From assembly GCA_003151955.1 (NCBI GenBank), contig PLZB01000105.1, positions 9,858 to 73,857 on the forward strand: a stretch of 64,000 bases of DNA, given 5' to 3'. Positions 1 to 64,000 of the stretch are shown one piece after another (position 1 is the first letter of the stretch; each line of letters opens with the position of its first letter). The notes below the pieces were generated by a model. It made no database searches, was not told where the DNA came from, and saw only the letters and a list, made by a program, of their open reading frames with translations. Source of the stretch: Acidimicrobiaceae bacterium (GTDB lineage: Bacteria; Actinomycetota; Acidimicrobiia; Acidimicrobiales; UBA8190). The translations under genes and the position numbers were made by a program.

Positions 1-167
1 GACCCGTGGAAGCCGGCGTCGCCGAGGGCGAAGATCCCCCCGTCGTCCCCGACCAACCAGTAGCCCTGGGTCGGAGCCGTGTTTGCTTTGGCCGTCGATG
101 CCGGCCCCATGATGTCGAGCATGAGGGCGGTGAGCAGTAGCGACGCGATGCGGGCGACAGATCGCAT
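1..167 (-). CDS. Secreted GYWLVG-repeat protein, 5' part only
   Basis: Only the first ~55 codons lie in the window; the gene runs off its left edge. A basic start (MRSVARIAS), a hydrophobic stretch and ...STAKA form a signal peptide. It is followed at once by the repeat GYWLVGDDGGIFALGDAGFHG-like unit (given in part: GYWLVGDDGGIFALGD), the tandem repeat typical of acidimicrobial exported proteins. The ATG at 167 has GGAGG seven bases upstream. The protein should be exported and act at the cell surface, probably as a beta-propeller-like fold. The related protein at 5449-7161 carries six such repeats. Function is unknown; the repeat and signal peptide are clear. Confidence 0.75.
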   Translation of the reverse strand, partial: MRSVARIASLLLTALMLDIMGPASTAKANTAPTQGYWLVGDDGGIFALGDAGFHG

Positions 168-202
168 TCCGATCCTCCGAGGTGACCCCGCATCTGTAGA
201 CC

Positions 203-316
203 TCATCGCCACGAGTCGAGCCACGAGCCTGTGTACGGAGTGGTCAGGCGGAACCCCTGCGCTTCAGGCAAGCCGGCGATGGGCTCGGCCACCTGCCGCT
301 GGAAGGCGCTCAGCAT
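203..316 (-). pseudogene. Truncated AbiEii/AbiGii-type nucleotidyltransferase remnant
   Basis: The frame begins with an ATG that overlaps the stop of the gene at 310-648, as in a coupled operon. It reads MLSAFQRQVAEPIAGLPEAQ and a few more residues before a stop after 37 codons. The start resembles the N-terminus of AbiEii/AbiGii-like nucleotidyltransferases, which usually run FQR.VA..I..LPEA.GF.LAGG, but everything from the glycine-rich motif onward is missing. I read it as the 5' stump of a deleted toxin-like gene. Recognition rests on about 20 residues. Confidence 0.5.
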
Positions 317-648
317 GCCAGCTCGACACCGCGGTGGCTTCTGAACCAGACGGCCCAGGCCCGGCGGACGGCTCGGGGGAGTACGAGGTCGTCCCAGAGG
401 CGGAGCAGCTCGTCGACGTCGATGTACGAGCGGACATCGGCGTCCGTCCCCTCGCGGAGGACCTGCTCGTAGACCCGGGCCCGATCGGCAGACTGTGAAA
501 GGTCGTAGGTCTTGGGCGCTCCGCTCCAGCGGACGTGCAGGGGCAAGTCGACCACGCCCGACGCCTTGACGATGGCAGGATCGTCAGCATCATCGGGAAC
601 GGCGACCGGCCGGGCATGGGGCCCCAATTCGAGCGAGCGGGTTCTCAC
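310..648 (-). CDS. Conserved hypothetical protein, partner of an AbiEii-like gene
   Basis: A 112-residue soluble protein with no signal peptide or membrane segment. The stretches IVKASGVVDLPLHVRWSG and the C-terminal LPRAVRRAWAVWF..HR.VELAC match, from memory, a small actinobacterial family usually encoded just upstream of AbiEii/AbiGii nucleotidyltransferases. The downstream stump at 203-316 overlaps its stop codon and fits that arrangement. The start is GTG at 648. A good -10 box lies so close that the mRNA may have almost no leader. Biochemical role unknown; an antitoxin-like role is inference from the neighbour only. Confidence 0.6.
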   Translation of the reverse strand: MRTRSLELGPHARPVAVPDDADDPAIVKASGVVDLPLHVRWSGAPKTYDLSQSADRARVYEQVLREGTDADVRSYIDVDELLRLWDDLVLPRAVRRAWAVWFRSHRGVELAC

Positions 649-654
649 GACACG

Positions 655-660
655 ATTGTA
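655..660 (-). promoter_or_regulatory. -10 box TACAAT for a near-leaderless transcript
   Basis: On the minus strand TACAAT lies six bases before the GTG at 648, which places the transcription start on or next to the start codon. No convincing -35 is visible. Leaderless mRNAs are common in actinobacteria. Confidence 0.4.
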
Positions 661-758
661 GGTTCACATCCCTTGATTCCTGACCTCTCACATCGCCGCG
701 TCCCGGTCGGCCTTCGCTGTCGGTCGGACTCGATCGCACCCAGGAATCTGACGGCAGG

Positions 759-929
759 TCCATCGCGCGTTTATCGCGCGTTCGCCGCAGTCCGCCCTGG
801 TTCGCCTCGGTCCACCGTGGGGCCGGCCGTTCCCGGACGGTTCGTTGTCGTCCGTTGCGGTTCGCCGTTGGCAGCCTTGCAACGATTCCCAAGCTGAGAA
901 CGCGGGTTCGATTCCCGTCGCCCGCTCCA
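759..929 (+). repeat. Dispersed repeat copy R1 ending in a tRNA-Gly(CCC) 3' fragment
   Basis: The copy begins with a direct repeat of ATCGCGCG (761-780), continues with ~100 bases rich in TTCG/TCCG words, and ends in the tRNA part at 886-929. The same order recurs at 7563-7673, 11092-11248 and 33841-34012. The ~125 bases before the tRNA part are conserved between copies although no tRNA 5' half is present, as expected for the arm side of an integrase attachment site. There is no credible protein in either strand. The interval 649-1440 holds only this repeat and the arm at 1034-1190. Confidence 0.75.
886..929 (+). other. 3' fragment of tRNA-Gly(CCC), probable att core
   Basis: TTCCCAA is a 7-base anticodon loop with anticodon CCC at 888-890. 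Then come a variable region, a T-arm (GCGGG-TTCGATT-CCCGT), the acceptor 3' strand CGCCCGC, discriminator T and CCA. The five bases before the loop do not pair with the stem, and no D-arm or 5' acceptor strand exists upstream. It is therefore a fragment and not a functional gene. Such anticodon-loop-to-CCA fragments are the normal footprint of tyrosine-integrase elements that use a tRNA gene as attachment site. Confidence 0.7.
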
Positions 930-1033
930 GAATTCGGGACAAAGTCCCTGGTTGTCAGCGGCTCGGAGCCAGCCGAGCGTCCGGAGCCGGATCCGAAGCC
1001 ATCGCGCGTGATGGCGCGTACGCCGCCGTCCGT

Positions 1034-1190
1034 GCCGAGATTTGAGCCGCCGAGGGGCAGTGCGGCCGAGGGTGACTTCACAACGGTCCTGGTCAGAGGG
1101 CTGGCCGAGCTCAGCTCTTCCTGGAGAGCTGAGGACATCATCCAGGAAAGCTGAGTACGTGGGCAGGTGGTCCGCAGCGACCTTCAGGAC
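1034..1190 (+). repeat. Second arm of the repeat, homologous to 7677-7835
   Basis: Blocks shared with 7677-7835, in order: GA.ATT.GAGCCG, GAGGG.AGT, GGTCCTGGTCAGAGGG, GAGGACATC, and CCAGGAAAGCTGA.TAC. Similarity on this outer side of copies R1 and R2 means both descend from one longer sequence. No open frame is conserved between the two copies, so this looks like non-coding element sequence. Confidence 0.55.
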
Positions 1191-1440
1191 CGGACGGCTC
1201 CCGGGGGAAGGTGGGCCACCCACGCTTGATCACCACTCCCCGGCTGGCTTGGGCACGGCTCCATCGCGCGTTCGTTGCCAGTACCCAGGAGACGCATCCG
1301 GTTCCGGCGGCGTTCCGTTATCAGCCGAAGGCTCTGCAGGTCGCCCTTCGGCCGAGCATCATGTGGTGGTGGAACGCTGACAACGTGCGCTGATCGACCT
1401 TGCTCACCAAGTCGCTGCCCTCAGCTCAGAGGGGCTCTCG

Positions 1441-1659
1441 ATGAACGACGCCGCCATCCTGGAGTCCGAGTTCCACCTCCTCAATCACGACCTTCCCGGA
1501 TATGAGGATTTTGAGCTGGCACTCGCCCTGTACGAACCCGGCGGGAAGGGCGATCTCGTGGGCGAGGACGGACTCCGCAAGGCAGCCATCGAGCTTCTCC
1601 ACGACCTCGACGATCACTCGCTCTGCCTTCACCACTTGCCTCTGTGGGAGCGCCCTTAG
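1441..1659 (+). CDS. Small hypothetical protein
   Basis: A 72-residue acidic protein (MNDAAILESEFHLLNHD...). Third codon positions are nearly all G or C while the first two are not, which supports real coding. GAGGGG lies eight bases before the ATG. No membrane segment, signal or known motif is visible. It stands alone between the repeat arm and the convergent immunity gene, ending 22 bases from the latter's stop. Function unknown. Confidence 0.45.
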   Translation: MNDAAILESEFHLLNHDLPGYEDFELALALYEPGGKGDLVGEDGLRKAAIELLHDLDDHSLCLHHLPLWERP

Positions 1660-1681
1660 CCTTGCGATCCCGGGTGTCGGG

Positions 1682-2080
1682 CTAACGCAGGTCAGCGCCG
1701 GGGGCCCAAGCCAGGTCGAGACCGGGCGGCAACGGCTGGGCCTGGCGGACGATCGCGTCCATCGCCCGGCGCAGATCCGGATGTGCACGCCAGAATTCCG
1801 GTGTGACCTCCGCAACGTTCTTGAGTAGGTCGCCCGGGTAGTAGTCGCCCTCCGCCAATGGGTCGAGGGTCAACCGCTGAATGGCCAAGGGCATGAGATG
1901 GATTAGCGACATGCCCTGGCCGATCATGATCCGGAGGTCTTCGACGGTGAAGTCGGAGAGAGGCTTCCTGCGCAGTGCGTGGCAAGTCACCACAAGGTGC
2001 GATGGGAACTCGGGCTCGCCCCAGACGACGCGTTCCAACTGCTCCAGTGTCCTGCTGAGATCGGAGGCGAGGTCGGCCAT
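1682..2080 (-). CDS. CdiI-like immunity protein
   Basis: A 132-residue soluble protein. The core VEDLRIMIGQGMSLIHL, then a run to LDPLAEGDYYPGDLL and EFWRAHPDLR, matches the family annotated as contact-dependent growth inhibition immunity protein, which binds and blocks a delivered toxin. The ATG at 2080 is the only usable start in frame; an upstream GTA is not one. It is the last gene of a minus-strand run behind the HTH and PIN genes, 56 bases after the PIN stop. No cdiA-like toxin gene is in the window, so it may be an orphan protecting against neighbours. Family call good, target unknown. Confidence 0.7.
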   Translation of the reverse strand: MADLASDLSRTLEQLERVVWGEPEFPSHLVVTCHALRRKPLSDFTVEDLRIMIGQGMSLIHLMPLAIQRLTLDPLAEGDYYPGDLLKNVAEVTPEFWRAHPDLRRAMDAIVRQAQPLPPGLDLAWAPGADLR

Positions 2081-2136
2081 TTCCGCAGAATACGGCGGCC
2101 CGGACCAATCTGTTGGGTTGTGCGTGTACGCGTCCG

Positions 2137-2697
2137 TTACACGAGCGCGGCCAGTTGGCGTGCTGCGTCGGGGGCGCCGGCGGCGGCGAGGTTCTTTGGG
2201 ACCTCGGAGGAGGTGAGGGGAGGGTGGGCGGCGTCGCGGGCCAGTTCGCGGATCACGACCACGACCTCTTCGGGGACGTGGTCGATGAGGTCGAGGAGGA
2301 AGTCGTCGAGGCGGATGATCTCGAGGTTGAACGGAGCGATGGCAGTGGCCGGGAAGTCGGCGACGTTGTTGGTGATGATGGCGTCTGCTCCGGCGGCGAC
2401 GGCGCGCGCCACGACGTGGCGGTCGTCGGGGTCGGGGAGCACGATCGAGGTTTCGAGGTGTTCCGAGCCGTCGACGAGGGCGTCTTCGAAGGCGACGTTC
2501 ATGGCGGCGAAGCGGCGGGCGATTCGTGTCTCGTCGAGGTCTGGGTGGAGCTTGAGGACGGTGCACTGCGCCTCGGCGAGGATCCGGTGCGACCAGACGG
2601 GACGGTAGAGCTCTCGCTCGGCCAGCCGAAGAAGCACGTCGGTGGCCACCATCGGCACGATGACGTTCGCGTCGAGGACGACGGTGAAGCTCTGCAC
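2137..2697 (-). CDS. PIN-domain toxin (VapC-like)
   Basis: A 186-residue protein with a PIN fold. VVLDANVIVP carries the first acidic residue, ILAEAQ the conserved Glu, LPDPDDRHVVA the central Asp pair and IITNNVADF the last Asp. These four acidic positions bind metal in the ribonuclease active site of VapC-type toxins. The start is GTG, three bases after the stop of the HTH gene, so the two are translationally linked in antitoxin-toxin order. The ~50-residue tail after the PIN domain is usual for the longer PIN proteins paired with HTH antitoxins. RNA target unknown. Confidence 0.8.
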   Translation of the reverse strand: MQSFTVVLDANVIVPMVATDVLLRLAERELYRPVWSHRILAEAQCTVLKLHPDLDETRIARRFAAMNVAFEDALVDGSEHLETSIVLPDPDDRHVVARAVAAGADAIITNNVADFPATAIAPFNLEIIRLDDFLLDLIDHVPEEVVVVIRELARDAAHPPLTSSEVPKNLAAAGAPDAARQLAALV

Positions 2698-2700
2698 GGG

Positions 2701-3216
2701 CTACGGCTTCGCCGGCGAGCTCAACTCCCTACGTGCCTGCTTCAACGCGGCCGCGACCTGTTCCGGGGTTTCCGCCGAGCCGTAGAGACCCATGGCGGCT
2801 GCTTCCCTGGTCATCTCGGCCAGGGTGGAGCGCCGCTTATGGCGACGGGTCTGCTTGTAGGCGACGAGATCGGAGAGGAACACGTAGCGGTGCCGTGAAG
2901 GCTGCTCGTAGGGGATGTTCCCGGCTTCGAGGAGACGGACCAGCGTTGGCCGGCTGACACCGAGGAAGTCGGCCGCCTCCCGGGTGGTGAGACGCTGGTT
3001 CGTCGGCACGACGGAGATGGCCTGACCCTTGGCCATGGCCGAGACGACATCGACGAGGACGTGGTACACCTCGACCGGAAGGATCGTCCCCTCCCCGTCG
3101 ACGCCGGTCAGAACCGGTGCGGTCGTCTCGTGGAGGAGATGGTCGAGCGCTACCAGCTGCCGAAGGTCGCTCGGCGGCATGACGACGTCATCGGACAACT
3201 CCGCTTCGACAGCCAC
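2701..3216 (-). CDS. HTH antitoxin (excisionase-type DNA-binding domain)
   Basis: A 171-residue protein. Residues 76-98 form a MerR/excisionase-type helix-turn-helix (RLTTREAADFLGVSRPTLV...), followed by a wing-like PYEQPSRHRYVFLSDL. The C-terminal AAMGLYGSAETPEQVAAALK segment is typical of antitoxins that pair with PIN toxins and probably wraps the toxin. GTG start at 3216 preceded by GGGAG. The protein should neutralise the PIN toxin and repress the shared promoter; A-rich repeated words at 3277-3303 upstream may be its operator. Confidence 0.8.
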   Translation of the reverse strand: MAVEAELSDDVVMPPSDLRQLVALDHLLHETTAPVLTGVDGEGTILPVEVYHVLVDVVSAMAKGQAISVVPTNQRLTTREAADFLGVSRPTLVRLLEAGNIPYEQPSRHRYVFLSDLVAYKQTRRHKRRSTLAEMTREAAAMGLYGSAETPEQVAAALKQARRELSSPAKP

Positions 3217-3262
3217 GGCACACTCCCTTCACCCGAGACCAGGGTCCTCTGGACCCACACCC

Positions 3263-3303
3263 AGCATACCATCCAGAACGCGCAAAACGAATAGAACGAA
3301 CAA
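3263..3303 (-). promoter_or_regulatory. Probable promoter/operator of the HTH-PIN pair
   Basis: On the minus strand TATGCT (3268-3263) is a reasonable -10 box, 47 bases before the start codon. Upstream the words TTCGTTCT, TTCGTTTT and GCGTTCT repeat in phase between 3303 and 3277, which would suit binding by the HTH antitoxin. The -35 is poor. The rest of 3304-3558 contains no gene I can support. Confidence 0.35.
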
Positions 3304-3558
3304 ATCAGCCGCCTCCGGACGGGATCACCATCCCGCGTGCGCCGTCGTCTTTCGACGGGCGAACGACACCCTGTCCTGGAGCATGGCCTTGCGGCGCTCC
3401 CCGAACCCGGGGGGCCGCGCCCTTCCTCATCTATGACGGACTTGTCGTAGCCCGACCTGCCGAGAACATGTTTGTCATATCCGCTGGTCCGCCCTGTTGG
3501 CTGGCACGTAGTGAACCGCCGGCCTCGATGACCGCTCGCCGGTTGGGGTGGGATCAGG

Positions 3559-4443
3559 TCATTGCCACGCCCCTACGTCGGGGTTCCAGGTCCCTTCCGC
3601 TGCGCCTCGCAGCACGGGGTCGGCGAACACCTCGATGCCTGCCAGGACGACGTGGAATTCGACAGGGACCCGCTCCTCGAGTCCTTGCTTTCGCACCCAG
3701 GCCTGCCATTTGGTCTGGGCCATGTCGCCGTAGCCGGTCAGGGTGTCGTTGAGGGTGGCGAGCTGGACGCCTCGGCTTATGGCGACGGTGGCGATCGACT
3801 TGGCCAGCGTTGACGCTTCGAGGATATGTCGGCGCGACAGAAGGTAGACGTCGGAGAAGTCGCGCCACCTGGTGTTCACGGTTCCGCGTTGGATGGCGGT
3901 GACGATCTTCTCGGCGAGGACCATTTCGATCGGGTAGCCCCTCAGTCGGAGCACCCCGCCGAGCAGCCTGGGGATCTCGACGTGGCCGGGCTCTGGCCAG
4001 ATGGCGTCCCCGACGTTCACATCGACGTGAAACGAGACATCTGCTCGGTCGAGATGGCAGTGCATGGAGACCCGGACACCGGAGTACTCCTCTTCGTCGC
4101 GGATCACCTGGGCGGTGGCGCTGGCGGCGTCGAAGGTGAGCCCGTCGTCGATGGCAACCTCGGCGATCTCGCACACGACGGATCGGACGGTCTCGGTGTC
4201 GTTGTTGAGATCCTCGGCGTGCAGGTCGACGTCGCGTGTCGCCCGCCTGGAGTCGAACGCGGCGAGCAGGACGCCGCCTTTCAGGACGAGCTTCTCGGCT
4301 TGCCGGGTTTCGGTCATCCGGGCCAGGAATCCCTCCAGAGCGTAGAGGTCGAGAAGCTCGTCGGTCGGGCGCTTCTGTTCCTTGGCCAACTTCCGGAGGT
4401 CGAGGTAAGCGCGTCCAGCCGACGAGTCCCGCGAGACGTTCAT
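3559..4443 (-). CDS. abiEii: AbiEii-family nucleotidyltransferase toxin
   Basis: A 294-residue protein, the usual length for the family. VLKGGVLLAAF at residues 53-63 and RDVDLHAEDLNN at 70-81 give the KGG and DxD motifs of the nucleotidyltransferase fold; the DxD aspartates bind metal and nucleotide. AbiEii-type toxins stop growth, and MenT relatives do so by adding nucleotides to tRNA. The ATG overlaps the abiEi stop as ATGA, so translation is coupled. With abiEi this makes a complete type IV toxin-antitoxin/phage-defence pair. Substrate not readable from sequence. Confidence 0.85.
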   Translation of the reverse strand: MNVSRDSSAGRAYLDLRKLAKEQKRPTDELLDLYALEGFLARMTETRQAEKLVLKGGVLLAAFDSRRATRDVDLHAEDLNNDTETVRSVVCEIAEVAIDDGLTFDAASATAQVIRDEEEYSGVRVSMHCHLDRADVSFHVDVNVGDAIWPEPGHVEIPRLLGGVLRLRGYPIEMVLAEKIVTAIQRGTVNTRWRDFSDVYLLSRRHILEASTLAKSIATVAISRGVQLATLNDTLTGYGDMAQTKWQAWVRKQGLEERVPVEFHVVLAGIEVFADPVLRGAAEGTWNPDVGAWQ

Positions 4444-5033
4444 AGGAGGATCTCGAGCGCGGTGCGGAGAGGCCTGTCCGTGCGTGGCAACTGTCGGGCC
4501 ATGCTGAGGAGCTGCGCGGGCTGGGTTCCGGGCGCGGCGATCCAGCGCTTCAGGGCCTCGTTGGCGGTCTCGTGGCCTTCCCGACCGCGAAGCCTGAAGG
4601 CGTCGATGATGCAACGCTCAGCCGAGTAGATGCCGATCGAGATCCCGGAATCCAGGTTGGCCTCCATCCGTCCGATCTCGAACGTGGCAGCTTCGAAGGC
4701 ATGCCATTGGATGGGGCCGTCGATGGTCGGCCGCCGCATCCCCCGGGGAAGAGCGATGTCGTACCTGCGAGGGATGTCGTCGGTCAGACCGTGGCGGGCC
4801 AGGGCCGAGGAGAGACACAGCGTCGACTCGGGTCGCAGCGCCGCGGCGGCCAGAAGCGTCGGGTCAGCTGTGCCGGCGCCAGCCCACTGGTAGAGCCCTC
4901 GGGCCAACACCTCGATCGACCCGGTATCACGGAGACGGTAGATGGAGCCCTTCGACAGGCCGAGCTGGCGCGCCGTGTCGAACGTGAACCAAGGTCGGGC
5001 CTCCAGTTCGCTGAGCAGTTCAGCTGTATCCAT
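4440..5033 (-). CDS. abiEi: AbiEi antitoxin, winged-helix repressor
   Basis: A 197-residue protein. The N-terminal ~50 residues (FTFDTARQLGLSKGSIYRL...RGLYQW) are the winged helix-turn-helix of AbiEi antitoxins. The rest matches the C-terminal antitoxin domain, with ALRPESTLCLSSALARHGLTD. AbiEi proteins represses their own promoter through inverted repeats and counteract AbiEii without stable binding. AGGAGG lies seven bases before the ATG at 5033, and a promoter with repeated GTAYAC words is directly upstream. First gene of the pair. Confidence 0.85.
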   Translation of the reverse strand: MDTAELLSELEARPWFTFDTARQLGLSKGSIYRLRDTGSIEVLARGLYQWAGAGTADPTLLAAAALRPESTLCLSSALARHGLTDDIPRRYDIALPRGMRRPTIDGPIQWHAFEAATFEIGRMEANLDSGISIGIYSAERCIIDAFRLRGREGHETANEALKRWIAAPGTQPAQLLSMARQLPRTDRPLRTALEILL

Positions 5034-5058
5034 GGCTACACCTCCTTCTGGGAATAAG

Positions 5059-5087
5059 TGTATACGGATAGATGTATCTGTGTACAG
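5059..5087 (-). promoter_or_regulatory. abiE promoter with repeated GTAYAC operator words
   Basis: On the minus strand -35 CTGTAC (5087-5082), a 17-base spacer and -10 TATACA (5064-5059) precede the abiEi start by 25 bases. GTACAC, ATACAT and GTATACAC words overlap both boxes, as expected if AbiEi binds here to autoregulate. Confidence 0.5.
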
Positions 5088-5180
5088 TTATTCGGTGCCC
5101 GGGGCGAAGGTGGGGACCCGTAAGGCGGTGGCAACACCTCCGACGACGGCAACGCCCTGAACGACCCTGAAGAAACCGCC

Positions 5181-5312
5181 GTGCGATTTTCAGATGTCGA
5201 CGCCGAAGCTCGGAAGGCAATGAGCGCGGCCGAGGTGGCCGAGCACGACCGCCGTCGGGCCGACCTGGCCGTTCAGCTCCGTGCCGGGATGGCCTTCCGG
5301 GTCGAACGGTGA
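5181..5312 (+). pseudogene. Truncated duplicate of the XRE-family gene at 7195
   Basis: The first 40 codons match the N-terminus of the intact XRE protein at 7195-7512 almost residue for residue (RFSDVDAEAR.A.SAAEVAEHDRRRADLA.QLRAG.AFR). The similarity then stops, and the frame ends before the helix-turn-helix. A few bases before the start (GAA..AACCGC) also match the intact copy. The duplicate therefore lacks DNA-binding function. Two copies in the same orientation bracket the secreted protein gene. Confidence 0.75.
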
Positions 5313-5448
5313 GCTGGTGTGGGAGGTGGTGGTCGTCCCCCCGGGGGACCAGGGTGATCGACCTCCGAGGGGTGGGTCGCCGGGGACGACCCCGTCGACA
5401 TCGGGGGGATGCCGGATATGCTGCGGCCATTCGAGGCTGGGAGGCTCC

Positions 5449-7161
5449 ATGCACGCAGACAGGGCTCTCCGACGGACCGTGTTTCGGGGGGCTCCGGCCC
5501 TCCTGGTGGCCCTGGGCGGGCTCCTGGTGACCGGCACTCCGGTGGCGGCCAGCGGCCCCGTCACCGGCGCCGGGTTGACCTGGACCACATCGGTCCCTGA
5601 TGGCACCAACTTCCTCGACGGGATGTCCTGTGCGAGCTCCAGCTTCTGCGTGGGGGTCGACGACGCCGGCTCCGCATTGGTCTACGACGGGTCGAGCTGG
5701 TCGGCCCCCGTGGCCGCCGACACCGGCCAGGACCTTCAGGCCGTCTCCTGCCCCACCACCACCTTCTGCGCCGCCACTGACTTCCAGGGCGGTGTCGTCA
5801 CGTACAACGGGACGAGCTGGTCGGCCCGGAACGACATCAACGGGGTCGAACGGCTCCTCGCCGTCTCCTGCGCGACCACGACCTTCTGCATCGCCGTCGA
5901 CGGCAACGGCAACGCCTTCCAGTACAACGGGAGCACCTGGCCCTCGACGCCGATCGGCGGCTACGTCCTGACCGCCGTCTCCTGCCCGACCACCGGCTAC
6001 TGCATGGCCATGGACTTCCAGGGCGGCTACTACCAGTTCAACGGCACCAGCTGGACCTCCCGGGTGGTGTCCCCCGATACCAACAGCGGGAACGGGCTGT
6101 CCTGCCGATCGGCCACCTTCTGCACCGCCGTGGGCTCCACCGGCACGGCCGAGATCTGGAACGGAACCAGCTGGATCGCCGATACCGGCGTGGCCTCCAC
6201 CCTCAACGCGGTGTCCTGTCCGGCGGCCGGCTCCTGCGTGGCCATCGACGACTCCGGTGCCGTCTACCGACTGACAGGAACCACCTGGTCGTCCGGCACC
6301 GACGTGGACGGCACCGTCTCGATGAGCTCCATCTCCTGCTCGTCTTCGAACTTCTGCGCCACCGGCGGCGACTTGGGCACCGCTGTTGTCGGCACGGCCC
6401 ACGGCGGGGTCTCCGGCTACCGCCTGGCCGCCGCCGACGGCGGGGTCTTCGCCTACGGCACCACCTTCGACGGCTCGGCCGCCTCTCTCCACCTGGCCAA
6501 GCCCATCGTCGGCATCACCCGCACCCCCGACGGGGCCGGCTACTGGCTGGTCGGCGCCGACGGCGGCGTCTTCGCCTACGGCGACGCCGGCTTCTTCGGC
6601 TCGGCCGGAGGCTCGCATCTCACCGCCCCCATGGTCGGCATGGCTCCCACCGCCGACGGCCTGGGCTACTGGCTGGTCGGCGCCGACGGCTCCGTCCTCC
6701 CCTTCGGGGACGCCGTCAGTCATGGTTCCCTCCCGTCTCTCCGGGTCGTCCCCAACCGACCCGTCGTGGGCATGGCCGCCACCCCCAGCGGGGCCGGCTA
6801 CTGGCTGGTGGGCGCCGACGGCGGTATCTACGCCTTTGGTGACGCCCCCTACGCCGGCTCGTTGGGCGGAACGACCCTGAACCGGCCCGTCGTCGGGATG
6901 GCCGCCGGTCCCACCGGCTACTGGCTGGTGGCCGCCGACGGCGGGGTCTTCGCCTACGGCGGCACCGGCTTCTTCGGCTCCGCCGCCGCCCTCCACCTCA
7001 ACGCTCCGGTCGTCGGCATGGCGGCCACGGGCGACGGTGGCGGTTACTGGCTGGCGGCCTCCGACGGCGGCGTCTTCGCCTACGGGGACGCCAGCTTCCC
7101 CGGTTCGGCCGGGTCGATCCACCTGGCCGCACCGGTGGTCGGCCTCGCCACCGGCAGCTGA
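5449..7161 (+). CDS. Secreted two-part repeat (beta-propeller-like) protein
   Basis: A 570-residue exported protein. Residues 1-~34 are a signal peptide ending in PVAAS. The first half has seven repeats of ~40 residues with the pattern SC....FC.A.D..G....YNG.SW, each holding a cysteine pair. The second half has six repeats of the type GYWLVGADGGVFAYGDAGF. Both patterns suggest blades of propellers at the cell surface. GGGAGG sits five bases before the ATG at 5449, which also starts the signal peptide correctly. The gene sits exactly between two direct copies of the XRE gene 5' end, which suggests insertion or duplication. Adhesion or environmental sensing is possible but not shown. Confidence 0.8.
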   Translation: MHADRALRRTVFRGAPALLVALGGLLVTGTPVAASGPVTGAGLTWTTSVPDGTNFLDGMSCASSSFCVGVDDAGSALVYDGSSWSAPVAADTGQDLQAVSCPTTTFCAATDFQGGVVTYNGTSWSARNDINGVERLLAVSCATTTFCIAVDGNGNAFQYNGSTWPSTPIGGYVLTAVSCPTTGYCMAMDFQGGYYQFNGTSWTSRVVSPDTNSGNGLSCRSATFCTAVGSTGTAEIWNGTSWIADTGVASTLNAVSCPAAGSCVAIDDSGAVYRLTGTTWSSGTDVDGTVSMSSISCSSSNFCATGGDLGTAVVGTAHGGVSGYRLAAADGGVFAYGTTFDGSAASLHLAKPIVGITRTPDGAGYWLVGADGGVFAYGDAGFFGSAGGSHLTAPMVGMAPTADGLGYWLVGADGSVLPFGDAVSHGSLPSLRVVPNRPVVGMAATPSGAGYWLVGADGGIYAFGDAPYAGSLGGTTLNRPVVGMAAGPTGYWLVAADGGVFAYGGTGFFGSAAALHLNAPVVGMAATGDGGGYWLAASDGGVFAYGDASFPGSAGSIHLAAPVVGLATGS

Positions 7162-7194
7162 CGGTCGGCCATCGGGTCCAGGAAAGGAACCGCA

Positions 7195-7512
7195 ATGCGA
7201 TTTTCCGATGTCGACGCGGAAGCTCGGAGGGCGATTAGCGCTGCCGAGGTGGCCGAGCACGACCGCCGTCGGGCCGACCTGGCCGCACAACTCCGTGCCG
7301 GGATCGCCTTCCGGGACGCCCGTGAAGCTGCGGGTCTCACCCAGACCGAGCTCGCGGCCCGGATCGGGATCGCCCAGTCCGCTCTCGCACGCATCGAAGC
7401 CGGGCGGACGAACCTCACCCTCGGCATGTTCCGCCGCCTCGCCGAAGCTCTCGACGTCGACGTGGCGCTGGAGGTCGGCACGCACCGGGTGGTCGTCGCT
7501 CCCGCGGCCTGA
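7195..7512 (+). CDS. XRE-family helix-turn-helix regulator
   Basis: A 105-residue cytoplasmic protein. Residues ~40-95 are an XRE/Cro helix-turn-helix (FRDAREAAGLTQTELAARIG...QSALARIEAGRTN). The N-terminal ~38 residues are a charged helix. This architecture is typical of antitoxins that follow a RelE-like toxin, but no toxin gene is upstream here; the secreted protein gene occupies that place. AAAGGAA precedes the ATG. Its own 5' end is duplicated at 5181. It may be an orphan antitoxin. Confidence 0.8.
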   Translation: MRFSDVDAEARRAISAAEVAEHDRRRADLAAQLRAGIAFRDAREAAGLTQTELAARIGIAQSALARIEAGRTNLTLGMFRRLAEALDVDVALEVGTHRVVVAPAA

Positions 7513-7562
7513 ACCACGGGAGCACAGACCGCCCGCCCCGAACGCCGGGGTTGGCGATCGGC

Positions 7563-7673
7563 TCCATCGCGCGTTTATCGCGCGTTCGCCGCAATCCGCC
7601 TCCGTTCGTCCTGGTCCGCTGATCCGGGCGCCGTTCCCGGATGGTTCGTTGTCGTCCGTTGCGGTTCACCGCT
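7563..7673 (+). repeat. Dispersed repeat copy R2, tRNA part missing
   Basis: It carries the same ATCGCGCG direct repeat and TTCG/TCCG-rich body as copy R1, but breaks off after GCGGTTCACCGCTG, before the tRNA-Gly fragment. The downstream arm (7677-7835) resumes homology with the region after R1, so R2 looks like an R1-type copy with the tRNA core deleted. The interval 7513-7898 holds only this element. Confidence 0.65.
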
Positions 7674-7676
7674 GAC

Positions 7677-7835
7677 ATCGAGCCGAAATTCGAGCCGTCG
7701 AGGGCAGTCCGGCTGAGGGTGGCGTCATGAAGGTCCTGGTCAGAGGGTCGACCCGGCTGACGTCGTCGCCGGAGAGGTGAGGACATCGGGAGGCACCATC
7801 CCAGGAAAGCTGATTACACCGGTAGCTGGTCGACA
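7677..7835 (+). repeat. Second arm of the repeat, homologous to 1034-1190
   Basis: It shares GGTCCTGGTCAGAGGG, GAGGACATC and CCAGGAAAGCTGA.TAC with 1034-1190 in the same order. No gene is visible on either strand. Confidence 0.55.
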
Positions 7836-7898
7836 GCAGGGCTTCGTGGACCAGGTCCGCCCGGTGATTCAGCAAGGCCTTCATCCGAGAGTGATTTC

Positions 7899-8573
7899 TC
7901 AGGAAGCGGACGAAAGAGCCTGGATAGCCGCTTCTCGCTCCGAGCGGGCAGCGTCGCCAACACCCCACAGGTGGGTTGTCCCTGCGACGTTGACCAGCAT
8001 CAAGGTCGCTCTGGCAGCGAGGACCGCCAGGTCGTCTCTGGCCTCGTGCACCTCAACATGCTGCGGTACCAGCCGGTACCAACGGGCCCGGCCATCGCTG
8101 GCAGCGGGTTGATCGACGAGCTCGATCTGGCCGGCCGCGACCAGATCGCTGAGTGTGCGCGACAGCTGACCAGGGTCAGCTCCCAACTCGACAGCGAGAT
8201 CCCGGGGGCGGGCTGGCCGGCCATCGACGAGTCGGTCCAGGACCCGACTGTGCAGCGCCCGGAGGCTTGCGTCGTCTCGTCTACGGACAACCTCTTGATC
8301 GGTGGCGAGGAGCACATCGCCAAGCGCCGCTGTCAGGTCAGCCAGCTCGACGACCTCGTCGGCGGAAGGCCCGAGGTGGTGTTCGATGCGGTGCCGGAGC
8401 CGGTCGACGTTGGCCCGAAGCCGGGAGATCGCATGGCGGTCACCGGAGCCGGCGACGACGACCGTGTGGCTGGCGAGACGGGGGTACAGCTGCTGCCAGG
8501 CCGACGAGCCTGGGCCGCTGACCACGGCCTTCTCGGCGTCTCGCACGAACCCGGCGAAGTCGAAGCGGTCCAC
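7899..8573 (-). CDS. Winged-helix regulator next to the nitrilase-like gene
   Basis: A 224-residue soluble protein. The C-terminal half contains a winged helix (VLDRLVDGRPARPRDLAVEL, then DPGQLSRTLSDLVAAGQIELV), similar in plan to MarR/IclR-like domains. The N-terminal half is helical and charged and matches nothing I recognise. AAGGAGG stands just before the GTG at 8573, which makes that start far better than the longer frame upstream. It follows the nitrilase-fold gene on the same strand after 165 bases, so co-transcription is likely. It could regulate that gene or act with it. Confidence 0.65.
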   Translation of the reverse strand: MDRFDFAGFVRDAEKAVVSGPGSSAWQQLYPRLASHTVVVAGSGDRHAISRLRANVDRLRHRIEHHLGPSADEVVELADLTAALGDVLLATDQEVVRRRDDASLRALHSRVLDRLVDGRPARPRDLAVELGADPGQLSRTLSDLVAAGQIELVDQPAASDGRARWYRLVPQHVEVHEARDDLAVLAARATLMLVNVAGTTHLWGVGDAARSEREAAIQALSSAS

Positions 8574-8738
8574 GGCGACCTCCTTCCCTCCAACTGTAGG
8601 CCCGCCTCCGCTGTCAGTCAAGGATCGGTCAACAATATTGGTGGTGGCTGCCCTGCTGGCGGCACGAAGGCCTGTCGCCGGACCGGTCGGCAACGCGACG
8701 TGCTCGTGATGCGACCTGTGGGGAAGGCGGCGACGGCG

Positions 8739-10100
8739 TCAGAGCAGTTGCACCGTGCCGGTGACCCGGTTGAAGCCGACGGTCGCCGGAGACGGAGAGA
8801 CGTCGAGCTCTGGTGTGAGAGGGATGGCTTCGGGAGGAGGCCCGGGCTCGGGCCAGAGCGCCAGCGGCTCGTGAGCGGTCGGGCGGCCGAAGATGGCTCT
8901 GGGAGTGACCGCGTCGCCGTGGAACTCCTTCGGGTTGTTGGCGACGACGGCGGCCGCCTGGCTTCGGTCGACGAACGCTCCGAGCGCGGCCACATACGGT
9001 GTGGTGGTGTCCGTCATCGTCGGCACGGCGAGCATGTTCACGCCGTTTCGGACGAGGACGTCGACCACCGTCGAATCGAGCCGATCGCGGCAGATGACGG
9101 TCGCCAGCCGCCACCGTTCGGAGACGAGCACGGTGATCTCCCGGGGAGAGGGGTCGATGCCCTCCCGGCTCGGCTGGTGGGAGCTGACCAGGTCCGTGAA
9201 CGGGACCAGTTTCCGTTGCGTGCAGGCCCAGGCGGGAAGTTCAGCGATGATCGTCGGAGACACGTTGGCCGGTCCGGGGGCGGACCCGGTTTCCTGGCGG
9301 TGGACCGATCCGGCGACGACGACGACCTGGCTGTCGAATTCGTCGTCGACGAGCTGCTGCAGATCATCGACGATCGGGGTGTCGACGGCGAGCTCCGGAA
9401 CGACCACCAGGCCAGCACCGGCCGCCATGGCTTCGCGGACCGCTTGGACGACACGGAGCCGCTGACCCGCCGGATCGGCCAGCGTGACCGGAAACACCAG
9501 TGGGCTGTCGGGAATGTCGAAGTCGTCGAGGGTGGCGTTGGGATGAACAGTGCACAGCGTGGGGCTGCTCAACGCGGCTTCGAGCACCGGCACCGCCCGG
9601 AAGTCGAAGCGGACCGAGGTCGAAGCGGCCAGAGGAAGCCGGTGGAAATGGGGGAAGTCGTCGACGGGCGCAGGAAACGCACAGGGGCGGGTCGAACGGT
9701 CGTCGTCAGGGAGGCCAGTCCAGTCCACCGTCGGGAGGTAGTCACCGGGGGCCGGGGCCCAGATGCCGCCGCGGTGGCAAGCGATCCAGTCGGAAGAGAC
9801 CTGCAGCCAGGTGGACAGATCGAATCCCCAGCCCAACGCCCGGACCCGCCACCAGGCACCATCACCGAGGAGGTCCGCGAGCACGTGGAGCTCGTCGGCG
9901 GAAAGCGGCCCGAAGGGGCGGAGGTCGAAATGTCGCCGGGTCGCGACGATCAGATCGCCCATCTCGTCGAACGGAGCGTCGCCAGACGACAGGTCGTACC
10001 TGTCATCAGGTCGCAGCGCCCACCTGCCAGCAAGGGCAGACATCACCGCCAGACACGTGGGGTCAAGAACCGAGAGGTCGAGAAGCTCGCCGCCGTCCAC
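8739..10100 (-). CDS. Carbon-nitrogen hydrolase (nitrilase) domain protein
   Basis: A 453-residue protein. The C-terminal ~270 residues show the three nitrilase landmarks in order: Glu236 in LVVVPELAVD, Lys297 in CTQRKLVPF and Cys337 in RLATVICRDRL, so a Glu-Lys-Cys hydrolase centre is intact. The N-terminal ~160 residues, rich in Trp and Asp, match nothing I know. Ordinary amidases of this superfamily lack such an N-terminal part. The next gene is a winged-helix protein. Its site between repeat scars and next to toxin-antitoxin genes suggests an accessory, possibly defensive, role. The GTG start has no clear ribosome site, so the true start may be the ATG ~18 codons in. Confidence 0.7.
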   Translation of the reverse strand: MDGGELLDLSVLDPTCLAVMSALAGRWALRPDDRYDLSSGDAPFDEMGDLIVATRRHFDLRPFGPLSADELHVLADLLGDGAWWRVRALGWGFDLSTWLQVSSDWIACHRGGIWAPAPGDYLPTVDWTGLPDDDRSTRPCAFPAPVDDFPHFHRLPLAASTSVRFDFRAVPVLEAALSSPTLCTVHPNATLDDFDIPDSPLVFPVTLADPAGQRLRVVQAVREAMAAGAGLVVVPELAVDTPIVDDLQQLVDDEFDSQVVVVAGSVHRQETGSAPGPANVSPTIIAELPAWACTQRKLVPFTDLVSSHQPSREGIDPSPREITVLVSERWRLATVICRDRLDSTVVDVLVRNGVNMLAVPTMTDTTTPYVAALGAFVDRSQAAAVVANNPKEFHGDAVTPRAIFGRPTAHEPLALWPEPGPPPEAIPLTPELDVSPSPATVGFNRVTGTVQLL

Positions 10101-10191
10101 ACCGGCAGCGTAGGAGGCGGGTGTGTCGCAGCCGCCTCGAGGACAGGTCGGAGAGCCGTCTGAGCGTCAGATTGTCGGCGTTCGGCGGCCA

Positions 10192-10395
10192 TCAGGAATC
10201 GGCCTTCGGCCGATCGGTGATCTCCGGCGGCCAGTTCGGAGCCGGCATCTCGGGCGTTTCCAGTTTCGCCAGGCGACTCCACGGTTCCTCAGCGACCTTG
10301 GGTTGGCTCTGGAGGTAACCGGGAAGACCGTCGGCAACTGCTCGGGCGACGAGCTCTGACCGGCCCCCGACCCCCGTTGCCAGAAGACGGGGACA
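10192..10395 (-). pseudogene. Possible 3' gene fragment
   Basis: The minus frame ending at 10192 reads ELVARAVADGLPGYL...PEMPAPNWPPEITDRPKADS with coding-like third positions, but has no ATG, GTG or TTG before the upstream stop at ~10396. It looks like the tail of a gene whose start was lost. The rest of 10101-10577 shows nothing I can name. Confidence 0.3.
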
Positions 10396-10577
10396 GTACT
10401 ATCGACGCCGTGGGCTGTCTGAGTCGTCGGCGTGGGGACGGGGATACGTGACGCCGTTACCGGTTACCGGGATGGTCGCAAGCAACCGACGGTCGGTGGC
10501 TTCCTACGAGAGCTGAGCCGGGGGCTCTGCCGCCGCCCGGGGCAACCCGGACGAGTTCGGTCGGTCCCCGTCCGTCT

Positions 10578-11060
10578 GTGGGGTTGCGACGACTCCGTAT
10601 TGCCTTGTTCGCTGTCGCAGGGGTGGGTTTCGTCGTGCTTGCGATGACGGCGGCTGAGCTGATCCGAGCTGGAGACCACGCTGACGTAACGGCGACCCTG
10701 ACGCCTTCGAGCGAGGGGTTGTGGATTCGGGCGATCCTGTCGTTCTCCGTGATGGTGGAGGCACTCGTCGGACTCAGCTGGATCGTGCTGCGGCCGAGCC
10801 ATCCTCGCCTCCTTCTCGCTTCGGCTCTTCTGTTCTCCTTGAGCCTCGCTCTCTTCGCATTCGATGTCTACTGGTGGAACGCGGCCGGTTCGTACGCTGA
10901 TATGGCCGACAAGCCGATTCCGCCTTCAGCCTGGAAGACCTATCCGGTGATGGGAATGTCCTTGCTGGCGACAATTGGGTTCACCACGTCGACTGCAATC
11001 CTGATGGGCATGAGGAGGTCCCTCCAGCCCGGAGCCGGATCTGAGCCACCCCAAGGCTGA
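10578..11060 (+). CDS. Four-helix membrane protein of unknown function
   Basis: A 160-residue protein with four hydrophobic segments at about residues 8-27, 50-70, 79-97 and 122-143, separated by short loops. The loop AGSYADMADKPIPPSAWKTYP is outward or inward facing; orientation is not clear. GTG start at 10578, with an in-frame TTG two codons on as alternative; no strong ribosome site. The gene ends just before repeat copy R3. Family not recognised. Confidence 0.6.
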   Translation: MGLRRLRIALFAVAGVGFVVLAMTAAELIRAGDHADVTATLTPSSEGLWIRAILSFSVMVEALVGLSWIVLRPSHPRLLLASALLFSLSLALFAFDVYWWNAAGSYADMADKPIPPSAWKTYPVMGMSLLATIGFTTSTAILMGMRRSLQPGAGSEPPQG

Positions 11061-11091
11061 TGGCCTCTCGCCCGGTGGGGGTCGGATCGAG

Positions 11092-11248
11092 TCCATCGCG
11101 CGCTTATCGCGCGTTCGCCGCAGTCCGCCCTCGTTCGTCCCGGTTCCGCTTTCGGGTCATCCGTTCCCGGATGGTCCGTTGTGGTCCGTTGTGGTTCGCC
11201 GTTGGCAGCCCTGCAACGATTCCCAAGCTGAGAACGCGTCGCCCGCTC
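11092..11248 (+). repeat. Dispersed repeat copy R3 with a damaged tRNA fragment
   Basis: It has the same body as R1, then the tRNA-Gly anticodon loop and CCC anticodon. Thirteen bases of the T-arm are missing: GAACGCG runs directly into TCGCCCGCTC, a deletion between short CG-rich repeats. It cannot encode a tRNA. Confidence 0.7.
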
Positions 11249-11271
11249 TCGGGAGAACTGCCAGGCCAGGG

Positions 11272-11320
11272 GACATTTTAGCAATGTGCAGGTCCCCGAA
11301 AATGGGGCTTTTCGGTGCCA
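11272..11320 (+). other. IS-end-like sequence
   Basis: GGGGACATTTTAGCAATGTG followed by CAGGTCCCCGAAAATGGGG resembles, from memory, the ends of IS21/IS481-like transposons. It sits right after R3. No transposase is nearby, so at most it is a remnant. GTGCCATTC recurs three times between 11310 and 11425. The rest of 11249-11444 has no gene. Confidence 0.3.
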
Positions 11321-11444
11321 TTCCGTGCCCTTCACGGCGGCGACGGCCGGCGGAAATAGCCGCTGGCCAGGTCGAACAGGCGATTTCCCGGTGCCATTCG
11401 CGTGCCATTCGGCCCGGCGTTCGGCGGTTCAACCGGGCCATGCC

Positions 11445-11525
11445 ATGACCGCCGCAATTGGAGGTTCGGTATTCGTCCTCTCTCTGGTGGCGGTAGTGAT
11501 CTGCGGTCTGGCATCCGGTGAATAG
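11445..11525 (+). CDS. Possible 26-residue membrane peptide
   Basis: MTAAIGGSVFVLSLVAVVIC and a short polar tail would be one transmembrane helix. There is no clear ribosome site. Small hydrophobic peptides of this kind are frequent in the neighbourhood (19859, 16221), but on its own the evidence is weak. Confidence 0.25.
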   Translation: MTAAIGGSVFVLSLVAVVICGLASGE

Positions 11526-11693
11526 TCCGGTTCCCCGACCCGGGGACGCCAAGTCGCCGCCTGGCCGGCGGGCCGGTCCCCGTCGGGAGAGGACCTTCGG
11601 CTCTGTTGAACTCTGGGGCATTTGGGGAGAGTGGGAGGTGTGGCTTTGACCGATCGGGGTCGGGCCGGATCGGCGACGAAAGGTGGCTGGGCG

Positions 11694-11918
11694 ATGGCTG
11701 GAACAGCAGAGCAGGCGAAGGGTCGGGCCAAGGAGGCCGTAGGAGGCCTCACAGGCGACGAGGACCTCGTCTCCGAGGGCAGGGCCGACCGGCATGCCGG
11801 TGAGGCCAAGGAGAAGGTCGGCCAGGCCAAGGACAAGATCGAAGACGTCCTCGAGGCGGCCGAGAAGAAGGCCGAGGAGGCCGTCGACACCGTCAAGGAC
11901 GCGCTCCACCGGAAGTAG
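11694..11918 (+). CDS. CsbD-like stress protein
   Basis: A 74-residue, highly charged protein (AEQAKGRAKEAVGGLTGDED..., then repeated AKEKVGQAKDK units). This is the CsbD pattern: a small helical protein induced by general stress, which in Bacillus depends on SigB. The ATG at 11694 follows AAAGGTGG and gives the family's usual N-terminus. A second CsbD-like gene lies at 33241. Together with the SigB/SigF-type sigma gene at 29167 this points to a stress function. Molecular role unknown even in model species. Confidence 0.85.
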   Translation: MAGTAEQAKGRAKEAVGGLTGDEDLVSEGRADRHAGEAKEKVGQAKDKIEDVLEAAEKKAEEAVDTVKDALHRK

Positions 11919-12007
11919 GCGCCCAAGGGGCCGCCTGGCCGGTGACCGGCCCCAAGCCGGCCCCACTGTCATCGTGCCATCCACCAACGAACGAGGAGGA
12001 GTTCCCC

Positions 12008-12181
12008 ATGCTCGCCACTATCGTCAACGCCAGCGCCACCGCAGTGCAGGTGTTCGCCCTGGTCGCAGTCATCGTGTTCGTCATCGCCGGGATCATCGCC
12101 TTCCAGGAAAAGACCATCTGGGCCACGCTGATCTGCGGCGGGCTGGCCTTCCTGTCCGCGGCGGTGATCTTCCTCGCCTAG
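12008..12181 (+). CDS. Small two-helix membrane protein
   Basis: A 57-residue protein of two hydrophobic helices (VFALVAVIVFVIAGIIAF and ATLICGGLAFLSAAVIFLA) joined by QEKTIW. GAGGAGGAG before the ATG is a strong ribosome site. It lies 14 bases ahead of the lipoprotein gene and is probably co-transcribed with it. Function unknown. Confidence 0.65.
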   Translation: MLATIVNASATAVQVFALVAVIVFVIAGIIAFQEKTIWATLICGGLAFLSAAVIFLA

Positions 12182-12195
12182 GCGAGGTCCCCGAC

Positions 12196-13440
12196 ATGGC
12201 CCGGACGCTGCGAACCGTCGGAGGCCCCCCCGGCCATCGCCAGCGGGGTGTCAGGCGCTGGGCAGTCCGGGCCCCGCTCGTGTGCCTGGCCGTCACGTCC
12301 GCGTCCTGTGCCTCGACGATCTCACGTCCACCCTCGACGAGCATCTCGGCCCCGGCGACGTCGAGCCCGGCCCCGTCGACCACGATCTCCTCGCCGGCCG
12401 GCGGGGCGGTGCCCGGCGGCTTCCTTCCCGGATCGGTGACGTTCGTCTCCACAACGACGGGGTTCGCCCTCGGGGTGGCCGCGTCGTGTCCGGCCGGGAG
12501 CTGCGTGGCCCTGGTGCGTACCACCGACGGGGGATCGACCTGGGTCGGCTTGGCCGCGCCTCCCGCCGCCTTCGTTGCCCACGGGGCTCCGTCCACCTCG
12601 AGCCTGCCAGGGGTCAGTGAAGTGCGCTTCGCCGACCCGCTCGACGGATGGGCCTTCGGCCCAGCCCTGTTCGCCACCCACGACGGGGCACTGACCTGGC
12701 AGAGCATCGTCCTCGGCGCCTCTGTGGTCTCGCTCGAGACATCAGCGGGCTCCGTCTTCGCCGTCGTCTCCCCCTGCCGAGGCGAAGCCGACTGCCCCGG
12801 TCCGCTCCAGCTGGAACAGGCCCCGGCCGTCGGCGGTGGATTCGTGACCGTGCGTACCGGCCCGTCGGTCCAATCCCCCGGGATCGACTCCCCCGACCTC
12901 TCACTCCACGCCCCGGTCGGCTTCGCCGTCCTCGGATCGGGGGCCTCCCTGTACGCCACCGAGAACCTCGCCGATCCGAACGGCTGGAACGCCTTCGCCG
13001 ATCCCTGCGCGTCCACCGGGCTCCCCCTGACCTCCCTGGCTGCTCCCGACCCGACGACCCTGTACTCGCTGTGCACCGGGAACGGGGCGATGGGAAGCAC
13101 GACCAAGGACGTCGTGGTGACCGACGGCGGCAAGAGCACCCTGGCCGGCGCCGCCCCGCTGGGCGGGGACGGAGGCACGCTGACAGCCACGGCGTCGGGC
13201 GTCCTCGTGATCGCCTCCGCCTCGGGGGCCAGCTCCCTGTACCGGTCGACCGACGGCGGCCACACCTGGTCGACGGCGGAGACCTACGACGACGGCGGGG
13301 CCGGTTTCAACGACCTGGGCTTCACCACCACCACCCAGGGAGTCGTCGTCCACGGCCTGCCCGGACCCGGCCAGGAGACGGCCCAGCTCCTCATGACCCA
13401 CGACGCCGGAGCGACGTGGCAGGTCGTCCCGATCGGATGA
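12196..13440 (+). CDS. Secreted BNR/YCF48-like propeller lipoprotein
   Basis: A 414-residue exported protein. The N-terminus has a twin-Arg-like basic region, a hydrophobic core and a lipobox-like ...TSASC with Cys38; its -3 residue is not ideal. A Ser/Thr/Pro-rich linker follows (residues ~40-65). The rest has Asp-box-like motifs: TTDGGSTW, THDGALTW, STDGGHTW and THDAGATW, the signature of BNR/sortilin/YCF48-type propellers. GGCGAGG precedes the ATG. Likely anchored on the outer face of the membrane; ligand unknown. Confidence 0.75.
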   Translation: MARTLRTVGGPPGHRQRGVRRWAVRAPLVCLAVTSASCASTISRPPSTSISAPATSSPAPSTTISSPAGGAVPGGFLPGSVTFVSTTTGFALGVAASCPAGSCVALVRTTDGGSTWVGLAAPPAAFVAHGAPSTSSLPGVSEVRFADPLDGWAFGPALFATHDGALTWQSIVLGASVVSLETSAGSVFAVVSPCRGEADCPGPLQLEQAPAVGGGFVTVRTGPSVQSPGIDSPDLSLHAPVGFAVLGSGASLYATENLADPNGWNAFADPCASTGLPLTSLAAPDPTTLYSLCTGNGAMGSTTKDVVVTDGGKSTLAGAAPLGGDGGTLTATASGVLVIASASGASSLYRSTDGGHTWSTAETYDDGGAGFNDLGFTTTTQGVVVHGLPGPGQETAQLLMTHDAGATWQVVPIG

Positions 13441-13515
13441 GCCGGCCGTGGTGACGATCCGACCGGATCTGGGTGATCCAGGGTACGGTCGACTCCTAAG
13501 GAAAGGGGTTGATCG

Positions 13516-14604
13516 ATGCTGCTCGGCTTGATCGCCTGTATTGCTTTCGTGCCTCTCTCGGTGCTGCTGCGCATGCGGAGTCGGCATACCGCCACCGGCG
13601 GGACCCCCCGGTGGGACCGAGGGACCCGGCCGGGTCGCCGGGCCGGGGCGGCGCTGTCGCTCGGGACCGCGGCGGCGCTGTCGCTCGTCGTCGGCCTCGT
13701 CGGGGCACCGGCGGCCTCCGCCAGCCAGGCCACGGTGCAACTGGGGACGGCGTCGTCGTTCGCCGTGCTGGCCGGCACGACGGTCACCAACACCGGATCC
13801 TCGGTCGTCTCGGGGAACCTGGGTGTCAGCCCGGGCTCGGCGGTCACCGGCTTCCCGCCGGGACAGGTCGTCAACGGGACCCAGCACGCCGCCGACGCCA
13901 CCGCCCTGCAGGCGGAGTCCGACCTCACCACCGGGTACCTCGACGCCGCCGGGCGGACCCCGGTCACCACGGTGTCGAGCGACCTCGGCGGCCAGACCCT
14001 GGCGCCGGGGGTGTACAAGGCGACCTCGGGGCTCGCCTTGACCGGCACCGTCACGCTCGACGCCCAGAACGACCCCAGTGCCGTGTTCATCTTCCAGGCC
14101 GGATCGACGCTGATCACGGCCTCGAACAGCACCGTGGCGCTGACCGGCGCGGCCCAGGCCTGCAACGTCTTCTGGCAGGTCGGCAGCTCGGCGACGCTGG
14201 GCACCGGCAGCAACTTCAGCGGGAGCGTCCTGGCCTTGACTTCGGCCACGGTGCAGACCGGGACCACCGTGTCCGGGCGGGTCCTGGCCCGCAACGGCCA
14301 GGTCAGCCTGGACGACACGGCCATCACCGTGCCGGCCTGCGCCACGACGTCGGCCACCTCGACCACTCCGACGTCGTCGTCGGGCTCGACCCCCACGACG
14401 TCGACCCCGACCTCCTCGACGGCCACGACCGCAGTCATTCCGGCCGGTGCCCCGTCCACAGGTGCCGGCGGCGCCTTCCGGTCCCGTGACAACGGCCTGC
14501 TGGTGGCCCTCGGTGGGCTCGCCCTCGCCGGCGCCGGGATCGCCACCGCCGTGGCCGTCCGCCGACGTCGGGACCTGGAGGGTCTGGCCGACAGGGAAGC
14601 ATGA
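13516..14604 (+). CDS. DUF3494 ice-binding-type surface protein with sorting signal
   Basis: A 362-residue exported protein. After a leader ending in APAASAS, residues ~70-280 are a DUF3494 ice-binding domain (LGTASSFAVLAGTTVTNTGS, VSGNLGVSPG, ...SAVFIFQAGSTL). Then come a Thr/Ser/Pro linker, APSTGAGG, a hydrophobic helix and RRRR, the layout of a sortase substrate with a variant LPXTG motif. The next gene overlaps its stop and encodes a class F sortase. GGAAAGGGG supports the ATG at 13516, though an ATG at 13573 would give a more usual signal peptide. Not all DUF3494 proteins bind ice; adhesion is an alternative. Confidence 0.85.
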   Translation: MLLGLIACIAFVPLSVLLRMRSRHTATGGTPRWDRGTRPGRRAGAALSLGTAAALSLVVGLVGAPAASASQATVQLGTASSFAVLAGTTVTNTGSSVVSGNLGVSPGSAVTGFPPGQVVNGTQHAADATALQAESDLTTGYLDAAGRTPVTTVSSDLGGQTLAPGVYKATSGLALTGTVTLDAQNDPSAVFIFQAGSTLITASNSTVALTGAAQACNVFWQVGSSATLGTGSNFSGSVLALTSATVQTGTTVSGRVLARNGQVSLDDTAITVPACATTSATSTTPTSSSGSTPTTSTPTSSTATTAVIPAGAPSTGAGGAFRSRDNGLLVALGGLALAGAGIATAVAVRRRRDLEGLADREA

Positions 14605-15314
14605 CCCCGCCGGCCCACGCCGGGCGTGGGCGGCCCCGACCGGGACGGTGGTGGACCCTGACCGCCGTGCTCCTTGTCGTCGGCACCTGCTGCCTGGCCG
14701 CGGGCCTGACCGCCCACCGGGACGGCCTCGCCGTCGCCACCACCTCCCCCACTGGCGACACACCCGCGGCCGGCCCCGGCCAGCCGGCCCCGACGCCGCC
14801 GCCGGTGACCGCTCTGGTGGTGGCCCGGTCGACCCCGGTCTCGCTGAGCATCCCGGCCATCGGCGTGACCGTCCCCCTATCGAGTCTCGGGCTCAACCCC
14901 GACGGGACTGTCCAGGTGCCGACGGACTACCAGGAGCCGGGATGGTTCCGGCTCGGTCCCACTCCCGGTCAGGTGGGCTCGTCGGTCATCCTCGGTCACG
15001 TCGACTCGTACCAGGGCCCCGCCGTGTTCTTCCAGCTCCGATCGCTGCAGCCTGGCGACCAAGTCGACGTCCTCCTGTCCGACGGCGTCGACGTCCAATT
15101 CGCGGTCGACACGGTGGCCACCTACCTGAAGAGCCAGTTCCCAGCCCAGGAGGTCTACGGGTCGCACGGCGTCAGCGCCCTCCAGCTGGTGACCTGCGGT
15201 GGGCAATTCGACGGGGCCACCGGCGGCTACCTGTCCAACGTCGTCGTCTACACCTCCCTCGTCGCCGCCACGCCGGCCGCCGCCACGACCTCGCCCGTCA
15301 GGGTCCCGTCCTGA
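14601..15314 (+). CDS. Class F sortase
   Basis: A 237-residue protein with one N-terminal membrane helix (WWTLTAVLLVVGTCCLAAGL), a Pro-rich linker and an extracytoplasmic sortase domain. His133 in VILGHVDS and Cys199 in LQLVTCGG are the catalytic pair. The segment after TCGG reads YLSNVVVY, without an Arg there, so the third catalytic residue is not clear. It joins substrates cut at an LPXTG-like motif to the cell wall. Its ATG overlaps the stop of the DUF3494 gene (ATGA). That gene carries an APSTG tail, so the two look like a dedicated enzyme-substrate pair. Confidence 0.85.
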   Translation: MTPPAHAGRGRPRPGRWWTLTAVLLVVGTCCLAAGLTAHRDGLAVATTSPTGDTPAAGPGQPAPTPPPVTALVVARSTPVSLSIPAIGVTVPLSSLGLNPDGTVQVPTDYQEPGWFRLGPTPGQVGSSVILGHVDSYQGPAVFFQLRSLQPGDQVDVLLSDGVDVQFAVDTVATYLKSQFPAQEVYGSHGVSALQLVTCGGQFDGATGGYLSNVVVYTSLVAATPAAATTSPVRVPS

Positions 15315-15665
15315 GCACCCTCACGCCCCGTAGGCGTCACTGAACCGCCAGCTCAAGCCCGTCCCCGTTCGGTGGCTCGCGATCCGGATCGTCACCATGT
15401 CGATCCCTTGGCCCACGAGCCCGTCGGACCGGGCCCCCTGGTCCGGCCCCCCCTTGGTCTGGCCTCCCCGACCCCGTCGGGGACGGAGACGTCTGGGAGG
15501 TCGACGGGCGGCCGACGCGGGCGAGCTCCGCCTCGAACAGGGGGCTCCGGCCGGACCGTGGGACCTTTTCCCCTGGTGAGGCCCGGGGCAGCCGGCGCAC
15601 GCTGGGAGTGTGGTCCAGTGGACGGGCGGCCAGTCGGTGACCGGGTCGTCGGAATCGAGGTAGTC
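15315..15665. other. Intergenic region without a recognisable gene
   Basis: About 350 bases. A hairpin ACGCC-CCGTA-GGCGT at ~15324-15340 just after the sortase stop could end transcription, though no T tract follows. Frames on both strands have no coding character. GAGGTA near the end is the ribosome site of the next gene. Confidence 0.4.
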
Positions 15666-15932
15666 ATGGGTAGAGCAGGTATGGCGTTCAGCGCTATCGC
15701 CGTCGCCGCCGGTGCCGTCTGCTACTGGGCGGTCACGTCCCAAGGGACGGGTTTCCGGCTCTCCACGGTCGGAGTAATCCTCATGATCGTCGGAGGTGTC
15801 GGCTTCGTCGCCTCCGTCGTCGTCTTCGCCGTGTCCCGCCGTTCAGTGGGAGGACGCGACCGCACCTACGACCGTCAGGCCACCGACGCCCAGGGCGGCT
15901 CGACGACGGTCCACGAAGAGGTCCGCCACTAG
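15666..15932 (+). CDS. Small two-helix membrane protein (DUF6458-like)
   Basis: An 88-residue protein: a first helix (AFSAIAVAAGAVCYWAVT), the motif GFRLSTVGVILMIVGGVGF leading into a second helix, then a charged tail. It resembles, from memory, the DUF6458 group of small actinobacterial membrane proteins. GAGGTA precedes the ATG. A clear paralogue lies on the other strand at 17788-18048 and has a SigB-type promoter, so a stress link is likely. Function unknown. Confidence 0.65.
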   Translation: MGRAGMAFSAIAVAAGAVCYWAVTSQGTGFRLSTVGVILMIVGGVGFVASVVVFAVSRRSVGGRDRTYDRQATDAQGGSTTVHEEVRH

Positions 15933-15969
15933 GCCGATCCCCTCGGGGCGCGGCGAGGAGGTGTTGCTG

Positions 15970-16224
15970 ATGTCTGGAAGATCACCCGAGACCCGACGGA
16001 TCTCCTCGCTGCTCGGTCAGCGCAGGGTCTCCGACGTCGTGATGGTCGTGGTCATGGCGGTAGCCCTGGTGGCCGGCGTCGTAGGCTTCGCGATCCACGT
16101 CGTCTGGGTCGTGGCCGTCGTGGTGCTGGCCCTTGGGCTCGGCTACGTCGTGGCCAACGCCCGGCAGGACCGCAGGGAGGCCCTCGACCGCCGGGGCGAG
16201 GACGCGGAGGTGATGGTCCCATGA
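15970..16224 (+). CDS. Small membrane protein
   Basis: An 84-residue protein with two hydrophobic helices between residues ~22 and 63 (VVMVVVMAVALVAGVVGFAI and VVWVVAVVVLALGLGYVV) and charged ends. GGAGG lies nine bases before the ATG. Its stop overlaps the start of the next small membrane gene as ATGA, so the two are translated together. Family not recognised. Confidence 0.6.
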   Translation: MSGRSPETRRISSLLGQRRVSDVVMVVVMAVALVAGVVGFAIHVVWVVAVVVLALGLGYVVANARQDRREALDRRGEDAEVMVP

Positions 16225-16376
16225 TCATCCTCGGCATCGTCCTGCTGGTCATCGGCTTCGTCACCGGTATCCCCATCGTCTGGTCGATCGGGGTGATCGT
16301 GCTCGTGGTCGGCCTCGTCCTCTGGATCCTCGGGGCCTTGGGCCACGCCGTGGGAGGCCGTCGGCACTACTTCTGA
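16221..16376 (+). CDS. DUF6131-like small membrane protein
   Basis: A 51-residue protein, mostly two hydrophobic helices, ending in GGRRHYF. This ending and the start MIILGIVLLVIGFVTGI match the DUF6131 family. It is too short for many gene callers. The start overlaps the stop of the upstream gene. Probably an inner-membrane stress protein; role unknown. Confidence 0.7.
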   Translation: MIILGIVLLVIGFVTGIPIVWSIGVIVLVVGLVLWILGALGHAVGGRRHYF

Positions 16377-16567
16377 GCGGGATGTCCTGAGCGGGATCGG
16401 CGCCGTCGGCCCTGGCGGGCGGGTCAGGCCCTCGGAAAGCCCGGCGGAGTTCGACGAGACGTGGGAGTCGAGCCCCGAGGTAACGGTGAAGTCCCTGGTC
16501 GGCCGGGTCTACCGCCGTCTCGACGGCACTCGGGGCCGGCGGCGGCGCCGACCACCTCGAAACCTCC

Positions 16568-17722
16568 TCACCGACAATCCCTGGCATGGATGGCCGCGTC
16601 GGCCCGCTTGTGAGCATGCGTCTCGGCCAGGACCGCTTTGAGTTCCTCTCTGCGGGTTGAGACCGGCCCGTCCGATGTCTTGAGCGACAGGTAGGCGCAC
16701 GCTCCGACGGGAATTGGGAGCCAGAAGTTGACGAGCCGGTAGCTGATCACGGCCACGATGGCGACGCTGCGTACGGCCCCGAAGCCGACCAGGCTGGGCA
16801 CGAGCACTCCCTCCACCACTCCGAGGCCGCCCGGGGTGACGGGCACGGCCGCCAGCACGTAAGCGAGACCGTAGGCGACGAGCAGCCCGTCGGGGTTCTC
16901 GATATGGCCGAAGGCGGCCAGAAAGACGAAGAGGGAAGCGGCGTCGAGCAGCCAGTTGGCGGCGGCCCAGCCCACGGCACTCCACAGGAGCCGGGGGTCG
17001 GCAGCCATCATCCTGATCCGGTCGGCGAGCTGATGGACGACGCGGTTGGCGGTGTCGGCGACGCCGTCCTTCACGAACGGCAGGCGGCGGACCACATTCT
17101 GCAAGATGGCCGCGGCCCTGTCCTCGCCCTTGGTGAGGAAGATCACCAGGAAACCGAAGGCAAACAGCAGTAGGGCGCCGACGATGGCGACGGTCGTGTA
17201 GAGCGGGTTGTAGCCCGTGAGAGGGATCGACACGATCAGGGACAGCCACAGGACGACGTTCAGTACCACCGCCGAGCCGATCCCTTGGACGGCGAGGGCG
17301 AAGCCCGCGTCTGATCCCTCGACTCCTTCGTTGGTGAGCAGGTGGTACCCGAGGCCGTCGCCGCCGGCGGTGCCCCCGGGCAGCACGTGGCTGACCGCCA
17401 GAGTGGACAGGTCGATCCGCCAGATGCGGCTGAAGGTGGAGGTCTTGCGGGGCAGCACCGCTTGGGTCAACCTGGCATAGGCGGCCAGACTGGCCGCCTC
17501 GAGTGCCACCCCGACGACCACATAGCCGAGATTGACCTGTCCGAGCAGATGGAGGGAACGGCGCACGCCGACGATCTGCGGGAGGACGACGTACTCCACC
17601 ACCAAGGCGAGGAGCACGAGCAGCACGCCTCGCCGAAAGGGGTGCCGGCCGGTCAGCCGGTGCCACCACGACGGGTTCGGCGCCGCATCCGGGTGGCTCA
17701 GGTCTTCACCGCTCTCGTTCAC
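16568..17722 (-). CDS. Flippase-like / lysylphosphatidylglycerol-synthase-type TM protein (UPF0104)
   Basis: A 384-residue membrane protein with about eight helices. SHVLPGGTAGGDGLGYHLL and AYVLAAVPVTPGGLGVVEGVLV are the two conserved Pro-Gly-Gly motifs of the YbhN/MprF N-terminal domain family. These proteins are thought to move lipids across the membrane; the MprF synthase domain is absent here. GTG start at 17722. It is separated from the paralogous small gene at 17788 by 65 bases on the same strand and may be read from its promoter. Substrate unknown. Confidence 0.8.
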   Translation of the reverse strand: MNESGEDLSHPDAAPNPSWWHRLTGRHPFRRGVLLVLLALVVEYVVLPQIVGVRRSLHLLGQVNLGYVVVGVALEAASLAAYARLTQAVLPRKTSTFSRIWRIDLSTLAVSHVLPGGTAGGDGLGYHLLTNEGVEGSDAGFALAVQGIGSAVVLNVVLWLSLIVSIPLTGYNPLYTTVAIVGALLLFAFGFLVIFLTKGEDRAAAILQNVVRRLPFVKDGVADTANRVVHQLADRIRMMAADPRLLWSAVGWAAANWLLDAASLFVFLAAFGHIENPDGLLVAYGLAYVLAAVPVTPGGLGVVEGVLVPSLVGFGAVRSVAIVAVISYRLVNFWLPIPVGACAYLSLKTSDGPVSTRREELKAVLAETHAHKRADAAIHARDCR

Positions 17723-17787
17723 CGCCGCGTTCGCTTGCCGTCTTCACGCCGGAACGCGAAGCGCCGACGCGGCTTGGGGCTTTGGAC

Positions 17788-18048
17788 TCAGCGAACTTCT
17801 TCGTAGACCACCGTGGAGCCGTCGGAATCGACTGCCTCGCGGTGGTAGGAACGTCGAACGCCCCCGCTCTGGCGCGATGTCGCAAAGACGGCCGCGGAGG
17901 CGACGAAGCCGATGCCTCCGACGATCATGAGGATGACCCCCACCCTGGAATACCGGAACCCGTGGCCCGCCGGAGTCGTCACCGCCCAGTACATGACGGC
18001 GCCTGCTGCGATGGCCACGACGCTGAAGAACATTCCTGCACGTCCCAT
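17788..18048 (-). CDS. Small two-helix membrane protein, paralogue of 15666
   Basis: An 86-residue protein that matches the one at 15666 along its length (MGRAGM.FS..AIAAGAV.YWAVT, then GF..S.VGVILMIVGG.GFVAS, then ...VYEEVR against HEEVR). AGGAG stands before the ATG at 18048. A promoter GTTTGG-N14-GGGTAG lies 77 bases upstream, which fits SigB/SigF control. Function unknown. Confidence 0.7.
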   Translation of the reverse strand: MGRAGMFFSVVAIAAGAVMYWAVTTPAGHGFRYSRVGVILMIVGGIGFVASAAVFATSRQSGGVRRSYHREAVDSDGSTVVYEEVR

Positions 18049-18124
18049 TCCTGCTCCTACGGATCCGATCGGTGCCCCAGGCTCGAATAAGCGCTGGCCG
18101 CACCGATGCGGCTCCGGGACTGCT

Positions 18125-18150
18125 CTACCCCCATGGGGCCGCCGCCAAAC
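18125..18150 (-). promoter_or_regulatory. SigB/SigF-type promoter GTTTGG-N14-GGGTAG
   Basis: On the minus strand -35 GTTTGG (18150-18145), a 14-base spacer and -10 GGGTAG (18130-18125) precede the small membrane gene at 17788-18048. This matches the GTTT...GGGTAT consensus of SigB/SigF stress sigma factors. Confidence 0.6.
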
Positions 18151-18236
18151 CTCCGGCCAGGCTTCGGGGCCGCCGGCGTCGGGCGATGGCGCCCACCCGG
18201 CGACGATCCGGCAGCCGCGGGCCGGCCCGGATGCGT

Positions 18237-18262
18237 GGTTGGGGAGGGCGACCCCTGGGTAC
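18237..18262 (+). promoter_or_regulatory. SigB/SigF-type promoter GGTTGG-N14-GGGTAC
   Basis: GGTTGG at 18237-18242, 14 bases, then GGGTAC at 18257-18262, upstream of the methyltransferase gene at 18360. It is almost back to back with the minus-strand promoter at 18125. The 18049-18359 interval otherwise holds no gene. Confidence 0.5.
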
Positions 18263-18359
18263 GGTCCCTCTGTCCGCCGTCCGAGTTGTGGCGGCCTGTC
18301 CGAATCGGTTTGCCTCACGTCGGCGGAGCCGAGCGCATGGTGGCCTCAGGAGCGCGTCA

Positions 18360-19196
18360 ATGGGAAGTAACCAGTCGACGGTGGTCGAACAAGACGGTCA
18401 CAAAGGGCGTGGGCGGTCGCGTCGGGCGAGCGGTCGAACGCCCCGCCGGCCGGCTCGGCGGCGCACGAGGATAGAGGACGTCTCCGACCGCAACACCTTC
18501 ACCCAACGGCTGTTCTCCCCGCTCCCCGAGCGGTATGACCGGCTCGCCGAAGTCCTGTCGATGGGTCAGAACCGTCGGTGGCGGCGGGCCATGGTGGACC
18601 ATGTGGAGCCGGTCGGCGCTTCCCTCGTCCTCGACGTCGCTTCGGGCACCGCCGGCGTGGCGTTGCAGACCGCGGCCCGAACGGGAGCTCGGGTGGTCGG
18701 AATCGACTTGACCCACGACATGCTGCGCCAGGGTCGCCGTAACGTTGACGCCGCCTCGCAACGCGGGCAGGTGTCGCTCGTCGCCGGCCGGGCCGAGAGC
18801 CTGCCGTTCGGCGACGGCGCCTTCGACGCACTGACGTTCACCTATCTCCTGCGCTACGTGGACGACCCCGCCGCCACGCTCGCTGAACTCGCCCGGGTGG
18901 TCAAGCCGGGTGGCGTGGTGGCGAGCCTCGACTTCCTCACTCCACCATCCCCATTCTGGCGTTGGTGGTGGTGGTGCTACACGCGGTTGGCGCTCCCGGT
19001 CGGGGGGATGCTCACCGGTGGCCCGCAGTGGTTCCGCGTCGGCGCCTTCCTGGGACCGAACATCACCGAGCACTACCGCCGACACCCTGTGGACGCCATC
19101 GTGGCCTATTGGCGTGCCGCTGGCATCGAGGACATCGGCGTACGCGAGATGAGCCTCGGAGGGGGACTCGTCATGTGGGGACGACGTGCCGGTTGA
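18360..19196 (+). CDS. UbiE/MenG-type class I SAM methyltransferase
   Basis: A 278-residue soluble protein. LDVASGTAGVAL (~91-102) is the SAM-binding motif I, VVGIDLTHDMLRQGR motif II, and SLPFGDGAFDALTFTYLLRYVDDP the UbiE-like post-motif region; YDRLAEVLSMGQNRRWR is typical of UbiE/MenG. The first ~40 residues are a basic extension. AGGAG precedes the ATG. The stop overlaps the GTG of the membrane protein gene that follows. With a prenyltransferase-like membrane protein and a geranylgeranyl-reductase-like enzyme next door, methylation of a quinone or prenyl lipid is a fair guess. Confidence 0.75.
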   Translation: MGSNQSTVVEQDGHKGRGRSRRASGRTPRRPARRRTRIEDVSDRNTFTQRLFSPLPERYDRLAEVLSMGQNRRWRRAMVDHVEPVGASLVLDVASGTAGVALQTAARTGARVVGIDLTHDMLRQGRRNVDAASQRGQVSLVAGRAESLPFGDGAFDALTFTYLLRYVDDPAATLAELARVVKPGGVVASLDFLTPPSPFWRWWWWCYTRLALPVGGMLTGGPQWFRVGAFLGPNITEHYRRHPVDAIVAYWRAAGIEDIGVREMSLGGGLVMWGRRAG

Positions 19197-19854
19197 ACAG
19201 CACGCCCCGGACGCGCCCGACGTGGAGCTGCGACCGGCGTACTACGCCGCGGCCCGAGGAGGCATTCGGGACTGGTGGACGCTGCTGCACCCCCCGTACA
19301 CGGCCTGGAATCTCGGGTATGTGGTCCTCGGCGCCTGTTTGGCGCCGCACGTCCGCCTCGACCGGCTCATCGCCAGCGTGTTCGGCTTCTTCCTCGCTGT
19401 CGGCATCGGCGCCCATGCGCTCGACGAGCTGCACGGCCGGCCCCTGCGCACGCGGATCCCGTCGTGGGCGCTCGTGACGGCCGCGGCGGTGTCGACCGCC
19501 GGCGCCGTCGGTCTCGGCCTGGCCGGCGCAGTGCGCGTGGGATGGACGCTGGTCCCGTTCCTGGTCGTGGGCCCGATCCTCGTGGTGGCGTACAACGCCG
19601 AGCTCTTCGGAGGCGTGCTGCACAACGACTGGGGGTTCGCGGTGTCATGGGGGGCCTTCCCCGTCCTCACGGCCTACGTGGCTCAGGCCCAGTCCCTGTC
19701 GGCGGCGGCGATCCTGGCCGCTGCGGCGACCACGGCGTTCTCGCTCGCCCAGCGGGCCCTGAGCACGCCGGCACGCCATCTGCGCCGACGCGTCACCGAG
19801 GTGGAAGGTGCCATGAGCACCGCGGACGGCGCCGCCACCGCGATCGACCGGTGA
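19186..19854 (+). CDS. Polytopic membrane protein, possibly UbiA-like
   Basis: A 222-residue protein with about six hydrophobic helices between residues ~40 and 200. A polar motif GAHALDELHGRPL after the second helix and YNAELFGGVLHNDWG later recall the two polar motifs of UbiA prenyltransferases, but the standard NDxxDxxxD is not present. GTG start at 19186 overlaps the methyltransferase stop, so the two are coupled. Context (UbiE-like and geranylgeranyl-reductase-like neighbours) favours a lipid or quinone substrate. UbiA membership is tentative. Confidence 0.55.
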   Translation: MPVEQHAPDAPDVELRPAYYAAARGGIRDWWTLLHPPYTAWNLGYVVLGACLAPHVRLDRLIASVFGFFLAVGIGAHALDELHGRPLRTRIPSWALVTAAAVSTAGAVGLGLAGAVRVGWTLVPFLVVGPILVVAYNAELFGGVLHNDWGFAVSWGAFPVLTAYVAQAQSLSAAAILAAAATTAFSLAQRALSTPARHLRRRVTEVEGAMSTADGAATAIDR

Positions 19855-19858
19855 GAGC

Positions 19859-19948
19859 ATGCTGGCGCCGCTCGAATCAGCGCTGCGGGCGATGTCATGG
19901 GCCGTCGTGATCCTGGCCGTCGCCCTCGCTGTCGACCGATTGGGCTGA
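19859..19948 (+). CDS. Possible 29-residue membrane peptide
   Basis: MLAPLESALRAMSWAVVILA continues to a short ...AVDRLG end, one hydrophobic helix. It starts five bases after the stop of the upstream membrane protein and could be the last gene of that operon. The convergent oxidoreductase gene ends 20 bases later. Confidence 0.35.
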   Translation: MLAPLESALRAMSWAVVILAVALAVDRLG

Positions 19949-19968
19949 GGCGTGCGGGCGCTCCGCCA

Positions 19969-21300
19969 TCAACTCGCTGAGGTGATGACGTCGGCTGGCA
20001 GCGCTACGTCCCCTGCGGCTCGCGCGTTCCGCGATGGGGGCGTCGGGTAGGCGCCCTCGAACCAGGCCGCGGTTGGGCCCCTCCCGGTGAGCGCCTTCCC
20101 GATCCTCATCGAAGCGGCGGCAACCGACCGCGGCGGACCGGACGGCGCGCCGTCGAGGAGCTCGGTCCAAAAGACCGACCATCCGCCTGCGATCGCCCGT
20201 CCGAACCCCGGCGCGGTGAGCAGCCTCCCGAGCGCGGAGACGGCGCGGGGACGGTCCAAGAGCGCGCCTTGGAGGGCTGCGGTGATCCGGTGGTATGGCA
20301 GGTGAGCGCTGGCCAAGGCGTCGCGGTAGAGCCGGGCCGCCTGTGAAGGGTCTGCGAGCACCGCCTGTGCTGCGGCCCGGCCGCTCCCCAACGCCTGGGC
20401 GATCCCTTCTCCCTGCAGAGGGTTGACCAGACCGGCCGCGTCTCCGACGAGGAGCACGTTGCCTGCCGCCGGTGTCGTGCCGACCATCCCCATCTTGAGC
20501 CAGCCGCCGACAGGGCGCCGAGCATCAGGCCCAGGATCCCGGTCGAGGAGTCCGAGGGCGCGCAGATGGGCGGTGAAGGCGGGAAGCAGCCGGGCCGCGG
20601 TAGCGCCCCGGGAGCGGTCCGACAGCGTGCCCACGCCCAGTCCGAAGTTCGCCACGCCGCCGGGCCCGGGGAAGATCCATCCGTAGCCCGGCAGTGCCCG
20701 ACGAGGCTCCTCGTCCCACAACACGATCACCGGCATGTCGACCCGCTGCTCGACATACGAGCGCACGGCGAAACCCCACAGCACCCTCTTCGGGTCGACG
20801 AGTCCGGCGGCTGTCCCAACTCTGCTCGCGGCACCGTCGGCGCCGATCACGAAATCGGCGCGCACCTCTCGCCCCGAACTCATCGTGAATCCTGCGAGGC
20901 GTCCAGCCTCCTCGATCGGTTCGGCCGCCCGCCCGGTGAAGGGCACGGCGCCGGCGTTGACGGCAGCCTCGGCCAACGAGGCGTCGAGGACGGAGCGCAC
21001 CACCACCCGGGCTCGGCCCGGATAGCTGGCACCGGCGAAGCTCGGGAGCCGCACGCGACGCCCTGTCGGTCCGACGACCAGCATGTCTCCGACGTCGAGG
21101 CCGTCAGGGATCTCCACGCCCAGATCGTCGAGGACCTGTAGCCCACGGGGCCCAACCAGGTCCCCGCACGCCTTCTCCCGCGGGAAGACGGCTTTGTCGA
21201 CCAACGCCACCCGGGCGCCGCCGCGCGCCAGTGTGTAGGCCGCGGTGGCCCCGGCAGGGCCGGCCCCTACCACGAGCGCGTCGAAACGCAACGAGACCAT
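19969..21300 (-). CDS. Geranylgeranyl-reductase-family FAD oxidoreductase
   Basis: A 443-residue flavoprotein. GAGPAG at residues ~12-17 is the FAD-binding dinucleotide fold, FPREKACGDLVGPRGL the family's substrate/FAD signature, VIGADGAASRVG the DG motif and VLLVGDAAGLVNPLQGEGI the second FAD contact. Members reduce prenyl chains of quinones, lipids or chlorophyll, or hydroxylate small molecules. It converges with the methyltransferase/membrane pair. Prenyl-chain reduction of menaquinone or a polar lipid is plausible but not proven. Confidence 0.85.
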   Translation of the reverse strand: MVSLRFDALVVGAGPAGATAAYTLARGGARVALVDKAVFPREKACGDLVGPRGLQVLDDLGVEIPDGLDVGDMLVVGPTGRRVRLPSFAGASYPGRARVVVRSVLDASLAEAAVNAGAVPFTGRAAEPIEEAGRLAGFTMSSGREVRADFVIGADGAASRVGTAAGLVDPKRVLWGFAVRSYVEQRVDMPVIVLWDEEPRRALPGYGWIFPGPGGVANFGLGVGTLSDRSRGATAARLLPAFTAHLRALGLLDRDPGPDARRPVGGWLKMGMVGTTPAAGNVLLVGDAAGLVNPLQGEGIAQALGSGRAAAQAVLADPSQAARLYRDALASAHLPYHRITAALQGALLDRPRAVSALGRLLTAPGFGRAIAGGWSVFWTELLDGAPSGPPRSVAAASMRIGKALTGRGPTAAWFEGAYPTPPSRNARAAGDVALPADVITSAS

Positions 21301-21343
21301 GCCCCTCCTCCCTCTCCCTGGTGATGACAGTCAGCGGCGGCGG

Positions 21344-21847
21344 TCACCTGTCCGCCGCCTGCCCGACTGCTGCATGCAGGCCGCGGCGAAATCCGGCAAC
21401 GGTGACGTCGACAACGCGGTCATGTCCCCAGACCAGTACGGGGCGTGCAACCCGGCTCGCCAGGCGCATCGGGCGCTGCATCATCTCGATGCTCCAGGCC
21501 GCCTCGACCCGGACACCGCCAGGAGCCGGGTGGAGCCGCAGCGTGGCCTCACCCTCCAAGTCGCCACGGACGAGGGCGTCGATCGAGCTCGGCCTGTGGC
21601 AACGCACCAGCTGCACCTCCAACCGCATCCGATAGGGAAGCGGCGGTGCCACCACTCCTCGCATGACCGACCCCGTCACAAGCCCCGTTCCATCCAGAGT
21701 GAAGTCATGGAGCCAGGGCCACCATTTCTCGAACCGGTCGACCCTTTCCACGGTGTCCCACAGTTCGGCCGGCGTCACCTTGAAGTCGAACTCGCCGCGG
21801 TACTCGATCCGCCTAGGGCATCCGGGCGTTCGGGCCAACACCTCCAC
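21344..21847 (-). CDS. SRPBCC-family protein (polyketide-cyclase-like)
   Basis: A 167-residue protein with the START/SRPBCC fold pattern: YRGEFDFKVTPAELWDTVER at the start, WWPWLHDFTLDGTG, and SIEMMQRPMRLASRVARPVL for the C-terminal helix. These proteins bind a hydrophobic ligand in a helix-grip cavity. The GTG at 21847 has GGAG upstream and starts close to the domain, so I prefer it to the longer frame. It lies 43 bases behind the reductase gene and is probably co-transcribed with it, although upstream. Ligand unknown. Confidence 0.7.
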   Translation of the reverse strand: MEVLARTPGCPRRIEYRGEFDFKVTPAELWDTVERVDRFEKWWPWLHDFTLDGTGLVTGSVMRGVVAPPLPYRMRLEVQLVRCHRPSSIDALVRGDLEGEATLRLHPAPGGVRVEAAWSIEMMQRPMRLASRVARPVLVWGHDRVVDVTVAGFRRGLHAAVGQAADR

Positions 21848-22042
21848 ACCGACTCCTCGCTCGATCCCCTGACATGGACTGGTGTCGGGCCGGTCCGCCG
21901 TATTCGGCGATCCGAGCAAGCGACGGCCCGCCTGCGCAGGCATCCTGTCCCTCAAGAAGATGCCCAGACCGGGCCAGAGCCAAACATCGCGGAGGTCGCC
22001 CGTGGGTCCGCCAGGCGCGCCCATCGCCGAAGGGCACCCCGT

Positions 22043-22798
22043 TCAGGAAGGATCTGTTACCGGCCGCAGGCTGAGCGCTGAGGCCGTCAACCGGCCGTCG
22101 ATGACGGACCGGGCCACATCGCCCAGCCGGAGGTTCTGCTTGCGGGCGTAGCCCCGTAGGGCCGTAAATGCCTGCTCCATGCTGACACCTTCGCGTTCGG
22201 CGACCATCCCCTTTGCCTGCTCGATCACGATACGGCTGTTGAGCGCCCCCTGCAGCTGTTCGTTCACGAGTTGGGCCTCGAGCACAGCGCGGTGCTGGAG
22301 GATGGCGATGGTCGCGACGTCGGCAAGCGCCTGGGCGCCGGCGATCTCCGCGGCGTTCATCTCACCGGGCTCGGTGTGAAAGAGATTCAGCACGCCAATA
22401 ACCGTCCCGCGCAGCCGCATCGGCAGCGCATGCGCGGTACGGAATCCCGCCGCGAGCGCCACCGGCCCGAAGTGCGGCCAGAGGCCGGCGTCCGAGGCAA
22501 GATCCTGGTTCACCACCGGAAGGCCGGTCAGGAAGCAGTCGTAGCACGGGCCCTCTTTCGACTGCAGCTCGAACAACTCGAGGAGGCGCATCGCCTCGCT
22601 GGAAGAGGCCATCAACCGTAGATCGCCGTCAGGCGCCGCCAGCATGATCCCGGCGGCCTCGAGGTCGAACACGTCGACGCAGCGGTCGGTGAGCAGGACC
22701 AGCAGGTCGAGGACGTCGAAGTCGGCCACCAACGTGTCGGCCAGTTCGACCAGCGTCCTCACAAACGATGCTTCCTTGCGCACCAGATCCCCTGTCAT
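22043..22798 (-). CDS. GAF and ANTAR domain regulator
   Basis: A 251-residue cytoplasmic protein. Residues ~10-165 are a GAF domain (VFDLEAAGIMLAAPDGDLRL, EGPCYDCFLTG, RLRGTVIGVLNLF). Residues ~170-235 are an ANTAR domain (ALNSRIVIEQAKGMVAERE, then SMEQAFTALRGYARKQNLRL). ANTAR proteins bind paired RNA hairpins and prevent transcription termination. The GAF part senses a ligand or redox state. A second protein of the same design follows at 22897-23643 on the same strand. RNA target not identified here. Confidence 0.85.
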   Translation of the reverse strand: MTGDLVRKEASFVRTLVELADTLVADFDVLDLLVLLTDRCVDVFDLEAAGIMLAAPDGDLRLMASSSEAMRLLELFELQSKEGPCYDCFLTGLPVVNQDLASDAGLWPHFGPVALAAGFRTAHALPMRLRGTVIGVLNLFHTEPGEMNAAEIAGAQALADVATIAILQHRAVLEAQLVNEQLQGALNSRIVIEQAKGMVAEREGVSMEQAFTALRGYARKQNLRLGDVARSVIDGRLTASALSLRPVTDPS

Positions 22799-22896
22799 AC
22801 GGTCTCGACGAAGCGGCCAGCTGTCCCCGCCCCGTCAATCGACATGCCAGCCACTCTAGGCGATGCCACCGCAGCTCCGTCGTTCGGGGCCGGGTC

Positions 22897-23643
22897 TCAT
22901 GGCTTGCGTTCCATATCGCCGGACCTGGCGTCGAAACGCAGCCCTCTGGCCACCACGTCGTCGGCGACCGCAGCCAGGGGACGCGCCACGGCGAACGCGT
23001 ACGCCCGCAGCCTGATGGCCGCTTGAGCGATGCTCGAATCGAGTTGGGCCGCCACCATGCCTGACGCCTGGTGCACCACGTAGTGGAAGTCGGCGCACTC
23101 CTCCAACTCGACTGCCAGGCCGCCGGGAGGAGCGCCCGCCTGCAGCACGAGGACCGCCTGGGCGGCGATATCGGCCATGACGAGCGCGTCGGCGTGCTGC
23201 TCGTCGGTCAGGTTCCCCGGCCGGCAGCAATAGAGGTTCAGGGCGCCAAGGCGGACCGATCCGACTTGGAGCGGGAAGCCGAACACGGCCCGTGCGCCGC
23301 CAGCAACCGCGGGCCCGCGAAACGCCAGCCATCGGCCGGCGGCCGGATGGGCCAAGTCGGGCTCCAGGACCGGCCGGTCCAGGTTGTACGCGTCCACACA
23401 CGGGCCCTCCCCGAGGTCGTACTGCAGCTCTTCGATGAGGGCGCTCACACCGTCGGTGCTGCAGATCGATCCTCTGGGCACGTCGCCCGACATCAACATC
23501 ATCCCGGCGCCGGTCATGCCGGTGATCTCGGCCGACACCTCGCACATCCGTCTCGTCTCGATCGGGAAGGCGCCGTTGCCGGTGAGGCGGGCGAGGATAA
23601 GGGAGCGCCGCGGGCCGCCCTTTCCGAGCTGCGTCGCGTCCAT
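22897..23643 (-). CDS. GAF and ANTAR-like domain regulator
   Basis: A 248-residue protein with a GAF domain (GDVPRGSICSTDG, GEGPCVDAYNLDRPVL, FPLQVGSVRLGALNLYCC) and a C-terminal ANTAR-like helix bundle (VVHQASGMVAAQLDSSIAQA, IRLRAYAFAVARPLAAVADD). The ANTAR part lacks some usual charged residues, so RNA binding is less certain than in the neighbour. It starts at ATG 23643 with a weak ribosome site and lies 98 bases upstream of the other GAF-ANTAR gene. The two probably arose by duplication. Confidence 0.75.
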   Translation of the reverse strand: MDATQLGKGGPRRSLILARLTGNGAFPIETRRMCEVSAEITGMTGAGMMLMSGDVPRGSICSTDGVSALIEELQYDLGEGPCVDAYNLDRPVLEPDLAHPAAGRWLAFRGPAVAGGARAVFGFPLQVGSVRLGALNLYCCRPGNLTDEQHADALVMADIAAQAVLVLQAGAPPGGLAVELEECADFHYVVHQASGMVAAQLDSSIAQAAIRLRAYAFAVARPLAAVADDVVARGLRFDARSGDMERKP

Positions 23644-23721
23644 CAGACCCAAGGTGGTGCGGGGCCGATGTTGCGGGGTGCCGCGGTTGGAGCCAAACGT
23701 CCTCCTGGCTTCGTCGCGCTG

Positions 23722-23845
23722 CCAGGGTCCGGAGCATCGCCTCCCGGGCCAGCTTCGCCGGCCTGGCACGTTCGGGGATTCACCGTGCCAAATGCACCAT
23801 ACACCCCACCCCAGGATTGGCCAGCGCCACTGTCGGGTACGGTCG
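23722..23845 (+). repeat. Duplicated promoter region, copy 1
   Basis: About 44 of the first 49 bases match 27238-27285, and weaker similarity runs on to the GGGTAC box. It holds a hairpin (GGTCCGGAG-CATCG-CTCCCGGGCC). It ends in GATTGG (23815-23820), 14 bases and GGGTAC (23835-23840), a SigB/SigF-type promoter for the sigma-like gene that follows. Confidence 0.55.
23815..23840 (+). promoter_or_regulatory. SigB/SigF-type promoter GATTGG-N14-GGGTAC
   Basis: The spacing and -10 box equal those at 18237-18262. It lies 42 bases upstream of the ATG at 23883 and supports that start for the sigma-like gene. Confidence 0.5.
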
Positions 23846-23882
23846 CACCAACAGGCCGCCCGCGTCGCCAACGGCAAGGCCG

Positions 23883-24524
23883 ATGTTCAGCGTTACCCGG
23901 GACCCAGGTGACGCAGTCGGCCGTGTCGAGTTCGGTGCGCACCCATGCGAAGGAGCAGCAGAGTTGTCTGCATCGTCCAGGCCGCTACGACCTCACTTTC
24001 CGGCCCGGCCCGCCATCTGGTCCCGCGGGTCAGCGGCGCGCCGATCCTCCTGCCCCCCTATTCCTGCACCGCCGAGCGTGTCGAAGCATCGTGTCCGGCA
24101 GGCCTCCCGCCCAGCTGACGGCGTCCTCATCCACCTCGACGCGCTTTTCGCCCTTGCCTTTCTGCAATCCGGCGATCCGGCGAGTGCCCGCGACGCCGTC
24201 GCCGGCGCTTTCAGCAGCATCTGTGGGATCCCATTGGCGACACACGCGTGCCAATCCGTGATGTGGCGGACCTTGGCCGACCATGTCCACAACGCTGCAT
24301 CCGGATGCCGCGGGTGGTCCGCCTCGGGCCCGGTCCCCTTCCGAGAAAGCTCTCACACCAAGGGTCAACGTGAGGCGGTGGCCCTCTACCTCGGCGGCCG
24401 CCGAGGCCGCGACGCCGCCAGGCTTCTCGGCATCTCCGTGAACGAGCACCGCCTGCTGCTCCACCAAGGATCAGTGGCGCTCCGCGCAGCGCGGCTGATC
24501 TCATTGTTCCCCTCACCTGAATGA
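23883..24524 (+). CDS. Sigma-70-like protein, degenerate
   Basis: A 213-residue protein. The part from ~residue 85 (LDALFALAFLQSGDPASARD..., CQSVMWRTLADHVH) looks like a worn-down region 2 of an ECF sigma factor. The end (KGQREAVALYLGGRRGRDAA, LLGISVNEHRLLLHQG) looks like region 4 with its helix-turn-helix. The first ~80 residues are low-complexity and may be partly untranslated; a GTG at 24078 is an alternative start. AAGG before the ATG and the SigB-type promoter favour 23883. Whether it binds polymerase is open. Confidence 0.5.
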   Translation: MFSVTRDPGDAVGRVEFGAHPCEGAAELSASSRPLRPHFPARPAIWSRGSAARRSSCPPIPAPPSVSKHRVRQASRPADGVLIHLDALFALAFLQSGDPASARDAVAGAFSSICGIPLATHACQSVMWRTLADHVHNAASGCRGWSASGPVPFRESSHTKGQREAVALYLGGRRGRDAARLLGISVNEHRLLLHQGSVALRAARLISLFPSPE

Positions 24525-24702
24525 CCAAGCCGCCCGAGGAAACTGGGTCCAGGCGAACAGCAAGGAAGTCGTTCCTTGTTTCGAGGCACCAGGTGGGCGC
24601 CGGACCTGTCCGAGCTCGTCGTTCAATTGTCGGGGATTGGGGATCCCGTACGGGATCCAGGGTCGCGCCCTTCCGGCCGTCTTCACTCCGGAGCCTTCGA
24701 AG

Positions 24703-25143
24703 GTGAGGCGACGCGCCAACGCCCACAGATCGGGCCCTCGACAGCGGGGGCTCAACAACAGGACGGCGCAGCTGCGGATATCGAGCCGAATCCTCTATCG
24801 GATCGAGCACTACAGCGCTCTGCCGACTGTCGCGCTGATCATCACCACCGTCACGCTCTGCTTGGTCACCGCAGGCGCATTACTCGATTTCCCAAGTCGC
24901 TGGGTCGCCGCATTCGAGGTATCGGTGTCGGCCGTGACACTCGTGATGGTCTTCGTCATCCAACATACGCAGGGCAGGGAGCAGGCGGCCACGCAGCGCA
25001 AGCTGGACGAGCTGATCCGGGCCCTGCCTGGAGCCAACGAATCGTTCATGATGCTGGAAGAGGCGTCTCCGGAGGCAATGCTCGGCATCGAAGAGGACCA
25101 GCGCCAGGTTCGATCGACGTCACCCGACACGGACGCAGAATGA
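24703..25143 (+). CDS. Low-affinity iron permease family protein
   Basis: A 146-residue protein with two membrane helices (ALIITTVTLCLVTAGALL and VSVSAVTLVMVFVIQ) followed by HTQGREQAATQRKLDELIRALPGA-type sequence, the hallmark of the bacterial low-affinity iron permease family. The family name comes from yeast Fet4; bacterial members are half-size and transport is rarely tested. The basic N-terminus before the first helix is of uncertain length: GTG 24703 is my choice, TTG 24637 the alternative. Its last bases overlap a small minus-strand frame. Confidence 0.7.
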   Translation: MRRRANAHRSGPRQRGLNNRTAQLRISSRILYRIEHYSALPTVALIITTVTLCLVTAGALLDFPSRWVAAFEVSVSAVTLVMVFVIQHTQGREQAATQRKLDELIRALPGANESFMMLEEASPEAMLGIEEDQRQVRSTSPDTDAE

Positions 25144-25278
25144 TCGCGGTGGCGGCCGGTACTCCTTGGAGATCCAGTTGGCCTCGGCCAGTTCGAGTAT
25201 GTACTTTGCGTACAGCTCCGCCGAGCTCGTCATCGGACGGCGCGCGTCCGAGCACCCCTCGAACTTGGCCCAGGCCAC
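25120..25278 (-). CDS. Small hypothetical protein or fragment
   Basis: A 52-codon frame with strong third-position G+C: VAWAKFEGCSDARRPMTSSA, then ELYAKYILELAEANWISKEY. It starts at an in-frame GTG; open reading continues a little upstream without a better start. Since it lies beside zwf and gnd wreckage it may be another gene remnant. No family recognised. Confidence 0.3.
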   Translation of the reverse strand: MAWAKFEGCSDARRPMTSSAELYAKYILELAEANWISKEYRPPPRSFCVRVG

Positions 25279-25324
25279 CTGCAGGTCGGAGATCGCGGCA
25301 CCACGACAGGAGCGGTGTCGCCGG

Positions 25325-25627
25325 TCAGGTCTTCTTCTCGTCGTGGCCGCCGAAGCCCTTGCGCATCGCTGACAGTGCCTTGCCGGTGAAATCGTCGAGG
25401 CCGCGCGATGCGAATCGTGAGTACAACGCGGCGGTGAGCACGGGGGCGGGAACACCCTCGTCGATGGCGGCTATCGAGGTCCACCTCCCTTCCCCGGAGT
25501 CGGACACCTGGCCGGCGAACTCCTCGAGGATTGGGGAATCCACGAGTGCGGCAGCGGTGAGGTCCAGGAGCCAGGATTCGATGACGCTGCCCCGGCGCCA
25601 CACCTCGGCGACGGCCGTGATGTCGAT
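25325..25627 (-). pseudogene. gnd: 3' end of 6-phosphogluconate dehydrogenase
   Basis: About 95 codons match the C-terminal domain of 6-phosphogluconate dehydrogenase: [55 protein letters not shown], then AMRKGFGGH. The enzyme makes ribulose-5-phosphate and NADPH in the oxidative pentose phosphate pathway. All of the NADP-binding domain is missing. The frame breaks at 25627, exactly where zwf sequence begins on the opposite strand. Confidence 0.8.
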
Positions 25628-25628
25628 G

Positions 25629-26303
25629 GGTGATGCTCGAGAAGCCGTTTGGACACGACCTCGCCTCAGCCCGGACGCTGAACCAAGAGCTGCACAGACT
25701 CCTCGACGAGGAGCAGATACTTCGCATCGACCACTTCTTGGGAAGCAGCCCGTCGTGGACATCCTTTTCTTGCGGTTCGCCAACTCGCTGCTCGAGCCGG
25801 TGTGGAATCGGGACCACATCGCGGCGGTCCAGATCACCCTGGCCGAGGAGTTCGGCGTGGAGGACAGAGGCGCCTTCTGCGACACGGTCGGGAGCTGCGC
25901 GACGTGGTGCAGAACCATCTCCTCCAGGTGCTGGGCCTCATCGCCATGGAGGCACCGGTGGGCCGGCCGATCCGCACTCTGGGACAGAAAGGTCGAAGTC
26001 TTCCGGTCCATGGCCGGCGCGGACCCGGCGGCCTGCGTTCGCGGCCGCTACGAGGGCTACCTCGACGTGCCGGGGGTGGGATCCCGATCGGTGACCGAGA
26101 CCTTGGTGGCGATGCGCCTCCACGTGGACAACTGGCGGTGGCAGGGTGTGCCCTTCTTTCTCCGGGCCGGCAAGGCGCTTGCCGGCACCACCACCGAGGT
26201 GAGGGTGGTCTTCAAGTGGCCGCCGCGCCTTTCGTTCCTGGACGAGCCGCACCACACCAGCCCGAACCAGCTGGTGCTACGAATCGACGGCCTCCTCTTG
26301 TGA
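25629..26303 (+). pseudogene. zwf: Inverted, frameshifted middle part of glucose-6-phosphate dehydrogenase
   Basis: Plus-strand sequence starts at [17 protein letters not shown] and reaches QLVLRID, about residues 125-340 of a normal enzyme. It includes the substrate motif RIDHFLG and MRLHVDNWRWQGVPF, FLRAGKAL. Reading needs three frame changes, near 25742, 25895 and 25985. The 5' part of the gene is on the opposite strand at 26290-26697, and the two halves meet at the same codon of the family alignment. The gene is dead. Confidence 0.85.
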
Positions 26304-26697
26304 GGTCTGCCCGGTGAAGCGCTGAGGTAACCGGAGCGAACGGGGCCGGCGGGGTCTCCAGGTAGAACAGCGGGTGCGATGCGCCCTCCAACCGGCCCGC
26401 CAGCTCCTTGAAGGTGCTCGGATCGTCGAAGCCGCCCTTCAGGTGGGTGAGCCGTCCAAGCAGGCGCTCGAAGGCGGCCGTGTCGACCGTCCCGCCGTCT
26501 TCCCCGACCGCTTTCTCGACGACCAGGCGCAGACGGCCCGGCGACCACTCGGCGCGTCCGACGCCGATGATCGGGCCGGTCAGGCGGCCGGCCGCCTCAA
26601 GGCCGTACAACGCACGGAAGGTCTTCTTTCGGGCCAGGTCACCGGTCACCCCGAAGACAACCAGCGCATCAGCCGCCCGGGCAGCCGTTCCACTCAT
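26290..26697 (-). pseudogene. zwf: 5' part of glucose-6-phosphate dehydrogenase
   Basis: About 135 codons from ATG 26697: LVVFGVTGDLARKKTFRALY is the NADP-binding start of the enzyme, and the fragment runs to HPLFYLETPP and LTRGGRR. The next expected residues ([11 protein letters not shown]) are found on the plus strand at 25629. No ribosome site is obvious. Without its substrate-binding part it cannot be active. Confidence 0.85.
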
Positions 26698-26719
26698 CGA
26701 AAGGATGTGGTGTGACGGA

Positions 26720-27205
26720 TCAACGGGAGGTTCGAACCGGGGTGTCGAGCTTTGCACCCTGCGGGAGGAACAGGCTGGTGGCGCCGTCCTTTTCGGCGTG
26801 GGGAACGTCGACCCATGTGCCGAGCGCTCCGCCGGCTTCGGACTGTCGGTCGGCACCTCGGAGCGGCGCATCGAGGAGCTCGGCGAGTCCGCAGAGGTCG
26901 AACACCCGCCGCACGCGCGGCGATGGAGACCGTAACGTCAATGACCGGGACCGCTGCTCCAGGAAGGTGCGAGTCCGGACGATGACGCCGACGGCTGCAG
27001 CGTCCATGAATTGCACGTCGCTCACGTCGATGACCAGGTCGGCGTCCACCAGGGCGATGGCGCGAGCCAAGGCCGCCGAGAGGTCAGCGGCGGTCGACAC
27101 GTCGAACTCGCCGCGGAGCCACACCACAGGGTGCTTCGCTCTCTCGTCGACAGCCGCCGAACCGGGACGGCGAGCCGCCCGACTCGAATCTTCGAATGGA
27201 GCCAT
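26720..27205 (-). CDS. STAS-domain anti-anti-sigma factor
   Basis: A 161-residue protein. Residues ~25-125 form a STAS domain: VVWLRGEFDVSTAADLSAAL, LVIDVSDVQFMDAAAVGVIV and the C-terminal SPSPRVRRVFDLCGLAELLD. In anti-sigma antagonists a Ser follows the DVSDVQFMD motif and is phosphorylated by RsbW; here the residue is Ala, so control by phosphorylation may be lost. It lies two genes from the RsbW/sigma operon and resembles the STAS protein at 32024. A partner-switch role is likely. Confidence 0.75.
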   Translation of the reverse strand: MAPFEDSSRAARRPGSAAVDERAKHPVVWLRGEFDVSTAADLSAALARAIALVDADLVIDVSDVQFMDAAAVGVIVRTRTFLEQRSRSLTLRSPSPRVRRVFDLCGLAELLDAPLRGADRQSEAGGALGTWVDVPHAEKDGATSLFLPQGAKLDTPVRTSR

Positions 27206-27237
27206 ACCACTCTCCTGCCGTCTTCAATGACGCGCTA

Positions 27238-27354
27238 CCAGGGTCCGGAGCATCGCTCCCGGGCCAGCTTCGCCAGCCCGACACGCTTGGGATTTTCCGT
27301 GTCCTCCGCACCGTATACCCGAGGAGTACGAATGGCAACGGCGGGGTACCGTCG
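27238..27354 (+). repeat. Duplicated promoter region, copy 2
   Basis: It matches 23722-23845 with the same hairpin. Here the box corresponding to GATTGG reads GAATGG (27330-27335), and only 8 bases separate it from GGGTAC (27344-27349). The shortened spacer should weaken or abolish SigB-type initiation. It leads into the gene at 27447. Confidence 0.5.
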
Positions 27355-27446
27355 AACCGGAGACCGTCACGGGCGGCTGTTCGTCTCGCTCCGACGGCGC
27401 CGCCCCGACCCAGCTCACGCCCGGTGTGAGTCCAAAGGAGCCCGGC

Positions 27447-28046
27447 ATGGGGACCATCTCGACAGGGCCAGTGGAGCAGATGCGGGGAAGGGCCACCGCC
27501 CGGCGCCGAGAGCCGACGCCCGTCGGCGTTGACGCAGCCCGACTGGTCTTGGTGGAGGCCCTGCAAGTCCTACAGGGAACGGTGACCGCCTTCTTGGAGC
27601 AGTTGGCCGGGGAGCCCATCGATGCCTGCGGACGCCGTCACACGTCAGGACTGGCCACAGGCTCTGATCACCTCGACGTGACGGAAGGCAGCCCCATCAC
27701 GCGCCGCGTCGCTTCCTTGACCGGCCGGCGGTCGCTCCAGGTCTACGTCCATGCCGAGGCGGCCATTGTTGCGGACCGGCTTCCACCGGGGCTGTGCCGA
27801 CGTCTCGAGTACAGCAACCAGCCGATCGGTCGCGTGCTCGCCGAATTCGGCGTCGACGCCGCTCGGCGTCCCCCCGCAGAGGACCGGCTCCTTCAACGCG
27901 TCCTTGACCGACGCTCCTGCGGCTGCGAAGCCGCTTCAATTTACGCTCGCGCCTATCTGATCGATGTCGCCGGCCGGCCGGCGATGGCGGTCTCCGAATG
28001 GTTCCTGCCAACGCTGGTGGCCCCCTTGCTCAGCCGCAGACCGTGA
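27447..28046 (+). CDS. Chorismate-pyruvate-lyase-like protein (DUF98/UbiC-like)
   Basis: A 199-residue soluble protein. The stretch ITRRVASLTGRRSLQVYVHA, then IVADRLPPGLCRRLEYSNQP, IGRVLAEFGVDAARRP and, near the end, YARAYLIDVAGRPAMAVSEW matches the chorismate lyase-like fold of DUF98 proteins. Classical UbiC splits chorismate into 4-hydroxybenzoate and pyruvate; actinobacterial members act on chorismate-type or unknown substrates. AAAGGAG supports the ATG at 27447 over the GTG at 27426. It stands alone between regulatory genes. Confidence 0.7.
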   Translation: MGTISTGPVEQMRGRATARRREPTPVGVDAARLVLVEALQVLQGTVTAFLEQLAGEPIDACGRRHTSGLATGSDHLDVTEGSPITRRVASLTGRRSLQVYVHAEAAIVADRLPPGLCRRLEYSNQPIGRVLAEFGVDAARRPPAEDRLLQRVLDRRSCGCEAASIYARAYLIDVAGRPAMAVSEWFLPTLVAPLLSRRP

Positions 28047-28214
28047 GCCGGTGAAAGCGTCAAGAACACCGCATCGAACGTGAAGGACACCGTCACCGGC
28101 CATCGAGGCACCCGTCAAAGGCCGGGCACGTTGAGGCCCGTCCGTTGCTGGCCACAAGAACCGTCTCACACGGCCCTTGCGCCTGACTGAACTGAAGCAC
28201 GCCCGGTCCTGGAC
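28047..28214. other. Short intergenic region with a CsbD-like scrap
   Basis: In one plus frame GESVKNTASNVKDTVTGHR resembles part of a CsbD/YtxH-type helical repeat, but it has no start or ribosome site and runs into nonsense. Nothing else is visible between the two converging genes. Confidence 0.25.
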
Positions 28215-29174
28215 CTATTCGAGGCGCATATGGATCCGCACGACCGAACCGGACGCGTTCGATCGGATCTGCACCAGATCGCACAACTGGTTCGCCATCC
28301 ACAGGCCCCGGCCGCCCTGCTGATCCGTCGGGGGCCGACAGCCCCCGGCGGATGGCGCCGCGATCCCTCCACGGTCCCTGATCTCGCAGACCACTTCGGC
28401 GTCGTCGCGCCACATGCGGAGAACCCCGAGTCCGCCGCCGCAGCGCACGCTGTTGGCAGCCGCCTCGCTGGCCGCCATCATCAACGCCTCGGAGCGGTCG
28501 GGTTGAAGCTGCGCACGCCCGACGACAAACTGGCGCAGGTCGGAGAGCGAGCCCCCGTCGAAGGCGATCTCGGCCCAAGAGGTGGCGGGCTCGGGCAGCG
28601 CCCAGCCCAGCACCTCGCCCGGATCTGCCGGCTGTCCATCAAGTGTCGTGGTCCGGCCGGACTCGAAGACGAGCGGGTGGCTCAGCCGCGCCTCGGCCAA
28701 GACAGCGGGCTCGAGGGATCCAACGTCGTAGGGGCAGAGCGCCTGCCACGGGCCCGTCCCGGCGAACACCGAGTTGACGAGCCGCTCCTGGAGCTGGCAC
28801 TCGGCGAGCACCTCGTTGTTCAGGCCGGACCATATCGGCTCGCCGATCCCCCGGAAAGGGAGGTTCACCCCCGAGGACTGCTCCACGAACTTCCTCCACG
28901 CGGGGATGATCCGGGCCGGGTTCTTGGCGACCTCCTCCATGTCGAAGAAAGCGACGCCTGCCGCCTGACCTCGAAGAGCCTTGCGGAGGGCGTCGATCTG
29001 ATGGCGGCGCAACGCCACCATGATCGGCTCGCTGCCTTTCAACCCTTCCCGGATGAACCCTAGGGCCCCAGCTATGAGCTCTTCCTCTCCTTCGTAGAAC
29101 AGCGCCATGTGGGAGAACACTCCCGCGGTCGCGGAGCCTACGAACGGCCCCTCCCACCCACCCTGGTCACTCAT
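28215..29174 (-). CDS. MEDS domain and HATPase anti-sigma regulator
   Basis: A 319-residue protein. Residues ~20-190 are a MEDS domain (FSHMALFYEGEEELIAGALG, ...FFDMEEVAKNPARIIPAWRK), a presumed sensor. Residues ~215-315 are an RsbW-like ATPase (EALMMAASEAAANSVRCGGG with the N-box, IRDRGGIAAP, DQQGGRGLWMANQLCDLVQI). Such fusions phosphorylate STAS partners or bind sigma factors. Its ATG overlaps the end of the sigma gene, so it is the third gene of the RsbW-like/sigma/MEDS operon. Confidence 0.8.
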   Translation of the reverse strand: MSDQGGWEGPFVGSATAGVFSHMALFYEGEEELIAGALGFIREGLKGSEPIMVALRRHQIDALRKALRGQAAGVAFFDMEEVAKNPARIIPAWRKFVEQSSGVNLPFRGIGEPIWSGLNNEVLAECQLQERLVNSVFAGTGPWQALCPYDVGSLEPAVLAEARLSHPLVFESGRTTTLDGQPADPGEVLGWALPEPATSWAEIAFDGGSLSDLRQFVVGRAQLQPDRSEALMMAASEAAANSVRCGGGLGVLRMWRDDAEVVCEIRDRGGIAAPSAGGCRPPTDQQGGRGLWMANQLCDLVQIRSNASGSVVRIHMRLE

Positions 29175-29916
29175 CGGCCCGAAGGTCCTGCCGCAGGGTG
29201 GCCAATGCCACGTGAAGCAGGCGCGACACGTGCATCTGGCTCACTCCGATCCGCTCGGCTATCTCTTTCTGAGTAAGCCCGTCCACGAACCGGAGATGGA
29301 TGATGACCTGCTCACGGCGGGGCAGGCGGCGAAGCTAGGGCGACAGGTCGGAGCGAAATTCGGCACGGAGCAACTGGTCGTCGACGTCGAAACCCAATCG
29401 GTCGGCCAGCGGATCCTCGTCGCCCGACGGGGCATCAATCGAGATCGAGCGGTACGCCTTGCCGGCCTCGAGCGCTTCGAGCACGTCGGTCGGTCGGCAT
29501 CCGCAGGCCCCGGCCAGCTCGTCGACCATCGGGGACCGACCGAGTCGTTGCGACAGGTCGGCTTCGGCGTCTCTGACTTCGAGATAGAGCTCCTGGAGGC
29601 GCCGTGGCGCGCGGACCGACCAACCCTTGTCACGGAAGTACCGTTTCAGTTCGCCGATGATCGTCTTGGTGGCGAACGTGGAGAACTGGACGCCGCGTTC
29701 GGGGTCGAAACGGTCCACGGCGTTCACCAGGGCGAGGGAGGCCACCTGCACCAGGTCGTCGAGCGGTTCGCCGCCGCTCGCGAACCGCCGTGCGAGATGC
29801 CAGGCCAACCCCATGTGTGACTCGACGAGGCGGTTCCTTGCATCGGGATCCGCGCCGGTGGCAAGGGCGGCGAATTCCTCGCGGCTCTGCAGCCGGCGCT
29901 GCAGATCCTTTGTCAC
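29167..29916 (-). pseudogene. SigB/SigF-type sigma factor gene interrupted by an in-frame TAG
   Basis: The reading frame would encode 249 residues: region 2 (LVESHMGLAWHLARRFASGG, EPLDDLVQVASLALVNAVDR, FSTFATKTIIGELKRYFRD), region 3 (RRLQELYLEVRDAEADLSQR) and region 4 (REQVIIHLRFVDGLTQKEIA, ERIGVSQMHVSRLLHVALA). Codon 194 (29337-29335) is TAG. The frame then stays open for 55 more codons of perfect region 4 to TGA at 29167. As written, the product lacks the -35-binding domain. Recent mutation, sequencing error or readthrough are all possible. GTG start overlaps the RsbW-like stop. The 3' end overlaps the MEDS gene. Confidence 0.8.
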
Positions 29917-30329
29917 CGACGGTCGACCTGCGCCCGCTTCTTCCGAAGCCAGGCCAACGACGAGCCCTCCCCGATCGAGGTCCTGTGCTCATCGACCAAC
30001 GCATCCAGTATTCGCGTGGACCACGGTTCCGAAAGCCCGTCGTTCCGCCCGTCCTCCAATGGCCGCCCAGGGCCGGTCAGGGTGCACACGACCTCGATCG
30101 ATTCGTCGTCAGAGGTGAACACGATGCTCAACCGTCCGTCGGCGCCGCCATGCGGGTCGAGCAACGACATGCACAGCTCCATAACAGCAAGCTGGAGGTC
30201 TTCGATCTCCTCGACCGTCATGATCCGGGACGCGGCAGCACCGACATGGAGGCGGACCAGGAACAGCAGATCGGCCTCGGCCGGCAGCGAGAGCTCGATG
30301 GGCCCGGTCACCAGGCCGCCTTCCAACAC
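29913..30329 (-). CDS. RsbW-like anti-sigma ATPase
   Basis: A 138-residue protein. VEEIEDLQLAVMELCMSLLD gives the N-box helix of HATPase_c anti-sigma factors, although the usual Asn is replaced by Cys-Met-Ser. IEVVCTLTGPGRP and ILDALVDEHRTS follow. RsbW proteins hold the sigma factor and phosphorylate its STAS antagonist. I choose GTG 30329, since GGAG stands seven bases upstream and the length then fits the family. Its stop overlaps the sigma GTG, so it is coupled to the sigma gene. Loss of the Asn could mean that ATP binding is weak. Confidence 0.7.
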   Translation of the reverse strand: MLEGGLVTGPIELSLPAEADLLFLVRLHVGAAASRIMTVEEIEDLQLAVMELCMSLLDPHGGADGRLSIVFTSDDESIEVVCTLTGPGRPLEDGRNDGLSEPWSTRILDALVDEHRTSIGEGSSLAWLRKKRAQVDRR

Positions 30330-30330
30330 G

Positions 30331-30477
30331 TCATCGCTCCATGGTCGCGCGGGGCGGACGCCGAATGGGCCCGAACCCGGTCCCAGTGCGCGACCGACGG
30401 TATTTGAAGCGAACTGTGCCCCTCCGATGTCCACTGGTTGGCAGCGGAATCGAGATTTCGGGGGTCTCTGTCGCCAT
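30331..30477 (-). CDS. Small basic protein at the head of the sigma operon
   Basis: A 48-residue protein: MATETPEISIPLPTSG, then an Arg-rich half (RFKYRRSRTGTGF, RRPPRATMER). GGAAGG precedes the ATG at 30477. The stop is directly before the GTG of the RsbW-like gene, so it may serve as a coupled leader cistron. No family recognised. Confidence 0.4.
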   Translation of the reverse strand: MATETPEISIPLPTSGHRRGTVRFKYRRSRTGTGFGPIRRPPRATMER

Positions 30478-30529
30478 GTGCACCGCCTTCCTGCCCCGAC
30501 CCTTGTGGATCGCCACGTGCCCTCAACCC

Positions 30530-30555
30530 TTCCCCACCGCCCGCGTGTGGCAAAC
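30530..30555 (-). promoter_or_regulatory. SigB/SigF-type promoter of the sigma operon, GTTTGC-N14-GGGGAA
   Basis: On the minus strand GTTTGC (30555-30550), 14 bases and GGGGAA (30535-30530), about 55 bases before the small gene at 30477. This would let the sigma factor drive its own operon, as is usual for sigB loci. Confidence 0.5.
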
Positions 30556-30566
30556 CATCCTCTGGC

Positions 30567-30592
30567 GTTTCAGAACCTGTCCGGTCGGGGAT
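30567..30592 (+). promoter_or_regulatory. SigB/SigF-type promoter GTTTCA-N14-GGGGAT
   Basis: GTTTCA (30567-30572), 14 bases, GGGGAT (30587-30592). It is divergent from the promoter at 30530-30555 with only 11 bases between their -35 boxes, and ends 9 bases before the GTG at 30602. Confidence 0.5.
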
Positions 30593-30601
30593 GGTGAGCA
30601 T

Positions 30602-30768
30602 GTGGCTCTTATCATCGTGGTGCTGCTACTCGTGATCTTGTTCGGCGGCCTCGGCTTCTCGACGCACTCCTCTGGCTCGTTGCTCTGGTCCTGTTCGTCT
30701 TCTGGCTCGTCGGATTCGTCTTCGGTCGAGGCCGGAACGCGGGCTCCCACGGCTGGTACCGGTGGTAG
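30602..30768 (+). pseudogene. Small two-helix membrane protein, frameshifted
   Basis: The first frame gives VALIIVVLLLVILFGGLGF. One base out of frame it continues LLWLVALVLFVFWLVGFVFG and ends RGRNAGSHGWYRW. Joined together this is a familiar type of ~55-residue stress-induced membrane protein. The total of 167 bases shows that one base is missing, near GCACTCCTCTGG (~30660-30672). It lies directly behind a SigB-type promoter. Either a real frameshift or a sequencing error. Confidence 0.55.
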
Positions 30769-30852
30769 TGCGGCGACGGCGGACCCCGGCGTTCGGGGCC
30801 AGAGTTGTCGGACGGCGGCAGTCGCCGACATTCATGATGAAAGAGAGTCGAA

Positions 30853-31068
30853 ATGATGGGTGATCACACCGTTCCCAACGCGGGCACTGCCGAGGCGACG
30901 CAGGTCGACGCGAGGTCTCCCCACGCGGCCGGGCCACCCCCGACCGTCGAAGAGGAGGCCGCTGCGGAAGAGCATCAATCCGAAGAGGACGGTGTGTCCG
31001 TGGCGGAGCATTACGAGGAGATGGTCAGGCTCGGTGCCGAAGTACGCGGCGAAGGTGAGATCGAGTAG
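30853..31068 (+). CDS. Small acidic protein
   Basis: A 71-residue acidic protein; the second half reads TVEEEAAAEEHQSEEDGVSV and AEHYEEMVRLGAEVRGEGEI. The C-terminal motif is shared, from memory, with small actinobacterial proteins of unknown function found near stress genes. GAGAGTCGAA lies before tandem ATG codons at 30853 and 30856. No membrane segment. Confidence 0.5.
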   Translation: MMGDHTVPNAGTAEATQVDARSPHAAGPPPTVEEEAAAEEHQSEEDGVSVAEHYEEMVRLGAEVRGEGEIE

Positions 31069-31150
31069 CCGCCCCGAACTGGTGCGTACGGAACAAAGAG
31101 GGAAGAACGGTGCCTACTCCAGCCACATGCCCCTGTGAAGCGATCCGGCC

Positions 31151-31748
31151 ATGAGCCAGGGCTCCGACGACGCTCGGCCCGAGCTCCTTGACCGCTTCGT
31201 CCAACGGATCTTCAGAGCCGGGCTTCTGTTGGACAGCTCGGCCGGGTCGGAATCGGCCAGGCAGGACGTGATCGACGAACTCGACGAGGCGCTTAAGGAC
31301 GTCCGAACCTCGGCGTCTTCGAAGGTCTCCTCGTCGACGGCCGAGGCCCGCTCTTCTCAGATCCCGAAACACCCATCCCGCGGCGCAGATCTCATTCGCA
31401 CGCCACGAGGGCATCGTCCACTCCAACCACGAGTGGTTCGCCCTGAGTTGGCCTCGACCACGACGCCTCACTCGGGAGCGGCTGGCTCAACGCCTTCGCC
31501 CCGCACCGCCGAACCGAAGCAGCGTCGCTGGTCGCCGCTGTGTTTGGCGACGGGCGAGGCGCAAGCGCGATCTGGCCGCTCGCCGCGGTCGACCAGCCCC
31601 GATGGACGGCGGCGAGCATCCTCGGACACCCACCCGCGTCCATCTCTGAATGCACCATGGCCCTCCTCGACATCACCGGAACCCTCCAAAGCGCAGTCAC
31701 CGACGGTTCGTCCGATGCGATCGCGGTCTCCTCAGGCTCGACACGGCC
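31151..31748 (+). pseudogene. Histidine-kinase-like fragment and downstream gene debris
   Basis: From ATG 31151 the first ~50 codons (PELLDRFVQRIFRAGLLLDS, QDVIDELDEALKDVRT) resemble the HisKA_3 dimerisation helix of NarL-type histidine kinases, but the phospho-accepting His is Leu (LLDR in place of LHD). The coding signal then moves to other frames: NLGVFEGLLVDGRGPLFSDP, ISFARHEGIVHSNHEWFALS, AASLVAAVFGDGRGASAIWP. I read this as a decayed gene or genes. Confidence 0.4.
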
Positions 31749-32027
31749 GTGACCCACCTGATCGCCACCGCCCGAGACCTTCATCGGTGGGCCGAGGACG
31801 GCGCGCACGGAAACGGAGCCCGATGGATGTCGGAGCTCGCCGCCGGGCACAGCGTCCAGGTCGCTCTGGTCATGCTCCAGAACTCGCTCGAAGCGAGCGC
31901 TGAGGTCGTCGAGATGCACCACACGGTGGAGCGTTCAAACTTCTCGCGCCGAAGCCGGCCGGGGAGCAGTGCTCCAGGCCCCAGAAGCGCGTCGATTTCG
32001 GCGACTGATGCCAGGAGCACGCTATGA
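31749..32027 (+). CDS. Hypothetical protein coupled to a STAS gene
   Basis: A 92-residue protein; LIATARDLHRWAEDG, SELAAGHSVQVALVMLQNSL and EASAEVVEMHHTVERS suggest helices, with a basic Ser-rich tail. The stop overlaps the ATG of the STAS gene (ATGA), so the two are translated together and may act together in the partner switch. Family not recognised. Confidence 0.4.
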   Translation: MTHLIATARDLHRWAEDGAHGNGARWMSELAAGHSVQVALVMLQNSLEASAEVVEMHHTVERSNFSRRSRPGSSAPGPRSASISATDARSTL

Positions 32028-32398
32028 CTCAACTTGGGTTGTCGTTGTCTCAGGACGCCCTGCAGGGGTTCGCCGCCATTGCAGGCCGCGACAGCCTCGG
32101 CCGCACGGTGGTGTGGCTCCGCGGTGAGCATGACGCCTCCACCGCCCTAGCGCTGTCGAAGACCGTGGCCCGCGCCATCCAGCGAAACTCCTCCGATCTC
32201 GTGTTGGATCTCAGCGGTGTGCAGTTCATGGATTCGGCCACGGCCGGGGTGATCGGCGATTCGTTGGCGGCCCTGCACAGACGGTCCCGGTCCCTGACGC
32301 TCCGGGCCCCGTCCCCGGGCGCACAGCGGTTCCTGAACCTCGGCAGCCTGGGCGAGCTCGTCGAGGATCGTCCTCGGGTCTGTGTCCTGGCGCCCTGA
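32024..32398 (+). CDS. STAS-domain anti-anti-sigma factor
   Basis: A 124-residue protein that is nearly all STAS domain: TVVWLRGEHDASTALALSKT, LVLDLSGVQFMDSATAGVIG, LTLRAPSPGAQRFLNLGSLG. Unlike the STAS protein at 26720, it keeps Ser after the FMD motif, the position phosphorylated by RsbW-type kinases. It should release the SigB/SigF-type factor from the RsbW-like protein when dephosphorylated. The sigma operon lies 2 kb to the left. Confidence 0.8.
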   Translation: MTQLGLSLSQDALQGFAAIAGRDSLGRTVVWLRGEHDASTALALSKTVARAIQRNSSDLVLDLSGVQFMDSATAGVIGDSLAALHRRSRSLTLRAPSPGAQRFLNLGSLGELVEDRPRVCVLAP

Positions 32399-32443
32399 AC
32401 ACCGAGAATCGAATCCGGGAGTCCGGCAACCCCGCTCCGGCAT

Positions 32444-32469
32444 GTTTCAGAAACGTCCGACCGGGGTAG
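32444..32469 (+). promoter_or_regulatory. SigB/SigF-type promoter GTTTCA-N14-GGGTAG
   Basis: GTTTCA (32444-32449), 14 bases, GGGTAG (32464-32469), 35 bases before the ATG at 32505. This is the best match in the window to the SigB/SigF consensus. It may drive the hemerythrin-like gene and the csbD-like pair behind it. Confidence 0.6.
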
Positions 32470-32504
32470 AGCTACGGCGCCGGGCCCAAACCGAGGAGAC
32501 CACC

Positions 32505-33239
32505 ATGACGGGATCCAGCGCAACGCAGGACGAACTGGTGACCCTTCAGCTCGTTGACCACCGGAAGGCCGAGCAACTCCTCGAACGCCTTGCCGGCCTC
32601 CCACCCCGGGGACGTGCCGAGGCATTCAGCGAGCTCACCCGCGAGCTCCTCCGTCACCAGCTGGCCCAGACGGTCGTCGTCAATCCCGCCCTCCGGAAGT
32701 TTGTCGATCTGGGCGACGCTGTCGCTGATCGCCGCAGCTCGGCCCAGTCCGACGTAGAGGAGTACCTCGCCGAGCTCGAAAACCTCGAGATCACCGGCGA
32801 CAACTTCGGCCAGCGCTTCACCCGGCTCCGGGAGGTCGTCCTGGCCCGCGCCAACGTCGAGGAGACCGACGTCCTCCATCTCGTGACGTCGAGGATCCCG
32901 CCCGACGAGCTTCGGCAGCTCGGGAGGCGATACGAGATGGCCCGAGCCTCCGCCCACGCCCATCCTCATCACCGTCCCGTGCCACCCCCACGGCAACCAT
33001 CGGAACGCCCGGATCCCGGACCCGGTCGCCCACCGGGCAGACCGCATCGGACGACGCTGTCGCCTCGGCTGATTGGCCGCGGAGACGGTCGGGGAACAAT
33101 TCGACGTACCACCACTCCAGCGGAGGCGGTGGCGCGATCTGTCGGGGTTCGCATCGCTTGTCCCGGTCCGGCGGGGGACATTTCGTACCCGACGGCATCC
33201 CGCCGTCGGGGTCGTCCCGACATTTCCAGAGAGGTGTGA
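32505..33239 (+). CDS. Hemerythrin-like protein, iron ligands mostly lost
   Basis: A 244-residue protein. Residues ~10-150 have the four-helix plan of HHE cation-binding proteins: LQLVDHRKAEQLLERLAG, FSELTRELLRHQLAQTVVV, ...LREVVLARANVEETDVLHLV. Only two or three of the usual His/Glu ligands remain, so iron or oxygen binding is doubtful. The last ~90 residues are Pro/Arg-rich and low complexity and could follow a frameshift. A SigB-type promoter is upstream and the csbD-like gene starts two bases after the stop. Confidence 0.6.
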   Translation: MTGSSATQDELVTLQLVDHRKAEQLLERLAGLPPRGRAEAFSELTRELLRHQLAQTVVVNPALRKFVDLGDAVADRRSSAQSDVEEYLAELENLEITGDNFGQRFTRLREVVLARANVEETDVLHLVTSRIPPDELRQLGRRYEMARASAHAHPHHRPVPPPRQPSERPDPGPGRPPGRPHRTTLSPRLIGRGDGRGTIRRTTTPAEAVARSVGVRIACPGPAGDISYPTASRRRGRPDISREV

Positions 33240-33240
33240 G

Positions 33241-33435
33241 ATGGAACTCATCAATCGAGCGAAGAACAAGGCCGAGAAGGCCAAGGGCAAGGGGAAGAGG
33301 GGTGCGGCGAACCTCACCGGCAACGACTCCTTAGCGGCCGAAGGCAAACGAGACGAAGGAAAGGCCAGACTCAAGGACGCCGGCGAGGACCTGAAGGACG
33401 CCGCCGACAAGGTCAAGAACGCGGTGCAACGGTGA
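33241..33435 (+). CDS. CsbD-like stress protein
   Basis: A 64-residue charged helical protein: MELINRAKNKAEKAKGKGKR, NLTGNDSLAAEGKRDEGKAR, then LKDAADKVKNAVQR. The pattern equals CsbD, a SigB-dependent stress protein in Bacillus. GAGAGGTG precedes the ATG. Its stop overlaps the GTG of the next gene. Second CsbD-like protein of the window. Confidence 0.8.
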   Translation: MELINRAKNKAEKAKGKGKRGAANLTGNDSLAAEGKRDEGKARLKDAGEDLKDAADKVKNAVQR

Positions 33436-33755
33436 AGGGGGTCTGGAAGGGCCTCGTCGTCGGAGGCCTCACCGGAGCCGGCGTCGGCATGCTCCTGGAC
33501 CTCCTCGCTCTCGGATCTCGGCAAGCCACCGCTCTCGGCGACAAGGCCGTCGAGATGGCTCCGGTCGCGGCCGACCATCTGAAGGCCGCGGTGGCAGCGG
33601 GTTCAGCCCGCGTCGAAGCTGCCGAGATCCCCGACCATCTCGTCGAGGCGGCCCATCACCTCCGCGATTCCGAGCTGACAGGACAGGCGAAGGACGTCGT
33701 GCTCCGGGCCGTCAAGAAGGGCCGGACACTGGTGGAGGACAGCCGTTCGTCGTAG
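33432..33755 (+). CDS. YtxH-like small protein
   Basis: A 107-residue protein with one glycine-rich N-terminal hydrophobic helix (GLVVGGLTGAGVGMLLDLLA), then amphipathic helices with repeated Ala, Lys, Asp and Val. This is the layout of YtxH-type stress proteins. GTG overlaps the csbD stop, so it is co-translated with it. Function unknown. Confidence 0.6.
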   Translation: MKGVWKGLVVGGLTGAGVGMLLDLLALGSRQATALGDKAVEMAPVAADHLKAAVAAGSARVEAAEIPDHLVEAAHHLRDSELTGQAKDVVLRAVKKGRTLVEDSRSS

Positions 33756-33840
33756 CGGTCCGGACAGGCCCCGGGGGCGCGGCGCTGGCTCAGACTGGGC
33801 GGCTGAGACCGGCGGCGTGAATCCCCCGGGTGGGGTCGGG

Positions 33841-34012
33841 TCCATCGCGCGCTTATCGCGGGTTCGCCACCGTCCGCCTTCGTTCGTCCGGGTCCGCCAC
33901 CGGACCCGTCGTTCCCGGATGGTCCCCTGTCGTCCGTTGTCGTTCGCTGTTCTCAGCCTTGCAAGCGATTCCCAAGCTGAGAACGCGGGTTCGGATTCCC
34001 GTCGCCCGCTCC
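33841..34012 (+). repeat. Dispersed repeat copy R4 with tRNA-Gly(CCC) fragment, right boundary
   Basis: It has the same body as R1, then the tRNA fragment from the anticodon loop (~33969) to the acceptor end at 34012. One extra G in the T-loop (TTCGGATT) makes it non-functional. Just to the right the sequence changes character (see 34390 onward). The interval 33756-34389 contains no gene I can support. Confidence 0.75.
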
Positions 34013-34018
34013 GACCGG

Positions 34019-34046
34019 GCGCGCGCGCGATAAACGCGCCATGGAC
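34019..34046 (-). repeat. Inverted copy of the repeat's first motif
   Basis: GCGCGCGATAAACGCGCCAT is the reverse complement of ATGGCGCGTTTATCGCGCGC, nearly the CCATCGCGCGTTTATCGCGC start of R1 and R2. R4 is therefore bounded by the motif in both orientations. Confidence 0.5.
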
Positions 34047-34389
34047 GGTGATCCGGCTCCGGAGGAAAGCCCCGGTCCAAGTCTCTGAACAGCCATTTCG
34101 TCTGGATGGATGGAGTGGGTGACACTTCTCGGACGGAGTTCCGGTAGCTGGGCGAAAGTGGCTCCGGCAGCTGACTGAGAGGAACAGCGGTATCAGGCGG
34201 TGCTCGAGTTCACCCTGCCTCGGAGCGGCCCGCTTGGGGCAGGGGCGCGGTGCGGCGACCCTTGCCACCTACCGAACCCTGGAGGCGGGCGCCTCCGGAA
34301 TGCGACGGCAGTTTCTTCTCGCGGACGTCGAGACTCAACATCGCCCGGTACGCCGGGTGCCCCTCGACATTCGAACCGGCCCTGGACCG

Positions 34390-34596
34390 TCATTCGGCCC
34401 GTCGGTACTTCGGTGGCGGGTAGACGTATCGGGCAATCGTGGCCGACGTCCATCCGATTGCCCATCCCAGGATGACGTACAGCACGGTGTGCTCCGTCGT
34501 CGTCCTTTTCGTCGCGATGCCGATCGAGATCAGCACGATCCAGACAACCGCACAGCCGACGCTGTAGGCGGTGTAGGTGTTCAGGCGATCTCTCAT
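34390..34596 (-). CDS. Small two-helix membrane protein
   Basis: A 68-residue protein with two helices (AYSVGCAVVWIVLISIGIA and TVLYVILGWAIGWTSATIA) and a Tyr/Pro/Lys-rich end. ATG at 34596 is preferred; an in-frame GTG lies eight codons upstream. No family recognised. It is the first gene right of the repeat boundary. Confidence 0.55.
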   Translation of the reverse strand: MRDRLNTYTAYSVGCAVVWIVLISIGIATKRTTTEHTVLYVILGWAIGWTSATIARYVYPPPKYRRAE

Positions 34597-34654
34597 GCTC
34601 GGCTCATGCAGGAGGAACACCGAATGGTTCGGATCCTTGTGGGGAGCCTCCCCC

Positions 34655-35224
34655 TTAACCTGCAGGTGCCGGGCCCGGCGGGGCCGCCTGGGCCCGCCGC
34701 CGCCGGATCACCAGGAAGCCCACCAGGAGCGCCAGGACGACGAGCAGGACGGCCGGGACGACGTAGACCGTCCGCGAGGTGTGCTCCGTGGCCAGGATGG
34801 CAACCGTGGTCATGAGGGGCGGGTCACCCCCGGGGACGGCGACCCCGGGGACGGTCGCCCCGGTCGGGTACAAGGTGGAGGAGCCGGGGATGGACTCGCT
34901 GTACCGACGACCGCCCAGGGTGAACGACCCCGTGCAGGCGTACCCCGCGGCGTTGCTCCCACTGCCTCCCAGGAGGCCGGTGCAGCCGGACACGGTGACC
35001 ACCACTGGAACCCCCCGGTGGTGGAGGGCGTCGATCTGGGAGTTCTGGTGGATCCCCACGACGAGAAAGGCGGCGGCGGTAACGGCCAGGGCCACGACGA
35101 AGATGCCGGTGGCGACCCGGCTGAGCCGACCGACGTCGACCTCGACGCCCGCCCCCCGGAGGTTCCCGATCCGGCCCTCGGGATCCTCGACCGGTCCGGT
35201 CGTCACCTCGGCTTCTCCCTGCAC
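34655..35224 (-). CDS. DUF3592-like membrane protein
   Basis: A 189-residue protein. One helix near the N-terminus (VATGIFVVALAVTAAAFLVV), an external domain with a Cys pair (VSGCTGLLG, GYACTGSFTLGGRRY), and a second helix near the end (VVPAVLLVVLALLVGFLVI) followed by RRRR. The layout, with a middle part about ~100 residues long that includes the GRRY motif, recalls DUF3592 proteins. GTG start at 35224; a GTG a few codons later is an alternative. Confidence 0.55.
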   Translation of the reverse strand: MQGEAEVTTGPVEDPEGRIGNLRGAGVEVDVGRLSRVATGIFVVALAVTAAAFLVVGIHQNSQIDALHHRGVPVVVTVSGCTGLLGGSGSNAAGYACTGSFTLGGRRYSESIPGSSTLYPTGATVPGVAVPGGDPPLMTTVAILATEHTSRTVYVVPAVLLVVLALLVGFLVIRRRRAQAAPPGPAPAG

Positions 35225-35269
35225 CGGTCCTGTTCCTGTCCTGGAGTGATCAGAAGATGGTACTGGGGC

Positions 35270-37951
35270 TCACCAGCTCAGAGCCCAGTCGGCGCGCTGG
35301 CCGCTCCGGGTGGGGAGGACGAAGGTGAGGGTGTCCCCGCGTCGGACCGGGGTCACCATGGAACCCGACACCCAGACCGTGGTCCGGGCCGGGTCGACCC
35401 CGGGCGGCACGGTGACGGTCACGGGCAACGTCCCGGTGGACTGGACCACGAGGTAGCCCTGGAGCCGGTGGGCGGTGCGGGCCACCCCGACGTCGGGGAG
35501 CTCGACGGAGAAGCTCGAGGCAGGCCAGTGGGGGTCGATCCGGTAGGCGGTGGCCGAGGGTCGGATGCCGGTCAGGGCGACGACGTCGAACAGGGTCCAG
35601 GCCGGCTGGTGCATGACCTGACCCTGGTAGCTCGAGTTCAGCCCGCTCCCGCAGTTCCCGGGCTTCGAGGAGTAGAAGGACCAGCAGACGTCGTCGACCG
35701 AGATCGTCCCGTCCCAGGCCGTGGGGTATGCGGCGGCATGGTCGGCCAGGGTGTTGCGGAGGAACTCGTCGAAGGCGTCGGCGGCGGCCCCCGGCACCGT
35801 CCCGTCGAGCTCGGTCAGGGCCCAGACCAGGGTCCCGTTGAGGGCATACCAGGTCCCCCCGACGTAGACGGCGTTGTTGTCGCCGATCCCGACCGGAGGT
35901 GTGGTCCGCTCAGCCACCCCGGGGTCGTCGGCCGCCGGGGACTGGGAGGAGCCGATCCGGGCCGGACCCCCGACGACGGCGGGGGCCCCGACGCCGGTCA
36001 GGTACCGGCGGATGTTGGCCACGGTGGTGACAGCCTGGGCCGGGGAGGGCACCCCGGACATGAGCGCCCAGGGTTGGGGCTCCTCGAATATGGCCCACGT
36101 CCCCACTCGGTCGGACCCGGCCCAGCCCCGGCCGTACCAGCCTGAAGTCGTCCAGTCCGAGGCCAGCACCCCGTCGGCCCTGGCCGTCGCCTTCCGGAGC
36201 TCGGCCGCGAAGGTGGCGTCGTGGCGGGCGTCGGCCAGCTGGGCCGTCAGGGGGTAGACGGTGGCGACCTGGGCCGTGACCGAGGACTCGGTGAGCCCGA
36301 GGAACCGGGTGGAGAGGTCCGACCAGTCCCCGGCGTAGCCGGCCTGGTAGTCCCCGTGGGGGCCGATGAGGGTCTCCTGGTGCTGGAAGGCGAGCTGGAG
36401 GTGGGCCCAGAGGGTGGCCGAGCCGCCGCCGCGGTAGGGGACCTGCTGGTCGAAGAAGGACCAGTCCCGGGTGGCCAGGCCGTACTCGTCGGCGGCCAGG
36501 AGGAGCCAGACGTCCATGTCGTCGGAGATCCCGACCGAGAGGGGCTGGCAGAGGGGGCCGGTGGCGTAGGGGGTGGCCCCGGCCGAGGTCTGCTCCTGGG
36601 CCGAGTAGCGGATGATGTCCCGGGCCAGGCCGGGGTCGCTGTAGACCATGGGCAGGGCGAACTGGAGGGGGTCCCGGTAGGCCTCCTGGAGACCGGCCTG
36701 GTACTGGTAGTAGCCCCCCTGGGAGATGACGTGGGCCCCGGCGCAGTCCTCGTAGGTCGACCCCGACCGCAGCGTGTAGGCGTCCCAGGCCACCTCCCGA
36801 CCCAGCCAGGGATCGGTGGTCCCCACCTGGACCCGGGGCAGCCAGGCCGACCAGGCCCGCTCGCTGGCCTCGAAGCTCCCGGGCATGGACACCGAGGCCA
36901 GGGTCCCCTGGACCGTCGAGGGGTCGGCTGCCCCGTAGGCGTAGCGGAGGGTGACGCTCTGGCCCGGGCCCAGGGTGACGGGGGCCCGGAAGGCGAAGAG
37001 GGTCGAACCCACCGTCCCGTCGGCCACGGCCGGGGCCGTCGATCCCGACAGCGAGTCGGCCGTCACCTCCGCCGGCCGGTCCTGGCCCCCGGCCCCGAAG
37101 AAGGCCGGGGCCGAGGTCTCGGTGCCCGACACCGGGCCCTCGAGAGCGGCGGCGTAGATGCTCAGGGGCCGGGCGTCGGCCGACATCGGGTCCTGGGCCA
37201 CCGAGAGGACCTTGTGGGTGGGGTCCCAGACCGGGGCGGCCATCCCCCGGGGCGTCCCCGTCGTCTGGTCGTAGGGGTTGACGTCCCAGTACTCGTACCA
37301 GGACATGGTCCGGCTGGTGGTCGAGCTGTTGGTCAGGGTGACGTCGTCGAGGAGGACCGGGGCGTCCCCGAAGGGGGCGTAGGTCCGCTGCCGGAGCCCG
37401 TCCACGGTGAGGTCCTTCTGGACGTAGCCCACCCCGAACGTGAGGCCCACCCCGGCCCCGGCCCGGTCGGCGAAGACCTGGCCACCGACGTTCAGGTAGC
37501 CGTAGCCCCCGGCGTAGTGGCCGTCGGCGGGGTCGGTGTGGTTGACCCACTGGTAGAGCCGGTCCTGGCTCCAGAGCTCCGTCGACCCGTCGGCCGAGGC
37601 TGCCGCCACGATGTGGTCGTTCCCGACCTGGTGGACGATCTCCGAGCCCCCACCCACCTGGGTCGGGGTGTGGGCCGCCTTCGACGGGTCGGCGGTGAGC
37701 CGGAAGGCGGGGAGACCCTGGCCGTCGGTCTCCCAGCTGCCGTAGTCACCGCTCCCGTAGCCGGAGGACCCGATCCCCGGGGCGGACGCCAGCGCCGGCA
37801 GGGGGGCGGGGCCACGACTCCCCACCCCGCAGCTCGTCACCACCAGAACCAGAGCCGCCACCACCGCCGTCGTGAGCACGGTCCATCGACCGAGCCGCTG
37901 CAATCCAATTGGAGCGCGGCTGGGTGGGGCTGGAGAGTCATTCCGCACCAT
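35270..37951 (-). CDS. Secreted GH36/GH94-like glycoside hydrolase or phosphorylase lipoprotein
   Basis: An 893-residue exported protein. The leader ends in LVLVVTSC, a good lipobox with Cys41. The N-terminal part to ~residue 390 is beta-rich, like the supersandwich domain of GH94-type enzymes (WYEYWDVNPYDQTTGTPRG). The middle is an (alpha/alpha)6 barrel (SGSTYEDCAGAHVISQGGYY, QEAYRDPLQFALPMVYSDP, GISDDMDVWLLLAADEYGL) and a C-terminal sandwich follows. Related enzymes cleave or phosphorolyse beta-glucosides. In this class the general acid is an Asp such as DDMD, but I cannot assign the chemistry. GGAAGG precedes the ATG. Likely acts on polysaccharide outside the cell. Confidence 0.75.
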   Translation of the reverse strand: MVRNDSPAPPSRAPIGLQRLGRWTVLTTAVVAALVLVVTSCGVGSRGPAPLPALASAPGIGSSGYGSGDYGSWETDGQGLPAFRLTADPSKAAHTPTQVGGGSEIVHQVGNDHIVAAASADGSTELWSQDRLYQWVNHTDPADGHYAGGYGYLNVGGQVFADRAGAGVGLTFGVGYVQKDLTVDGLRQRTYAPFGDAPVLLDDVTLTNSSTTSRTMSWYEYWDVNPYDQTTGTPRGMAAPVWDPTHKVLSVAQDPMSADARPLSIYAAALEGPVSGTETSAPAFFGAGGQDRPAEVTADSLSGSTAPAVADGTVGSTLFAFRAPVTLGPGQSVTLRYAYGAADPSTVQGTLASVSMPGSFEASERAWSAWLPRVQVGTTDPWLGREVAWDAYTLRSGSTYEDCAGAHVISQGGYYQYQAGLQEAYRDPLQFALPMVYSDPGLARDIIRYSAQEQTSAGATPYATGPLCQPLSVGISDDMDVWLLLAADEYGLATRDWSFFDQQVPYRGGGSATLWAHLQLAFQHQETLIGPHGDYQAGYAGDWSDLSTRFLGLTESSVTAQVATVYPLTAQLADARHDATFAAELRKATARADGVLASDWTTSGWYGRGWAGSDRVGTWAIFEEPQPWALMSGVPSPAQAVTTVANIRRYLTGVGAPAVVGGPARIGSSQSPAADDPGVAERTTPPVGIGDNNAVYVGGTWYALNGTLVWALTELDGTVPGAAADAFDEFLRNTLADHAAAYPTAWDGTISVDDVCWSFYSSKPGNCGSGLNSSYQGQVMHQPAWTLFDVVALTGIRPSATAYRIDPHWPASSFSVELPDVGVARTAHRLQGYLVVQSTGTLPVTVTVPPGVDPARTTVWVSGSMVTPVRRGDTLTFVLPTRSGQRADWALSW

Positions 37952-37989
37952 CCGGATCCTTCCACTCCCGGCCGCCCGCCGCCGTGGCG

Positions 37990-38331
37990 CTAGGGCTGGC
38001 CCGCCCCGGAAGCCACTGGCCCGACGGCGGCGAGGACGGCCGGGTCGGCACAACCCCCGGAGAACGAGGCGAAGAACCATGGCCCCTCGACCATCCGCAT
38101 CCCGACGTGCCGGGGGGCCTCGACCCTGACGTACTCGGAGACCATCTCGAGGCCGTGGCGGGACCTGGTGAAGGTCCGCACCCCTTTGGCCGCGGCGTCC
38201 GCCCCGTCGAGGAGTTGCTGGTGCCGCACGAAGTTGTCCCACCGGTACCGGGTCTCCCCGCTGGTCTGGGACACCGCGAACGCCACCGCCGGCGGGACCG
38301 GCACCTCCACCCTGGCTTCAACCCTGGGCAT
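37990..38331 (-). CDS. SRPBCC-family protein, C-terminally short
   Basis: A 113-residue protein: PRVEARVEVPVPPAVAFAVS, RYRWDNFVRHQQLLDGADAA, FTRSRHGLEMVSEYVRVEAP, then MRMVEGPWFFASFSGG. This is the N-terminal two thirds of a polyketide-cyclase/SRPBCC domain. The usual remaining ~50 residues are replaced by a short unrelated tail, so the gene looks truncated by a deletion just before the GH gene. AGGAGG precedes the ATG. It is divergent from the TetR gene at 38407. Confidence 0.6.
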   Translation of the reverse strand: MPRVEARVEVPVPPAVAFAVSQTSGETRYRWDNFVRHQQLLDGADAAAKGVRTFTRSRHGLEMVSEYVRVEAPRHVGMRMVEGPWFFASFSGGCADPAVLAAVGPVASGAGQP

Positions 38332-38378
38332 GGTCGAATCCTCCTCTTGACTTGAGCATTTGAACAAAGCGCATACTT

Positions 38379-38392
38379 CAAGTAGTCACTTG
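38379..38392. promoter_or_regulatory. Probable TetR operator CAAGT-N4-ACTTG
   Basis: A perfect 5-base inverted repeat 15 bases before the tetR start and between the two divergent genes. Nearby TTGACT (38347-38352) and CATACT (38372-38377) could be a plus-strand promoter with a long spacer. Position suggests autoregulation and control of the SRPBCC gene. Confidence 0.45.
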
Positions 38393-38406
38393 GAAAGGGG
38401 ACCGGA

Positions 38407-39081
38407 ATGGCGAAGGGGGGGAGGCGGTCCGGACCGGCGGGGGAGCGTGGAGATCGCGCCGAGACCCGCCAGCGGTTGATCACGGCGGCCTTCGACACCC
38501 TCCAGGAGGAAGGCTTCGCCGCCACCAGCGCCCGGGCCATCGCCGAGCGGGGGGGCTTCAACCAGACCCAGATCTTCTACTACTTCGGCTCCGTCAATAG
38601 CCTCCTCGTGGCCGCCTTCGAGCAGAGCTCCATGGAGCAGCTCGCCGCCTATGTCGAGGCCCTGGAGGGCGTCACCACCATCACCGGCCTCTTCGACGCC
38701 GTCCGGGCCCGGATCGAGGGCGACCTGGAGTCGGGCCACATGAAGGTCCTGGCCGAGCTGGCCGGGGGGAGCACCTCCGACCCCGGCCTCAAGGCCGAGG
38801 TGGCCCGCTGCTTCGAGCCCTGGTTCGAGTTCACCCGGGCCACCCTGGACCGCATCCTGGCCGCCTCCGGTCTCGACGCCCTCCTCCCCCCCGACCAGAT
38901 GGCCCTCATCGTCCTGGCCCTCTTCCTGGGGATCCAGCAGCTCGTGAACCTCACCGACCAGACCGGGGCCGCCCTCGAGGCCTTCGCCACCGGTCAGCGC
39001 TTCGCCGGACTCTTCGACCAGATGTTCAGTGCAGCCGGGCCGGCCGTCGGGGCCGGACCGGACGAGAGGAAGGGGCAATGA
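38407..39081 (+). CDS. TetR/AcrR-family regulator
   Basis: A 224-residue protein. Residues ~18-65 are the TetR helix-turn-helix (RQRLITAAFDTLQEEGFAAT, ARAIAERGGFNQTQIFYYFG). The remainder is a helical ligand-binding domain. It probably represses the divergent SRPBCC gene and itself through the inverted repeat at 38379. Its stop overlaps the start of the DUF1707 gene (ATGA). Ligand unknown. Confidence 0.85.
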   Translation: MAKGGRRSGPAGERGDRAETRQRLITAAFDTLQEEGFAATSARAIAERGGFNQTQIFYYFGSVNSLLVAAFEQSSMEQLAAYVEALEGVTTITGLFDAVRARIEGDLESGHMKVLAELAGGSTSDPGLKAEVARCFEPWFEFTRATLDRILAASGLDALLPPDQMALIVLALFLGIQQLVNLTDQTGAALEAFATGQRFAGLFDQMFSAAGPAVGAGPDERKGQ

Positions 39082-39683
39082 TGATCGACATCTCCAATCC
39101 CCCCCAGTTCGGGCTTCTCCGGGCCACCGACCAGGACCGGGACCGGGCCGTCGACATCCTCAACAATGCCCTGGAGACGGGCCGGCTCTCGGCCGAGGAG
39201 CACGACCGGCGGGTGACCTCTGCCCTGGGGGCGGCCGCCCTGGGAGACCTCAGCCTGGCCACCTGGGACGTCTCCGGGCCACGGCCCGCCTTCGGTGTCC
39301 CCGACCAGTACGCCGAGCACCTCCCCCCGCCCCCGGTCCGGTCGGCTCCGGGCTCCTACCCCGCCCCCTACCCCGTTCCCTACGCCATGGTCCCCTCCCC
39401 CTTCGGCTACTGGTCCGTCCCCATGGTGGCGGTGCCGGTCCGGCGGACCAACGCCGCCGCGGTGACCTCGCTCGTCCTCGGCCTGGTCGGCCTCCCCCTC
39501 TTCGTCCTGGTCCTCCCGGGACTGGCCGCCCTCCTGAGCGGGGCCCTGGCCCAGCGCCAGCTCACCCGGACCGGGGACCGGGAGGACGGCCGGGGCCAGG
39601 CCGTGGCCGGCGTCGTCCTCGGCTTCCTGGGACTGGCCTTCGGGGTGTGGTTCTGGGTCCACAGGGCCACGACCGGGATCTGA
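39078..39683 (+). CDS. DUF1707 and DUF4190 membrane protein
   Basis: A 201-residue protein. The first ~60 residues are DUF1707 (LRATDQDRDRAVDILNNALE, GRLSAEEHDRRVTSALGAA). A Pro/Tyr-rich linker follows, then two helices of a DUF4190-like domain (AAVTSLVLGLVGLPLFVLVL and VAGVVLGFLGLAFGVWFWV) around ALAQRQLTRTGDREDGRGQA. Coupled to the tetR gene. Function unknown; DUF1707 proteins are mostly actinobacterial envelope proteins. Confidence 0.75.
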   Translation: MMIDISNPPQFGLLRATDQDRDRAVDILNNALETGRLSAEEHDRRVTSALGAAALGDLSLATWDVSGPRPAFGVPDQYAEHLPPPPVRSAPGSYPAPYPVPYAMVPSPFGYWSVPMVAVPVRRTNAAAVTSLVLGLVGLPLFVLVLPGLAALLSGALAQRQLTRTGDREDGRGQAVAGVVLGFLGLAFGVWFWVHRATTGI

Positions 39684-39720
39684 GAAGGAGCCACGTGGAG
39701 CGGGACCTGGGGGAGCCGAG

Positions 39721-40255
39721 ATGATCGACCTGTTCGAGACACCGCCACGGAGTGGGCCGACGGTCCCCGAGGACCTCGAGCCGGGAGGCCGGCATCACCG
39801 GGCCTTCCCCGACGACGACGACCCCGAGGGTCGTCCCGCCCAGGTGACCATGCTTGCCGCCATCTGCTCCGGCCCGACCTTCCTCCCCCGGCTGTGGGGG
39901 TGGTCGTTCCGGCGCGGTGCCGGCCAACCCGGTCGACGAGCGTGGCTGCTGGCCGAGGCGACGGTCCCTCCGGCCGCGGTCGGCCGTGCTGGCCTACGCC
40001 GCGATGGTCATCGTCGGAAGCTGGGTCTACCCCCCTCCTGAGGTCCACCTCCCCCATCGGAACTTCGGACCGACCCCCCTGACCCGCACCCACACCCTCC
40101 GGGGCCGGGTCGTCCCCGCCGTCTTCCTCGAGCTGACCTATCACCTCGAGCACCATCTCTACCCCGAGGTCCCCGGTCACCACCTGGCCGAACTCTCCTG
40201 ACGGCTCGACCCGTTCCTGGACGAGGTCGGGGCGACCCCCTGGCGGGTGCCCTGA
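39721..40255 (+). pseudogene. Broken fatty-acid desaturase / carotene-hydroxylase-like gene
   Basis: Three pieces in order: GRHHRAFPDDDDPEGRPAQV with one His box, then after a frameshift near 39950 AVLAYAAMVIVGSWVYPPPE, then ELTYHLEHHLYPEVPGHHLA with the HxxHH box. An in-frame TGA at 40199-40201 interrupts the end, and the frame goes on as RLDPFLDEVGATPWRVP. The N-terminal membrane part is absent. Di-iron desaturases need all His boxes, so no function remains. Confidence 0.7.
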
Positions 40256-40262
40256 GCCCGGC

Positions 40263-40880
40263 TCAGGCCGACCGCACCGCCACCGCCGTCGTGAACCAGC
40301 TGAAGGGCCGGGGACCCCGGGCGTAGCGCTGCTCGGACCGCTCGATGGCGAACCCGGCCCCGGCCACCAGGGCCAGGGGATCCCGGGTCAGGTGGCAGCC
40401 GCCCGCCAGGCGCTTCTGGACGGGCTCGACCCGACGCTGCCAGGCCGCCACCGACAGGTCGGGGGAGAGCCCGTGCTCGAGGAGGTGGAGCCTCCCCCCG
40501 GGCCGGAGGACCCGACGGACCTCGGCCAGGGCCCGCTCCACGTCGGGGATGGTGCAGAGGGTGAAGGTCGACAAGGCGCTGTCGCAGCTCCCATCCTCCA
40601 GGGGGATCGACTCCCCCTCGAGCCCGACCCGATCGATCGGGACCGGCGATCCGGCGATCCGCTCTCCGGCCAGCCGCCAGGACACCGAGGCCGGCTCCAC
40701 CGCCTCCACCCGGGTCACCGCCGCCGGGTAGGTCCCGACGTTGAGGCCGGAGCCGAACCCGATCTCGACCACCCGGCCAGAGAGGCCCTCGGTGGCGGCG
40801 ACCCGGAACCGGCGGAGCTCGGCCGTCCCGCAGACCCGGTCGACCAGATGGGGGAGGACCCGGTCCCGGTAGAGACCCAC
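40263..40880 (-). CDS. Class I SAM-dependent methyltransferase
   Basis: A 205-residue protein. VVEIGFGSGLNVGTYP is the SAM-binding motif I, ESIPLEDGSCDSALSTFTLC and VRRVLRPGGRLHLLEHG the later motifs. The end WFTTAVAVRSA is normal for this group. GTG at 40880 follows the DinB stop by two bases, so the two genes are translated together. Substrate unknown; relatives are often called phospholipid or UbiE-like methyltransferases. Confidence 0.8.
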   Translation of the reverse strand: MGLYRDRVLPHLVDRVCGTAELRRFRVAATEGLSGRVVEIGFGSGLNVGTYPAAVTRVEAVEPASVSWRLAGERIAGSPVPIDRVGLEGESIPLEDGSCDSALSTFTLCTIPDVERALAEVRRVLRPGGRLHLLEHGLSPDLSVAAWQRRVEPVQKRLAGGCHLTRDPLALVAGAGFAIERSEQRYARGPRPFSWFTTAVAVRSA

Positions 40881-40882
40881 CC

Positions 40883-41449
40883 TCAGCTCGTCATCCCACC
40901 CAGACCGACGAGGCCCCGGGCCAGCTCGATCTCGCCCATGTGCCGGAGTCCGTGCTGGTAGAGCCAGCACTCCAGGCCGTCGAGGACGGTGATCCCCTCC
41001 GGGCCGGCCACCCGGGCGCTGTAGGTGCTCGCCACCACCGTGGGGAACGGTCGGGGCACCACCACCCGGGTCAGCTCGGCCGGGTCCAGCTCGTCGAGAA
41101 CGGCCTCGGTCCGGGCGGAAACGGCCTCCATGTACTGCGTGAAGGCCCCGTAGTCCCCGATCCGCTGGTCGACCATCTCCTCCACCGTCCGCTGCTTCCC
41201 GTGGTCGGCGATGGCCATCTGGACCCGGTCCTGCCAGTCCTGGTGCCAGATCATCGGGGAACCGGTGATCACGAGGAGGTTGAGGTCCTCCATGTTCACG
41301 TAGTGGAAGAGCGAGAAGGCGATGGGGAGGACCCCCTCCCGCTCGAAGTGGTTGACGTGCTCCGACCCCATCGACCCCACGGCCTGGTGCCAGAGGGAGT
41401 GCATGGCGGCCATCCGGCGCTGGAGCGAGTCCAGGATCAGCTCGGGCAC
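40883..41449 (-). CDS. DinB-family protein
   Basis: A 188-residue four-helix protein. MHSLWHQAVGSM, VITGSPMIWHQDWQDRVQMA and LYQHGLRHMGEIELARGL supply the spaced His residues that bind metal in DinB/YfiT-like proteins. In actinobacteria such proteins often act as thiol-dependent (mycothiol or bacillithiol) transferases. GGAGGT stands before GTG 41449. It is divergent from a tetR gene that probably controls it. Confidence 0.7.
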   Translation of the reverse strand: MPELILDSLQRRMAAMHSLWHQAVGSMGSEHVNHFEREGVLPIAFSLFHYVNMEDLNLLVITGSPMIWHQDWQDRVQMAIADHGKQRTVEEMVDQRIGDYGAFTQYMEAVSARTEAVLDELDPAELTRVVVPRPFPTVVASTYSARVAGPEGITVLDGLECWLYQHGLRHMGEIELARGLVGLGGMTS

Positions 41450-41512
41450 GGCGACCTCCTGTCGGCGACGGGGCGCTTGTCGGCACCCGGACCACCAGGC
41501 TAAGGTTTTGGC

Positions 41513-41530
41513 ACAATCCTTGTCAATTGT
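41513..41530. promoter_or_regulatory. Probable TetR operator ACAAT-N8-ATTGT
   Basis: An inverted repeat in the 94-base gap between the divergent DinB and TetR genes, 13 bases before the tetR start. It is embedded in GGCACAATCC...CAATTGTTG. Confidence 0.4.
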
Positions 41531-41543
41531 TGAAGGGGCCCGG

Positions 41544-42197
41544 GTGAGCGACACCGCCGTGACCGACAGCCACACCCCGGACCGGTCCCCTCCCGACGGG
41601 CGGGCGGCCCGCCGTGACCGGAACCGGGCCGCCGTCCTCGACGCCGTCATCACCCTCTTCTCCGAGGGGACCCTCGACCCCGGGCCGGAGGAGGTGGCCC
41701 GCCGGGCCGGGCTCTCCCTCCGGTCCGTCTACCGCTACTTCGACGACCGCCAGGCCCTCCTCCAGGCCGCCATCGACCGCCAGACCGACGCCGTCCGACC
41801 CCTCCTGGCCATCCACGCCATCGGCGCCGGTCCCCTGGCCGACCGGATCGAGACCCTCGTCACCGCCCGGCTCCGCCTCTACGAGGCCACGGCCGCCACC
41901 TCGAGAGCGGCCCGGAGCCGGGCCGGCTCCAACCCCACCCTGGGTCGTCAGGTAGCCCTGGCCCGCCGGACCCTCCGGGACCAGGTCGACCGGCAGTTCG
42001 CCTCCGAGCTGGCCGCCCTCGACCCCCGCCGGCGCCGCTCCCTGGAGGCGGCCGCCGACGCCCTCCTCCAGTTCGACACCCTCGACCTCTACCGCCTCCA
42101 CCGGGGTCTCTCCGTCCGGGCCACCCACCAGGTCCTCTCCGACGCCCTCCACGCCCTCCTCGACCGACCGCCCCACCCGAAGGAGCCCCAGCCGTGA
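41544..42197 (+). CDS. TetR-family regulator
   Basis: A 217-residue protein. The HTH is at ~residues 25-70 (AAVLDAVITLFSEGTLDPGP, VARRAGLSLRSVYRYFDDRQ). The ligand domain has the LTARLRLYEATA-like helices of the Acidimicrobial/mycobacterial TetR group. GTG start. Its stop overlaps the GTG of the sulfatase gene (GTGA), so it is in one operon with it, while the operator faces the DinB operon. It may control both. Confidence 0.8.
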   Translation: MSDTAVTDSHTPDRSPPDGRAARRDRNRAAVLDAVITLFSEGTLDPGPEEVARRAGLSLRSVYRYFDDRQALLQAAIDRQTDAVRPLLAIHAIGAGPLADRIETLVTARLRLYEATAATSRAARSRAGSNPTLGRQVALARRTLRDQVDRQFASELAALDPRRRRSLEAAADALLQFDTLDLYRLHRGLSVRATHQVLSDALHALLDRPPHPKEPQP

Positions 42198-43747
42198 ACG
42201 TCCTCCTCATCACCACCGACCAGCAGCGGGCCGACTCCATCGGCGCCTACGGGAACCCCGTCTGCCGGACCCCCCACCTCGACCGCCTGGCCGCCGAGGG
42301 GACCCGATTCGCCTCGGCCCGGACCCAGAACCCCTTCTGCCAGCCGGCTCGGGCCACCATCCTGACCGGGACCATGCCCTCCTCCCACGGGGTCACCTTC
42401 AACGGTCGGGACCTCCCCGAGGCCGAGACGGCCCGGGCCGTCTCCACCGCCTTCGCCCGGGCCGGCCACCGGACCGGCTTCTTCGGGAAGGCCCACTTCG
42501 CCACCACCTTCCCCTTCGTCCCCACCGGGAAGGTCGAGTCGGTGGAGGGATCCGGGCGGGTCCCCGAGGACTGGACGGGCCCCTACTTCGGCTTCGACGA
42601 CGTCCAGCTCATCCTCTTCGGCCACAACCTCCGGACCGCCCCCCTCATGGGCAATTGGAACTGGTGCTTCGGTCCCGCCCCCTTCGGCCTCCACTACGGC
42701 CGGTTCCTCTACCGGGACGGCCTCGAGCAGGGGAACGCCCGTCTGGCCGCCATGACCCCCGAGGCGGCCGGGGCCTCCTGGGACTCGACCCAGACCTGGC
42801 GGAGCCAGCTGGCCGAAGAGGACCACCCCACCACCTGGACCGCCGACTCCACCATCGACTGGCTCCGGGACCGGGCCCGATCGGACCAGCCCTTCTTCGG
42901 CTGGGTCAGCTTCGCCGACCCCCACCACCCCATGGACCCCCCCGCCCCCTGGTTCGACCGCTACGGACCCGACGACGTGGCCGGGATGCTCCCCGAACGC
43001 CGGGAGGGGGAGCTCGACTCCAAGCCCGCCGTCCACGCCATGTGGAGCCAGGGCGGCCGGGGCGGGATGTTCGAGTGGGCCAACCCGGGCGGAGCCAACC
43101 TCACCGACGCCCAGCTGGCCACCATGATCGCCGCCTACTACGGGATGGTCTCCCAGCTCGACCACAACATCGGCCGGATCCTCACCTCCCTCGACGAGCT
43201 CGGCCTGGCCGGGGACACCCTCGTCGTCATGACCACCGACCACGGCGAGATGCTCGGCGACCACCGGATCGTCTTCAAGGGCCCCGTCCACTACGAGGGC
43301 CTCCTCCGGGTCCCCCTCATCGTCCGGGGCCCCGGCGTTCCTGCCGGCGTCGTCGCCACCGATCCGGTCGGGACCATCGACCTCGCCCCCACCATGCTCC
43401 GGGCCTCGGGCCTCGAGATCCCGGCCCACATGGAGGGCTCCCCCCTCTTCGGTCCCGAGGGGGCCCCGTCCCCCCGGGAGCACGTCATCACCGAGGACGA
43501 CTTCGACGTCATGCTCCGGATCCCGCTGCGGACCATCACCACCGACCGCTACAAGCTTACCGCCTACCTCGACGCACCCGGCACCGGCGAGCTCTACGAC
43601 CTCGAGGAGGACCCCGGGGAATTCGTCAACCGCTTCGACGACCCCGACTTCGCCGGCCTCCGCTCCGACCTGGCCGCCACCCTGGCCGACCACACCGTCC
43701 GGATCGACCCCGCCGACGCCCTCCCCGCCGTCGGCCTCGTGGCCTGA
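42194..43747 (+). CDS. Type I sulfatase
   Basis: A 517-residue alkaline-phosphatase-fold enzyme. NVLLITTDQQRADSIGAYG gives the first metal ligands, NPFCQPARATILTG the CxPxR motif in which Cys49 is turned into formylglycine, and VVMTTDHGEMLGDHRIVFKG the second metal site. Formylglycine sulfatases remove sulfate from organic sulfate esters; some relatives act as phosphonate or phospho-hydrolases. No signal peptide, so cytoplasmic. A formylglycine-generating enzyme gene is not in the window. Coupled to the tetR gene upstream. Confidence 0.85.
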   Translation: MNVLLITTDQQRADSIGAYGNPVCRTPHLDRLAAEGTRFASARTQNPFCQPARATILTGTMPSSHGVTFNGRDLPEAETARAVSTAFARAGHRTGFFGKAHFATTFPFVPTGKVESVEGSGRVPEDWTGPYFGFDDVQLILFGHNLRTAPLMGNWNWCFGPAPFGLHYGRFLYRDGLEQGNARLAAMTPEAAGASWDSTQTWRSQLAEEDHPTTWTADSTIDWLRDRARSDQPFFGWVSFADPHHPMDPPAPWFDRYGPDDVAGMLPERREGELDSKPAVHAMWSQGGRGGMFEWANPGGANLTDAQLATMIAAYYGMVSQLDHNIGRILTSLDELGLAGDTLVVMTTDHGEMLGDHRIVFKGPVHYEGLLRVPLIVRGPGVPAGVVATDPVGTIDLAPTMLRASGLEIPAHMEGSPLFGPEGAPSPREHVITEDDFDVMLRIPLRTITTDRYKLTAYLDAPGTGELYDLEEDPGEFVNRFDDPDFAGLRSDLAATLADHTVRIDPADALPAVGLVA

Positions 43748-43785
43748 GGGGACTCCTAGGGTGTCGGCCCGCCTAGCCTGACGCC

Positions 43786-44199
43786 ATGGACATGAAGCTC
43801 GAGCTCGTCGTCATCCCCGTCTCCGACATCGACCGGGCCAAGGCCTTCTACCTCGAAGGGGCCGGCTTCCGTCTCGACGTCGACCACCGCGCCGGGGAGG
43901 ACTTCCGGGTCGTCCAGCTCACCCCGCCCGGCTCGGCCTGCTCCATCACCCTCATGCGGAACCAGGAGGGGGCCGGCAGCCTGGAGGGCCTCCACCTCGT
44001 CGTTACCGACGTCGACGAGGCCCGGGCCGAGCTCGCCGGCCGGGGGGTCGAGGTCAGCGAGGTCTTCCACTTCGGGCCCGAGGGCCAGACTCCGGGGCCC
44101 GACCCGGACCGGCAGGCCTACAACTCCTTCTGCGCCTTCTCCGACCCCGACGGCAACGGCTGGCTCGTCCAGGAGGTCGGCGGGGGGGGACCCGGCTGA
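43786..44199 (+). CDS. VOC-superfamily (glyoxalase-like) protein
   Basis: A 137-residue protein with two beta-alpha-beta-beta-beta units: LELVVIPVSDIDRAKAFYLE at the start, GLHLVVTDVDEARAELAGRG in the middle and FSDPDGNGWLVQEV at the end. This is the glyoxalase/extradiol-dioxygenase fold. The usual metal-binding His at the start is replaced (LELV), while the Glu near the end is present, so metal binding is uncertain. Substrate unknown. Confidence 0.8.
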   Translation: MDMKLELVVIPVSDIDRAKAFYLEGAGFRLDVDHRAGEDFRVVQLTPPGSACSITLMRNQEGAGSLEGLHLVVTDVDEARAELAGRGVEVSEVFHFGPEGQTPGPDPDRQAYNSFCAFSDPDGNGWLVQEVGGGGPG

Positions 44200-44298
44200 G
44201 GTGGACGACGACGATGGCCGTGACCTGGGGGACGATGCCTCCATCGGGGCCGGACTCGATGCGGCCCCAACGCCGGTGGCGTTCCCCTCCCCTACGGG

Positions 44299-44496
44299 AT
44301 GGCCAAGGCCGAGAATCGCCTCATCGCCCTGGACAGGGTCACCCCGCCTGTCATCCCGATCCCCGGGGGACCCCCCACGCCGGCCGAGATCCATGATGCC
44401 CAGATGGTCCCCTGGCCCGGCCACAACCTGGCCCAGACCCTGGCCCGGAACCGGGCCCGGCAGGCCGACGACGGCTCGACCCCTGACCAGGGATAG
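44299..44496 (+). CDS. Small hypothetical protein
   Basis: A 65-residue protein (MAKAENRLIALDRVTPPVIP, then NLAQTLARNRARQADDG). It uses the codons of its surroundings, but the ribosome site is weak and coding-like sequence precedes the ATG, so it may be the tail of a damaged gene. No family recognised. Confidence 0.35.
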   Translation: MAKAENRLIALDRVTPPVIPIPGGPPTPAEIHDAQMVPWPGHNLAQTLARNRARQADDGSTPDQG

Positions 44497-44522
44497 CCCG
44501 GCAGTCGGCGGTTGACCAGCCC

Positions 44523-45035
44523 TCAGTGGTGGGTGATGGCGAGGATGAAGATGACGATCGAGACGGCGGCGGCGACACCGGCCAGGGGAGCCAGCTTCTC
44601 CTTGCGCTGGATGGCCTGAAACGCCAACAGGGCCGGAAAGATCCCGATGAAGGCGAGGTGGACGGTGAAGGCCAGGCAGACGTAGATCACGACGACCACG
44701 AGGGTCGTCAGGGAGAGCTGGTTCTGCCGGGCGAAGCTCCCCGACATCGAGCCCCCGAGGCCGAAGCCCCGGCGACCAGGGCTGCCGTTTCCGGCGAACC
44801 CCCCGGGCTGAGGGAAGCCGCCGGGCTGGGGGTAGCCGCCGGGCTGGCCCGCCCCGGGGTAGCCGGGAGGGCCGTAGCCGGGAGGCTGGCCGTAGCCCGC
44901 CGTGGGCGGGGGGGCGGCGGCCGGGGCGGGCTGGGTCTGGGCCGTCCACTGGGTCCCGTCCCACCAGCGCATTCCGCCGGGATTCCCGGGGTCGGGATGC
45001 CAACCTTCTGGGGGTCCACCGCTCGCCATCGACAC
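44523..45035 (-). CDS. DUF2510 proline-rich membrane protein
   Basis: A 170-residue protein. PPEGWHPDPGNPGGMRWWDG is the DUF2510 motif with its Trp pair. A long Pro/Gly/Tyr/Gln-rich segment follows, with QPGG repeats, then two to three hydrophobic helices (LTTLVVVVIYVCLAFTVHLA, FIGIFPALLAFQAI, GVAAAVSIVIFILAITHH). Such proteins sit in the membrane with the low-complexity part in the cytoplasm. Function unknown. Confidence 0.75.
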   Translation of the reverse strand: MSMASGGPPEGWHPDPGNPGGMRWWDGTQWTAQTQPAPAAAPPPTAGYGQPPGYGPPGYPGAGQPGGYPQPGGFPQPGGFAGNGSPGRRGFGLGGSMSGSFARQNQLSLTTLVVVVIYVCLAFTVHLAFIGIFPALLAFQAIQRKEKLAPLAGVAAAVSIVIFILAITHH

Positions 45036-45119
45036 TCGCTCCTCTACTCCGGCCCTCAGGTGGCGTCAGCTTACCGGCGACGGGGCGGGAGGCCCGGGCC
45101 GTTCCCGCCCCGGTCCCCT

Positions 45120-47393
45120 ATGCTGGCCGGGGGCTTCGTGGCAGGGGGGGGAGGACCCTTCGTGGAGGTACCAGCCGAGGCGGACCTGGTCATCGACCGT
45201 GCCACCCTCCTGGCCGTCCTCGAGCACGTCGAGGAGGGGATCCTGGCCGTCCGGACCGACGGGACGATCACCTTCGCCGGGCCGACCATCCGGACACTGC
45301 TGGGTTGGGACCCCGAGGGGATCGTGGGACGGAACGTGGTGGAGTTCCTCCACCCCGAGGAGGCCGGGGCGGCCCTGGCCTCGCTCCTGCGGTGGGAGAA
45401 CCGGATCGGCCAGGACGTGGGTGAGGTGCTCCGGATCCGGTCGGCCGAGGGGGGGTGGCGGGAGCTCTGGTACGACTACGTGACCGGGCCGGCGGTGGCC
45501 GCCCTGGGGGGGTTCGTCCTCACCTTCCGGCCCCCGGAGTCGGTCGACCCCGAGCGGCGGGCCCTCCTCCAGCGGCTGGTGGAGGAGAGTCGGCTGGTCC
45601 GGCTGGCCTCGGCCTTCCTCCATGTCGAGTCGGGTCGGTTCGAGGACGGCCTGGACCGGGCCCTGGCCGAGCTGGCCGGCCTGACCTGGGTGACCCGGGT
45701 CTCGGCGTGGTGGGCCGAGGAGGAGCAGGTCCTGTGCCGGGCGGTCTGGGCCGCCGAGCACCAGGCCCCGTCGGTCCCCCTCCCGACCTCGGCCCCCCTC
45801 GAGGCCCTGCCCTGGCCGGGGGTCCAGGGGGAGGTCCAGGCCCGGTCCCTGGTCGAGATCGTCGGGGGCCGGGTGGCGGGACTCGACGAGTCCGTGGAGC
45901 AGCTCCTCGCCACCCCCCTGATCCAGGGGGGGAGCCCCCGGGGGTTCCTCCTCCTCGAGCACACCTTCCCGGGGGAGGAGTTCGACGCCACCCATTTCGC
46001 CACCCTCCGGGCCGCCGCCGCCATCATGGCCGAGGCCTTCGCCCGACACCGGGCCGAGCTCCAGCTGGCCGACCAGGCCCGGACGGACCGGCTGACCCGG
46101 CTCCCCAACCGGTGGACCTTCCAGGAGGCCCTCGACGAGGCCCTGGAGGTCGTGGCCGGGGGGGGATCCCCGGGGCTCGGGATGGCCCTGATCGACCTGG
46201 ACCGGTTCAAGGTGGTGAACGACTCCCTGGGCCATGCCGCCGGGGACCGGCTCCTGGTCGAGGTGGCGGGACGGCTCCTCTCGGCCGCTACGGCCGGGGA
46301 CCCGGGGGCGGTGGTGGCCCGGCTGGGAGGCGACGAGTTCCTCTTCCTCCGGCCGACCTGTCCCAGCCTGGTCGGGGCGGTGGCGGCCACCCGGGAGCTC
46401 CTCCGGGCCCTCGAGCCCCCCCTCACCGTCGAGGGGCAGCTCGTGACCATCACGGCCAGCGCCGGGGTGGTCCACGCCGACGACGGGAGGGCCGACGGGG
46501 GGGAGCTCCTCCGCCGGGCCGACCTGGCCATGTACCGGGCCAAGCGCCGGGGTGGGGACGCCCTCATGACCGACGACGCCCTCCTCCGGACCCGGGTGGC
46601 GGAGCAGCTCCGGCTGGAGGGGGACCTCAGGTCGGCGGTCGAAGGGGAGGGGCTCCTGGTCCACCTCCAGGGGGAGTGGGACCTCACCGGGGGGAGGCTC
46701 CTCGGGGCCGAGGCCCTGGCCCGCTGGGACCATCCCGGCCGGGGGGTGGTGGCCGCCGTCGACTTCATCCCCCTGGCCGAGGAGACCGGCCTGATCGGGG
46801 CCCTGGGCCGGCGGGTCCTCCGGGAGGCCTGCCAGGCCGTGGCCGACTGGCAGCGAGACGGGCTGGCCCCCGACTTCCTCCTCCGGGTCAACCTGGCCGC
46901 CCAGCAGCTCGGGGACCCGGGCCTGGTCGAGGACGTGGCCGGGATCCTGGCCGAGACGGGACTGGCCCCCTCCTCGCTCTGCCTGGAGCTGACCGAGAGC
47001 GCCCTCCTCGTCGACCCCGAGGGGGCGGCCGCCACCCTGGAGCGGATCCGGGCCCTCGGGGTGGGGTTGGCCGTCGACGACTTCGGAACGGGCTACTCCT
47101 CCCTCCTCTACCTGAAGGCCCTCCCGCTGACCTCCCTGAAGATCGACCAGGGGTTCGTGGCCGGCCTCCCCGGGGACCCCTCGGACTGGGCCATCGTCTC
47201 GGCCGTGGTCCAGCTGGCCCGGGCCTTCGAGATCAGCGTCACCGCCGAGGGGGTGGAGACGGCCGAGCAGCAGGGGGCCCTCCTCGAGATGGGCTGCCGG
47301 CGGGCCCAGGGCTACCTCCTGTCCCGGCCGGAGTCCATCGAGGACTTCGCCCTCCGGCTGGCCCCGACCGGCATCCCCACGGGCACCCCATAG
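45120..47393 (+). CDS. PAS-GAF-GGDEF-EAL cyclic-di-GMP protein
   Basis: A 757-residue soluble protein. PAS at ~residues 25-140 (AVRTDGTITFAGPTIRTLLG), GAF at ~160-310, GGDEF at ~325-485 with an intact GGDEF motif in VVARLGGDEFLFLRP, and EAL at ~500-745 with GAEALARWDH and DFGTGYSSLLYLKAL. GGDEF domains make cyclic di-GMP and EAL domains degrade it; both look competent, so it may be bifunctional. A GTG at 45162, behind GGGAGG, is a likely alternative start that still keeps the PAS domain. Confidence 0.85.
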   Translation: MLAGGFVAGGGGPFVEVPAEADLVIDRATLLAVLEHVEEGILAVRTDGTITFAGPTIRTLLGWDPEGIVGRNVVEFLHPEEAGAALASLLRWENRIGQDVGEVLRIRSAEGGWRELWYDYVTGPAVAALGGFVLTFRPPESVDPERRALLQRLVEESRLVRLASAFLHVESGRFEDGLDRALAELAGLTWVTRVSAWWAEEEQVLCRAVWAAEHQAPSVPLPTSAPLEALPWPGVQGEVQARSLVEIVGGRVAGLDESVEQLLATPLIQGGSPRGFLLLEHTFPGEEFDATHFATLRAAAAIMAEAFARHRAELQLADQARTDRLTRLPNRWTFQEALDEALEVVAGGGSPGLGMALIDLDRFKVVNDSLGHAAGDRLLVEVAGRLLSAATAGDPGAVVARLGGDEFLFLRPTCPSLVGAVAATRELLRALEPPLTVEGQLVTITASAGVVHADDGRADGGELLRRADLAMYRAKRRGGDALMTDDALLRTRVAEQLRLEGDLRSAVEGEGLLVHLQGEWDLTGGRLLGAEALARWDHPGRGVVAAVDFIPLAEETGLIGALGRRVLREACQAVADWQRDGLAPDFLLRVNLAAQQLGDPGLVEDVAGILAETGLAPSSLCLELTESALLVDPEGAAATLERIRALGVGLAVDDFGTGYSSLLYLKALPLTSLKIDQGFVAGLPGDPSDWAIVSAVVQLARAFEISVTAEGVETAEQQGALLEMGCRRAQGYLLSRPESIEDFALRLAPTGIPTGTP

Positions 47394-47448
47394 GGGGAGG
47401 GCCCGGGCGCCCAAAGTAGGGTGAGGCCCCGACCGGGAGGGACCCACC

Positions 47449-48285
47449 ATGACGACGGAGACGGCAGGAGCGGCGGGGGTGCTGGCGGGGAGGACGGCCG
47501 TGGTGACGGGGGCCTCCTCGGGGATCGGCCGGGCCATCGCCGAGACCCTGGGCTCGGCCGGGGCCCATGTCGTCCTCGGGGGCCGAACCCTGGAGCCCAT
47601 GGAGGCCTCGGTGGCGGCCGTGACCGGGGCCGGGGGGACGGCCGAGGCCGTCGTCGTCGACGTCAGGAAGGTGGACGACGTCCGGTCCCTGGTGGACCGG
47701 GCCGTGGCCTCGACGGGGCGGCTCGACCTGATGGTGAACAACGCAGGGGTCAGCTTCCCGGAGCCCATCCTCGAGGCCGACCCCGAGCACTGGCGGGCCA
47801 TGTTCGAGACCAACGTCATCGCCCTCCTGGCCGGCTGCCAGGCCGCCGTGGCCGCCATGCGGGCGGCCGGGAACGGGGGCCACGTCGTCAACATCTCCTC
47901 GGTGGCCGCCCTCCGGCCCGACTCCGGCGTCTACGGCTCGACGAAGCACGCCGTGAACACCATCACGAACACCCTCCGCCAGGAGTTGATGGAGGACCCC
48001 ATCCAGGTGGTGACGGTCATGCCGGGGGCGGTGGCCACGAGCTTCGCCCGGAACTTCGACCCGGCCGTCCTGGCCGGCCTGGCCCAGGTGGGGGGCTCGA
48101 CGGTCGAGATGGTGAAGGGGGAGCGGCTCTCCGACGAGGTCCTCCGGGGGGCCCGCCAGGCCCTCCCCGACCATCTCTGCGGCCCCGAGGACATCGCCGA
48201 GGCCGTCCTCTGGGCCGTGACCCGGCCGGCCGGGGTCCACATCGCCGAGGTCGTCGTCCGGCCCAACCGGGACCTGAACCTCTAG
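47449..48285 (+). CDS. Short-chain dehydrogenase/reductase
   Basis: A 278-residue enzyme. VVTGASSGIGRAIAETL is the NAD(P)-binding TGxxxGxG motif, LMVNNAGVS the NNAG motif, ISSVAALRPDSGVYGSTKHA supplies the Ser-Tyr-Lys catalytic residues, and VTVMPGAVATSF the PG motif. It interconverts an alcohol and a ketone. GGGAGG precedes the ATG. serB starts three bases after its stop, but the functions are not obviously related. Confidence 0.85.
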   Translation: MTTETAGAAGVLAGRTAVVTGASSGIGRAIAETLGSAGAHVVLGGRTLEPMEASVAAVTGAGGTAEAVVVDVRKVDDVRSLVDRAVASTGRLDLMVNNAGVSFPEPILEADPEHWRAMFETNVIALLAGCQAAVAAMRAAGNGGHVVNISSVAALRPDSGVYGSTKHAVNTITNTLRQELMEDPIQVVTVMPGAVATSFARNFDPAVLAGLAQVGGSTVEMVKGERLSDEVLRGARQALPDHLCGPEDIAEAVLWAVTRPAGVHIAEVVVRPNRDLNL

Positions 48286-48288
48286 GCC

Positions 48289-49494
48289 TTGGCCGCTCCC
48301 GCCCCCCTCCTCGTCACCGTCACCGGTCCCGACCATCCTGGGGTGGCCGCCGCCCTCTTCGACGCCCTCGGACCCCTCGGGGCCCGGGTCCTCGACGTGG
48401 AGCAGGTCCAGATCATGGGTCGGCTCCTCCTGGGGATGGTGGTCGAGTCCGCCGATCCGGAGGCGGTGGGTGGGGCCCTCCGGGCCGTGGCCACTTCCCA
48501 GGGGGTCACCGTGGAGTGCTCACCGGGCTCGGGCAGCGGGACCCGGCCGGGCGGGCCCCGGCTCCTCGTGACCGTCCTGGCCCCCGAGCTCCCCCCGGGA
48601 GCCCTGGCCGGGCTCTTCGGGGCCCTGGCCGGCTGCGGGGCCAACGTGGAGCGGATCGTCCAGCTGGCCCGGTACCCGGTGACGAGCTACGAGCTCGAGG
48701 TCACCGGCGGGGGCCCCGACCGGGTCAGGCGGGCCGTGGGGGAGGCGGCCGCCGCCCTCGAGGTCGACGTGGCCGTCCAGGAGGCCGGCCTCCACCGGCG
48801 GGCCAAGCACCTCATCGTCCTCGACGTCGACTCCACCCTGGTCCAGGGGGAGGTCGTCGACCTCCTGGCCGCCCGGGCCGGCCGGGCCGACGAGGTGGCC
48901 GCCATCACCGCCGCGGCCATGGCCGGGGAGCTCGACTTCGAGCCGGCCCTCCGGGAGCGGGTCGCCCTCCTGGCCGGCCTCGGGACGGCCGACCTCGAGG
49001 CCGTCCGCCAGGACCTCGTCCTCACCCCCGGGGCCCGGACCCTGATCCGGACCCTGAAGCGGCTCGGCTACGTGACCGGCCTCGTGAGCGGGGGCTTCGA
49101 CCACATCATCGAGCCGGTGGCAGCCGAGCTCGGCATCGACCACGTCGCCGCCAACACCCTCGAAGTCGCCGGGGGCCGGCTCACCGGCCGGCTGGTCGGC
49201 CCGGTGGTGGACCGGGCCGGGAAGGCGGCCGCCCTGGTCCGGTTCGCCGAGGCGGCCGGAGTCCCCCTGGCCCGGACGGTCGCCGTCGGGGACGGGGCCA
49301 ACGACCTCGACATGCTGGCCCGGGCCGGCCTCGGGATCGCCTTCAACGCCAAGCCCGTCGTCCGGAGCGCGGCGGACACAGCCCTGAACGTCCCCTACCT
49401 CGACGCCATCCTCTTCCTCCTGGGGCTCTCCCGGGAGGAGGTCGAGGCGGCCGATGCCGCAGAGCGCGTCCCCGTCCGCCGACCGCCGGTCTGA
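48289..49494 (+). CDS. serB: Phosphoserine phosphatase with N-terminal ACT domains
   Basis: A 401-residue protein. Two ACT domains (~1-75 and ~90-165; LLVTVTGPDHPGVAAALFDA, ERIVQLARYPVTSYELEV) precede a HAD phosphatase. VLDVDSTLVQGEVVD holds the nucleophile Asp179 and acid Asp181, GLVSGGFDHII the second motif, and AVGDGANDLDML the Mg site. It removes phosphate from phosphoserine in the last step of serine synthesis. ACT domains suggest serine feedback. The start is TTG at 48289, three bases after the SDR stop. Confidence 0.9.
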   Translation: MAAPAPLLVTVTGPDHPGVAAALFDALGPLGARVLDVEQVQIMGRLLLGMVVESADPEAVGGALRAVATSQGVTVECSPGSGSGTRPGGPRLLVTVLAPELPPGALAGLFGALAGCGANVERIVQLARYPVTSYELEVTGGGPDRVRRAVGEAAAALEVDVAVQEAGLHRRAKHLIVLDVDSTLVQGEVVDLLAARAGRADEVAAITAAAMAGELDFEPALRERVALLAGLGTADLEAVRQDLVLTPGARTLIRTLKRLGYVTGLVSGGFDHIIEPVAAELGIDHVAANTLEVAGGRLTGRLVGPVVDRAGKAAALVRFAEAAGVPLARTVAVGDGANDLDMLARAGLGIAFNAKPVVRSAADTALNVPYLDAILFLLGLSREEVEAADAAERVPVRRPPV

Positions 49495-49523
49495 GCGACA
49501 TCCTCCCGGGTAGCCTGGACCCC

Positions 49524-50063
49524 ATGGGCTACCACCACGTGGCCGTGGCCACCCGGGACCTCGAGGCCTCCCACCGGTTCTACACCGAGGTCATGGGCTT
49601 CCGGCTCGTGAAGACCGTGGTGGCCCCCACCGGGTCGCCGAGCGGGGGCTGGGCCAAGCACGTCTTCTACGACACCGGCGGGAACGGGCTCTTCGCCCTC
49701 TGGGACCTCCACGACGACGACATCCCCACCGACTTCGACCCGGCCATCTCCCGGGGGCTGGGCCTCCCGGACTGGGTCAACCACATCGCCTTCGACGCCC
49801 CCACCCTCGAGGACCTCGACACCCGGCGGCGGGTCTGGCAGGAGCACGGCCTCGAGGTCGTCGAGCTCGACCACGAGTTCTGCCGGTCCATCTACGTGTC
49901 CGACCCCAACCGGATCCTGGTCGAGTTCTGCTGCACCACCCACGAGTTCACCGACCAGGAGTTGGCCGAGGCCCCCGTCTTCCTGGCCGCCGACGAGCCC
50001 CCGCTGGGGGCCACGCCGGAGATGACCTTCCACGGCGCCCTGGAGCCCGACCCGGTCGACTGA
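49524..50063 (+). CDS. VOC-superfamily protein, extradiol-dioxygenase-like
   Basis: A 179-residue protein: YHHVAVATRDLEASHRFYTE, VMGFRLVKTV, LPDWVNHIAFDAPTLEDLDT, and YVSDPNRILVEFCCTTHEF. It keeps the first His, the central His and the terminal Glu of the metal site of vicinal-oxygen-chelate enzymes. A ring-cleaving or glyoxalase-like reaction is possible; substrate unknown. ATG at 49524; stands alone 29 bases after serB. Confidence 0.8.
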   Translation: MGYHHVAVATRDLEASHRFYTEVMGFRLVKTVVAPTGSPSGGWAKHVFYDTGGNGLFALWDLHDDDIPTDFDPAISRGLGLPDWVNHIAFDAPTLEDLDTRRRVWQEHGLEVVELDHEFCRSIYVSDPNRILVEFCCTTHEFTDQELAEAPVFLAADEPPLGATPEMTFHGALEPDPVD

Positions 50064-50100
50064 ACGGGACGCCCCCAGCGGGATCTGGGGGGAAGTCCGG

Positions 50101-50448
50101 ATGGCCGGGCACCCGGCCTCCTGGCACCTCCCCCTCGGGAACCCCCTGACCTGGGTCGGCTACTTCCTGATCGGCGACTTCGCCTACTACTGGGTCCACC
50201 GGGCCGAGCACCGGTTCCGGATCCTCTGGACCCCCCTCCTCGGCTTCCCCCCCGCCCTCTACGCCCCCATGGCCGTCTGGTCGCTGATCTCGGGCCAGCT
50301 CCAGCACACCGAGGTGGTCGACCGCCTGGGGTGGGTCGACCGGTGGCTGGCCACCCCCTCGAACCACCGGGTCCACCACGGCCGGAACCCCCGCTACCTC
50401 GACAGGAACTTCGGGGGCCAGACCATGCTCTGGGACCGCCGGCGGCGG
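50101..50448 (+). pseudogene. Sterol-desaturase-family gene remnant
   Basis: LIGDFAYYWVHRAEHRFRIL carries the first His box and TPSNHRVHHGRNPRYLDRNF the last one. The middle box (HxxHH) is missing because HRFRILW jumps straight to LLGFPPALYAPMAVW, and the C-terminus after TMLWDR is lost where the convergent TPR gene ends. Fatty-acid hydroxylases of this family need all boxes for the di-iron site. It is therefore dead. Confidence 0.7.
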
Positions 50449-51840
50449 CTACCCCACCACGGCGGCGGCCAGCTCCCCGGCCCGGGCCGCGGCCGAGGCC
50501 GCCCCGGTCTGATCGCCTCCCGAGGCCCGCAGGCCGGCCAGCCGGCCCCAGGCCCAGCTGCTCGCCTCCCGGACCCCGAGCCGCTGGCTCAGCAGGGCCC
50601 GGGCCAGCTCGGGGCGGGGCAGCCGGAGGGCGGCCTCGACCAGCGTCCGCTCCATGACGTCGCGCTGGGCGTGGCTCCCGCCGAACTCGTGGAGCCGGGC
50701 CCGGACGGGGAGGAGGCCGTCGACGACGGCCTGGTAGTCCTCGGCGGCGAAGTCGACCAGGCTCCGGCAGACCGGGAGCCCGACGTCCCGGCTCATCCGC
50801 CAGCCCGTCGTGGCCCGGTCCCCTCCCGCTACGACGACCTCGAGGGCGGCCACCAGCTCCCGGGCCCGGGCCAGGTCGTGGGCACCGAGGGCGGCCATGA
50901 CGGCATGCATGTCGTTGAAGGGGTAGTAGCCCGGGGTGAGCACCCGACCCCAGGCCTCCGTCAGCGGTGTCCAGCGGTCGCCGACGTCGACGCCGTCGAG
51001 GTGGAGCCGCCAGAGGAGGGCCGAGGCGTCGAGGAGCTCGAGGGCGAAGTCAGGGGAGTCGGCGTGGTGGAGGACCCGGTCGTAGACGTCGAGGGCGCCG
51101 GCCACGTCACCCCCCTCGAGGAGGTAGAGGGCGAAGTGCCAGGAGTTGTGGACGACGAGGAAGCTCCCCGCCGTCCAGTTCGCCTCCCGGGCCCGGAGGA
51201 ACCGGACCCCCTCGGGGACCCGACCCTGCATCTCGTAGGTGTGGACCATGGCGTGGATGGCCCAGACGTCCTCGGGGTGGGCCTCCACGGCCCGGGCCGC
51301 CACCTCCCCGGACAGGCCGTAGAGGTTGGACTCCTCCAGCCCGAAGGCGTACATCCCCTGGACGAAGCCGAGGAGGGGGTCGTCCCCGGTCCAGGCCCCC
51401 AGGGCCCCACCGATCCGGTCCCGGAGGCTCACGGCGTCGCCGGAGAAGAAATCGATCTGGTGGCCGACGGCCAGGGCCAGGAGGTCCCGGGGCTCCTCGA
51501 CGGTCAGCTCCCGGAGGAGGGTCCCGGCCGCGGCCATCTCCCCGGCCACCCAGACCTCGGCCGCGGCCAGGTGGGCCCGCTCCCGGGGCCGGAGGGCCCC
51601 GGGGTCGGTCCTGATCCCGGCCAGGGCCCGCCGGGCCTCCGCCACCGCCGACGCCTCGGTCGACATCAGGGCCAGGTAGGCCGAGAGGACCCCGGCCAGG
51701 GCGCAGCCCGGGTCCGCCTCGACCGCTCCCGTCACGGCCTCGACCACCTCCCGCTGGAACCGGACGAGGTGGCCGACGGCCCGGTCGAGCAGGGCGACGG
51801 CCTCGGGGGAGCCGGTGACCTCCAGGCCCTGGGCGTCCAC
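50449..51840 (-). CDS. TTC38-like tetratricopeptide repeat protein
   Basis: A 463-residue, largely helical protein. VGHQIDFFSGDAVSLRDRIG, AFGLEESNLYGLSGEVAARA, WAIHAMVHTYEMQGRVPEGV and NSWHFALYLLEGGDVAGALD, VYDRVLHH match the TTC38 family (TPR protein 38), conserved from bacteria to animals. TPR arrays bind peptides or small molecules; the bacterial role is unknown. GTG start. Four bases separate it from the GGDEF gene upstream on the same strand. Confidence 0.8.
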   Translation of the reverse strand: MDAQGLEVTGSPEAVALLDRAVGHLVRFQREVVEAVTGAVEADPGCALAGVLSAYLALMSTEASAVAEARRALAGIRTDPGALRPRERAHLAAAEVWVAGEMAAAGTLLRELTVEEPRDLLALAVGHQIDFFSGDAVSLRDRIGGALGAWTGDDPLLGFVQGMYAFGLEESNLYGLSGEVAARAVEAHPEDVWAIHAMVHTYEMQGRVPEGVRFLRAREANWTAGSFLVVHNSWHFALYLLEGGDVAGALDVYDRVLHHADSPDFALELLDASALLWRLHLDGVDVGDRWTPLTEAWGRVLTPGYYPFNDMHAVMAALGAHDLARARELVAALEVVVAGGDRATTGWRMSRDVGLPVCRSLVDFAAEDYQAVVDGLLPVRARLHEFGGSHAQRDVMERTLVEAALRLPRPELARALLSQRLGVREASSWAWGRLAGLRASGGDQTGAASAAARAGELAAAVVG

Positions 51841-51844
51841 GTCC

Positions 51845-53353
51845 TCAGCGGGGGGTTGCGAGCGGGGGGGGCGGAGGGGGAGCCGGGGAGGGTGATGCGT
51901 CCCGGGCCGAGGCCAGCGCCACCGTCCGGTTCCGGCCCTCGGCCTTGGCCCGGTAGAGGGCCAGGTCGGCCTGCTGGATCAGGGTGGTGGTGTCGTCGGT
52001 CCCGTTCCAGTTGGTGACCCCGACGGAGAAGGTCACCGGTCGGGCCGCCGAGACCTGGCCGGCCATGGCCCGGATCCGGTCGATGGCGGCCGAGGCCCCG
52101 GCCAGGTCGGTGTTGGGGAGGACGAAGCAGAACTCCTCCCCCCCGTACCGGGCCACCAGGTCCTGGCCCCGGGCGTTGGCCGCCATCATGGCCGACATGC
52201 CCCGGAGGAGGGTGTCCCCCGCCACGTGCCCGTAGGTGTCGTTGTAGTCCTTGAAGTGGTCGAGGTCGATCATGGCCACGGCCAGGGGGGTGTGGAGCTG
52301 CAGGGCCCGGGCCATGGCCCCCTGGAGGCCCTCGAGCAGGCTCCGCCGGTTGGCCAGCCCGGTCAGGGCGTCGAGCCGGCTCTCCCGGCGCAGGCCGTCG
52401 ACGTAGGTGGCCCGGTTCGTCAGCTTGACGAGGGCCCCGGCCAACTCCTCGGCGCCCTCCCGGACCTCGGCTACCGCCTCGCCACCCAGGGGCCGGAGGC
52501 GGGCCACCAGCACCATGTCCCCCTCCTCGGAGGTCCCGATGGGGAGCAGCCCGTGGTCGTAGGCGAAGCCGACCCGACCCGACCGCAGGGCCTGGTCGAA
52601 GGCCGGCCAGCTGGGGATGGCCCGGTCCTCGGCCACGAGCGCCGGCCAGGTCCCGAGCATGGTGACATCCCGGCCTGTGACGTCCCGGGCGAAGACGACC
52701 AGATGATCGGCCCGGAGGATCTCCGCCATCATCGGGAAGGCCTTGGTCAGTCCGTCGGCCAGGGTCTCGGCCCCGCCCACGGCCTCGACCACCTCCCGGG
52801 TCACGGCACCCTGGACACCGCTGCGGCCCGAGATCCGGACCACCCTGGCGAAGGCCAGGGCCGAGGCCGCCATCAACCAGGCGAAGAGCAGGGGCGCCCC
52901 CAGCTGGTCGAGGCTCCGGAGCCCGTCGATCCAGGACAGTCCCCCGATGACGGCCAGGCCGCCCACCAGGGCCGCCGTCCGGGTGGCGGAGCGTCCCACG
53001 GCGGTCAGGTAGACGACGCCGGCCACCACGGGGGCCAGGGCGAAGTCGAGGGGGAGGCCGACCCCGAGGGCGGCCAGCCCCAGGCCGGCCAGGGCCGCCA
53101 CCACGGCCCCGGAGGTCACCCGCACCTGGACCTGGATCCGACCCCTCCGGGCCTGCCTCCAGGCCACGAAGGCCAGCGCGGCTAGGGCGACCCCCAGGCA
53201 GCCGGCCCCGGCCTCGAGCGCGGGGGTCCTCACCGGGTCCCGGTGGCCGATCCCGGCCGCGACGAGGAGGGGCAGGGCGACGGAGCAGGCCACGACCCCC
53301 AAGATCCTGGTGTCCCCCAGGCGACCTCCCCCTCGGCGGAAACGTCGGCTCAC
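51845..53353 (-). CDS. Membrane GGDEF diguanylate cyclase
   Basis: A 502-residue protein. About six hydrophobic helices occupy residues ~12-165, a GAF-like sensor ~180-325, and a GGDEF domain ~330-480 with the active GG[E/D]EF motif in DLVARYGGEEFCFVLPN. It makes cyclic di-GMP in response to a membrane or cytoplasmic signal. The last ~20 residues are Pro-rich. GTG 53353 begins just before the first helix; an ATG at 53425 would add 24 residues but lies inside the operator-like repeats of the divergent gene. Confidence 0.8.
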   Translation of the reverse strand: MSRRFRRGGGRLGDTRILGVVACSVALPLLVAAGIGHRDPVRTPALEAGAGCLGVALAALAFVAWRQARRGRIQVQVRVTSGAVVAALAGLGLAALGVGLPLDFALAPVVAGVVYLTAVGRSATRTAALVGGLAVIGGLSWIDGLRSLDQLGAPLLFAWLMAASALAFARVVRISGRSGVQGAVTREVVEAVGGAETLADGLTKAFPMMAEILRADHLVVFARDVTGRDVTMLGTWPALVAEDRAIPSWPAFDQALRSGRVGFAYDHGLLPIGTSEEGDMVLVARLRPLGGEAVAEVREGAEELAGALVKLTNRATYVDGLRRESRLDALTGLANRRSLLEGLQGAMARALQLHTPLAVAMIDLDHFKDYNDTYGHVAGDTLLRGMSAMMAANARGQDLVARYGGEEFCFVLPNTDLAGASAAIDRIRAMAGQVSAARPVTFSVGVTNWNGTDDTTTLIQQADLALYRAKAEGRNRTVALASARDASPSPAPPPPPPLATPR

Positions 53354-53414
53354 CTTGAAAGTATCGGCGTGCCGGGGCCCTCCCTTGATCTGCTTCCGCC
53401 CGGATCCTGGGTCG

Positions 53415-53448
53415 GTTGTTAACATACATTCGGAGTTGTTAGCATGCA
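53415..53448. promoter_or_regulatory. Direct-repeat operator before the RHH/PIN-like pair
   Basis: GTTGTTAACATACA (53415-53428) and GTTGTTAGCATGCA (53435-53448) are direct repeats with a 20-base period, about two DNA turns. They end three bases before the ATG of the RHH-like gene, and fit an RHH antitoxin binding its own promoter. Confidence 0.5.
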
Positions 53449-53451
53449 GGT

Positions 53452-53835
53452 ATGGCCACACGACTCGACGCCGAACTGACCGAGAAGGTGACGGCCACCC
53501 GTCGACGGCTCGACGTCGGACCCGGTCGGGAGACAGCTCCTGGGTGGACGGATCCCGGGCGGCCACCGGAGGACGGCGCCACCGTCCTCTTCGCCACCCG
53601 GGTTCCCGTCACCCTCCGGTTCCGGGTCCACGAGGCGGCCAAGGCGGCCGGGGCCGCCTCGCTCCAGGCCTGGGTCAACACGGTCCTCTCCGCCGCCGCC
53701 GACGAAGCGCTGACCCCGGAGGGGCGGATGGGCCGGATCCTCCAGGAGGAGACCAGGCGGCTCCTCGACCGGGCTCTGACCGAGGGGACCTACGGACAGG
53801 TCTCGGCTGCCCTCGAGGACCCGGAGCTCGGTTGA
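53452..53835 (+). CDS. Putative antitoxin, ribbon-helix-helix-like
   Basis: A 127-residue protein. VPVTLRFRVHEAAKAAGAAS, then LQAWVNTVLSAAADEAL, resembles the strand-helix-helix of Arc/CopG-type DNA-binding proteins. The charged ends would contact DNA or a toxin. It overlaps the next gene, a PIN-like protein, and has direct-repeat operator sites upstream, as in toxin-antitoxin modules. The 127 residues are long for the family, and the assignment depends partly on context. Confidence 0.55.
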   Translation: MATRLDAELTEKVTATRRRLDVGPGRETAPGWTDPGRPPEDGATVLFATRVPVTLRFRVHEAAKAAGAASLQAWVNTVLSAAADEALTPEGRMGRILQEETRRLLDRALTEGTYGQVSAALEDPELG

Positions 53836-54248
53836 CCGCAGCCGTCATCGACGACCATCTGGTCGTCGGCCTCCTGACCGGTCGGCCCGTCCCGACGGAC
53901 GGGGTCCTCCACACCACCTTCGCCTGGTGGTGGCGGGTGGCGTCGGCGCTGCGGCGAGGGCGGGGCGGAACGCTCTCCGGGCCGGTTCTGGACCTCGGAC
54001 CGGGGCACCGGGAGGCGGTCAGCGCCGCCGTCGACCGGCTCCCCGAGGTCGTCACCGTCCTCGACCCCCGGGAGCTCCTGCCCGTCATGGCCGATCTCCA
54101 CAGCCGGTTCGGCCTCAACCTCCTGGCCGCCGAGGCGGCCGCCACCGCCCTCCTCCTCGACGGCGAGCTCATCGTGTCCGTCGAGATGACCCGGCTGAAG
54201 GAGGCCGCCGCCGAGCTCGGCCTCGGCTACCGGATGGTCGGAGGCTGA
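53832..54248 (+). CDS. Putative PIN-like toxin with TTG start
   Basis: A 138-residue protein. AAVIDDHLVVGLLTG at the start has the early Asp pair, VVTVLDPRELLPVMADLHSR the middle, and FGLNLLAAEAAATALLLDGE with a final LKEAAAELGLGYRMV resembles the end of PIN domains. Not all standard acidic positions are clear, so it is a divergent member at best. TTG at 53832 overlaps the stop of the antitoxin-like gene, so the two are coupled. I recall similar pairs in other actinobacteria annotated only as hypothetical. Confidence 0.5.
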   Translation: MTAAVIDDHLVVGLLTGRPVPTDGVLHTTFAWWWRVASALRRGRGGTLSGPVLDLGPGHREAVSAAVDRLPEVVTVLDPRELLPVMADLHSRFGLNLLAAEAAATALLLDGELIVSVEMTRLKEAAAELGLGYRMVGG

Positions 54249-54255
54249 CCGGCCC

Positions 54256-55527
54256 TCAGATCAGGAACCGGAAGACGGCCGAGTCGGGGGGGACGGACTC
54301 GACGTCGAGACCGGAGACGGCGATCCGCTCCAGGAGGGGGCCGAGGTGGTCCCGCTCGGCCAGCTCGATGCCGACCAGGGCCGGGCCGAACTCCCGGCTC
54401 GACTTCTTGATGTACTCGAAGAGGGTGATGTCGTCGGAGGGACCCAGGCACTCGTCGAGGAACCGCCGGAGCGCCCCGGGCTGCTGGGGGAACTGGACGA
54501 TGAAGTAGTGCTTGAGGCCCCGGTGGATGAGGCTCCGCTCGATGATCTCGTCGTAGCGGGCCACATCGTTGTTCCCCCCGCTCAAGATGCAGACGACCTG
54601 CTTCCCGGCCACCTCGGCGGCCAGGTCCTCGAGGGCGGCCACGGAGAGGGCGCCGGCCGGCTCGGCCACGATCCCGTCGTCCTGGTAGAGGGTGAGGAGC
54701 TCGGTGCAGACCTGGCCCTCGGCGACGAGGAGGACCCGGGAGACGAGCTCGGCGGTGATGGCGACGGTCAGGGGCCCCGGGGTCCGGACCACGGCCCCGT
54801 CGACGAAGTCGTCCTCGATGTCGACGGTCACGGGATGGCCGGCCTCGAGGGACCGGACCATGCCAGGGGCCCCGGCCGGCTGGGCCCCGACGATCGTGGT
54901 GGGGGCCCCGAGGCCGTCGAGGCAGACGGCGATCCCGGCCACGAGGCCCCCACCCCCGATGGGGACGACGACCACGTCGGGGGGGGAGCCCAGCTGGTCG
55001 ACCACCTCGGCCATGACCGTCCCCTGGCCGGCGATGGTCTGGGGGTGGTTGAAGGCCGAGACCACCGTGGCCCCCGTCCCGGCCGAGAACTCGGCTGCGG
55101 CGGTGGCGGCGTCGTCGAAGGACTCCCCCACGAACCGGAGCTCGACCAGCTTCCCGCCGATGACCCGGATCCGCTCCACCTTCTGCCGGGGGGTCCGCCG
55201 GGGCAGGAAGACCGTCCCCCGGACCCCGAGGTGGTGGCAGGACCAGGCCACCCCCTGGGCGTGGTTCCCGGCGCTGGCGCAGACCACCCCGGCGGCGAGG
55301 GCTCCGGCCGGGAGCCCGGCGATGAAGTTGTAGGCCCCCCGGATCTTGTAGGACCGGACGGCCTGGAGGTCCTCCCGTTTGAGGAGGATCTCGGCCCCGT
55401 ACTGCTCCGAGAGCCGGGGGCTCCGCTGCAGGGGGGTCTCCACCCCGACGGCCCGGAGCCGGTCGGCGGCAGCCCGGATGTCGTCCAGGCCCAGCACCTC
55501 ACGCCAGGGCGGTGTCAGGGAGTCCAC
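54256..55527 (-). CDS. ilvA: Threonine ammonia-lyase (threonine dehydratase)
   Basis: A 423-residue PLP enzyme. Lys61 in VRSYKIRGA binds PLP, SAGNHAQGVAW contacts the substrate carboxylate, and VPIGGGGLVAG holds the cofactor phosphate. The last ~80 residues (HYFIVQFPQQPGALRRFLDE) are a single ACT-like regulatory domain. It converts threonine to 2-oxobutanoate, the first step towards isoleucine. The length and single regulatory domain fit the shorter biosynthetic/catabolic class. It follows the fused etf gene on the same strand after 10 bases. Confidence 0.9.
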   Translation of the reverse strand: MDSLTPPWREVLGLDDIRAAADRLRAVGVETPLQRSPRLSEQYGAEILLKREDLQAVRSYKIRGAYNFIAGLPAGALAAGVVCASAGNHAQGVAWSCHHLGVRGTVFLPRRTPRQKVERIRVIGGKLVELRFVGESFDDAATAAAEFSAGTGATVVSAFNHPQTIAGQGTVMAEVVDQLGSPPDVVVVPIGGGGLVAGIAVCLDGLGAPTTIVGAQPAGAPGMVRSLEAGHPVTVDIEDDFVDGAVVRTPGPLTVAITAELVSRVLLVAEGQVCTELLTLYQDDGIVAEPAGALSVAALEDLAAEVAGKQVVCILSGGNNDVARYDEIIERSLIHRGLKHYFIVQFPQQPGALRRFLDECLGPSDDITLFEYIKKSSREFGPALVGIELAERDHLGPLLERIAVSGLDVESVPPDSAVFRFLI

Positions 55528-55537
55528 CTTCGGGAGC

Positions 55538-57316
55538 CTACGGGTCGGGTCGGGCCAGGGCCGCGGCCAGGAGGGGGACGATCTCCCGCCAGTCCCCCAC
55601 GACGCCGATGTCGGCGCAGTCGAACACCGGGGCCCCGGGGTCGGAATTGACGGCCACGATGGTCCCCGCCCCCCGGCAGCCGACCATGTGGTTGAACTTC
55701 CCGGAGACCCCGACGGCCAGGTAGAGGGCCGGGGCGACGCTTTGGCCGGTGATCCCGACCTGGCGGGCCCGGGGAAGCCAGCCCTGGTCGGTCACCTTCC
55801 GGGAGGCGCCCAACTCGGCCCCGAGCGCCTTCAGGAGGGGCTCGAGGGCGCCGTACTCGTCGGGGGGGACCCCCTGGCCCACGCTCACCACCGTCCGGGC
55901 GGCCAGGAGGGCGTCGACCTCGTCGTCCCGCCCCTCCCCGGTGACGGTGACCCGGCCCCGGGTCGTCCCCGTCATCTGGTCCAGGGGGATCGGGCCCCGG
56001 TCGGGGCGAGGCCGGCGCCGGGGCAGGATCCCGGGCCGGACGGTGGCCATCTGGACCGGCGACCGGCTGGTAACGGCGGCAACCAGCCGGCCCCCGAAGG
56101 CGGGCTTCCAGGCCACCAGCCGGCCCTCACTCACCCCGAGGCCGACGGCGTCGCCGGTGAGCCCGAAGTGGAGCCGGGCCGCCACCCGGGCGGCGACCTC
56201 CCGACCCCAGAGGGTCCCGGGGACGAGGACGGCCCAGGGGGCCTCGGCCGCGCACCAGTCGGCCAGGGCGGCGGCCACGTCCTCCTCGACGCAGGTCCCG
56301 GTCAGCTCGACGACCCGGTCGGCCCCGTAGGTCCCGAGGAGACCGCTGTCGAGGGGGTCGGGCCCGAAGGCCACCACGGAGCCACCCAGGGCCAGGGCCA
56401 GGTGGGCGGCCTCCCCGAGGAGCTCACAGGTCATCCGGGGCCGGTCCGGCTCGACGACGGCGACCACCTCCGGACCCTCCGATCCCGAGGGGTTGGCCGG
56501 GACCTCGTCGAGAGAGGGCTCCGCCGTCTCCCCCCCGCCATGGCCGAGGGCCCCCCACTCGGTCAGGACGTCCACCGCCCTGGCCACCTGCTCTGCCGCC
56601 GGCCCCGAGAGGATCATCCCCCGCCGCTCGATCTCCATGACCCGGACCGGGCCCACCACCGTCGGGCTCCCGGCCGCACCCCAGGGGCCCGGCCCGAGAT
56701 CGGCGGCCGTCAGCCGTCGGATCCGCTCCGGGGCCACCAGGGCCCGACCTGCGGGGGGGACCTTGCAGGGCTCGGTCAGCCGCTCGGCCGTCGAGAGCAC
56801 GGCCGGGAGGTCCACCCGGGCCGTCCGCCAGCCGTCGTCGAGCTCGCAGCGGGCCTCGACCCGGCCCCCGGCGAGGGCCAGCTCCCGGACCCCGGCCAGG
56901 AAGGGGAGCCCGAGGATCTCGGCGATCTCGGGGCCGACCTGCCCGGTGTCGGCGTCGATCGAGTTCCGGCCCACCAGGACCAGGTCCCAGGGGCCCTCGA
57001 GGGTCAGGGCGGCGGCCAGGGCCCGGGCCGTGGCCAGGGTGTCGGAGCCGGCGAAGGCGGGGTCGCTGATCAGGACCCCCTCCCCCGCCCCCCAGGCCAC
57101 CGCCTCCCGGAGGACGTCCTCGGCCGAGGGCGGTCCCAGGGTGAGGACGGTGCAGCTCCCCCCGTGCTCCCCGGCCAGCTCGACCCCCTTGGAGACGGCC
57201 CGCCGGCAGTAGGCGTTCATCTCGAGCTCGACGCCCTCCCGGTTCAGCCGGCCCGACTCGAGGAGCTCCATTGACTCGGCCCTGGGCACCTGCTTCACCA
57301 GCACCGCGATTCGCAC
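55538..57316 (-). CDS. Fused electron transfer flavoprotein, beta-alpha
   Basis: A 592-residue protein. Residues 1-~250 are the beta subunit (MRIAVLVKQVPRAESMELLE, LVLVGRNSIDADTGQVGPEI). Residues ~285-592 are the alpha subunit, with the FAD-binding C-terminus (GASRKVTDQGWLPRARQVGI, TGQSVAPALYLAVGVSGKFN, HMVGCRGAGTIVAVNSDPGA). ETF is normally two proteins and passes electrons from acyl-CoA or similar dehydrogenases to the quinone pool. The fusion is uncommon but known. The DE.GALEPLLKALGAELGA stretch marks the alpha FAD domain start. Partner dehydrogenases are not adjacent. Confidence 0.85.
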   Translation of the reverse strand: MRIAVLVKQVPRAESMELLESGRLNREGVELEMNAYCRRAVSKGVELAGEHGGSCTVLTLGPPSAEDVLREAVAWGAGEGVLISDPAFAGSDTLATARALAAALTLEGPWDLVLVGRNSIDADTGQVGPEIAEILGLPFLAGVRELALAGGRVEARCELDDGWRTARVDLPAVLSTAERLTEPCKVPPAGRALVAPERIRRLTAADLGPGPWGAAGSPTVVGPVRVMEIERRGMILSGPAAEQVARAVDVLTEWGALGHGGGETAEPSLDEVPANPSGSEGPEVVAVVEPDRPRMTCELLGEAAHLALALGGSVVAFGPDPLDSGLLGTYGADRVVELTGTCVEEDVAAALADWCAAEAPWAVLVPGTLWGREVAARVAARLHFGLTGDAVGLGVSEGRLVAWKPAFGGRLVAAVTSRSPVQMATVRPGILPRRRPRPDRGPIPLDQMTGTTRGRVTVTGEGRDDEVDALLAARTVVSVGQGVPPDEYGALEPLLKALGAELGASRKVTDQGWLPRARQVGITGQSVAPALYLAVGVSGKFNHMVGCRGAGTIVAVNSDPGAPVFDCADIGVVGDWREIVPLLAAALARPDP

Positions 57317-57322
57317 CGCCCT

Positions 57323-58138
57323 ATGTTGCCCCCTATGGGACTCCTCGAGGGACGCCGGGCCGTCGTCACCGGGGCCGGCTCCGGGATCGGCCGGTCAACG
57401 GCCCTCCGGATGGCCGCCGAGGGAGCCGCCGTGGCCGTCCTCGACATCGACGCCGCCACCGCCGCGGCCGTGGCGGCCGAGATCACCGCCCTCGGGTGCC
57501 CTCCGGCCCTGGCCGTCGAGGCCGACGTGGCCGACTCGGCCTCCCTCGGGGCCGGCTTCGACCGTGCCGCCGAGGCCCTCGGCGGGCTCGACACCGTCTG
57601 CAACAACGCCGGGATCGGGGCCGTCCTCCCCCTGGACCGCTACTCCGACGACCTCTGGGCCAAGCTCATCGGGGTCAACCTCGGGGGTGTCTTCAACGGC
57701 ATCCGGGCCGCCCTCCCCCACCTCCGGGCCGCCGGGGGCGGGGTCATCGTCAACATGTCCTCCGTGGACGGGATCAGGCCGGCCCGGGGGGAGGGCCCCT
57801 ACTCGGCGGCCAAGGCCGGGGTCATCGCCCTGACCCGGTCGGCCGCCCTCGAGTACGGCCCCACCATCCGGGTCAACTGCATCTCCCCCGGCTTCATCGA
57901 CACCCCTCTGACGGCCCTTGGCCTCTCCGCCGTCCCCGGGGCCCGGGCCGCCATCGACGCCGCCACTCCCCTGGGCCGGGCCGGCACCGCCCGGGAGGTG
58001 GCCGACGTGGTCGTCTTCCTCTGCTCCGACCTCTCCTCCTACGTGACCGGCGTCAACCTCGCCGTCGACGGGGGATCGCTCCTCCCCAACCCTCAGGTCG
58101 ACCCCCTCCTCCACGGCATCCTCGGGATGCTCGGCTAG
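57323..58138 (+). CDS. Short-chain dehydrogenase/reductase
   Basis: A 271-residue enzyme. VVTGAGSGIGRSTALRM is the cofactor motif, VLDIDAAT with Asp at the end of strand 2 suggests NAD preference, CNNAGIGAV the NNAG motif, MSSVDGIRPARGEGPYSAAK the Ser-Tyr-Lys site, and CISPGFIDTPLT the PG motif. It is divergent from the etf fusion, seven bases between start codons. ATG 57323 or 57335; the second fits the family better. Confidence 0.85.
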   Translation: MLPPMGLLEGRRAVVTGAGSGIGRSTALRMAAEGAAVAVLDIDAATAAAVAAEITALGCPPALAVEADVADSASLGAGFDRAAEALGGLDTVCNNAGIGAVLPLDRYSDDLWAKLIGVNLGGVFNGIRAALPHLRAAGGGVIVNMSSVDGIRPARGEGPYSAAKAGVIALTRSAALEYGPTIRVNCISPGFIDTPLTALGLSAVPGARAAIDAATPLGRAGTAREVADVVVFLCSDLSSYVTGVNLAVDGGSLLPNPQVDPLLHGILGMLG

Positions 58139-58189
58139 CCAAGCGCCGGGGGCCGGGCAGGCGGTGGCCGGATCGGCCACGATGGCGGG

Positions 58190-58849
58190 ATGCGTCTCGT
58201 CATCGCCACCTGCTCCGTCGTCTACGAGGGCCGGCTGGCGGCCCGGCTCCCCCCGGCCACCCGGCTCCTCCTGGTCAAGGCCGACGGCTCGGTCTCGGTC
58301 CACGCCGACGACCGGGCCTACAAGCCCCTGAACTGGATGAGCCCCCCCTGCACCGTCGAGTTCGGCGACGACCGCTGGATCGTCCGGAACCGGAAGGGCG
58401 AGACCCTCACCATCGAGATCAGCGAGATCCACGCCGAGATCGCCCACGACCTCGGCCCCGAGCCCGGCCTCGAGAAGGACGGCGTCGAGCTCGAGATCCA
58501 GGCCCTCCTGGCCGGGAACCCCGGCACCATCGAGGAGGGCCTGACCCTGATCTCCCGGGAGCGGGAGACCGGCATCGGCCCCGTCGACCTTCTCTGCCAC
58601 GGCGCCGACGGCACCTTCGTGGCCGTCGAGATCAAGCGTCGGGGTGAGATCGACGGGGTGGAGCAGCTCACCCGCTACCTCGAGCTCCTCCGCCAGGACC
58701 CCCGCCTCCACCCGCTTCGGGGCATCCTGGCCGCCCAGAAGGTCACCCCCCAGGCCCGGAGCCTGGCCCAGACCCGGGGGATCGGCTGGGTCGAGGTCGA
58801 CTACGACGCCCTCCGGGGCCTCGAGCCCTCCATCCCCACCCTGTTCTGA
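58190..58849 (+). CDS. nucS: Mismatch-specific endonuclease NucS/EndoMS
   Basis: A 219-residue nuclease. The N-terminal half ([38 protein letters not shown]) is the DNA-binding and dimer part. The C-terminal half has the PD-(D/E)xK site: Asp133 in GPVDLLC and Glu147-Lys149 in VAVEIKRRG. NucS cuts both strands at mismatches and replaces MutS/MutL repair in most actinobacteria and many archaea; the beta clamp stimulates it. Its presence supports the actinobacterial assignment. No clear C-terminal clamp-binding peptide beyond PSIPTLF, which may serve. Confidence 0.92.
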
Positions 58850-58884
58850 GCGGGAACCCGGAGGGCCGGTTCTCCGTCATGGGG

Positions 58885-58950
58885 ATCGGGACCTCCGTAG
58901 TCCCGGGACACGGGGACCGAAAGACCCGTAGTCGCTTACCGATGACCCGG
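58885..58950 (+). other. Structured leader with two hairpins
   Basis: GGGAC-ctccgta-GTCCC (58888-58904) and CGGG-gaccgaaaga-CCCG, ending at 58928, form two hairpins. CCGTAGTC occurs in both, at 58895 and 58926. CCGATGACC follows at 58939. The block lies ~80 bases before the secreted protein gene at 59007. It may be an RNA regulatory element or a terminator of nucS; it matches no riboswitch I know. Confidence 0.35.
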
Positions 58951-59006
58951 CGCCCCCCTCCGTCCACGATCGGAGTGCGACATCCGCACGACGAAACGAG
59001 GTCGTC

Positions 59007-59822
59007 ATGCAACTCCGGAGGTTCTTCCGAAAGGCCGTCACGGTGGCGGTGGTGCTGGGCGGATCAGCCGTCCTCCCCGCCGCCGTCCAGGCCATCCAGG
59101 CCACCCCGGCCAGCGCCGCCCCGGCGGCCATGCCCGGAGCGGTGGCGTGCCAGCCCGGCCTGGTCTGGCGCCAGACCTGGACGTCCGACTACGTCTGCGT
59201 CACCCCGGCCGACCAGCAGCTCAACGCCGCCTACAACGCCTGGTGGCCCTACACCATCAGCCCCAACGGCGGCGCCTACGGGCCCTACACCTGCCGGCAG
59301 GGCTACGTCTGGCGGGAGGCAATCCCCTACGACCTCGTCTGCGTCCCCCCGTCGGTGCGCGACACCGAGGCCTACAACAACACCCAGGCCGGGGCCAACC
59401 AGATCCAGCAGGTGTCGATGCCGATCACCATCACCTTCAGCAATGGCGTCCCGGTGGGCGGCTGGTTCAACCTGACCATGAACTCCTCGGGCCAGGTCAC
59501 CATCAGCGGCCATTACCACGACAGCGGAGCCACCACCTACGACGAGGACCTGGTGGTCAGCTGGCGGACCAACACCGGCGTGGCCTTCGAGGCCTCCCAC
59601 AGCTTCACCACCTACGGGACCTTCGACAGCGGTTCCCGGGACAGCTTCTGGAACCAGTCCTCGGTCGACCCCAGCGTGACGGCCAACTGGGCCGCCATCT
59701 CGACGGGCAGCGGGCACTGGACCGCCGACGCCAACCTGAACCTGGGAGCGATCTGGAACGACATCCAGACGGCCTACACCGTCATCAAGACGGCCGCCCC
59801 CATCGTGGTCGCCCTCTTCTGA
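59007..59822 (+). CDS. Secreted Cys/Trp-containing protein of unknown function
   Basis: A 271-residue exported protein. The signal peptide ends near ATPASAAPA. Two repeats follow (~residues 49-70 and 94-115): ACQPGLVWRQTWTSDYVCVT and TCRQGYVWREAIPYDLVCVP, each with two Cys likely joined by a disulfide. A beta-rich domain comes after (PITITFSNGVPVGGWFNLTM, SGQVTISGHYHDSG). The repeat with two Cys around GYVWRE is known to me from secreted actinobacterial proteins, with no function. GAGGTCGTC precedes the ATG. Confidence 0.7.
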   Translation: MQLRRFFRKAVTVAVVLGGSAVLPAAVQAIQATPASAAPAAMPGAVACQPGLVWRQTWTSDYVCVTPADQQLNAAYNAWWPYTISPNGGAYGPYTCRQGYVWREAIPYDLVCVPPSVRDTEAYNNTQAGANQIQQVSMPITITFSNGVPVGGWFNLTMNSSGQVTISGHYHDSGATTYDEDLVVSWRTNTGVAFEASHSFTTYGTFDSGSRDSFWNQSSVDPSVTANWAAISTGSGHWTADANLNLGAIWNDIQTAYTVIKTAAPIVVALF

Positions 59823-59862
59823 AGCCACCCGAGGGACCCATCCGAGCGACCGGACACTCGAC

Positions 59863-60414
59863 TCAGCCCACCTTGCGCAGCTTGTTCCGGTCGGTGTGGG
59901 CGAAGGGCTCCTCGAGCTCGGACATCTCGAGCATGGTGGTCTCCTCGTAGGACCAGGTCCCGTCGCCGAGGGTGATCGTGACCCGGTAGCTGACGGTGGA
60001 GGCCCGCTCGGCCAGGTACCGGTTCTCCCCGATGGTGTAGCCGGCTCCGTCCTTGTCCGCCTCCAGGGTGAACGAAGTGGCGTCGGCGTTGGCCGTCCCC
60101 CCGGCCAGGACGGTGATCCCCCGGGGGACGACGAAGCCTCGGAGGACCTCCCCGGTGGCGCCGTCCCAGAGCCAGTAGCCCACCTCGGTATGGAAGGGGT
60201 TGGTCTCGTCCCCCCGCCACATGGCCGTCTTGTAGTCGAGCCCGTAGAGGTGCTGGTCCCCGTTGTCGACGGGCCCGAAGGGCTTCATGGTCAGCTTCTC
60301 GAGGTAGGGCGTCCCGAGGACCTCACCCCTGGCATGGGAGTAGGCCGTGTCGAGACCGCCCTCTCCTTCCCACTCCCCGACCAACGTTCCCAGGGGACCC
60401 CATTCATTCGCCAT
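59863..60414 (-). CDS. Heme-binding beta-barrel protein (nitrobindin-like)
   Basis: A 183-residue protein. GPLGTLVGEWEGEGG is the Trp-containing start typical of the nitrobindin/FABP-like DUF1794 barrel, HTEVGYWLWDGATGEVL the central motif and ANADATSFTLEAD the later strands. Nitrobindins carry heme through a His near the C-terminus; here the candidate is FAHTDRNKLRKV. They bind nitric oxide or isomerise peroxynitrite. The proximal His is not certain. Single gene. Confidence 0.7.
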   Translation of the reverse strand: MANEWGPLGTLVGEWEGEGGLDTAYSHARGEVLGTPYLEKLTMKPFGPVDNGDQHLYGLDYKTAMWRGDETNPFHTEVGYWLWDGATGEVLRGFVVPRGITVLAGGTANADATSFTLEADKDGAGYTIGENRYLAERASTVSYRVTITLGDGTWSYEETTMLEMSELEEPFAHTDRNKLRKVG

Positions 60415-60453
60415 CCGTCTCGCTCCTCCTCGGAACCGTGTCTCGAGGTCAGC

Positions 60454-61222
60454 CTACGCGGCGGTCCCCGGCCCTGGACGGGGCCCGCCGGGCCCGGCGG
60501 CAGCCTCCAGTTCCTCCAGGGCCCCGGCCAGGTCGGCCTCGAGGCAGGCCAGGACGAGGCGGTGGGCCCCGAGGCCGGCGGCCTCCTCCACCTCGGCCGG
60601 CCCCACCCGGGTCAGCAGTCCCCCCAGGGTGAGCTCGAGGGCGGCCGGGTCCCGACCGGCCGCCTCGGCCTCGGCCCGGTGCCGGGAGGCGGCCGAGTGG
60701 CTCCCGATGTGGACGGGGATCCCCCCGACCCGGGCCGGCTTGGGGAAGGAGTGGGCCCGGTCGAACCGGAAGAACTCCCCGGAGTAGGAGGCCCGTCCTC
60801 ACCGGCGTCGGCCCAGAGGGCCCGGAGGAGTCGATGGACTCGTCGGCCCGCCGGCCCCGGCTGGCGAAGTCGATCCCCCCCGCCTCGGCTCCTCCGCCAT
60901 CCAGCCCACCCCGACGCAGAGCCGGAGCCGGCCCTTCGAGAGCCGGTCGACGGTGGCGAGCCGCTTGGCCAGGACGACGGGGTGGTGGACGGGGAGGACG
61001 AAGACCCCGGTGGCGAGCCCGATGGAGGTCGTGACCCCGGCCAGGGTGTCGAGGGGGTCGGGGACGGGGCAGTCGTCGGCCAGGGGCGAAGCCGAGGGTC
61101 TCGGCCGCCACCGCGAGGCCGGCCATCCAGTCGGGGTCGGCGCAGACCCCGGCCCGAACCGGCGGGAGGAGGGCGAGCTTCAGGCCCAACGACAGACGCT
61201 GGTGGTGGTCGGAGGCAGCCAT
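60454..61222 (-). pseudogene. LLM-class F420-dependent oxidoreductase gene with frameshifts
   Basis: From ATG 61222 the frame encodes SLGLKLALLPPVRAG and VAAETLGF, then breaks. Other frames continue with ATGVFVLPVHHPVVLAKRLA, STVDRL-type KGRLRLCVGVGWM, then IDFASRGRRADESID and DPAALELTLGG. Together they are a luciferase-like monooxygenase of the F420-dependent type. At least three frame changes are needed, so the gene is inactive or the sequence has several indels, mostly in runs of C or G. Confidence 0.7.
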
Positions 61223-61330
61223 CGCCCCACCATCCCACCACTGGCGGTGATCGAAAGGCAGCATGGGGCCCGGAACCTACGGCTCCGGGCCATTTCTGCC
61301 GATAGTCGTCAGAGAGCGAGGGAGGCAGCC

Positions 61331-61504
61331 GTGACACTGGGGGAACGCTGCGACGAGATCATGCGACTGATCGACGAGACCCTGGCCGACGTCCCCCCCG
61401 GCCCGGCGGCCGAGCCCGCCCCCGAGGCCGTCCGGCCCCTCCAGGGCCGGGACCACGGCCGCCAGGCCCGGATGTGGCCGGCAGGAGGCTCCCCCCTCCG
61501 ATAG
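61331..61504 (+). CDS. Small hypothetical protein
   Basis: A 57-residue protein: TLGERCDEIMRLIDETLADV, then a Pro/Ala/Arg-rich half. GGGAGG five bases before GTG 61331 is a strong ribosome site. The helical first half might bind a partner. The nitroreductase gene begins six bases after its stop. No family recognised. Confidence 0.5.
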   Translation: MTLGERCDEIMRLIDETLADVPPGPAAEPAPEAVRPLQGRDHGRQARMWPAGGSPLR

Positions 61505-61510
61505 ACCGGG

Positions 61511-62116
61511 GTGATGGGAGACGACGGCTTCTTCGAGGTGGCGGGCCGCCAGCGGGCCTGCCGGGTCTTCCTCACCGACCCTGTCCCCGAGGAGCTGATC
61601 GAGCGGCTCCTCTCCACCGCCGTCTGCGCGCCCAGCGCCGAGAACGGCCAGCCCTGGGAGTTCGTCGTCGTCCGCGACGCCGCCCTCCGCCTGGCCATCG
61701 GCGAGCTCACCGCCCGGGCCTGGGAGGGAGGCGCCCGCCAGTTCTCCGAGGACCGCCTCCCGCCCGGCCTCCTCGCCGACGTCGACGCCGGGGCCCGGGG
61801 TGGCCTGGCCGGGGCCCCCGTCCTGGTCGTCGTCTGCGGCAACCTCGACCGGGGCCTCGAGATCACCCTGGCGAGCTCCCTCCTCCCCGCCGTCCAGAGC
61901 CTCCTCCTCGGGGCGACCGCCCTCGGCCTGGGCTCGGCCCTCACCACCCTCACCACCCTCCACGCCGGGGAGCTGGCCGCGCTCCTGGCCCTCCCCCCCC
62001 ATGTCCGGCCCGTTGCCGTCGTCCCCCTGGGCCGGCCGGCCCGGGCCCTCGGCCCGCCCCACCGCCGTCCCTTCACCGAGGTCACCCACCGGGACCGCTT
62101 CGGGACCCCCTGGTGA
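61511..62116 (+). CDS. Nitroreductase-family FMN protein
   Basis: A 201-residue protein. RQRACRVFLTDPVPEELIER and APSAENGQPWEFVVVRD are the FMN-contacting start of the family, SLLLGATALGLGSALTTLTT the later conserved helix, and VAVVPLGRPARALGPPHRRP the end. Members reduce nitro compounds, quinones or flavin precursors with NAD(P)H; similar proteins in mycobacteria may use F420. GTG 61511 or ATG 61514. Confidence 0.8.
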   Translation: MMGDDGFFEVAGRQRACRVFLTDPVPEELIERLLSTAVCAPSAENGQPWEFVVVRDAALRLAIGELTARAWEGGARQFSEDRLPPGLLADVDAGARGGLAGAPVLVVVCGNLDRGLEITLASSLLPAVQSLLLGATALGLGSALTTLTTLHAGELAALLALPPHVRPVAVVPLGRPARALGPPHRRPFTEVTHRDRFGTPW

Positions 62117-62140
62117 CCCCCAGCCCCTAGCCTGGCGACG

Positions 62141-62695
62141 ATGCGCTTCCGGACCGAGCAGGCCGTCCCCGGACCCCGGGACGCCGTCGTGGCCGCCTTC
62201 GTCGACCCCGACTACTACGCCGGCCTCGACGGCCTCCCCACGGTGGGCCGGCCCGAGGTCCTCGACCACCGTCGGAAGGGCCGGACCGTCCTCCTCGAGG
62301 TCCGCTACCTCTTCACCGGTCAGCTGGCCCCCGCCGCCCGCCGGATCCTCGACCCGGCCAAGCTGACCTGGGTCAACCGGATCGAGCTGGACCTCGACCG
62401 CGGCGAGGCCACCCTCGAGATGCTCCCCGACCACTACCCCAACCGGCTGAGCTGCCGGGGCAGCTTCCGCTTCGAGGCCGAGGGGGCCGGGACCCGGGAG
62501 ATCCTCGAGGGGGACCTGATCGTCCACTTCCTCCTGGTGGGCCGGACCGTCGAGAAGGCACTCGTGGGCGGCCTGGGCCGCCATCTGGCCGAGGAGGCCC
62601 CCCGCCTCGGGGCGTTCGCCACCGCGGCCGGGTCCCCGAAGGCCGCCCCGGACAAGCGGCGGGCCCCGGCGAAGAAGCCGGCCCGGAAGCCCTGA
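62141..62695 (+). CDS. DUF2505 family protein
   Basis: A 184-residue protein with an SRPBCC-like start (RFRTEQAVPGPRDAVVAAFV, DPDYYAGLDGLPTVGRPEVL). LTWVNRIELDLDRGEATLEM and GTREILEGDLIVHFLLVGRT, then VEKALVGGLGRHLAEEA match DUF2505, an actinobacterial family. The tail is Lys/Pro/Ala-rich. It probably binds a hydrophobic ligand; function unknown. Confidence 0.75.
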   Translation: MRFRTEQAVPGPRDAVVAAFVDPDYYAGLDGLPTVGRPEVLDHRRKGRTVLLEVRYLFTGQLAPAARRILDPAKLTWVNRIELDLDRGEATLEMLPDHYPNRLSCRGSFRFEAEGAGTREILEGDLIVHFLLVGRTVEKALVGGLGRHLAEEAPRLGAFATAAGSPKAAPDKRRAPAKKPARKP

Positions 62696-62713
62696 ACCCG
62701 ATAGGTCCCGGGC

Positions 62714-64000
62714 CTACTTCAACTCGACCTCGTCGAGGTACTCCTCCCGCCAGTGGGTGTAGCGCTCCTGGGGGAGCTGGAGGCAGTGGGTGGGCCGCAA
62801 CGCCTCGATGAAGGTCCGGTCGTGGCTCACCACCACGATGGTCCCGGCCCAGCGGCTCAGCATGTTCCCCACCGCCTCGATGGAGGAGGGGTCGAGGTTG
62901 TTGGTGGGCTCGTCGAGGACGAGGAGGTTGGCCGTCCCCGCCGCCAGCATGGCCAGGCCCAGCTTGGCCCGCTCCCCCCCCGAGAGCGATCCCGGCAGCT
63001 GGTGGGCCACCTTCCCCGACAGCCCGAAGGAGCCGAGCAGCGCCCGCCGCTCCGTCTCGGAGACGAGGACGGAGTCGTCGATGTTGTCGAGGACGCTGAC
63101 CTCGAGGTCGACCTGCTCGTGCTCCTGGGCGAAGTAGCCCAGCAGGACGTTGGCCCCGAGGGAGACCGTCCCGGACGTGGGGGCCTGAACCCCGGCCAGG
63201 CAGCGGAGCAGGCTCGACTTCCCGGCCCCGTTCCGCCCCACGATGGCGATCCGGTCCCCCCGGCCCACCCCGAAGTCGACGTCCTTCAGGACCCGGAGCT
63301 TGCCGTAGGAGACCTGGAGGTGCTCGACCCGCATGGGCTCCTCGGCCGAGCGGACCGGCGGGGGGAGGGTGAACCGGCTGGCCTTCTCCACCTTCCGGAC
63401 CTCGGTCCGGTCCCCCTCGAGGCGCTCCACCCGCTTGTCGAGGCCCTTGGCGATCCGGGCCCGCCGGTTCGTCGACCCCCGCATGGAGTCGGCCAGGGTG
63501 GAGAGCCGCTTGATCTCCCGGCCCTCGAGCTCGGCCGAACGCTCCCGCTGGGAGGTGTCCGCCTCGAGCTGGACCCGGTAGCTCGAATAGGTCCCCTTGA
63601 ACTCGTGGAGCCGGGCGTCCGAGAGGTGGAGGACCTTGGTGATGGCCTTGTCGAGGAGCTTCAGGTCGTGACTGACGAGGAGGAGGGCCCCCGAGAACCG
63701 CTCGAGCTCCTCCATGAGCCACTGCTTGGCCGAGAGGTCGAGATGGTTGGTGGGCTCGTCGAGGACCATCGTCTCGGGCTCCTGGAACAGGACCCGGATG
63801 AGGTCGATCCGCCGACGCTGGCCCCCCGAGAGCCCGGTGATGTCGTCGAGGAGATGGTCCTGCTTCAGGCCCAACCCGTCGGCGAGCCGGGCCACGACCG
63901 CCTCGGCCTCGTAGCCCCCGTTGTCCCGGAACTGCTCCTCGAAGTCCGAGAAGACCTCGATGTTCTCCGTGGAGGGATCGGCGGCCATGGCCTTCCGGGC
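62714..64000 (-). CDS. ABC-F family ATPase, N-terminus outside the window
   Basis: About 429 residues of an ABC-F protein: the rest of the first ATPase domain (ITGLSGGQRRRIDL signature, TMVLDEPTNHLDLSAKQ Walker B), the charged linker of ~80 residues (with RSAELEGREIKRLSTLADSM and RARIAKGLDKRVERLEG), then a full second domain (AIVGRNGAGKSSLLRCLAG Walker A, LSGGERAKLGLAML, LLVLDEPTNNLDPSS). ABC-F proteins bind the ribosome E site and act in translation or antibiotic resistance. No membrane part exists. The first Walker A lies beyond 64,000. Confidence 0.9.
   Translation of the reverse strand, partial: ARKAMAADPSTENIEVFSDFEEQFRDNGGYEAEAVVARLADGLGLKQDHLLDDITGLSGGQRRRIDLIRVLFQEPETMVLDEPTNHLDLSAKQWLMEELERFSGALLLVSHDLKLLDKAITKVLHLSDARLHEFKGTYSSYRVQLEADTSQRERSAELEGREIKRLSTLADSMRGSTNRRARIAKGLDKRVERLEGDRTEVRKVEKASRFTLPPPVRSAEEPMRVEHLQVSYGKLRVLKDVDFGVGRGDRIAIVGRNGAGKSSLLRCLAGVQAPTSGTVSLGANVLLGYFAQEHEQVDLEVSVLDNIDDSVLVSETERRALLGSFGLSGKVAHQLPGSLSGGERAKLGLAMLAAGTANLLVLDEPTNNLDPSSIEAVGNMLSRWAGTIVVVSHDRTFIEALRPTHCLQLPQERYTHWREEYLDEVELK

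Follow-up and report, generated by a model that had tools for sequence, protein, structure and literature searches.

A SigB/SigF-type sigma factor gene is interrupted by a single in-frame TAG in the 64,000-nucleotide stretch of DNA that we analysed (the window), and an intact region 4 follows the stop. The host is a high-GC environmental bacterium. No suppressor is present in its assembly, nor is a second SigF paralogue. The stop is probably a nonsense mutation of recent date in the sole general-stress sigma gene of SigB/SigF type in this genome, which would now yield a 193-residue product without region 4. We infer both that the TAG base is real and what it does to the cell.

Table 1. Positions, in the window, of the interrupted sigma factor gene, its parts and its neighbours.
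Feature	Position	Strand	Remark
SigB/SigF-type sigma factor gene with one internal TAG	29167..29916	-	250 codons including the final TGA
In-frame TAG, codon 194	29335..29337	-	Leu in 93 of 104 homologues
Codons 1-193, predicted truncated product: region 2 (residues 30-99) and region 3 (residues 112-170)	29338..29916	-	
55 codons past the TAG: complete, undecayed region 4	29170..29334	-	
RsbW-like anti-sigma factor gene, directly upstream of sigma	29913..30434	-	4-base overlap with the sigma start
RsbA-family anti-sigma regulator gene (MEDS and HATPase), intact	28215..29174	-	ATG overlaps the sigma end by 8 bases
Weak SigF-like promoter motif GTTT-N16-GGGGA, upstream of rsbW	30531..30555	-	not above chance

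The codon appears as CTA on the forward strand, and the sigma gene starts with a GTG at 29916. Read through the TAG, the gene encodes 249 amino acids that match TIGR02980 (SigBFG) over residues 25-245 with 245.7 bits (cut-off 234.35), while the stop-terminated 193-residue protein reaches 170.2 bits, below this cut-off. Regions 2, 3 and 4 are all encoded in the DNA, the last of them past the stop (Pfam Sigma70_r4, residues 195-243), and the TAG falls on the border between regions 3 and 4. The Sigma70_r4 match covers positions 2-50 of the 50 in the profile, which shows that region 4 is complete and begins directly after the TAG. An intact full-length domain in frame past a stop is not a chance event. 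The sequence-only reading had described a TAG at sigma codon 194, then 55 codons of perfect region 4 up to a TGA overlapping the next gene, and no further visible defect. Each of these points was confirmed: the TAG occupies 29337-29335 of the minus strand, the final TGA (29169-29167) overlaps the start of the rsbA-like gene (ATG at 29174), and the TIGR02980 and Pfam matches are otherwise intact.

Sigma homologues were drawn from two sets: 40 further genomes within the same family and order, and named genomes, most of which were Nitriliruptoria, Nocardioides and Kribbella. The 40 genomes, related at family and order level, included none of the same genus, and the nearest homologues were about 61-62% identical. 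Viral contigs contained no relatives. Across 104 aligned homologues the codon 194 column holds Leu (93), Ala (5), His (4) or Met (2) and never a stop; the premature stop is thus missing from the intact homologues, which fits a pseudogene made by nonsense mutation. TTG, the sole Leu codon one substitution away from TAG, is used at this position by 10 of the 104. Because the family residue is Leu and TTG lies one substitution from TAG, the change at codon 194 was presumably from Leu to stop. The GAG or CAG (Glu or Gln) that had been expected at this codon found no support.

Region 4 shows no decay, which means that the stop, if real, is young. Among sites conserved to 90% or more, the window sigma differs from its homologues at 6 of 65 sites in regions 2-3 and 1 of 25 sites in region 4, within the range of intact close relatives; none of the 24 region 4 sites conserved to 95% or more has changed. 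When unconstrained change of these 24 codons was simulated, the probability of no departure was about 0.05 at 0.06 substitutions per site. A real stop is thus probably younger than about 0.06 neutral substitutions per site. The in-frame TAG and the complete, undecayed region 4 support the two earlier options, that the mutation is very recent or that the base is an error.

The lower end of the simulated age range is zero, which is also what would be expected of a base error, or of a base from a minority strain, in the draft assembly; the sigma factor would then be intact in most cells. The sigma gene and its neighbours are otherwise faultless, and the assembly is at draft stage (110 contigs, 94.67% completeness). 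We nevertheless consider an error of this kind less likely than a real mutation, though it is the main rival. Elsewhere in the genome, 151 matches to two large domain families, PF00106 and PF00005, contained no internal stop; errors are therefore not general in the assembly, and the TAG stands out in it. This rarity does not separate a single wrong or minority base from a real mutation. The same rarity of premature stops provides no independent sign of gene decay and to that extent counts against a recent mutation. Consensus base errors are seldom met in ordinary draft genomes, and fresh nonsense alleles are common. This, together with known losses of stress sigma factors by the same route, favours a real mutation.

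The conservation of region 4 past the stop would also agree with read-through of the TAG at a useful level, by a leaky stop, a suppressor or a special tRNA, giving full-length sigma factor in reduced or regulated amounts. The genome yielded 66 tRNA matches, including those of a 25-tRNA array, but none carried a CUA anticodon when typed with ARAGORN, and a pattern search for a CUA anticodon arm plus T-loop returned three matches, none of them a tRNA. The search for a suppressor tRNA(CUA) that the sequence-only reading had proposed was thus run and found none, and a suppressor tRNA was rejected as the explanation. Suppressor tRNAs are carried by some E. coli K-12 strains, whereas none was found here. 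Since the assembly lacks about 5% of the genome, an unseen suppressor tRNA is possible but unlikely. The tRNA-Gln genes found in the assembly (two TTG, one CTG) all lie within the array and none elsewhere, which leaves some room for such a gene; their absence outside the array is perhaps due to assembly gaps.

Other routes to read-through fared no better. PylS was not found above the cut-off in the genome; two weak matches lay below it, and most control genomes yield such matches too. Pyrrolysine decoding of the TAG was therefore rejected. RF1 is present, and TAG serves as an ordinary stop (the window has 44 long frames, of which 11 end in TAG, 31 in TGA and 2 in TAA), so that a genome-wide loss of UAG termination was rejected as well. 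The RNA past the TAG folds no better than shuffled sequences (z of -0.16 and -0.13), and a UAG kept at the same position, as in recoded genes, was found in no relative. Nothing pointed to a novel mode of decoding. These results do not support the suggestion that the TAG is read through or recoded, and we regard useful read-through as very unlikely. Stress might also allow a little read-through of the UAG, with full-length sigma made only when termination is weak, and codon 194 would then act as a translational switch for the general stress response; we regard this as extremely unlikely.

Further same-frame stops were flagged in the window at 37272, 48283, 58136, 61502 and 62114. The one at 48283 proved to be an ordinary gene border, between a dehydrogenase and an ACT/HAD protein, and so did the one at 58136, between a dehydrogenase and NucS; neither marks an interrupted gene. 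The tRNA array is a dense cluster of 25 genes for most amino acids on another contig (L071:7250-10298; G000:C16:40250-43297), and short stretches of it resemble parts of large plasmids, actinobacterial and other (Euzebya pacifica and others). In the window itself, ARAGORN called a 98-base tRNA-Val (cac) at 14577-14674 (+) that has no counterpart in the Rfam tRNA matches; it is probably spurious, or else a degraded tRNA.

The position of the stop, exactly between regions 3 and 4, raised the question of a functional short product. The 193 residues could be maintained as a decoy for RsbW or core polymerase, or region 4 could be made separately, as in SigO/RsoA of Bacillus subtilis, a two-protein sigma factor. 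Were regions 2-3 a long-standing product, however, region 4 should have decayed, and no decay is seen. For a split sigma factor, the first in-frame start lies 16 codons past the TAG, inside region 4, and a protein begun there would lose the first helix of that region. Neither architecture is seen in any relative, and we hold both to be highly improbable.

The RsbW-like gene matches TIGR01924 weakly (32 bits, below the cut-off), and a relative of it lies upstream of sigma in 22 of 24 related loci; on this basis an RsbW-type anti-sigma factor is co-encoded. The RsbA-family gene has a full-length match to NF041045 (292 bits). Its placement directly downstream of sigma is shared by none of the 24 related loci; in genome G002 (locus L004) rsbA is upstream of rsbW. 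Two STAS-domain (RsbV-like) genes, one hemerythrin-like gene and one CsbD-like gene surround the sigma operon at 26720-27205 (-), 32024-32398 (+) and 32502-33755 (+), which suggests a general-stress neighbourhood.

The strict promoter motif GTTT-N13-18-GGGTA occurred twice in the window against 0.24 expected, and a looser SigF-like motif four times against 2.2 expected. None was found close to the rsbW start in relatives. Two alike motifs, at 30567-30591 (+) and 32444-32468 (+), have the form GTTTCAGAA...GGGG(T)A and are possible SigF-type promoters; the second lies upstream of the hemerythrin-like and CsbD-like genes and would fit a stress regulon. The earlier mention of intact SigB-type promoters around the gene was therefore weakly supported, by the strict motif and not by the looser one or by the region before rsbW.

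No second SigF-type sigma factor was found in the genome. Its other full-length matches to sigma factors belong to the RpoD and WhiG/FliA types, and a redundant SigF paralogue was accordingly rejected. Among 16 other genomes of the family, a SigF-type match (E below 1e-40) is missing from 6, including two that are more than 90% complete (G007 and G008). Given this patchy presence, and a genome without a second copy, the SigF-type sigma factor looks dispensable.

If the nonsense mutation is real, RF1-driven termination at codon 194 would release a 193-residue protein that keeps region 2 (core binding and -10 recognition) and region 3 and loses region 4 (contacts with the beta-flap and the -35 element). 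From general sigma-factor biology, SigF-type promoters would not be used in the normal way because the -35 and beta-flap contacts are gone with region 4, and the SigF regulon would not be transcribed normally. The truncated protein would at most occupy RsbW or core polymerase. Coupled translation of rsbA may also drop, because ribosomes would come off the message about 160 bases short of the rsbA start.

Stop alleles are common among stress sigma genes. In E. coli rpoS, some K-12 strains carry a TAG at codon 33, and a natural stop removes the 86 C-terminal residues (PMC2700278); Listeria isolates with a truncated SigB have also been described (PMC8764371). The rpoS alleles resemble the window gene in that a single stop lies in an otherwise intact stress sigma gene, and the natural allele is likewise cut at the C-terminus, although RpoS belongs to another sigma subfamily and another phylum. 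The Listeria monocytogenes gene is also that of a SigB-type general-stress sigma factor, truncated in natural isolates, but several strains were compared there and only one genome here. With the SigB/SigF/SigG family (TIGR02980) and actinobacterial SigF the window sigma shares regions 2, 3 and 4 and the rsbW neighbour; it differs in the TAG and in the rsbA-like gene directly downstream.

Gene callers would annotate this locus as a 193-amino-acid sigma factor without region 4, which calls for caution with such entries. If the stop is real, a fresh nonsense mutation would be costing one more bacterium its general-stress sigma factor, which fits the patchy occurrence of SigF in the family.
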